Below are positions 1-21,620 of a stretch of DNA of 21,620 nt, piece after piece (positions within the stretch are counted from its first letter, which is position 1; each line of letters begins with the position of its first letter). The notes beneath the pieces are model-generated. The model was not told the origin of the DNA. It ran no database searches and saw only the letters and a list, made by a program, of their open reading frames with translations. The position numbers and the translations under genes are program-made. The stretch covers positions 1 through 21,620 of the IMG/VR virus record IMGVR_UViG_3300046692_000144; one strand, given 5' to 3'. The stretch is from a virus.

Positions 1-167
1 TTCATATGTCCGTAGACTGGGATTGGGATTCGTTTCCTACCAACTAAAGTTGGTGAGAACGTGTATTGGGGACCAAACTGGTCTAACGTTTAGCTGGTGT
101 GAGGGAGTCGTTTAGGACTAAAATAATCGCCTAAATTTATAATCTAAACGATGTTAGGAGCAGTAAT
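1..167 (+). promoter_or_regulatory. leader with two hairpins, repeated CGTTTAG heptamer and a consensus -10
   Basis: Upstream of the first complete gene lie a perfect hairpin at 39-54 (7-bp stem, 2-nt loop), a second at 71-83 (GACCA/TGGTC), and three copies of a heptamer: CGTTTAG at 87-93 and 109-115, and its inverse CTAAACG at 144-150. The last two extend to an 8-bp inverted repeat (108-115 and 144-151) bracketing a perfect TATAAT at 138-143. I see no good -35 at the right distance. The layout resembles a promoter with operator half-sites; that function is inferred. Neither hairpin has a good U-tract, so neither is a convincing terminator. Confidence 0.45.
3..47 (+). CDS. possible C-terminal end of an upstream gene (partial)
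   Basis: The third frame is open from the window edge to a TAA at 45-47 and would end in an acidic, tryptophan-containing tail (VDWDWDSFPTN). The stop lies inside a perfect hairpin at 39-54, as is common where a phage gene ends. An in-frame ATG at 6-8 means this could also be a chance 13-codon ORF. A second frame stays open to the TAG at 113-115, so the assignment is weak. Only the upstream sequence can settle it. Confidence 0.3.
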   Translation, partial: HMSVDWDWDSFPTN

Positions 168-377
168 TTGAACGCAGACGCTTACCTGGAAGTTCTCCAG
201 GAACAAGAATACTTGATCGCTAACGACCGAAAATACGGTCAGCATAAGTATGCCCCAGAGGACGAGGGTTACGGTCCTGAAGAATGTGAGTGTGGAGCCG
301 AGATGCCTGAACCACGGCGTGCTTATGGCTTCAAACTTTGTGTCCCATGCAAGGAGTTGACTGAGAGGCGGGGATGA
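168..377 (+). CDS. TraR/DksA-like C4 zinc-finger protein
   Basis: This 69-residue protein has an acidic N-terminal half and a C-terminal zinc finger: CECG at 40-43, then MPEPRRAYGFKLCVPCKEL with C58 and C61. The spacing, the P-x-x-R-R between the cysteine pairs and the trailing C-K-E match the DksA/TraR finger, and the length matches short phage and plasmid TraR proteins. Family members bind the RNA polymerase secondary channel and alter promoter use without ppGpp. The first cysteine pair is CxC rather than the usual Cx2C, so metal binding may differ. The TTG start is chosen for TAGGAG at 155-160, seven bases upstream. The next gene overlaps it by four bases, suggesting translational coupling. 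Confidence 0.75.
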   Translation: MNADAYLEVLQEQEYLIANDRKYGQHKYAPEDEGYGPEECECGAEMPEPRRAYGFKLCVPCKELTERRG

Positions 378-784
378 GCGAGTTCAAGGTAACAATTAGT
401 AGTACACGGAAATCACTCTACTATGCGGACTTAGTGTGTATCAACGAGTGCTGTACATCGGACAGCATTACGGTTTCTTGTCTTCCTGGAAGTACCGAAG
501 AGCTGACTAAAGAAACCTACGTGTGTCGTTCGTGCGGCACTTCCTGGATTGCGGAGATGCACGCAGCGAGGATTGAAAGTATTACCTCACCATCGGGGGA
601 CTTCTACGACTCAACTCATCGTTCAACCTTTGTTGAGAAGGGGTCGTTTCAGCAAATCGAAACCCCAACAGGAGTCATCAAGGCAGCTCTTGAAGAGTTC
701 GTTACTGCTATGAAAATTGGTTCGCCAACCAGGAAGGGCGAGGCTCTTGGAAGACTCGCCTTCATGGCACGAGTTGAGCTATAG
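374..784 (+). CDS. hypothetical cysteine-rich protein
   Basis: A 136-residue protein I do not recognise. The N-terminal half carries C22, C26, C27, C36 and a clear CxxC at 51-54 (CRSCG), suggesting a zinc ribbon. The C-terminal half is predicted mostly helical and ends in RVEL. Its ATG overlaps the TGA of the TraR-like gene (ATGA), so the two are probably co-translated. At its 3' end it converges with the sigma-factor gene and the stop codons of both share the palindromic hexamer at 779-784. The pairing with TraR suggests early expression, but no function can be assigned. Confidence 0.7.
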   Translation: MSEFKVTISSTRKSLYYADLVCINECCTSDSITVSCLPGSTEELTKETYVCRSCGTSWIAEMHAARIESITSPSGDFYDSTHRSTFVEKGSFQQIETPTGVIKAALEEFVTAMKIGSPTRKGEALGRLAFMARVEL

Positions 785-1546
785 CTCTACGCCATAACCT
801 GAACGCAGAGTCTCCAACGCTTCTCGTTTGTGAGCATTGACTTCATCTCGGGTAAGACCGGTGGTCTTGGAGATCTCTTTAATAGACTTCTCCAGACCAT
901 CGTCAAAACCTAGAGACATCATCAACACTTGGCGGTGAATATCGCTGAGTTCTGAAATGCGCTGATGGAGGCGCTGATCATCGATTTCATCTTCTACCTG
1001 AAACTCTATGTCCACCAGTTCGGTGTCCGACAAGTCTTCGATAAAGCAAGTGAGGAACGCAGTCTCTGAAAGCTCCCGGACGTCCTTCTCTGGATGTCCT
1101 GGGCATGCGGCTAGGATCTGCTCAAAGGTGATATCTTCATCTCCTTCTTTTAGCCTTGCTATCTTCGCAGCCAGTTGTTGTTTCCAAATAGGCAGGGCGA
1201 CAAGACGAAGCTTGGACATTTCTTTCAGGATGCGCTGGAGAATCCACCAGCCCGCATAGGTCAGAAGGCGATTGCCAGATTCGATGCTATACTTATCGAC
1301 GCCAACCATAAGACCTTCGTTACCGCTGCTGAGAAGATCCTCAAACGAAGCTGGGTAACGGCGTGCATACTTCTTCGCGGTCTTGAACACGAAGCGAAGA
1401 TTGGCCTCGATCAGACGATCACGAGCGCGTTTCTTTTGTAGAGCGGTAGACGATTCAGACTTGAAGGTAACGAGGAGAGCCTTCTCCTCTTCTTTTGTAA
1501 GAAGCGGCGTTCGGTTGATAAGGTCGTAGTAGAGGCTGGTAGACAT
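779..1546 (-). CDS. sigma-70 family RNA polymerase sigma factor
   Basis: A 255-residue sigma factor. Region 1.2-like sequence (LTKEEEKALL) is at 16-25. Region 2 is at 42-112: RDRLIEANLRFVF, then EDLLSSGNEGLMVGVDKY, then TYAGWWILQRILKEM. A short region 3 follows, with the region 4 helix-turn-helix at 196-248 (SIKEIS.., LTRDEV, ALETLR). It would direct host core polymerase to phage promoters. Aligned by eye to E. coli RpoD, Q437 is kept (Q104) but T440 is Leu (L107), the extended -10 residues H455/E458 become Trp/Gln, and the -35-contact glutamine of region 4.2 becomes Ala. It is the only minus-strand gene here. Its start codon lies inside a divergent promoter region, and it ends tail-to-tail against the preceding gene. 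Confidence 0.92.
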   Translation of the reverse strand: MSTSLYYDLINRTPLLTKEEEKALLVTFKSESSTALQKKRARDRLIEANLRFVFKTAKKYARRYPASFEDLLSSGNEGLMVGVDKYSIESGNRLLTYAGWWILQRILKEMSKLRLVALPIWKQQLAAKIARLKEGDEDITFEQILAACPGHPEKDVRELSETAFLTCFIEDLSDTELVDIEFQVEDEIDDQRLHQRISELSDIHRQVLMMSLGFDDGLEKSIKEISKTTGLTRDEVNAHKREALETLRSGYGVEL

Positions 1547-1568
1547 TGAGATGTTCTCTTGATATACT
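1540..1568 (+). promoter_or_regulatory. sigma-70-type promoter for the rightward genes
   Basis: TAGACA at 1540-1545, a 17-bp spacer, then TATACT at 1563-1568 preceded by TG (extended -10, 1560-1561). This is a near-consensus housekeeping promoter firing towards the gene at 1611. The -35 element lies across the start codon of the minus-strand sigma gene (1544-1546), so binding here could compete with sigma transcription or translation. Confidence 0.65.
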
Positions 1569-1572
1569 CGGG

Positions 1573-1601
1573 AAGTTACTAATTAATAGCCACTATGTCA
1601 A
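1573..1601 (-). promoter_or_regulatory. candidate promoter of the sigma-factor gene
   Basis: On the minus strand a perfect TTGACA (1596-1601) is followed after 17 bp by TAACTT (1573-1578), which keeps only the most conserved -10 positions (TA...T). It would start transcription about 20 bases upstream of the sigma ATG. It faces away from, and interlocks with, the rightward promoter at 1540-1568, making a divergent control region of about 60 bp. Confidence 0.45.
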
Positions 1602-1610
1602 GAGGTTTAT

Positions 1611-1811
1611 ATGGCCGTAAACACAGTAGTTCTTCCAGACACCGATGACACCAAGGTATGTCTGGGATTTGCAGTAAAACTGGATTCGGAAGTTGGGCAG
1701 CTTGATCAGGTGTACCGTGCATTGAGCCAGATCAAAGGCGCACGTATCGCTTACTTGGATTCGAAGAAACTCCGAGTAGACGTTCCCGCACCCGTTAATC
1801 AAAAGACCTGA
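1611..1811 (+). CDS. hypothetical small protein
   Basis: A 66-residue soluble protein of unknown family, opening with MAVNTVVLPDTDD. Alternating hydrophobic stretches (TVVLP, CLGFAVKL, ARIAYL, KLRVDVP) suggest a small beta-rich fold. An AGAGG Shine-Dalgarno at 1601-1605 lies five bases before the ATG. It is the first gene after the strong rightward promoter at 1540-1568 and faces away from the sigma gene, a position often held by early regulators. That is only a positional inference. Confidence 0.65.
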   Translation: MAVNTVVLPDTDDTKVCLGFAVKLDSEVGQLDQVYRALSQIKGARIAYLDSKKLRVDVPAPVNQKT

Positions 1812-1815
1812 TCAA

Positions 1816-1857
1816 TGGTATAACTAGATTGGAGCCGCAAACGTTATGTTTTTGCGG
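1816..1857 (+). promoter_or_regulatory. GGTATAA-type motif plus hairpin before the HNH gene
   Basis: TGGTATAAC at 1816-1824 is the most divergent of eight GGTATAA[G/C] sites in the window and lacks a -35 box. A hairpin follows: CCGCAAA at 1835-1841 paired with TTTGCGG at 1851-1857, 9-nt loop. No T-run follows the stem and the HNH start codon is only 11 bases further on, so it more likely affects translation or mRNA stability than termination. Confidence 0.4.
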
Positions 1858-1867
1858 ATGAATTTAG

Positions 1868-2824
1868 ATGGCGGTAAGAGCACCTAAGAATCCGGTAATA
1901 TCAGGTTATAAGTACGGCAGGCTGACAGCAGTATATGGCTCAGGAATCAGAAATGGAGACGTATGGCTATGCATGTGCGACTGCGGTAGTGAAGTAGAAG
2001 TGAAAGCCAAAGGTCTGATGTACGACGGGGCTAGATCTTGCGGTTGTTTGAGATACGACCCCGAGGTTATGGCGAGGATACTTACCGCTTCTTTAGCCTC
2101 TAGAGTGAGTAGGAGAACTTCTATTCTAGGGGCTAAGTTCGGACGCTTTACCGTAATAGAAGATGGAGACAGTGCCTACTTAACCTGCGTATGCGATTGC
2201 GGGGAGAGGGTTATCGTAGAGAGAAGCAGGGTTACAAGTGGTTCGGTAAGATCTTGTGGATGCCTTAGAAGGGATGTTCATTCACAGAGGATGATTGATC
2301 GTGCAAAAGCACATCGGAAATCTCTAGGGGTTCCTGAGGATACCCTGGTTAGGCCACGCAACTCAAAAACCTACCATAAATTAACTTGGCGGGTTAGGAA
2401 AAGAGATGGGTACTCTTGCGTACTATGTACTGGTATGGGGCCAGGACTACACGTTCACCATATCGAGAGTTGGCTCCAAAGGCCGGACCTAAGGGAAGAT
2501 GAGACAAATCTAGTAACTCTGTGTAAACTCTGCCACGTTCCTAAGGCGCATGCGGGGAATACTCGGGTAGAACCCGATTCAGCAGTTGCTGATATTTTGA
2601 AAGAATACATCCGTAACTTTTACCTAAACGAGGGTCTCGTGGAAAAAAACGGAAGCCTAGAATTGACGCCTGAAGAGGAGTCTAGTATCCGAAAAGGCAT
2701 TGTGCCAGATCGTATACGGCGCAACTGGGGTGACTTGTCTCCTCAGGAGTGTTTGCAGTTGGTAGAAAACAAAGATACACTCACCGATACAAACAACGAA
2801 AAACAACGAAACCAAGAAGGCTGA
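1868..2824 (+). CDS. HNH endonuclease with duplicated cysteine-rich N-terminal modules
   Basis: A 318-residue protein with two similar N-terminal modules. In each, a GR-T/F-V strand is followed by CxCxCG and, about 20 residues later, SCGC (C35/37/39/58/60 and C107/109/111/130/132). The HNH nuclease follows: RVRKRDGYSCVLC (C184, C187), HVHHIE (195-200), NLVTLCKLCH (N214, C219, C222, H223). Such free-standing HNH enzymes are common in large phages and usually act as homing endonucleases that copy themselves into sister genomes. About two thirds of the arginine codons (21 of 32 by my count) are AGA/AGG, against roughly one in thirteen in the nuclease gene at 4282, which supports recent acquisition. 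The start is ATG with GGATG at 1856-1860. Confidence 0.88.
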   Translation: MAVRAPKNPVISGYKYGRLTAVYGSGIRNGDVWLCMCDCGSEVEVKAKGLMYDGARSCGCLRYDPEVMARILTASLASRVSRRTSILGAKFGRFTVIEDGDSAYLTCVCDCGERVIVERSRVTSGSVRSCGCLRRDVHSQRMIDRAKAHRKSLGVPEDTLVRPRNSKTYHKLTWRVRKRDGYSCVLCTGMGPGLHVHHIESWLQRPDLREDETNLVTLCKLCHVPKAHAGNTRVEPDSAVADILKEYIRNFYLNEGLVEKNGSLELTPEEESSIRKGIVPDRIRRNWGDLSPQECLQLVENKDTLTDTNNEKQRNQEG

Positions 2825-2829
2825 TATTT

Positions 2830-3681
2830 ATGGACGTAACAAATCTGATCCCGTTGGCAGAAGCTCTTCCAGAAGCTTTGGCACACAACGCTCTTGAGCT
2901 CCTTGAGAAAATGGGGAGCGTCATCGAAGGTGTTGGTGACGAGGACATCACCTGGAAGCCTCCTCTTTTAAAAGTTGTCCAAGCTACTACTGACCGAAGT
3001 GCTTTGCCAAAGGGCACGACTATCGGGGATATGGTTGTGGGCGATGAAAAAGTAGAAGGTCCTTTTTCCATCATCCCGCTTCGCTTGTGGGATAGCCGTC
3101 AAATGTGGTCTCCAGATAAGGATGATAACCGCATCCTCTGCTGGTCTCCGGACGCGACTATGGGTATGACCGGTCAAGCCTGCCGAACTTGTCAATTTCA
3201 GGTCTTTGACACAGTTGAGAACAAGGTTGCTTGCACTAAGAACAAAACGTTCCTGGTGATCTCTTCTGATCTGCGTCACCTGTTCCAGGTGAACTTCTCT
3301 AAGAGTAACTACTCTCAAGGGGTAGAATTCCAAGGTCTGCTGAAGAAAGCGGGTGTTGCTACTCACCGTCGTCAGTACACTTTGGCGACTGAATCGTCGA
3401 AGAAGGTCAAGAACGTCGAGGCTCTGGTGGCAACTCCAGTGTCCCTGCCAGATGGCAACGTAGCTCCTGAACTGCGTCCTTTCCTGGAAGCACTGTTCAA
3501 CCAGATCAGCGATGACCGCAAGGCTCACCTGAACGACTTCAAAGTAATCGCTTCGACTCGTGCCGAACAAGCACGCTTGAGCGGTCCTGCTGAAGAAGAA
3601 TCGCCTCAGGGTCTGATCGAAGCTACTGCGGAAACCGCTTCCTCGGAGCAATCTGATCAAGCTCAGAAGTACACCTTGTAA
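2830..3681 (+). CDS. zinc-containing protein, candidate phage ssDNA-binding protein
   Basis: A 283-residue protein. A central region has P-L-R-L-W-D-S-R-x-x-W (83-93), then C104, C118-x2-C121 and C135, a zinc-ribbon-like layout (LCWSPDATMGMTGQACRTC). The last 30 or so residues are rich in Glu, Ser and Gln. A four-Cys insert in a beta-rich core plus an acidic tail resembles some phage ssDNA-binding proteins, and the RecB-like nuclease and primase-helicase lie nearby. That identification is inference; a zinc-binding replication accessory factor is the safer reading. The frame is open from 2749, but the ATG at 2830 follows AAGAAGG (2814-2820) and avoids overlapping the HNH gene. Arginines are almost all CGN. 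A strong terminator follows. Confidence 0.7.
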   Translation: MDVTNLIPLAEALPEALAHNALELLEKMGSVIEGVGDEDITWKPPLLKVVQATTDRSALPKGTTIGDMVVGDEKVEGPFSIIPLRLWDSRQMWSPDKDDNRILCWSPDATMGMTGQACRTCQFQVFDTVENKVACTKNKTFLVISSDLRHLFQVNFSKSNYSQGVEFQGLLKKAGVATHRRQYTLATESSKKVKNVEALVATPVSLPDGNVAPELRPFLEALFNQISDDRKAHLNDFKVIASTRAEQARLSGPAEEESPQGLIEATAETASSEQSDQAQKYTL

Positions 3682-3696
3682 CAATTGAAGTACTTG

Positions 3697-3728
3697 AAAA
3701 GCCTCGTTAATTCGGGGCTTTTCTTTTT
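3697..3728 (+). terminator. rho-independent terminator
   Basis: A 10-bp stem (AAAAGCCTCG at 3697-3706 with CGGGGCTTTT at 3713-3722, one G-U pair) with loop TTAATT, followed by CTTTTT. It ends the transcript carrying the candidate ssDNA-binding protein. Confidence 0.9.
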
Positions 3729-3749
3729 AACCACTACGAGGATTACTCT

Positions 3750-4301
3750 ATGAAGCCGTATCAGTTCAAGATGACAACCGGGGCTATCTATGTTGGTTTC
3801 CCTAGCGAAGACACAGGTTCACCATGGATAGTTCTGCATGGGGCGTGTAACTCTGCATTTATCAGCAGCGAAGGCCGCTACGATATTCGCGGTCTTTTTA
3901 CATCGACGGACCCTACTGAGCTGAACTTGGGTTGTGTCCAGGCTAAGCAGGAGTGCAACGATTACACTGACTCGACGTATGCCTACTGCCGGTATATCGG
4001 TGCGCTCATCTCGGCGATGAAAGAGGAAGAACTGGCTATCCCAGAAGTCTTCCTGGAATACATCAAGCACATCGATCCTTTCTTCATGGAAGCGTTTGAT
4101 GGCGTTGGCGTTCTTGACGCCGGGGCTTACGATTATGCCGTGACCTACAATACTGGTGATCAGGATAAACTGCGTCAAAAGATGGAGCGTATCGCCCGAG
4201 AGTACCACTCGGAATTGGTGACTGACGAGGAAAAGGCTTGCTCAAGCAATGTCGTAGCGCTACACTTTGGGAGCAATAAAAATGCCCCCGAAAAAGGCTA
4301 A
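3750..4301 (+). CDS. hypothetical protein
   Basis: A 183-residue soluble protein I do not recognise, opening with MKPYQFKMTTGAIYVGFPSE. The N-terminal half is beta-rich (AIYVGF, PWIVLHG). The middle is acidic and helical (AMKEEELAIPEVFLEYIKHI). The C-terminal 50 residues are charged. GAGG at 3738-3741 sits eight bases before the ATG. It follows directly after a terminator, so it should have its own promoter or rely on read-through, though I see none of quality in the short gap. It overlaps the nuclease gene by 20 bases, so the two are probably co-translated and may work together. Confidence 0.75.
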   Translation: MKPYQFKMTTGAIYVGFPSEDTGSPWIVLHGACNSAFISSEGRYDIRGLFTSTDPTELNLGCVQAKQECNDYTDSTYAYCRYIGALISAMKEEELAIPEVFLEYIKHIDPFFMEAFDGVGVLDAGAYDYAVTYNTGDQDKLRQKMERIAREYHSELVTDEEKACSSNVVALHFGSNKNAPEKG

Positions 4302-5235
4302 GACAACTGAGCGGGTACCTGAGATACCCTTGGATGAATCAATGAACGCCGAATGGCCCGATACAATCATTTCTAGCGAGGGATTAGGCCCCTGGTCCTA
4401 TTCTAAAAAAAAGCTTCTCCAGCAGTGCCCGTTTAAGTTCTTCCTGAACTACATCATTAAGTGGAAGGTTCCTCGTATCGTCGATGGGTCCCTGCCCGTT
4501 ACTGATATCGGGTCTGCTCTCCACTTGATCCTTGAGCACGTAACTGTCGGCAAGAGTATTACCGATGCTTACAAGATCACTCACCGCAAGCACTTCGATG
4601 CAATCGGTCAGGAGTTCTGGGATCAGTACGTAATCGGTAACGAGTACAACATCGTTGCTTTCCGTCAACGCCTTGATGATTTCGAACGTAAGTTCCCTAT
4701 CAAACGATTCCTCTGTGAAATCCGCATGGGCGTCACGAAGAACTGGGAACCGGCAGACTTCTTTGGTAACGACGTTTACTACCGTGGGGTAGTGGACTTG
4801 GTTATTCAGATGGAGAATGGCGACGGTCTGATCATTGACCATAAATCTGTTCTGAACAGTAACGGCTTCCTTAGCGTTAAGAACTTCAAGGAACAGTTGG
4901 AGGTTTACAAGCCTCTGATTCACCATGGTCTCATTCCTCTGAACGGTGCTCAGTCAGGTATTCACTTCATCGCTGATGGCGAAGTGAAGTTCGATGACTA
5001 CCACACGAAGGAGCAAATCGAAGGTCGTCTTCGCCATATGGTGGAGTACAACGTAGATAGCGCCATCGAAAACGTCAAAGAACTGGGCTTCTTCAAACAC
5101 AAAGCAGGTGGCCACTGTAAGTGGTGTGACTACCGAGTGATGTGCAAAGATAAGGCCGATCCGCAGCATCTGGCCTTCAGACAGCTAGAGAAGGATACCG
5201 AGAAGTTGTTTATCCCGGTAACACAGGTCGATTAA
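4282..5235 (+). CDS. PD-(D/E)XK nuclease, RecB/AddB/Cas4-like, with Fe-S cysteine set
   Basis: A 317-residue nuclease. WSYSKKKLLQQCPFKFFLNY (38-57) is the SxSxLxxCPxxFxxxY opening. GSALH gives H81, RGVVDLVI gives D172, IIDHKS gives D186 and K188, and QLEVY gives Q205/Y209: the RecB-type active site. C49 with C279-x2-C282-x5-C288 matches the 4Fe-4S staple of AddB and Cas4. Relatives degrade or resect DNA ends in recombination and replication. The start at ATG 4282 has GGGAG at 4269-4273, eight bases upstream; a TTG at 4267 is less likely. It overlaps the preceding gene by 20 bases and a terminator follows at once. The neighbouring replication genes suggest a role in phage recombination or replication, or in host DNA breakdown. 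Confidence 0.9.
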   Translation: MPPKKAKTTERVPEIPLDESMNAEWPDTIISSEGLGPWSYSKKKLLQQCPFKFFLNYIIKWKVPRIVDGSLPVTDIGSALHLILEHVTVGKSITDAYKITHRKHFDAIGQEFWDQYVIGNEYNIVAFRQRLDDFERKFPIKRFLCEIRMGVTKNWEPADFFGNDVYYRGVVDLVIQMENGDGLIIDHKSVLNSNGFLSVKNFKEQLEVYKPLIHHGLIPLNGAQSGIHFIADGEVKFDDYHTKEQIEGRLRHMVEYNVDSAIENVKELGFFKHKAGGHCKWCDYRVMCKDKADPQHLAFRQLEKDTEKLFIPVTQVD

Positions 5236-5238
5236 ACG

Positions 5239-5263
5239 AAGCCCCGAAAGGGGCTTTTCTTTT
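5239..5263 (+). terminator. rho-independent terminator
   Basis: AAGCCCC (5239-5245), GAAA tetraloop, GGGGCTT (5250-5256), then TTCTTTT. It ends the nuclease transcript. The T-run abuts the Shine-Dalgarno of the next gene. Confidence 0.92.
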
Positions 5264-5273
5264 GGGGGTTCAA

Positions 5274-5552
5274 ATGAGTCGAATAATACTAGCAGATTTC
5301 CTCAGCAGGGTTCAGGCGGCTGGAGGGGACTTAAGCGGATGTCTACTTACTAGCCAGGACCAACGATCTCCTCACGAGTTCGTCAGGCTAATCACTTCTA
5401 GAACCGGATATACCAGGGTCGAGGTGAAGACTGGTGGCTCTTCTCACATAGCAAAGATGATAGATAACTTAATAGTGGATTCTATTTCCATTGCTACAAG
5501 TAGCAAGCTGGTCCACAACAGCCATATGATGATACGGTTTTTAGTACGATAG
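5274..5552 (+). CDS. small paralogous protein, array I member 1
   Basis: A 92-residue protein of unknown function. Its opening (ILADFLSRVQAAGGDLSGCL) fits the pattern hxxFxxxLxxxGxxLxGxxL shared with the next three genes, pointing to gene duplication. An amphipathic helix is followed by beta-strand-like segments (RVEVKTG, SISIATS, MMIRFLV). ATG 5274 follows GGGGG at 5264-5268, five bases away. The gene starts only ten bases after the nuclease terminator. It is the most divergent of the four and is separated from the second by a hairpin at 5558-5586. Confidence 0.65.
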   Translation: MSRIILADFLSRVQAAGGDLSGCLLTSQDQRSPHEFVRLITSRTGYTRVEVKTGGSSHIAKMIDNLIVDSISIATSSKLVHNSHMMIRFLVR

Positions 5553-5557
5553 ACCAA

Positions 5558-5586
5558 TTACCAATCTTTTAGGCAGTCATTGGTAA
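5558..5586 (+). other. inverted repeat between array I members
   Basis: TTACCAAT (5558-5565) pairs with ATTGGTAA (5579-5586) around a 13-nt loop; AAGAG follows rather than a T-run. It could be an operator or an mRNA-processing or stability element. I see no clear promoter inside the 63-base gap. Confidence 0.4.
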
Positions 5587-5615
5587 AAGAGTAGTAGAGA
5601 CTAATAGGAGGCTCT

Positions 5616-5849
5616 ATGAATTTGCTTAAGTTCGAGAAGAAGATGCAGGAAAGAGGCGCTTCTCTTAACGGGTCCAATCTGACCCATGATAAAGATTCCT
5701 ATAAGGTGATCGGCGTAGATCTAGCGAATCATAAGAAAAATATGACGATTCGATACCAAGATCAGGACATCGTGATCACCATGAACAACTGGAATATTAT
5801 CGCAGTGCGATATGACATGGTTCGTGGGTTTGCCTGGGTGATGAAATGA
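5616..5849 (+). CDS. small paralogous protein, array I member 2
   Basis: A 77-residue protein starting LLKFEKKMQERGASLNGSNL, which fits the array pattern FxxxLxxxGxxLxGxxL. The centre is polar. The end, NNWNIIAVRYDMVRGFAWVM, matches the W-hydrophobic-V-x-G-hydrophobic ending of the next two members. A perfect AGGAGG at 5605-5610 lies five bases before the ATG, so it should be well translated. The next ATG overlaps its stop by four bases. Confidence 0.75.
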   Translation: MNLLKFEKKMQERGASLNGSNLTHDKDSYKVIGVDLANHKKNMTIRYQDQDIVITMNNWNIIAVRYDMVRGFAWVMK

Positions 5850-6082
5850 AATTCCAGTTGAGTAAGTTTTATCAAAAACTCCAACTAAAGGGACATACTC
5901 TAACTGGTTGGTACCTGGAGTTCGATGGGGATCTTCTTAAGGTAGTATACGATAACTCCAAGGGTTCTTTAGAGGTGATTTCCGAATCCCGTGGCAGCAA
6001 TCACCTTTTAAGAGTGACTAGCTGGCGACTGCTTCGTTGCTACCAGAAGATGAATGGCCAGAAAATACTGATGGTGGAGTGA
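5846..6082 (+). CDS. small paralogous protein, array I member 3
   Basis: A 78-residue paralogue: SKFYQKLQLKGHTLTGWYLE keeps the F-L-G-L-x-G-x-x-L signature, and TSWRLLRCYQKMNGQKILMV repeats the C-terminal block of member 2. Predicted layout is an N-terminal helix then about five strands. The ATGA overlap with member 2 indicates translational coupling. No catalytic motif or membrane segment is visible. Confidence 0.75.
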   Translation: MKFQLSKFYQKLQLKGHTLTGWYLEFDGDLLKVVYDNSKGSLEVISESRGSNHLLRVTSWRLLRCYQKMNGQKILMVE

Positions 6083-6085
6083 CGC

Positions 6086-6355
6086 ATGATTCTTTTATCG
6101 GACTTCGAAAAACGACTGAATGACAAGGGGATTGACCTTTTAGGTAACCACGTAGTCATCAACGAGTGTAAACAGTTGATACTAGAGCACCACGATTCTG
6201 GTCTACGTCTGTGGCTTAAAAGAGCCAATGGCTTTCAGGATCGACTTACTAAAAAGCGCTGGATGGTAACTAAGGTGTCTCCGGGTAAAGGCACGGCCCT
6301 GGTAGAAAGCGATGGGTTTGTTCTTCACCTAGTCATTGTGCCTGGAGGTGTCTGA
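6086..6355 (+). CDS. small paralogous protein, array I member 4
   Basis: An 89-residue paralogue: LLSDFEKRLNDKGIDLLGNH fits the array signature, and KKRWMVTKVSPGKGTALVES fits the W-h-x-V...G-h-h-V block of members 2 and 3. It is slightly longer at the C-terminus (FVLHLVIVPGG). GGAG at 6076-6079 lies six bases upstream of the ATG. It overlaps the following gene by one base (TGATG). Confidence 0.75.
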   Translation: MILLSDFEKRLNDKGIDLLGNHVVINECKQLILEHHDSGLRLWLKRANGFQDRLTKKRWMVTKVSPGKGTALVESDGFVLHLVIVPGGV

Positions 6356-6687
6356 TGAAAATACTTGAGTTTCTACAGGAATTGGTTAAGAGGGGCGGCA
6401 ATCCGAAAGAGGTGAAGATAGTAGCACCTAGTTGGAGTGGTGCTTGGAGAGATGGCGTATTTCTGGATGGAGTCGATGCCTTGAGCATTACTGTCTCCCC
6501 ATCCTTTAAGAGCCCTTCGATCCGCCTAGTAACTAGTCATCCGGTATTTGATTTCGAGGTGGACGGGTGCCACCGACTATTTGGCAAGGACTTCTTCCCC
6601 CACGTAGGAGGGAGGTCTCTGGTAAGCAAGGTTCCAACATACACAGTTCTACGTGTCATAGATCCAGTTGATAGGGTAAGAATTTAA
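6355..6687 (+). CDS. small protein, possible divergent array I/II relative
   Basis: A 110-residue protein. Its start (MKILEFLQELVKRGG) resembles the FLxxLxxK openings of the second array at 14466-16396. The rest is beta-rich (ALSITVS, SIRLVTS, YTVLRVID) and lacks the G-x-x-L-x-G core of its immediate neighbours. It may link the two arrays or be an unrelated gene with a similar N-terminal helix. The Shine-Dalgarno is GGAGG at 6343-6347. It is the last gene before the primase-helicase; no terminator separates them. Confidence 0.7.
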   Translation: MKILEFLQELVKRGGNPKEVKIVAPSWSGAWRDGVFLDGVDALSITVSPSFKSPSIRLVTSHPVFDFEVDGCHRLFGKDFFPHVGGRSLVSKVPTYTVLRVIDPVDRVRI

Positions 6688-6708
6688 GAGTAACATCCAG
6701 GACGCCAC

Positions 6709-6725
6709 GAGGTCTATCTGACCTC
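6709..6725 (+). promoter_or_regulatory. hairpin in the leader of the primase-helicase gene
   Basis: GAGGTC (6709-6714) pairs with GACCTC (6720-6725), 5-nt loop. No T-run follows and the ATG is 23 bases further on. It could be an operator or a translational control hairpin. It contains an anti-Shine-Dalgarno-like CCTC but does not cover the likely ribosome site AGGA at 6734-6737. Confidence 0.35.
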
Positions 6726-6747
6726 AGTTAAACAGGATACCGGCACA

Positions 6748-9591
6748 ATGTTTGAAACAATCAAAGCACAGGTTCCGCTGAGCAAGGTACTGCTAGATGT
6801 AGCCAGTATTACGCTCATCGAAGCCGGGGAATGGTCTGAGCCAGAGGATAAGACCTGCCCTTTCTGTAAGCACATGGACTGCTTTAAGGTGGCTCCTGGC
6901 GGTGAACGCTGGCACTGCTTCTCGTGTGACGAGGGTGGTGACGTAATTGAGTTCGTCGCAAAGGCACACGATGTATCTGCGGTAGATGCAGCTCGGGCTC
7001 TGGCCAAAGAGTACGGCATCGAGTTACCTTCGAACTACAACGCAATACGGGAGGTTACCAAACTTGCAGCGGACTATTATCGACAATGCTTCATCGACGA
7101 TACCAACCCTTATGCGGTCCTTGGGGGTAAAAGTCCTGCGGAGTACCAACGCCAGGTGCGTGGTCATTCGGATGACATCATTGAGCAAGCAGCCATTGGA
7201 TGGTCAGACGGTGGCTTGGTTGACTACTTGCGGAGCGTCGGGTTCGAAGACGAGCTGCTGGCAAGTACAGGCCTGGTAGCAAAATCTGGCAAGGGTGACT
7301 TCCTTCCACGCAAGGCGTTCATCTACCCTCACATGGTTGGTGGACAGGTTGGTCACTTCACATTCAAGGACCCGACCAAGCAGCTTGAGTACCAAGTCGC
7401 TAACAAGTTCAAGCACCAGCAATGGATATTCTATGGTCAGAACACCGTAAAAGCGGCTAGCACTATTGTAGTGGTAGAAGGTGAGAACGATCGCCTATCT
7501 GTGCTTGCACAATTGCCTGAGGGCTGGGCAGTCATTGCATGTATCGGGCAGATCTCTGGTGCTCAAGTTGAGTGGCTCGTAGAGAACTGCCACGATAAGC
7601 AAGTCATCACGATCTTCGATCCGGACGATGGTGGCGATAAGTACCGTGAGAAGGTACTCAAGGCCAAGATGCGCTTCAAGTCCCTGAGTCAGGTGATGCT
7701 TCCTCGCTCGGATAACCCTGAGAAGAAAGCAGAAGATATCGACGATCTTCTTCGATCAGGCCAGGATCTCCAGGAAATCATTGCCAAGTACTCTCGTGCC
7801 GATATGGCTCCTGGTCAACAAGGCTTGATGGAGATCGCAGGTTCTACCGTTGCAGTGGCTACTTCCGAAGGTGATTCGGCCAACGGTACTATCGTAGAAG
7901 CGGGCAACGCTTACTACCGTATCCGCTACAAAGAAGGTGTTCCGGTCAAGTCCAAGCTGACCAACTTCGTCATCCGGTTGAAGAACATCTACATCCAGTC
8001 TGACCGTCGTGAACGAGAAGTAGTATTGGTTCGTGAAGACGGTAAGCACAGCCGCCCAACCAAAGTGTCCTCGGACATGAAAGTATCCCTTAAGTCGTTC
8101 AAATCCTTGGTGGCTAACGCCCTCGACGGTTCGTTCTATGGCCGGGAAGATGACCTTGCTCTGCTCTGGGACTTTGTCTATCAAGGCGTAAGTGAGAAAG
8201 AAGTCTACCTGCCAAGCACGGTTGGTCACCTGCGTGAGTTTCATGGCTGGTTGTTCCGGGACTGCTTCGTGAGTGATGCCGGTGACGTCTCCAAGCGTGG
8301 CGATGACGGTGTGATCTGGGTTGGCGGGTCTGCTTCCTCAGGTATCAAGCCGGTGCCTCTCAGCGACGATCATGGCGGCTCCGAGTCAGATATCCCTGAC
8401 ATGGTTATTGACCTTGATCGCGATTCTCGTGCAGAGCTTGAACGTGACTTCGTTCAGAAGCTGGCGGAGAACTTGGGTGATATCGGTGTTGCACTCACTG
8501 CTTTAGCCTGGGCAAAGTCCAATGCGTACTCAGATCGGATCTTTGACTGGCGTCGTGACTTCCCGTTCCTATTCCTTTGGGGTCGTCATGGTCGCGGAAA
8601 GACGTACATCGCTAAGTGGTTGGCAAGTCTCTACGGTACCGGTGACAGTGGCTACACTACTATCTCTGGCATGAAACGTAGCGTTGGCTTCTTCCGGAAG
8701 TTGGCCTACTACGCAAGCTTGCCAGTTGTCATCGATGAGATCCGTGCTGACAAAGATACTGTCGAGATGTACGGCACGTTCCGTTCTTGGTATCAACGCT
8801 CCGGTCGTACCTTAGGTACTAAGGAAGAGTTCGGTATTCGGGAGCAGAAGGTTCTGTCTACGTTTATCTTTGCTGGCCAGGATCAGTTCAGTGATAGTGC
8901 ATTGCGTCAACGTTGCATCCCTATCCGAATCCCAATCGCAGATCGGGAATTGGAGAACACCTTCCGTTGGATCGAAGGTCGCAGAATGGATCTCTCCGCC
9001 ATTGGTCTGGAGTGGATTCTCGAAGCGTCTCAAGCCAACTGGAGTGAGATGGTAGAACGTATGCAAGTCTTCACGACTGAACTGCGTGACCGTGGCGTCC
9101 ATCAACGTGTTTCCCTTAACTGGGCGATGATTGCTGAGTTCGGTCAAGGTTTGGCAGAGAAGTACTTCCCAGGTTTCGATCTGAAAGAGTACATCCGTCA
9201 AGCTTCGGCAGAGGATGAGGCTGACCAGGAAGATGAAAACGTCTTGGCTCAGTTCTTCCAAGTTGTAGAGGGCTTGCAGGCTGGAGAAGGTCACCCGAAA
9301 ATCTCTGGAGTCCATGTAAGTGTCGATGGTGACAATTTATATGTTTGGATTGCAGAAGTATTTCGCATTGTTGAAAAAGAACTGGTAAACTCTGCCCGTG
9401 AGGAGTTCTCTAAGAAAGCAATCATTGAGCTCCTTAAGGAGGAACCATGGTGCGTCTCCGCCGACTCTTCTGGGGTACAACCTAGAGCGGTAATGGCAGA
9501 TGGCGTGCAGCGTCGGGTTCTAAAGTTCGACATCAATACTGCCCCTGAATACATCAGGGTGCTCGGTGACCACAATGCAAGAAGAGCGTAA
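6748..9591 (+). CDS. primase-helicase (CHC2 zinc, TOPRIM, viral-type helicase)
   Basis: A 947-residue replication protein. The N-terminal DnaG-like zinc module has C37-x2-C40 and C57-x2-C60 followed by DEGGDVIEFV. The TOPRIM domain has VVEGEND near 241-247 and DPDDGG near 291-296, the catalytic acidic residues for primer synthesis. A middle region of about 350-560 has no motif I can name. The P-loop helicase has Walker A GRHGRGKT near 612-619, Walker B VVIDEI near 660-666 and a sensor-like STFIFAGQD. The spacing recalls DUF927/D5-like or SF3 viral helicases rather than the RecA-like DnaB/T7 gp4 type; that class call is tentative. It should unwind DNA and prime synthesis at the phage fork. It is the largest gene in the window and its codons look well adapted (mainly CGT/CGC arginine). 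Confidence 0.9.
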   Translation: MFETIKAQVPLSKVLLDVASITLIEAGEWSEPEDKTCPFCKHMDCFKVAPGGERWHCFSCDEGGDVIEFVAKAHDVSAVDAARALAKEYGIELPSNYNAIREVTKLAADYYRQCFIDDTNPYAVLGGKSPAEYQRQVRGHSDDIIEQAAIGWSDGGLVDYLRSVGFEDELLASTGLVAKSGKGDFLPRKAFIYPHMVGGQVGHFTFKDPTKQLEYQVANKFKHQQWIFYGQNTVKAASTIVVVEGENDRLSVLAQLPEGWAVIACIGQISGAQVEWLVENCHDKQVITIFDPDDGGDKYREKVLKAKMRFKSLSQVMLPRSDNPEKKAEDIDDLLRSGQDLQEIIAKYSRADMAPGQQGLMEIAGSTVAVATSEGDSANGTIVEAGNAYYRIRYKEGVPVKSKLTNFVIRLKNIYIQSDRREREVVLVREDGKHSRPTKVSSDMKVSLKSFKSLVANALDGSFYGREDDLALLWDFVYQGVSEKEVYLPSTVGHLREFHGWLFRDCFVSDAGDVSKRGDDGVIWVGGSASSGIKPVPLSDDHGGSESDIPDMVIDLDRDSRAELERDFVQKLAENLGDIGVALTALAWAKSNAYSDRIFDWRRDFPFLFLWGRHGRGKTYIAKWLASLYGTGDSGYTTISGMKRSVGFFRKLAYYASLPVVIDEIRADKDTVEMYGTFRSWYQRSGRTLGTKEEFGIREQKVLSTFIFAGQDQFSDSALRQRCIPIRIPIADRELENTFRWIEGRRMDLSAIGLEWILEASQANWSEMVERMQVFTTELRDRGVHQRVSLNWAMIAEFGQGLAEKYFPGFDLKEYIRQASAEDEADQEDENVLAQFFQVVEGLQAGEGHPKISGVHVSVDGDNLYVWIAEVFRIVEKELVNSAREEFSKKAIIELLKEEPWCVSADSSGVQPRAVMADGVQRRVLKFDINTAPEYIRVLGDHNARRA

Positions 9592-9835
9592 ATCGAAACC
9601 AAAATCGGAACGGGAATCCCGTTACTTCGCAATCTACCCAGACTACTGGAGAGACAAGTGGGGTAAAAAACCACTGCTCGGTACTCTGATGGCTGAGAAC
9701 GAATTCCATGCCTGCCGTCGTGCATACGACACCGGGGCAGTTCGTCTCAACCTGACCTTCGGACCAGAAGCGGTCGAAGTGACGAAGGCTCAAGCAGATC
9801 ATCTGCACAAGTATCGTCACCGACGTTATCGGTAA
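9575..9835 (+). CDS. small basic protein
   Basis: An 86-residue, strongly basic protein (RKSKPKSERESR near the start, HKYRHRRYR at the end) with aromatic clusters (YFAIYPDYWRDKW). The charge suggests nucleic-acid binding. The ATG at 9575 overlaps the end of the primase-helicase by 17 bases, so it is probably co-translated and may be a replisome partner. A GTG at 9566 is an alternative start. The terminator at 9841 closes this operon. Confidence 0.65.
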   Translation: MQEERKSKPKSERESRYFAIYPDYWRDKWGKKPLLGTLMAENEFHACRRAYDTGAVRLNLTFGPEAVEVTKAQADHLHKYRHRRYR

Positions 9836-9840
9836 TGCTT

Positions 9841-9868
9841 AAGGGCCTCTTCGGAGGCCTTTTTCTTT
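9841..9868 (+). terminator. rho-independent terminator
   Basis: AAGGGCCTC (9841-9849), TTCG tetraloop, GAGGCCTTT (9854-9862) with one G-U pair, then TTCTTT. It ends the replication operon. Confidence 0.92.
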
Positions 9869-9903
9869 GGAGTGGGTAAAAACCGATGATCGTCTGTAAG
9901 TTT

Positions 9904-9919
9904 TGGTATAAGTAAAGTA
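9904..9919 (+). promoter_or_regulatory. GGTATAAG promoter motif
   Basis: TGGTATAAG (9904-9912), four bases, then GTA (9917-9919), lying between a terminator and the next gene. No -35 hexamer is seen 15-19 bp upstream. The same core and downstream GTA recur at other intergenic sites, so this is probably a phage promoter with initiation near the GTA. Confidence 0.6.
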
Positions 9920-9950
9920 CCGAACAAACCATTCTTATTCGGAGACTTAA

Positions 9951-10241
9951 GTGAAGATCAAACTGCAATCCCTCGAAAAGGTTCTTATCGCAACAGCAAT
10001 ACTGGAAGTACTTGCTTACTACTTGTTTCTGTATGTGGGAATACCATTGATGGTAGCACCGACTTCTCTTCAGATACTCGCAGGGCTATGGGCGGTATGC
10101 GCAGTGGCAACTTTGACGTACTCGATAGTGTGTCTGGGTATTGCCTTATGTGGTGCCATGGCATACCTATGCGAAGTGCTTGGGGTAGGAGATGTTCTGA
10201 GAGGTCTTATAAAGTGGTTCACCACCGACGACCGTAAATAA
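9951..10241 (+). CDS. small inner-membrane protein
   Basis: A 96-residue protein with at least two long hydrophobic segments, about residues 11-35 (VLIATAILEVLAYYLFLYVG) and 41-75, the latter long enough for two helices. The C-terminus is charged (KWFTTDDRK). GTG start with GGAG at 9941-9944, six bases upstream. It is flanked by a promoter motif and a terminator, forming an independent one-gene cassette. The role is unknown. A holin-like or envelope-modifying function is conceivable but no lysis gene is nearby. Confidence 0.7.
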   Translation: MKIKLQSLEKVLIATAILEVLAYYLFLYVGIPLMVAPTSLQILAGLWAVCAVATLTYSIVCLGIALCGAMAYLCEVLGVGDVLRGLIKWFTTDDRK

Positions 10242-10245
10242 GATC

Positions 10246-10275
10246 AAGCCCCGTTAACTCCGGGGCTTTCTTTTT
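10246..10275 (+). terminator. rho-independent terminator
   Basis: AAGCCCCG (10246-10253) and CGGGGCTT (10261-10268) around a 7-nt loop, then TCTTTTT. Sequence and loop are nearly the same as the terminator at 3697-3728. Confidence 0.92.
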
Positions 10276-10288
10276 AGGGTTCGCAAAG

Positions 10289-10304
10289 TGGTATAAGGAA
10301 TGTA
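10289..10304 (+). promoter_or_regulatory. GGTATAAG promoter motif
   Basis: TGGTATAAG (10289-10297), four bases, then GTA (10302-10304), 14 bases after the preceding terminator's T-run and 36 bases before the next start codon. No convincing -35. Confidence 0.6.
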
Positions 10305-10339
10305 GTGAACAACAACTACTACTTATATGGAATATTTGT

Positions 10340-10546
10340 ATGGATAAGAAGGTGAACCTTGGATTAGGCTTCGTATCGTTGATACTAGCAGTCCTGTTTG
10401 CAGTCATCTCGTATCAATTGATGGAGTACATGCACCCAATGCCTTGGAGCTACTTCTCTATAGCAGCAGCGGGCGTAACCTTCTCTCCGTCCTTGGCAAT
10501 TACTGGAGTAGTATTTCTCATATTAGGGACTGATAAACGGGTATAA
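10340..10546 (+). CDS. small two-helix membrane protein
   Basis: A 68-residue protein with hydrophobic helices at about 7-27 (LGLGFVSLILAVLFAVISY) and 43-63, and a short basic C-terminus DKRV. Both ends are probably cytoplasmic. The Shine-Dalgarno is weak (GGAA at 10329-10332). Its stop codon TAA is part of the next promoter motif GGTATAAG, so the final codons double as promoter sequence. Function unknown. Confidence 0.65.
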   Translation: MDKKVNLGLGFVSLILAVLFAVISYQLMEYMHPMPWSYFSIAAAGVTFSPSLAITGVVFLILGTDKRV

Positions 10547-10559
10547 GTAAGGTAGAGAA
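10535..10559 (+). promoter_or_regulatory. GGTATAAG promoter overlapping a stop codon; 25-bp direct repeat copy 1
   Basis: GGGTATAAG at 10539-10547, then TAAG and GTAGAG. All 25 bases at 10535-10559 recur exactly at 10849-10873. The stop codon of the upstream gene (10544-10546) lies in the motif. In both copies TG is replaced by GG, so this is not a classical TGn extended -10. Confidence 0.65.
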
Positions 10560-10584
10560 TATAACACTTACTAAGGAGCTTCTC

Positions 10585-10860
10585 ATGTCTCGTAAATTCT
10601 ATCACCTGAAAGACGTTAAAAACCTTCGTGTAATCTCTGATGACGAAGGTGGCTATATGTTACAAGTGGTACTGAATGATGGGGCTGAGCCGAGTGAACC
10701 TCGGAGTCTTCTCAACGACTTCATTTCAGTGTCAGAAAGGGGGATCGGATTCCCTGTAATGTTCGGACCTAATCGAACGATTGTTGCAGCGGTAGACACT
10801 CCTCTCAATAGTTTGGAAGATCTTGTTTCATTCTTCGAAAGCGTATACAAACGGGTATAA
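10585..10860 (+). CDS. hypothetical protein
   Basis: A 91-residue soluble protein, opening with MSRKFYHLKDVKNLRVISDD, of no recognised family. Strand-like segments (LRVISD, YMLQVVLNDG, TIVAAVD) precede a C-terminal helix (SLEDLVSFFESVYKRV). An AAGGAG at 10572-10577 lies eight bases before the ATG. It is the only gene of the 25-bp-repeat-bounded cassette: the repeat precedes it and overlaps its stop, so the whole unit could have moved or duplicated by recombination between repeats. Confidence 0.7.
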   Translation: MSRKFYHLKDVKNLRVISDDEGGYMLQVVLNDGAEPSEPRSLLNDFISVSERGIGFPVMFGPNRTIVAAVDTPLNSLEDLVSFFESVYKRV

Positions 10861-10873
10861 GTAAGGTAGAGAA
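10849..10873 (+). promoter_or_regulatory. GGTATAAG promoter overlapping a stop codon; 25-bp direct repeat copy 2
   Basis: GGGTATAAG at 10853-10861 within the exact 25-bp repeat of 10535-10559. The TAA at 10858-10860 ends the upstream gene. The downstream gene begins at 10915 after a 41-base leader. Confidence 0.65.
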
Positions 10874-10914
10874 AAGATCTCTGCTAACTAACTAATGCAA
10901 AAGGAAAGCACCTC

Positions 10915-11115
10915 ATGAAAGCATTACTGGTACTGATGGTCGTAGCCGCGTCCCTGACCGGTTGTGTACAGCGCATGTCTAACGACATGGTAATCGCAGA
11001 AGCAATGAAATGTGAAAACGTTGGTCTGCCATGGCGTCAAGCTACTAACTACGATGGTAGTGTTTCGAACGTGTACTGCATGCCTCATATCAATGAGCGT
11101 CGTAGTACGCAGTAA
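10915..11115 (+). CDS. small phage lipoprotein
   Basis: A 66-residue precursor with a type II signal peptide: MKALLVLMVVAASLTGC, lipobox L14-T15-G16-C17. The mature part is about 50 residues with two further cysteines (C33 and C55) that could form a disulfide in the periplasm. The residue after the lipidated cysteine is Val, not Asp, so sorting to the outer membrane is expected. Its own promoter motif precedes it and a terminator follows, so it is a self-contained cassette. Phage lipoproteins often change the cell surface or exclude other phages; that role is a guess here. It is not inside a larger lysis gene, so it is not an obvious Rz1. Confidence 0.75.
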   Translation: MKALLVLMVVAASLTGCVQRMSNDMVIAEAMKCENVGLPWRQATNYDGSVSNVYCMPHINERRSTQ

Positions 11116-11120
11116 TACCG

Positions 11121-11145
11121 GGGGCCGAGGTCTGGCCCCTTTTTT
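11121..11145 (+). terminator. rho-independent terminator
   Basis: GGGGCC (11121-11126) and GGCCCC (11134-11139), 7-nt loop, then TTTTTT. It ends the lipoprotein cassette. Confidence 0.9.
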
Positions 11146-11168
11146 CTTATTATTATGGAGTACGAGAA

Positions 11169-11423
11169 ATGATTGAAGAACGAACTGGCTACGTTGTTGC
11201 CTCTGATGATCCTGCCCATCCCGGCGTAATCCTCTTCATGGTTGATCGCAGTAAGCAGAGTAAAAGCTTCTGGTCCAACAAGCTGAGTGACGTGTTTGTC
11301 TACCAGGACAAAGACGCTGCAAAGGAGAAGGCAGCTACTCTGGCCTACAACAATCCCGTAGTTCTGAACTGGGATGAAGCCCGTGCTGCACTTCGTAGTA
11401 ACATGAGTCTGGCGGTGAAGTAA
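11169..11423 (+). CDS. hypothetical protein
   Basis: An 84-residue soluble protein, opening with MIEERTGYVVASDDPAHPGV. The N-terminal half is strand-like (GYVVAS, VILFMVDR). Residues about 47-75 form an alanine-rich helix (KDAAKEKAATLAY, DEARAALR). GGAG at 11157-11160 lies eight bases before the ATG. It heads an operon of tightly packed genes running to 14391. No GGTATAAG motif precedes it, so read-through of the terminator at 11121 or a promoter I do not see must supply transcription. Confidence 0.7.
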   Translation: MIEERTGYVVASDDPAHPGVILFMVDRSKQSKSFWSNKLSDVFVYQDKDAAKEKAATLAYNNPVVLNWDEARAALRSNMSLAVK

Positions 11424-11690
11424 ATGGATTACATGATCTTCTACTGGTTTTTGCCGCTTTTCGCACTCCTCGTTATCTACAGCGTTGTAACGGAGATACA
11501 GCACAAACGTCGGGAACGTCGTATTGCGCAATGCAAGAAAGATCTTATGGACTGGCTTCTGTTCGTAGGGGTAATGATGGATTCCAATTGGAAGAACCCT
11601 AACGGGTATCCAAAAGATGTAACCAAGGAATGGTTGGCGACCATAACCGCTACTTACTTCAAGGAATTTAAAGACAAGAGGCTTAAATGA
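11424..11690 (+). CDS. single-pass membrane protein
   Basis: An 88-residue protein with one N-terminal transmembrane helix (about 4-22, MIFYWFLPLFALLVIYSVV) followed by a basic stretch (KRRERR), implying a cytoplasmic C-terminal domain of about 60 residues. That domain is helical and amphipathic (KDLMDWLLFVGVMM, KEWLATITATYFKEF). Its ATG directly follows the previous stop without a gap, and its stop overlaps the next ATG. Function unknown. Confidence 0.7.
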   Translation: MDYMIFYWFLPLFALLVIYSVVTEIQHKRRERRIAQCKKDLMDWLLFVGVMMDSNWKNPNGYPKDVTKEWLATITATYFKEFKDKRLK

Positions 11691-12109
11691 AAATCGATGC
11701 TCGTATACTCTTAGACCGGTTACTTACCGATACTAAAACTCGGGTAATCGTTAAGTTCAGGAACACTCCACACGAAGTTAGACAAATCGGTGAGCTGTAC
11801 AGTCATGCAATGTACGCCAGACTGAAAGTCGCAATACCGTCTGTTCGCTATCCTTTTGAATGTCAGGCGATACCTAACACCCTTGGATACGCCCTTCCAC
11901 AGTATGGGACTTGGTACTTGGAGGAACGAGGACTAGTCGTAGACAAAATCTGCTTCGGCGGCATCTTGGTTAAAAAGGACATAACTCTTCTACTCAGCGA
12001 CTGGAACCAGGAGGTCTATGAGCGTATCAGGGATGACGTAGACGAGGAGGAAGAGGAAGGCGCAGAGAACCTCGATATAAACGTCGATGATGAGTGGCGA
12101 AATGATTGA
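11687..12109 (+). CDS. small protein related to the array II family (acidic tail)
   Basis: A 140-residue protein with an N-terminal helix (ARILLDRLLTD), a strand (RVIVKF) and GTWYLEERGLVVDKICFGG near 84-102. The last block is clearly similar to STWYLEKGRLNVYKIAQRG in the next gene, so these two are paralogues. It has a 25-residue acidic C-terminus (DVDEEEEEGAENLD) absent from its relative, perhaps a DNA-mimicking or protein-contact tail. Start ATG overlaps the previous stop (ATGA). Confidence 0.7.
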   Translation: MKIDARILLDRLLTDTKTRVIVKFRNTPHEVRQIGELYSHAMYARLKVAIPSVRYPFECQAIPNTLGYALPQYGTWYLEERGLVVDKICFGGILVKKDITLLLSDWNQEVYERIRDDVDEEEEEGAENLDINVDDEWRND

Positions 12110-12383
12110 AGCCGTTGAGTTCTTCAGGAGATTTTTTGCGAAGCACTCCGAAGAAGTGATTGTGACGTTTGATCATGTATCGGGCATTGCGTATCGCATA
12201 AGAATCAATGATAACCAGCGTACTGAGAAGTACTTCATGCAGGCAAGTGTTACTGAGGATGATAAGAGTGAGTACTGGTCTACCTGGTACTTAGAGAAGG
12301 GAAGGTTGAATGTCTACAAGATTGCTCAGAGAGGATCTCTGGGGAAACAGAAGACCTATATTCACGTAAATAAAAGGTATTGA
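12102..12383 (+). CDS. small paralogous protein (array II family, dispersed)
   Basis: A 93-residue protein starting MIEAVEFFRRFFAKHSEEVI, like the MIELIAFLEQLMKR opening of the gene at 14466. A strand VIVTF and the WSTWYLEKGRLNVYKIAQ block shared with the preceding gene follow. The ATG at 12102 is chosen because it matches the family N-terminus and overlaps the previous stop by eight bases; an ATG at 12087 gives five extra residues but has no better ribosome site. No known domain. Confidence 0.65.
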   Translation: MIEAVEFFRRFFAKHSEEVIVTFDHVSGIAYRIRINDNQRTEKYFMQASVTEDDKSEYWSTWYLEKGRLNVYKIAQRGSLGKQKTYIHVNKRY

Positions 12384-12386
12384 AAG

Positions 12387-12659
12387 ATGATTAACGTATG
12401 CATAGTCTTTGGTGTTGTATGTGGAGTACTGGCGCTAATCATTGGTATCGCCTATATCTTCCGCACGGATGAAGTCCCAGAAATGGCCCCAGAACAGCAC
12501 GCAGACATTGCCATCGATACTCTGCTAGACTGCCTCTGGAATGACTCCGATTACAAAGGATTCAAGACACGAACGGATATCGTAAAGTGGATTACTGCTC
12601 GCCGAAGCCTGGTTCAAGAAGCGGTAAAACGAGGGCAAATCGCTCCTAAGAGAATGTAA
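12387..12659 (+). CDS. single-pass membrane protein
   Basis: A 90-residue protein with one N-terminal hydrophobic helix (about 4-24, VCIVFGVVCGVLALIIGIAY) and a 60-residue mostly helical C-terminal domain (IAIDTLLDCLWND, IVKWITARRSLVQEAVKRG). AAGG at 12373-12376 precedes the ATG. It has the same layout as the protein at 11424 without clear sequence similarity. Function unknown. Confidence 0.7.
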   Translation: MINVCIVFGVVCGVLALIIGIAYIFRTDEVPEMAPEQHADIAIDTLLDCLWNDSDYKGFKTRTDIVKWITARRSLVQEAVKRGQIAPKRM

Positions 12660-12662
12660 ACA

Positions 12663-13013
12663 ATGTACGTATGTCTCCAGAAGTTCCTGCAACGACTTGC
12701 AAAAGAGAAGGGATTGATACGAGGTATGAGCAAGGGTCCATCGTTGGTTCCTCTTGCAGTAGTTGATTTCCTTAGACCTGAGGAAAGCGATATGACGTAC
12801 TACATTAAGTATGGACGACATCTTGCGGTAATCTCTCAGCAAAACGGGTATGCGTACATCAACCCTGATCTTACCAAACACTACTCCTCTGGAGGGGCCC
12901 TGTACGGAGACTATGAAGTTGTCAGCGTGCATCCACCCTGCAAGGCGGGCAGTAAGCGCTTAGTCAGGATCGTTGCAAAACATGTTCCACAACCACAAAT
13001 AAACTGGGATTGA
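12663..13013 (+). CDS. small protein, possible array II relative
   Basis: A 116-residue protein. Its opening (VCLQKFLQRLAKEKGL) resembles the FLxxLxxK start of the array family, and a later YEVVSVHPP...LVRIVAK block resembles the YxVxxV...hhVxV ending. The middle has MTYYIKYGRHLAVISQQNGY. The relationship is weaker than for the neighbours and could be convergent. It sits three bases after the previous stop, within the operon. Confidence 0.65.
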   Translation: MYVCLQKFLQRLAKEKGLIRGMSKGPSLVPLAVVDFLRPEESDMTYYIKYGRHLAVISQQNGYAYINPDLTKHYSSGGALYGDYEVVSVHPPCKAGSKRLVRIVAKHVPQPQINWD

Positions 13014-13016
13014 ACC

Positions 13017-13676
13017 ATGTCAACTGACTTGACGCAATGCTGCGGTAGACCACCTCGTTTGATATCCAAGGCTGGATACGGTTACTCAATCGTCTGCATG
13101 GAATGTGGCTTGGGTGCTATCGGTGAAACAGCTTCACGGACGTATCAGTCCGCCACCCATGAATGGGAGGAGCTTAAGGCTTCGTGGACCAATCCTCCTC
13201 ATGGTCCGATAAAAATCATTGTCAAGGAACTGGCCGCAGCTCATGACGTACTTCGAAACACTGCTTGTGTCTTGGGTGCTGGTGGTTACAACGCTCTGGA
13301 AGTAGACGCGGCAGTGTTCCAGTCGAAGATCTCTGATGGCATCGTCATGCTGACTACGCCTATGGAGAAGATGATCGATGAAGGTCGTGCTCGTATCAAG
13401 GAGTTGGAAGCAGAAGTAGTTAGGCTTAAAGGGCTAGTTGCCAATGAGTTTGTCGAGGGCTTTGAAGTCTCTTCAGAACCAGTGCCGTTCAAGGAAGTAA
13501 CTGTGGTCGGTCTTGGCTACAAGTACACTCTTAAAAACGAGGATGGTGACGTCTTCATTGAGGACATTTTCCACGGTGGTCGGTTCAACCGTACTGGCAA
13601 GGTGTATCTTCTCAGTGAGCGGTTGAAAACCTTGTTCAAAGAACAGATGCGGGAGGAGGCTACCGATGCTCAATAA
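13017..13676 (+). CDS. Lar-like zinc-ribbon protein with coiled coil
   Basis: A 219-residue protein. The N-terminal 50 residues resemble the Lar (restriction-alleviation) zinc ribbon: CCGRPP (8-13), then VCMECGLG (26-33), then ATHEWEEL in the place of the usual A-x-x-x-W. A coiled-coil stretch follows at about 117-142 (IDEGRARIKELEAEVVRLKG). The C-terminal 75 residues are strand-rich (VTVVGLGYKYTLKNEDGDVF). Lar itself modulates host type I restriction, but most phage homologues are untested, so anti-restriction is only a suggestion. Cys pairs and overall shape are seen; the family call is by motif. It overlaps the next gene by 11 bases. Confidence 0.65.
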   Translation: MSTDLTQCCGRPPRLISKAGYGYSIVCMECGLGAIGETASRTYQSATHEWEELKASWTNPPHGPIKIIVKELAAAHDVLRNTACVLGAGGYNALEVDAAVFQSKISDGIVMLTTPMEKMIDEGRARIKELEAEVVRLKGLVANEFVEGFEVSSEPVPFKEVTVVGLGYKYTLKNEDGDVFIEDIFHGGRFNRTGKVYLLSERLKTLFKEQMREEATDAQ

Positions 13677-13959
13677 TCTATGGTTGGAGGGGTCTCCACT
13701 AGTCACCATCCTTGCACTAATTGGGTTGATCACAGTAACTGTGCTGTGTTCTATCTTGTTCAAGTCTTGCATTGAGTTTGTCGAGGAACTACGGCACAAA
13801 AAGCGGAGAGCAAGACGGTCTATGTACGATGAAACCTTCGATATGGAAAGGTACTTCCTTACCCGGGTGGACGACCAAGATCAAGGCACTGAAGAGCTAA
13901 AGGCTACTTACAAAGTCTGGATCGAAGACTCTTTCCATGATTACCGTACGAGGATTTGA
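13666..13959 (+). CDS. single-pass membrane protein with basic stop-transfer
   Basis: A 97-residue protein with a hydrophobic helix at about 11-33 (PLVTILALIGLITVTVLCSI) followed by KKRRARR (45-51), so the C-terminal half should be cytoplasmic. That half is acidic and aromatic (YDETFDMERYFL, YKVWIEDSFHDY). It is the third membrane protein of this type in the operon. Unknown role. Confidence 0.65.
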   Translation: MLNNLWLEGSPLVTILALIGLITVTVLCSILFKSCIEFVEELRHKKRRARRSMYDETFDMERYFLTRVDDQDQGTEELKATYKVWIEDSFHDYRTRI

Positions 13960-13960
13960 A

Positions 13961-14173
13961 ATGTCCCAGGAGATCTCTGATCAACTGAAGATAGCAGAAC
14001 AAGCCTTAGGTAACGCCCTGAGGCTCATTGCTGAAATCCCGGGCAAGGAAATGACGGACACAACTCGTAACTGGGTTAACCGTGTTAGAACGGTGAAGCA
14101 GGATGCTGCAAACTTGAAAAGAATGGGTCTAGTGATTGACCTGTTATATAAGCGGAAACGGAGGTTCAAGTAA
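13961..14173 (+). CDS. hypothetical helical protein
   Basis: A 70-residue, largely alpha-helical protein opening with MSQEISDQLKIAEQALGNAL and ending in a basic tail KRKRRFK. The start at 13961 has AGGA at 13951-13954, six bases upstream, and abuts the previous stop; the frame is open to an ATG at 13937 but that has no ribosome site. The basic end suggests nucleic-acid or acidic-partner binding. No family recognised. Confidence 0.6.
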   Translation: MSQEISDQLKIAEQALGNALRLIAEIPGKEMTDTTRNWVNRVRTVKQDAANLKRMGLVIDLLYKRKRRFK

Positions 14174-14391
14174 TGAACAGAGTAATCATTGATGTGTACG
14201 GAGACGGATCTGTCGTAGTCTGTGGTGAAGTAGGGGAACTAGTAGAAGTTCAAATCCCGGAAGATTTCAATGGAAAAGATATTCGACCGTGGGCGGAAGA
14301 ACTGGAGAAGCTTGGGTTGGACCTTGTGTCTGATGAACTCTTAGAAACACTATTTCAGATCACTGAACTTGCAGTAACCAAACAAGAATAA
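14173..14391 (+). CDS. hypothetical acidic protein
   Basis: A 72-residue acidic protein. Strands (RVIIDVYGDGSVVVCG, VEVQIP) are followed by an amphipathic helix (RPWAEELEKLGLDLV) and a second helix. It overlaps the basic preceding gene by one base. The alternation of a basic and an acidic small protein could suggest a complex, but that is only a thought. It ends the 11169-14391 operon just before a promoter motif and terminator. Confidence 0.6.
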   Translation: MNRVIIDVYGDGSVVVCGEVGELVEVQIPEDFNGKDIRPWAEELEKLGLDLVSDELLETLFQITELAVTKQE

Positions 14392-14393
14392 CC

Positions 14394-14409
14394 TGGTATA
14401 AGCGAAGTG
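14394..14409 (+). promoter_or_regulatory. GGTATAAG promoter motif
   Basis: TGGTATAAG (14394-14402), four bases, then GTG (14407-14409) in the position of the GTA seen at other sites. It begins three bases after a stop codon. Unusually, a strong terminator lies only 11 bases further on. Confidence 0.55.
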
Positions 14410-14419
14410 TAACAAAGAC

Positions 14420-14445
14420 AAAGTCAGGTATCCCCTGACTTTTTA
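14420..14445 (+). terminator. rho-independent terminator or attenuator
   Basis: AAAGTCAGG (14420-14428) and CCTGACTTT (14434-14442), 5-nt loop, with the T-run TTTTT at 14440-14444 overlapping the stem. It lies between the GGTATAAG motif and the start of array II, so it could act on both the incoming operon transcript and the new one. Confidence 0.88.
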
Positions 14446-14465
14446 GTTTATGAGGTAGTCACGTC

Positions 14466-14789
14466 ATGATTGAGTTAATTGCCTTTCTAGAACAACTAAT
14501 GAAACGATTCCCGGATTACAAGGAGTTCAACCGGATACAGCTAGAACTAGACAACAACTCTTATGCGCTGATCTTGGATAGTATCAAGGACGATGTCATC
14601 TACTATCACTTTCATGGAGCTAAGACTCTTTTCGAATTCAGCCCTAGAAAAATGAGCTTCTTTCGGTACATGGTAAACGACGTCTCTCAGGTATTTCTTA
14701 GCCATGATATACCATTGTTAGGCGTACGACGTCAAGGCGTACGAGTAAGCACATCTAAACACTTCGGTAAGTACACGGGAATATCATGA
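14466..14789 (+). CDS. small paralogous protein, array II member 1
   Basis: A 107-residue protein: MIELIAFLEQLMKRFPDYKE, then RIQLELDNNSYALI, then an aromatic segment and GVRRQGVRVSTSKHF near the end. It aligns over its whole length with member 2 (P-D-Y-K-E-F, L-E-L-D-N-x-S-Y, F/Y-R-Y-x-V, G-V-R-x-x-T-S-K), so these two are a recent duplication. No catalytic motif is seen. It is the first gene after the promoter-terminator pair at 14394-14445. GAGG at 14451-14454 is 11 bases from the ATG, a rather long spacing. Confidence 0.75.
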   Translation: MIELIAFLEQLMKRFPDYKEFNRIQLELDNNSYALILDSIKDDVIYYHFHGAKTLFEFSPRKMSFFRYMVNDVSQVFLSHDIPLLGVRRQGVRVSTSKHFGKYTGIS

Positions 14790-15118
14790 TTGAGTTAATG
14801 ACGTTTCTACACCAGTTAGTTAAGAAGATTCCTGACTATAAAGAGTTTGGCAGGGTATATCTGGAACTGGATAACGGGTCATATGACCTAATCATTACCC
14901 AGCTAAAAACCAACTCCATCGCTTACCGCTTCAGCAATGGTGGTAGGGCTGCCCATGACTGGAATCCAAGAGGGGCAGCTTACTACCGATATATAGTTGA
15001 CCGAGTATCAGAAGTACACCTAAACATTGATAACGATATACTGGGCCGACGACCTGGCGGAGTTCGGATACACACTTCAAAAGTCTTTTGGAAAGAGGGG
15101 TTAAAGAAACGTGATTGA
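14786..15118 (+). CDS. small paralogous protein, array II member 2
   Basis: A 110-residue paralogue of the preceding gene: MIELMTFLHQLVKKIPDYKE, LELDNGSYDLIITQL, AYRFSNGG, YYRYIVDRVSEV, GGVRIHTSKVF. Predicted fold is an N-terminal helix followed by six or so strands. The ATGA start-stop overlap points to coupled translation. Divergence is high although the genes are adjacent, suggesting fast evolution after duplication. Confidence 0.75.
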   Translation: MIELMTFLHQLVKKIPDYKEFGRVYLELDNGSYDLIITQLKTNSIAYRFSNGGRAAHDWNPRGAAYYRYIVDRVSEVHLNIDNDILGRRPGGVRIHTSKVFWKEGLKKRD

Positions 15119-15443
15119 TATAACCGAGTTCCTTCGTCGTCTTACTAAAAAGATAACAAGCCCCTCAAACATTAGTCTTATCAAAGTTGTGTTTAAGTCC
15201 AATGGTACGGAGATAAACATACGCGAAGTTGGTGACGACGGACGTATCCTATACGCGTATGGGTCAGGTACAAAAGGCCCATCAAAATCATGGACACCTC
15301 ACACAATGGTGGGGGCTAAGTACGTGATATCCCGGATCGAAGAACAACGAGTTAACAAGAGCCATATAAAGCCGATGTCCAGCCTCGTACGTCCTATTAA
15401 CAAGGCAGTGATCTACGTCGAGAAAATTGTGGAGGAACTATGA
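15111..15443 (+). CDS. small paralogous protein, array II member 3
   Basis: A 110-residue family member: MIDITEFLRRLTKKI, SLIKVVFKSNGTEI, ILYAYGSG, SWTPHTMVGAKYVISRIEEQ, AVIYVEKI. It keeps the order helix, V-x-V-x-F strand, aromatic strand, W-P loop, Y-V-I-x-x-I, final V-x-V strand. GTG start overlapping the previous stop by eight bases; GAGGGG at 15095-15100. Confidence 0.72.
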   Translation: MIDITEFLRRLTKKITSPSNISLIKVVFKSNGTEINIREVGDDGRILYAYGSGTKGPSKSWTPHTMVGAKYVISRIEEQRVNKSHIKPMSSLVRPINKAVIYVEKIVEEL

Positions 15444-15745
15444 GTATCAACGTTCAGGAGTTTTTCCGTCGCCTAGTTGATAAGCTTGGACTTGCCGAGG
15501 ACCCAAAGATCGAAAAGGTCTTTGTACAGTTCAATGGCGATACTGTAATACAACTTCTCAAGTTCCTGGGGAATGAGCAGTTCGAGTACCGATTCATCCC
15601 TGTCCATGGTGACAGGGTAAATAAGTGGTACTCCAACGGAAGCAGTACTCGTCGTTACCGAGTTGCAAGTATTAGGCGTAAAAAGGAGACGCCTGGAGTT
15701 CTAGGAGGCCGTGGTAGTCTACACATAAATCTGGAGGATGGCTGA
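15440..15745 (+). CDS. small paralogous protein, array II member 4
   Basis: A 101-residue member: INVQEFFRRLVDKLGL, IEKVFVQFNGDTVIQLLKFL, FEYRFIPVHGDRVNKW, YRVASIRRKK, GSLHINLED. It is closest to member 5 (LGLAEDP/LGLEAGDP, VFVQFNGDTVIQLLKFLG against LFIRFNQGASIRVLKYLG). ATGA overlap with the previous stop and GGAGG upstream give good coupling. Confidence 0.75.
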   Translation: MSINVQEFFRRLVDKLGLAEDPKIEKVFVQFNGDTVIQLLKFLGNEQFEYRFIPVHGDRVNKWYSNGSSTRRYRVASIRRKKETPGVLGGRGSLHINLEDG

Positions 15746-16098
15746 TGTCTAATCCTAGTGGATTTGTAGATAACGAGAATTACTTCACTACTCTTATCAA
15801 CCGCTTGGGCTTGGAAGCGGGTGACCCGGTACGTACCCTCTTCATTAGATTCAACCAAGGTGCAAGCATCAGGGTTCTCAAGTATCTTGGCGACTCTACT
15901 TTCAGCTATGTGTTCTACCCTGCCAGGGGTGAACAGGGTGAGTCAAATTGTTGGTGTTTCAAAAGGGAGGAGAACGATAACCTCTCAGTGACGAACGTGT
16001 CGAAGATGTTCAATCTGGTTCGCCCCTACGATCCGTTCTACTCCCCAAACGGTCATGAAATACTGGTAAATGTGGAGAGCATCTATGAAGATGATTGA
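15745..16098 (+). CDS. small paralogous protein, array II member 5
   Basis: A 117-residue paralogue of member 4 with a longer N-terminus: YFTTLINRLGLEAGDP, LFIRFNQGASIRVLKYLG, FSYVFYPARGEQGE, then NLSVTNVSKMFNLV and ILVNVESIY. GGAGG at 15733-15737 precedes the ATG, which overlaps the previous stop by one base. No known domain. Confidence 0.75.
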   Translation: MSNPSGFVDNENYFTTLINRLGLEAGDPVRTLFIRFNQGASIRVLKYLGDSTFSYVFYPARGEQGESNCWCFKREENDNLSVTNVSKMFNLVRPYDPFYSPNGHEILVNVESIYEDD

Positions 16099-16396
16099 TC
16101 TAAGAGAGTATCTCTTCTCTCTAGATACAGACCTTTGGAGTATGGGTCGCAAGAAGAGGCTTGAGGGGATCGTGGTGCAGCTTATCCACACCGGGAACGA
16201 GCTGCTGCCACGGGAGCTTTTCCGTAAAGACCGGAACCTTGACAACACCTACTACTACACTGTCCTGGGCATGGATGGTAATGTTAAGAGGTGGCTGATA
16301 CATAGAAATTACTGGGAGGTAGTCAATGTCTCCCGTAAGCGGTATCATGGTGGCATTAAAACATTAATCACTGCAACCAGAGTTGGGAGTGCGTAA
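16085..16396 (+). CDS. small paralogous protein, array II member 6
   Basis: A 103-residue member: KMIDLREYLFSLDT, GIVVQLIHTGNELL, YYYTVLGMDGNVKRWLIHR, YWEVVNVSRKRYHGGIKTLI. The W...YWEVVNVS...TLITA block matches the W...Y-x-V-x-x-V...h-x-V ending of its neighbours, though the overall match is the loosest in the array. Start choice: ATG 16085 has GGAG at 16074-16077 (7-base spacing). ATG 16091 would match the MIDL/MIEL family start, and ATG 16070 is also in frame. Confidence 0.68.
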   Translation: MKMIDLREYLFSLDTDLWSMGRKKRLEGIVVQLIHTGNELLPRELFRKDRNLDNTYYYTVLGMDGNVKRWLIHRNYWEVVNVSRKRYHGGIKTLITATRVGSA

Positions 16397-16588
16397 ATGC
16401 GATACGACTTAGATATTCAACCCGGACCAACCCTTACCCCGCGTGTCTCAGTGACGCAGAGGAACAAGGCCCGAGAGAACACTCAGCTTTTAGGTCAGAT
16501 GCTATTGGCCGGAGTTACGGACGTTGCTCGGATCAAGGAAGTAAATCGGATCGTTTCTGAAACCCTCAGGGCAGTGAATGAGATATGA
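16397..16588 (+). CDS. hypothetical small protein
   Basis: A 63-residue protein: a proline-rich N-terminus (YDLDIQPGPTLTPRVS) then a helical remainder (LLGQMLLAGVTDVARIKEVN). It starts immediately after the previous stop with GGGAG at 16384-16388 and overlaps the next gene (ATGA). It marks the end of array II. No family recognised. Confidence 0.6.
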   Translation: MRYDLDIQPGPTLTPRVSVTQRNKARENTQLLGQMLLAGVTDVARIKEVNRIVSETLRAVNEI

Positions 16589-16773
16589 GCCACGCTACTA
16601 ACAATGACCTGATTCGTTTGGTCAAGGACACTAAAGATGACTGCAAGTATGATGTTCGTACTGCGATTGATCTCTTGGCAAACCTAGAGTCCTGCAATCG
16701 CATACCCTCAGACTTCAAAGAAGGTATCGAAGCAATTATCAGCAATGCTTACTCTGCATTGGAGGCGCTGTGA
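16585..16773 (+). CDS. hypothetical small helical protein
   Basis: A 62-residue protein of three predicted helices (NDLIRLVKDTKD, VRTAIDLLANLE, FKEGIEAIISNAYSALEAL). ATGA overlap with the previous gene and GTGA overlap with the next give a tightly coupled trio at 16397-17060. Function unknown. Confidence 0.6.
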   Translation: MSHATNNDLIRLVKDTKDDCKYDVRTAIDLLANLESCNRIPSDFKEGIEAIISNAYSALEAL

Positions 16774-17060
16774 CTACTCTTGCTATCCGCGAACAGTTCG
16801 AAAAGGCAACGATGTACGAGTCTTTGAACGAATCCACTCGGCAGCTACTAGACTCCACTGCCTGGCCTACGTGGTGCTTGGCGTGGAGCCGTATGAAATC
16901 CTCTATTGACGTAGAGCTTCGTGAGAAAGTCCGAGGACTCCTAGCTATTTCTGAAGCAGAGTGCTACCACTTAGATAGTGTTGGCGAAGGCTCCTCTGCC
17001 AGAGTCCTCCGTAGGGAGATTACTCTGATGGACGATTACCTGACGTCATTAGACTCCTAA
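16770..17060 (+). CDS. hypothetical helical protein
   Basis: A 96-residue, mostly helical protein opening with MTTLAIREQFEKATMYESLN. GTG start inside the overlap GTGA. Tryptophan-rich middle (WPTWCLAWSRM). It is the last gene before a GGTATAAG motif that begins four bases after its stop. No domain recognised. Confidence 0.6.
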   Translation: MTTLAIREQFEKATMYESLNESTRQLLDSTAWPTWCLAWSRMKSSIDVELREKVRGLLAISEAECYHLDSVGEGSSARVLRREITLMDDYLTSLDS

Positions 17061-17063
17061 GAC

Positions 17064-17079
17064 TGGTATAAGGTAAGTA
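17064..17079 (+). promoter_or_regulatory. GGTATAAG promoter motif
   Basis: TGGTATAAG (17064-17072), four bases, then GTA (17077-17079), 15 bases before the next start codon. If transcription starts near the GTA the leader is very short, just enough for the AGGA ribosome site at 17082-17085. No -35. Confidence 0.6.
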
Positions 17080-17094
17080 GAAAGGAATTATTAG

Positions 17095-17418
17095 ATGACC
17101 GAAGATGTTCACCAACGTATTGCCGCTACATGGGAAGCCCTGAATGAACTCGGTGATATGGTCGCCCATCGTAACCCGGAGGATGAACTTACTTTAGTTA
17201 CCATGCTTCACGAGGTTGCAAAGCTTCAGGTGGCAGGCCAGTTGCCTCAATTAAACGGTGCGGAGGACATTGGTAACTCCGTGTATTACTCTTTCGCAGA
17301 TCGTAACGTAGTTACCTCACAACGTTTGTTCTACGCTCTTGGGATGATTGATGATGACGGAATCTCCTTGGATGTGCTTCCGGTGCCTTCAGCCAACGGA
17401 ACTCAAAAAAAAGTATGA
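17095..17418 (+). CDS. hypothetical protein
   Basis: A 107-residue soluble protein opening with MTEDVHQRIAATWEALNELG. Acidic helices fill the N-terminal 50 residues; the C-terminal half is mixed (NSVYYSFADRNVVTSQRLFY) and ends in KKV coded by an A8 run. It forms a single-gene cassette: GGTATAAG motif in front, hairpins at 17426-17470 behind. Family unknown. Confidence 0.65.
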   Translation: MTEDVHQRIAATWEALNELGDMVAHRNPEDELTLVTMLHEVAKLQVAGQLPQLNGAEDIGNSVYYSFADRNVVTSQRLFYALGMIDDDGISLDVLPVPSANGTQKKV

Positions 17419-17425
17419 CCACAAG

Positions 17426-17470
17426 GCTGCCGTCTGGCGGCTAGGTTGCTCCCACTGTGGGAGCTTTGTA
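17426..17470 (+). terminator. double hairpin, probable terminator
   Basis: First stem GCTGCC/GGCGGC (17426-17441, one G-U). Second stem GCTCCCA/TGGGAGC (17448-17464, 3-nt loop) followed by TTTGTATTCTT, a moderate T-tract. The second hairpin is the likelier terminator. Confidence 0.7.
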
Positions 17471-17490
17471 TTCTTCAGTAGGAAGTAACT

Positions 17491-18513
17491 ATGGACGTCA
17501 ATGCAATCTTCGAGAAGTACACTCGGGAACAACTGATCGATATGCTCATGAAGGACGGCAAAGAGATCCTTCGCCGGAAACACATGCTCACTGCCTGCGG
17601 CGAAGAGATGCATCGTCTTGGATCTGATAAAAAAGAAATCCTCGATGCCATCGAAGCGGATGAAGCCAAGTGGATTAGTGGCTACTGCATCGGTTCGTAC
17701 AACCAGATGCGTGGCTACATCCTTGATCTGGAGAAAGGCTTGTGTCTACGACCTAAACATATCGACGATATGTTCAAGGCTCGTAGTGACTACGTTCCTC
17801 AGGCCAGTGAGACTAAATCCCCTGCCGAGGCTATGCGTTCTCTTCAAAACGAATGCATTGAACTTCGTCAAGTCATGATTGCTGCCGCAGAAGAGATCCA
17901 CGAACACTGGGACGATCACTGCGACGAAGACGGCTACGGTCCTGCAAATCTACAACGTCGTCTGGAACAAGGCGTTGCTGTGTGCTATCCAGGATACACC
18001 ATGGGTGCATTCCAGAAGATGGAGCGACAAATAGAGATGCTAAATCGTCGTCTTGATAGTGTACGTAAGCAACGGGAACGAGAGGCCTCTGTCCCGGAAG
18101 TAGAAGTACTCAAAGTTTCTCGGGGAGAGGCTCCCGAAGGTTGGGCGGTGCCAGGAGGTGCGGAGAACCTCTCCTCCCCTTGGAAGGCAGAGATCGTTCG
18201 CACCTCCCCTCTCACCAAGAAACTTCGATTGGTCGTAGAAGAAGGGGACGAAGTACGGATTTCCGAGATCATCGTTGATGGCGGTGACGCTCAAGACAAG
18301 AATCTGTCGGTGCTCTACCAATTCGTCAATGCAGTGTCGAGAACCATGCATATGAAACATAAGTGGCCTATGTGGTGGAAGTTGGTTAAGGCCAACGCGT
18401 GCTTCCGTCTCTGTATGACCGGTAGCCTTTCCTACACCATCGAACCTGCCACTGATGAAGAGTTTCAGATGCTGGATTCATTCTTCAAGTATCTGGGAGC
18501 GGTCTATGACTAA
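17491..18513 (+). CDS. hypothetical protein with internal duplication
   Basis: A 340-residue protein of unknown family. Two stretches look like copies: residues about 27-84 (CGEEMHRLGSD ... SGYCIGSYNQMRGYILDLE) and about 122-188 (AAEEIHEHWDD ... YPGYTMGAFQKMERQIEML). Each has an EE-h-H helix, a gap of about 20 residues, then G-Y-x-h-G-x-h-x-x-M-x-x-x-I. A charged linker (RKQREREAS) leads to a C-terminal domain with W-K-A-E-I-V, KLRLVVEEGDEVRISEI and a Trp-rich block (KWPMWWKLVK). AGGAAG lies upstream of the ATG. It starts an operon with the next two genes. Confidence 0.75.
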   Translation: MDVNAIFEKYTREQLIDMLMKDGKEILRRKHMLTACGEEMHRLGSDKKEILDAIEADEAKWISGYCIGSYNQMRGYILDLEKGLCLRPKHIDDMFKARSDYVPQASETKSPAEAMRSLQNECIELRQVMIAAAEEIHEHWDDHCDEDGYGPANLQRRLEQGVAVCYPGYTMGAFQKMERQIEMLNRRLDSVRKQREREASVPEVEVLKVSRGEAPEGWAVPGGAENLSSPWKAEIVRTSPLTKKLRLVVEEGDEVRISEIIVDGGDAQDKNLSVLYQFVNAVSRTMHMKHKWPMWWKLVKANACFRLCMTGSLSYTIEPATDEEFQMLDSFFKYLGAVYD

Positions 18514-18859
18514 GTCTTTGCTTGAGAAGTACCAGGCACTGGCGGAGTACATCCAAGGGCTGGCTACCGAGATGAACTTGGCAGGAAGAAAAGCTATGCA
18601 GTATCAGCATTCTTCGACCAGTAATCTGGGAGTAGCCAGTATCTGCAACGATGTGTCCGATTCTGGGAACAAGGTTCTTCTGGAGAACAGTCTTAGCTCT
18701 GATGATTTTTCTCTCAGCAAGAGGCTGGCCCGAGCAGAGCAGTTGCTCAACGATGCATACTGCACTCACACCCTGAACAAAGACGGTCGTTACCCAATCG
18801 AAGACTACTTCAAGGAACACGGACTGACCTTTGTTCATGAAGAGGAGAAGGGCGGATGA
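18506..18859 (+). CDS. hypothetical helical protein
   Basis: A 117-residue protein, helical at the start (SLLEKYQALAEYIQGLATEM) and acidic at the end (HEEEKGG). The frame is open further upstream, but ATG 18506 has GGGAG at 18495-18499 and overlaps the previous stop by eight bases. It shares a four-base overlap with the Lar-like gene downstream, so all three genes at 17491-19209 are probably co-translated. Confidence 0.65.
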   Translation: MTKSLLEKYQALAEYIQGLATEMNLAGRKAMQYQHSSTSNLGVASICNDVSDSGNKVLLENSLSSDDFSLSKRLARAEQLLNDAYCTHTLNKDGRYPIEDYFKEHGLTFVHEEEKGG

Positions 18860-19209
18860 CTCAGAGACCGACGATTGAGGATTGTCCATTCTGCGGTCCT
18901 CATAAAAACTTTGATCGACCGATGGTCATTCAAGATGATGACTCTTTCTACTACGTGTACTGCCCTATCTGCGAAGTTACTTCTGAGCATTTCTACTTGG
19001 AAGTAAAGGCGTTAGAAACCTGGAACAAACGTGCTCCAACCGCAGGGGAACTTCACTGGAAAAACAACCATGACTGTCAGGTTGCTAAGACTAGGATCTT
19101 GATCGACCGTCCGGATATGCCCGTGGAAAGGGTCAAAGCATATAAACATATCTGCGAACTCGAACTCCGAGTAGCACTACTAGAAAAACAACTGAGTACA
19201 AAGCAATGA
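18856..19209 (+). CDS. Lar-family zinc-ribbon protein (restriction-alleviation-like)
   Basis: A 117-residue protein whose first 60 residues fit the Lar family well: CPFCG (C10, C13), VYCPICEVTSE (C36, C39) and ALETWNKRAP (52-61), the usual A-x-x-x-W-N-x-R ending. Lar of the Rac prophage reduces host type I restriction; phage homologues are common and mostly untested. The C-terminal half is a charged helix likely to form a coiled coil (YKHICELELRVALLEKQL). It closes the 17491-19209 operon and overlaps the previous gene by four bases (ATGA). Confidence 0.8.
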   Translation: MTQRPTIEDCPFCGPHKNFDRPMVIQDDDSFYYVYCPICEVTSEHFYLEVKALETWNKRAPTAGELHWKNNHDCQVAKTRILIDRPDMPVERVKAYKHICELELRVALLEKQLSTKQ

Positions 19210-19237
19210 CGCGTCGTGCAATAGAACTGGTAGGTAC

Positions 19238-19254
19238 TGGTATAAGGCATTTGT
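19238..19254 (+). promoter_or_regulatory. GGTATAAG promoter motif
   Basis: TGGTATAAG (19238-19246) with GTA at 19253-19255, six rather than four bases downstream. It lies in the 79-base gap before the next operon. No -35. Confidence 0.55.
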
Positions 19255-19288
19255 AGCTAGAACAATAATTCAATCCGGGAGGATCAAA

Positions 19289-19450
19289 GTGGAAAACTGT
19301 GTATTTTGTGGAGCACATTCGTTAGAACCAACGGTGTGCTCTTGTGACAAAGACTTCGAGGTCTTCGGCGACGGCGTCGAGATCGACATTCCAATCAGAC
19401 TTACACCTAAGGAGGCCTCGGCTGCAACTTGGGGAGGCAACGATGCGTAA
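19289..19450 (+). CDS. 53-residue zinc-ribbon protein
   Basis: A very small protein with C4-x2-C7 and C17-x-C19 (ENCVFCGAHSLEPTVCSCD), a plausible compact zinc site, then an acidic strand region (FEVFGDGVEIDIPIRL). The GTG start is preceded by GGGAGGAT (about 19277-19284), a strong ribosome site, and by the promoter motif at 19238. Its stop overlaps the next start by eight bases, which supports it being a real gene despite its size. Function unknown. Confidence 0.65.
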   Translation: MENCVFCGAHSLEPTVCSCDKDFEVFGDGVEIDIPIRLTPKEASAATWGGNDA

Positions 19451-19967
19451 CGTAGAAAAACAAGCACAGGCACTGAAGTTAGCGTTGGAGGCGGCTACTG
19501 ATATCCAAGCCAATCCAGGTTGGGACTATGCTCATATCGTGGCCTGTATCCAGGGTGCGATCTTGGATATGCCACTGGTTCCAACGGACATCACTACTGG
19601 CCTTGTCCAGCATATGCCTAAGGTAAACGAAGGTTACGATATGGTCGTGACTGACGGGGAGTTCCCCTCTGTAACGTTGACAGTTCCGGGGCACAGTTAC
19701 ACGTATGCGGTTCGTGGCGATGTAGAGGCTATTAAAAAGCTTCAACGAGCAATCGCTATCACCAATCCTAATGACCTTAAGAAGTTCATCGTGGCGGCAA
19801 CTTCGTACGGAGTTACCGTGACTGTAGAGGATATGACTCTGCCCCACGTACGGAGAGAGCGTACTGCTACCATCGCTTACGTCAAGGGTGAAACCGGTGA
19901 GTTAACTGCGCTTGACTTCATCCGACACACTTTCAAAAACTCTCCAATTGAGGCCTTCCCACAATGA
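19443..19967 (+). CDS. hypothetical protein
   Basis: A 174-residue soluble protein, opening with MRNVEKQAQALKLALEAATD. An N-terminal helix precedes a mixed domain (SVTLTVPGHSYTYAVRGD, KKFIVAATSYGVTVTVED, RTATIAYVKG). The frame is open from 19344, but ATG 19443 has GGGGAGG six bases upstream and avoids running through the 53-codon gene. It is coupled to the following membrane-protein gene by ATGA. No family recognised. Confidence 0.7.
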   Translation: MRNVEKQAQALKLALEAATDIQANPGWDYAHIVACIQGAILDMPLVPTDITTGLVQHMPKVNEGYDMVVTDGEFPSVTLTVPGHSYTYAVRGDVEAIKKLQRAIAITNPNDLKKFIVAATSYGVTVTVEDMTLPHVRRERTATIAYVKGETGELTALDFIRHTFKNSPIEAFPQ

Positions 19968-20347
19968 AAGACTTTTTATTCAGCAAACTCAAGTTCACCA
20001 CCTGGTTCAGCATCATCCTGACGGGTGTGCTTATCACCTCCGCTATCCTGGATGGTGGCAAGACAAGTCTTCTCCCTATCCTGCTCCTCGCGGCATTTCC
20101 CATCGGAGTCCTTCTCCTTACTATCCACCTTCGGCGCAAGGAGCGTGAGGACAGCGAAGGTTTTCGTAGGCCGAAGCCTGAAGATATTCGTGATTACCGC
20201 GAGGCTATGATCGACGGCCTCATGGGCATCCTCCTGTCCGCAACAGTGATCTACTACGGTCATGTAGCAGAGAAAATCGTTGCCATTGTCGTGAGCGTAA
20301 TCATCGTTCGCCTGATGGCTATTCTGTACAAAAGCTGCAAGGAGTAA
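19964..20347 (+). CDS. four-helix membrane protein
   Basis: A 127-residue protein with two hydrophobic segments near the N-terminus (about 13-29 and 36-54), a basic cytoplasmic loop (HLRRKEREDSEGFRRPKPED) and two near the C-terminus (about 84-100 and 104-122). Both ends are predicted inside. No transporter or holin signature is visible. ATG overlaps the previous stop; the HTH-repeat gene starts five bases after its own stop. Confidence 0.7.
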   Translation: MKDFLFSKLKFTTWFSIILTGVLITSAILDGGKTSLLPILLLAAFPIGVLLLTIHLRRKEREDSEGFRRPKPEDIRDYREAMIDGLMGILLSATVIYYGHVAEKIVAIVVSVIIVRLMAILYKSCKE

Positions 20348-20352
20348 ACAAA

Positions 20353-21201
20353 ATGGCAGTAGAGGCCTTCCAGTGTGATGTAGAGAAGACGATCCGAGCT
20401 ATGGCTGCCGAGGGTCGTTCAAAGAAAGAAATTCAGGAGGCCCTTGGTGTCAACCGGAACACTTTGAAGTACATGCTGGAAGCCTTGGGGGATGTTCGCT
20501 TCCGCCATGGATCTGTCTTCGAAGTACGTGGCTTCAAGGGAACTATCGAGGAGATCTTGAGACACTTCAAACTCGATATGTGTACCTCAACGGTACACTG
20601 GCGCATGGAAAAGGGTCAGTCTCTGGAAGAAGTTTTCTTCGTACCTCCTGTGGGTGAGAGATTCACTTATAAAGGTTTCCGAGGTACCACTACTCAGATA
20701 ATCCGTCACTTCAACCTGAGCATCTCCCGGGATACTGCATTCAAGCGAATCAAACGGGGGATATCGGTGGATGAGGCTTTCTCCCCGGCACAACCCCATA
20801 CTCGTGCAGCTCATCAAAAAATCGGTCGCTACAAAGTCTACACGGTCAATGGAGTAACGGATAACCTGGCTAAGCTCCATGCCCAGTTCAAACCACCGTT
20901 AGCGGTAGAGACAATTCGTAGACTTATCCGTGCAGGTATGTCTGCTGAAGACGCCTTTAAAGAGAAGAAGGGTAAGCTTACTGTCCGGGGCTTCACTGGG
21001 TTTATTCCGGATATCCTCAAGCACTTCAAACTAGACATCTGCAAGAGTACGGTCTCTCACCGTATCACCTATTACAAATGGGATGAGGACCGTGCGTTCT
21101 TCACTCCACCAGACATCACTAGATCAAGGTACAACGAGTATGAGCGAGCAAACTGTATTCCAGCGAGCGTTGGACCTGTACACCCCTCCATTCACGTTTA
21201 A
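20353..21201 (+). CDS. DNA-binding-type protein with tandem HTH-like repeats
   Basis: A 282-residue protein. The N-terminus has a classic HTH (RSKKEIQEALGVNRNTLKYM, 22-41). Four repeats of about 40 residues follow at about 56-96, 104-144, 161-203 and 208-250, each of the form h-x-V-x-G-F-x-G-x-x-x-x-I-L-x-H-F-x-L-x-h-x-x-x-T-h-x-x-R-h-x-x-G-x-S-x-E-E-A-F. They resemble the small HTH modules found beside HNH nucleases in phages. No nuclease motif is present, so it may be a DNA-binding regulator or a nuclease remnant. Repeat 3 is the most diverged (HAQFKPPLAVETIRRLIRAG). The C-terminal 62 bases overlap the next gene. Confidence 0.8.
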   Translation: MAVEAFQCDVEKTIRAMAAEGRSKKEIQEALGVNRNTLKYMLEALGDVRFRHGSVFEVRGFKGTIEEILRHFKLDMCTSTVHWRMEKGQSLEEVFFVPPVGERFTYKGFRGTTTQIIRHFNLSISRDTAFKRIKRGISVDEAFSPAQPHTRAAHQKIGRYKVYTVNGVTDNLAKLHAQFKPPLAVETIRRLIRAGMSAEDAFKEKKGKLTVRGFTGFIPDILKHFKLDICKSTVSHRITYYKWDEDRAFFTPPDITRSRYNEYERANCIPASVGPVHPSIHV

Positions 21202-21620
21202 CAAGTATGGGTACCTAAATGATTCTACTAGCACGATGGTTGCTGACAACCACGTTGAAGACGCTGTTGAAGAGACAGGCGTTGAAGCTTTTCTGCGAGT
21301 TCGCGGCTGGGGCCGCATCTCGTATCTCCCAGAGCCTGAAAAACTTCAGGACCAAGTAGGAGAGATCATCGGTCAAGCGTTGACTGAGTTCTGGTTGAAG
21401 CATTGTGGCAAAGAGTCTCTCCGGGCAATTCCTTACCCTGATCGTTACGGCATTAACAAGCGTGGGGAGGTCACCGAAGACAAGAGTGGTAAGTATGTCC
21501 TGCGTCGTGACTATGACGTGGCAAACACTACTCTTAACGCGGCGTTAAGTCACATGTCGGATCAGGAGGAGACCATTCGTCAGCTTCGTGCTGAACTTGC
21601 CTCCGCTAAAGAGACCCTTG
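21140..21620 (+). CDS. conserved phage protein, incomplete at the window end
   Basis: The frame is open without a stop from ATG 21140 to the window edge (160 residues so far). It starts MSEQTVFQRALDLYTPPFTF, then MVADN, then RVRGWGRISYLPEPEKLQDQ, a pattern I associate with phage proteins of unknown function. The visible C-terminal part is turning into a coiled coil (DQEETIRQLRAELASAKETL). Its start lies 62 bases inside the preceding gene, with AAGG at 21126-21129. An in-frame ATG at 21236 is possible but has no ribosome site and would cut into the conserved part. Confidence 0.75.
   Translation, partial: MSEQTVFQRALDLYTPPFTFNKYGYLNDSTSTMVADNHVEDAVEETGVEAFLRVRGWGRISYLPEPEKLQDQVGEIIGQALTEFWLKHCGKESLRAIPYPDRYGINKRGEVTEDKSGKYVLRRDYDVANTTLNAALSHMSDQEETIRQLRAELASAKETL

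Follow-up and report, generated by a model that had tools for sequence, protein, structure and literature searches.

Six consecutive + strand genes at one end of a phage genome (array II, positions 14466-16396) encode a single homologous protein family, with similarity beyond chance. The family extends well past this array and comprises about 30 genes, which are distributed over no fewer than six slots of the 165 kb phage, some tandem and some single, and members are also present in a sister phage, in which the slot positions are retained while the copies themselves have changed almost beyond recognition. The sequence studied, hereafter the window, consists of bases 1-21620 of a phage record of 165,460 bases (IMGVR_UViG_3300046692_000144); coordinates outside it are given as phage positions.

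The six genes of array II

Array II is made up of six ORFs, each overlapping or abutting the next: c1 (14466-14789, 107 aa), c2 (14786-15118, 110 aa), c3 (15111-15443, 110 aa, with a GTG start), c4 (15440-15745, 101 aa), c5 (15745-16098, 117 aa) and c6 (16085-16396, 103 aa). Two start codons are candidates for c6. Position 16085 offers the better Shine-Dalgarno spacing, and an ATG at 16091, giving 101 aa, offers the MID/MIE start found in copies 1-3. An earlier note on this DNA had described coupled starts, and these are indeed present, all six ORFs being intact: ATGA at 14786, GTGATTGA at 15111, ATGA at 15440, TGATG at 15745 and a 14-nt overlap at 16085. Overlapping junctions are common in the phage genome as a whole (48 of 139 adjacent + strand gene pairs, from a rough gene call), and those of array II are thus indicative of an operon and co-transcription rather than of specific co-assembly.

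The proposal that these are six copies of one gene is borne out by phmmer, shuffle tests, HMM searches and hhalign. Against a background of 513 small ORFs from the same phage genome, phmmer joins c1 to c2 (E 7e-29), c4 to c5 (E 3e-10), c2 to c3 (E 6e-5) and c1 to c3 (E 0.01). Smith-Waterman comparison against shuffled sequences gives p 2e-5 for c1-c3, 8.5e-5 for c3-c5, 7e-4 for c2-c4, 8e-4 for c3-c6 and 1e-3 for c3-c4; c3 is the hub of the array and is linked in this way to every other copy at p <= 1e-3. Links outside the pairs 1/2 and 4/5 are also found by HMM comparison, where the c3-c5 HMM has c6 (E 0.005), and after it c2, as its best matches among all the ORFs not used to build it. The most diverged copy, c6, is the weakest link in the array, yet it is supported, and the c1-c5 profile aligns with it over its full length (hhalign P 3e-4).

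One part of the earlier description has to be revised. Pairs 1/2 and 4/5 had been taken for recent duplicates, whereas c1 and c2 share 49% amino-acid identity (dN 0.47, dS saturated) and c4 and c5 share 27% (dN 0.97, dS 3.1). The duplications behind both pairs are, as judged from these values, old. The excess of dS over dN for c4/c5, together with the saturated dS of c1/c2, indicates that the copies of array II have been maintained.

The wider family in the same phage

Further tandem runs in the phage show the N-terminal pattern of array II. The slots within the window lie at 5274-6687, 11687-13013 and 14466-16396, and those beyond it at 30.0-32.1, 42.6-44.2, 52.6 and 56.6-57.2 kb. Array III (phage 30015-32130) contains eight copies that are strongly paralogous to each other by phmmer, and array IV (phage 42572-44158) contains five probable members. 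The genes of slot V occur as singles or pairs, at phage 52646 (an isolated single copy), 56558 and 56866.

Array I holds four probable members on the + strand, a1 to a4 (5274-5552, 5616-5849, 5846-6082 and 6086-6355), which are connected internally by shuffle tests (a2-a3, p 3e-4; a1-a3, p 1.5e-3) and by an a1-a3 HMM that has a4 as its first match (E 0.002). The adjoining gene a5 (6355-6687, + strand) is a probable member whose closest similarity is to array IV (phage 43192 gene, phmmer E 0.0035, z 7.8). Kinship between arrays I and II is drawn solely from the inter-array tests given below. Between arrays I and II lie three + strand genes of differing standing. The outlying member b2 (12087-12383) is linked to c4 (p 6.5e-4) and to the c1-c5 profile (hhalign P 5e-4), and is the top non-member match of the c1-c6 HMM (E 0.08). 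A probable member, b3 (12663-13013), is the top non-member match (E 9e-4) of an 18-sequence HMM built without arrays I and III and without the array IV of this phage; b1 (11687-12109), a possible to probable member, is found among the next matches of the same HMM and is linked to b2 at p 5e-3.

More generally, array genes account for 12 of the 14 next matches of the 18-sequence HMM among 1,120 ORFs. The array III HMM finds c2 (E 0.008) and c1 as its first matches beyond array III, and the array II and array III profiles, compared directly, align across 65 columns at P 3e-4, while a reversed profile yields 0.64. In a permutation test against other small + strand genes, inter-array similarity (mean z 0.76) is higher than in any of 3000 random sets (mean z 0.01); the test is partly circular and post hoc in that groups b, IV and V were chosen after motif or HMM matches. 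Much of the inter-array signal resides in the first 16 residues, and after their removal the mean z is 0.37 versus 0.02. Confined to arrays I-IV with the N-terminus removed, the test still yields a mean above the null, a value attained by 2 of the 3000 random sets, but no excess over the null in the proportion of pairs with z above 3. Among the 513 small ORFs, phmmer joins no pair across different arrays at E below 0.003. Membership of c1-c6 is firm. The case is good for array III, b2, b3 and the genes at 52646 and 56 kb, while b1 and the genes of arrays I and IV are probable members. Pairwise identity within this one genome drops to 15-25%.

Turnover in a sister phage, and searches of distant relatives

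An IMG/VR contig of 116 kb (IMGVR_UViG_3300041407_000207) represents a sister phage, with a terminase 90% identical. The contig is collinear with phage 41.9-151.4 kb; it takes in the slots of arrays IV and V and ends before arrays I-III. Family-type genes are found at all three slots covered, with copy numbers in this phage and in the sister of 5 and 3, 1 and 3, and 2 and 2. Sister genes longer than 80 aa that have a match show a median identity of 67%, and the conserved genes neighboring the slots show 63-83%. The array genes, on the same comparison, have no blastp match in the sister with the exception of one at 27%. Seven of the eight sister slot genes outscore all 30 control genes when compared with the arrays, and all counted members are intact ORFs in both phages. 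By these comparisons, c1-c6 and the sister-phage members at slots IV and V share a common ancestry, and at both slots the position is conserved, the copies turn over fast and their divergence is extreme.

Apart from this phage, the family was found in the sister phage alone. Vibrio phage D69 and Salmonella phage Arash have primases related to that of the phage (33% and 29%, respectively), and the terminases of Arash and the phage are 52% identical. Family HMMs gave no match in D69, Arash or eleven further contigs (terminase 42-53% identical), a set in which divergence leaves absence unproven. A search of bacterial genome contigs with the terminase profile found none. Four relatives that were read in detail have tandem arrays of small genes of their own, unrelated to the family as far as is visible. 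Small-paralog arrays lie at 91757-93253, 100031-101695 and 156932-159069 in relative G012, among them five membrane proteins in a row and three genes with the common N-terminus MRTRQGFVSNSSSSSF; others lie at 161146-162166 in relative G010 and at 77297-77862 in relative G003.

Searches for known relatives and comparable systems

None of c1-c6 has a match at E < 0.03 in Pfam, PHROG or NCBIfam, including any to a counter-defence family, and none has a significant match in the PDB by sequence or by fold. Searches of 50,697 phage records with c2, c4, b2 and an array III copy returned no significant match, and in single-protein scans of IMG/VR no close relative was found for c1, c4, c5, an array III copy, the primase or the exonuclease. 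Two candidate matches were discarded. That of b2 to phrog_11152 (E 6e-4) was set aside because the profile also responds in 8 of 14 control genomes, and that of c4 to a 432-aa gene at 126334 (E 8e-4) is taken to be a chance similarity inside a glutathionylspermidine synthase, an enzyme that the phage encodes. Literature searches found no paper describing the array family. As judged by sequence comparison, no library tried describes the family. The earlier suggestion of an undescribed phage protein family therefore holds as regards a family without library match, and was too narrow in confining it to array II, as other slots and the sister phage hold members.

While the protein family is new, the kind of phenomenon, a phage-specific paralog expansion, is known. 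Bacillus phage G has a lineage-specific expansion of about 35 zinc-ribbon proteins (PMC7824862), and resembles the present case in having tens of copies of one small protein within a single large-phage lineage. The phage G proteins are zinc ribbons, however, whereas the array proteins have few cysteines (a mean of 0.2-1.3 per array protein) and a predicted helix-plus-strands fold. The arrays can also be likened, as clusters of small genes, to the host-takeover module of Bacillus phage SPO1, whose small early genes are presumed to target host processes. Most of the SPO1 genes have no kinship with one another, in contrast to the array genes, which are paralogs.

Predicted fold, charge and conserved residues

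Family proteins are about 77-117 residues long. The AlphaFold2 model of c3, built from a six-row alignment (pLDDT 76), has one helix (residues 4-15) and six strands (21-28, 34-40, 46-49, 58-61, 69-81 and 96-107). The array III model, built from eight rows (pLDDT 88), has a helix at 4-12 and strands at 21-25, 28-35, 39-43, 49-53, 60-68 and 78-85. Compared by the order of their elements, arrays II and III share a predicted topology, and the family probably folds as an amphipathic helix at the N-terminus that precedes a small barrel of about six strands. A near-invariant Trp occurs in 17 of 18 aligned rows, and the same rows contain no conserved polar residues of catalytic type. Net charge is positive in 23 of 30 members, with a median of +4 as against 0 or -1 in other small + strand genes (p 1e-3); acidic members are c5 (-6), the one acidic copy of array II, b1 (-9) and the 56558 gene (-8).

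Foldseek searches of the PDB with the c3 and array III models gave no significant match (best E 0.3-0.5). The non-significant likeness is in strand arrangement, to SH3/Sm-type barrels (MscS beta domain, Pif1, Tudor and CooT), with TM at most 0.45 among the matches listed and no sequence match; the family differs from these barrels in having an N-terminal helix plus six predicted strands. The closest predicted fold to array III is the BFVD model A0A516M170, an 85-residue viral protein (TM 0.55 over 71 columns, E 0.04, 10% identity).

Genomic context and transcription signals

Terminase, head-protease-like and RNA polymerase genes are on the - strand, and the arrays sit among + strand replication and accessory genes. 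The parts of a multi-subunit RNA polymerase are encoded at phage 128451-130271 and 136694-140050 (- strand; beta' C-terminal domain, and beta fused to the start of beta'), and a phage sigma factor gene lies at window 779-1546. A Lar-type restriction-alleviation gene is located 2.5 kb downstream of array II (18856-19209; PF14354, above cut-off), and a weaker Lar-like zinc ribbon is found at window 13017-13676. Two NAD/ADP-ribose handling genes are present. One, two genes downstream of array III (phage 32862-33392), encodes a macro-domain protein, with a match right at the Pfam cut-off; the other encodes a nicotinamide phosphoribosyltransferase (phage 49628-51427). At 20353-21201 the window also encodes a possible DNA-binding repeat protein of 282 aa, in which motifs resembling GF.GT..[EQ]I[LI]RHF.L recur and whose N-terminus weakly matches a helix-turn-helix.

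A promoter-like motif copy, GGTATAAGCGAAGTGTAA, is found on the + strand at 14395-14412, 71 nt upstream of c1. Its core, GGTATAA[GC], is followed by a conserved ..A..GTG/GTA..GAA stretch and occurs 49 times on the + strand of the whole phage and twice on the - strand, mostly just upstream of + strand genes. The + strand copies within the window are at 9905, 10290, 10540, 10854, 14395, 17065 and 19239, and about 40 more are found elsewhere in the phage. The same one-strand bias (31-37 to 1-2) is seen in the sister phage and in relatives G009, G010 and G003 (terminase about 52% identical). Given this recurrence, with the same bias, in the sister and these three distant relatives, array II is probably transcribed from a phage-specific promoter. 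As a sequence pattern, GGTATAA[GC] is a probable phage-specific promoter and may be recognized by the RNA polymerase or sigma factor that the phage itself encodes. A generic sigma-70 promoter scan gave no excess (10 found versus 15.4 expected), a null result that led to the GGTATAAG motif.

A terminator-like hairpin (14420-14442, + strand) lies between the promoter-like motif and c1 and is a possible leader attenuator. The leaders of arrays I, III, IV and the 56.5 kb pair (window 5238-5270; phage 29970-30012, 42555-42590 and 56520-56562) have a GC hairpin, then TTTTCTTTT, and immediately thereafter a Shine-Dalgarno sequence and ATG, with no promoter motif between hairpin and ATG. Such terminator-like elements abutting the start codons of arrays suggest read-through or attenuation.

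Possible function of the family

The members of the family may be rapidly diversifying small binders, each copy engaging a different host factor in takeover or counter-defence, a reading that is given a little less than an even chance. Under such a mechanism, array II would be one cluster of a phage-lineage-specific family of some 30 paralogs, in which local tandem duplication and rapid divergence would keep refilling fixed genomic slots within the part of the genome that holds replication and accessory genes. The array would be read from the phage-specific GGTATAAG promoter 71 nt upstream, and each copy would bind a different, fast-changing host macromolecule. We infer the barrel, the binding role, the timing of expression and the class of target. 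The extremely fast change between sister viruses is expected of proteins that handle rapidly changing host targets. Also counted in favor of binders are the homology of c1-c6, the topology shared by arrays II and III, the inter-array similarity seen in the HMM ranking and the permutation test, the turnover of slots, the Trp without a catalytic set, the basic charge, the nearby Lar-type gene, the upstream motif and the maintenance indicated by dN/dS. Several points weigh against it. Weak constraint can also yield high divergence, basic charge is equally suited to nucleic-acid binding, the sister contig extends over slots IV and V and not over array II, and the inter-array permutation test is partly post hoc with a signal largely in the first 16 residues.

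In the strongest competing explanation, the proteins would be small SH3/Sm-like barrels that bind phage or host RNA or DNA in order to coat, chaperone or regulate it, with copies differing in sequence preference rather than in protein target. The median charge of +4 (p 1e-3) and the barrels among the weak fold matches of array III are consistent with this; those matches are not significant, however, acidic copies exist (c5, b1 and 56558) and no conserved basic or aromatic surface set is seen beyond the one Trp. Nucleic-acid binding is considered rather unlikely. It is improbable that the copies are largely neutral products of recombination-driven tandem duplication and decay, without selected function. 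Fast divergence and changing copy number would fit such a process, but no counted member in either phage has a disrupted ORF, a fold-like pattern and one Trp persist even where identity is down to 15-25%, and dN is well below dS for c4/c5. Equally improbable is the proposition that only array II forms a family and that the likeness of arrays I, III and IV reflects convergence of small helix-plus-strand proteins. The concentration of inter-array signal in the first 16 residues and the failure of phmmer to join different arrays below E 0.003 speak for convergence, while the high ranks of array genes with the 18-sequence HMM, the reversed-profile controls, the sister-phage slot genes that exceed controls and the identical predicted topology of arrays II and III speak for one family. 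Least probable of all is the hetero-oligomer suggested in the earlier note, its copies being co-produced by a single operon. The coupled starts and the shared operon would accord with it; overlaps are nevertheless frequent throughout the genome, copy number at the same slot differs between the sister phages, and a single copy stands isolated at 52646.

Returning to the binder reading, a broader and more tentative proposal is that the new scaffold serves as an evolvable binder kit of one lineage, with about 30 fast-remade paralogs that may provide each phage with its own set of inhibitors or adaptors. An identity of 15-25% within a genome and few close database relatives show how such families escape annotation. 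If the reading as binders of host factors is true, one undescribed small scaffold would explain about 30 phage genes of unassigned function, and the slot-wise turnover between sister phages would offer a testable route to the host targets that drive it.
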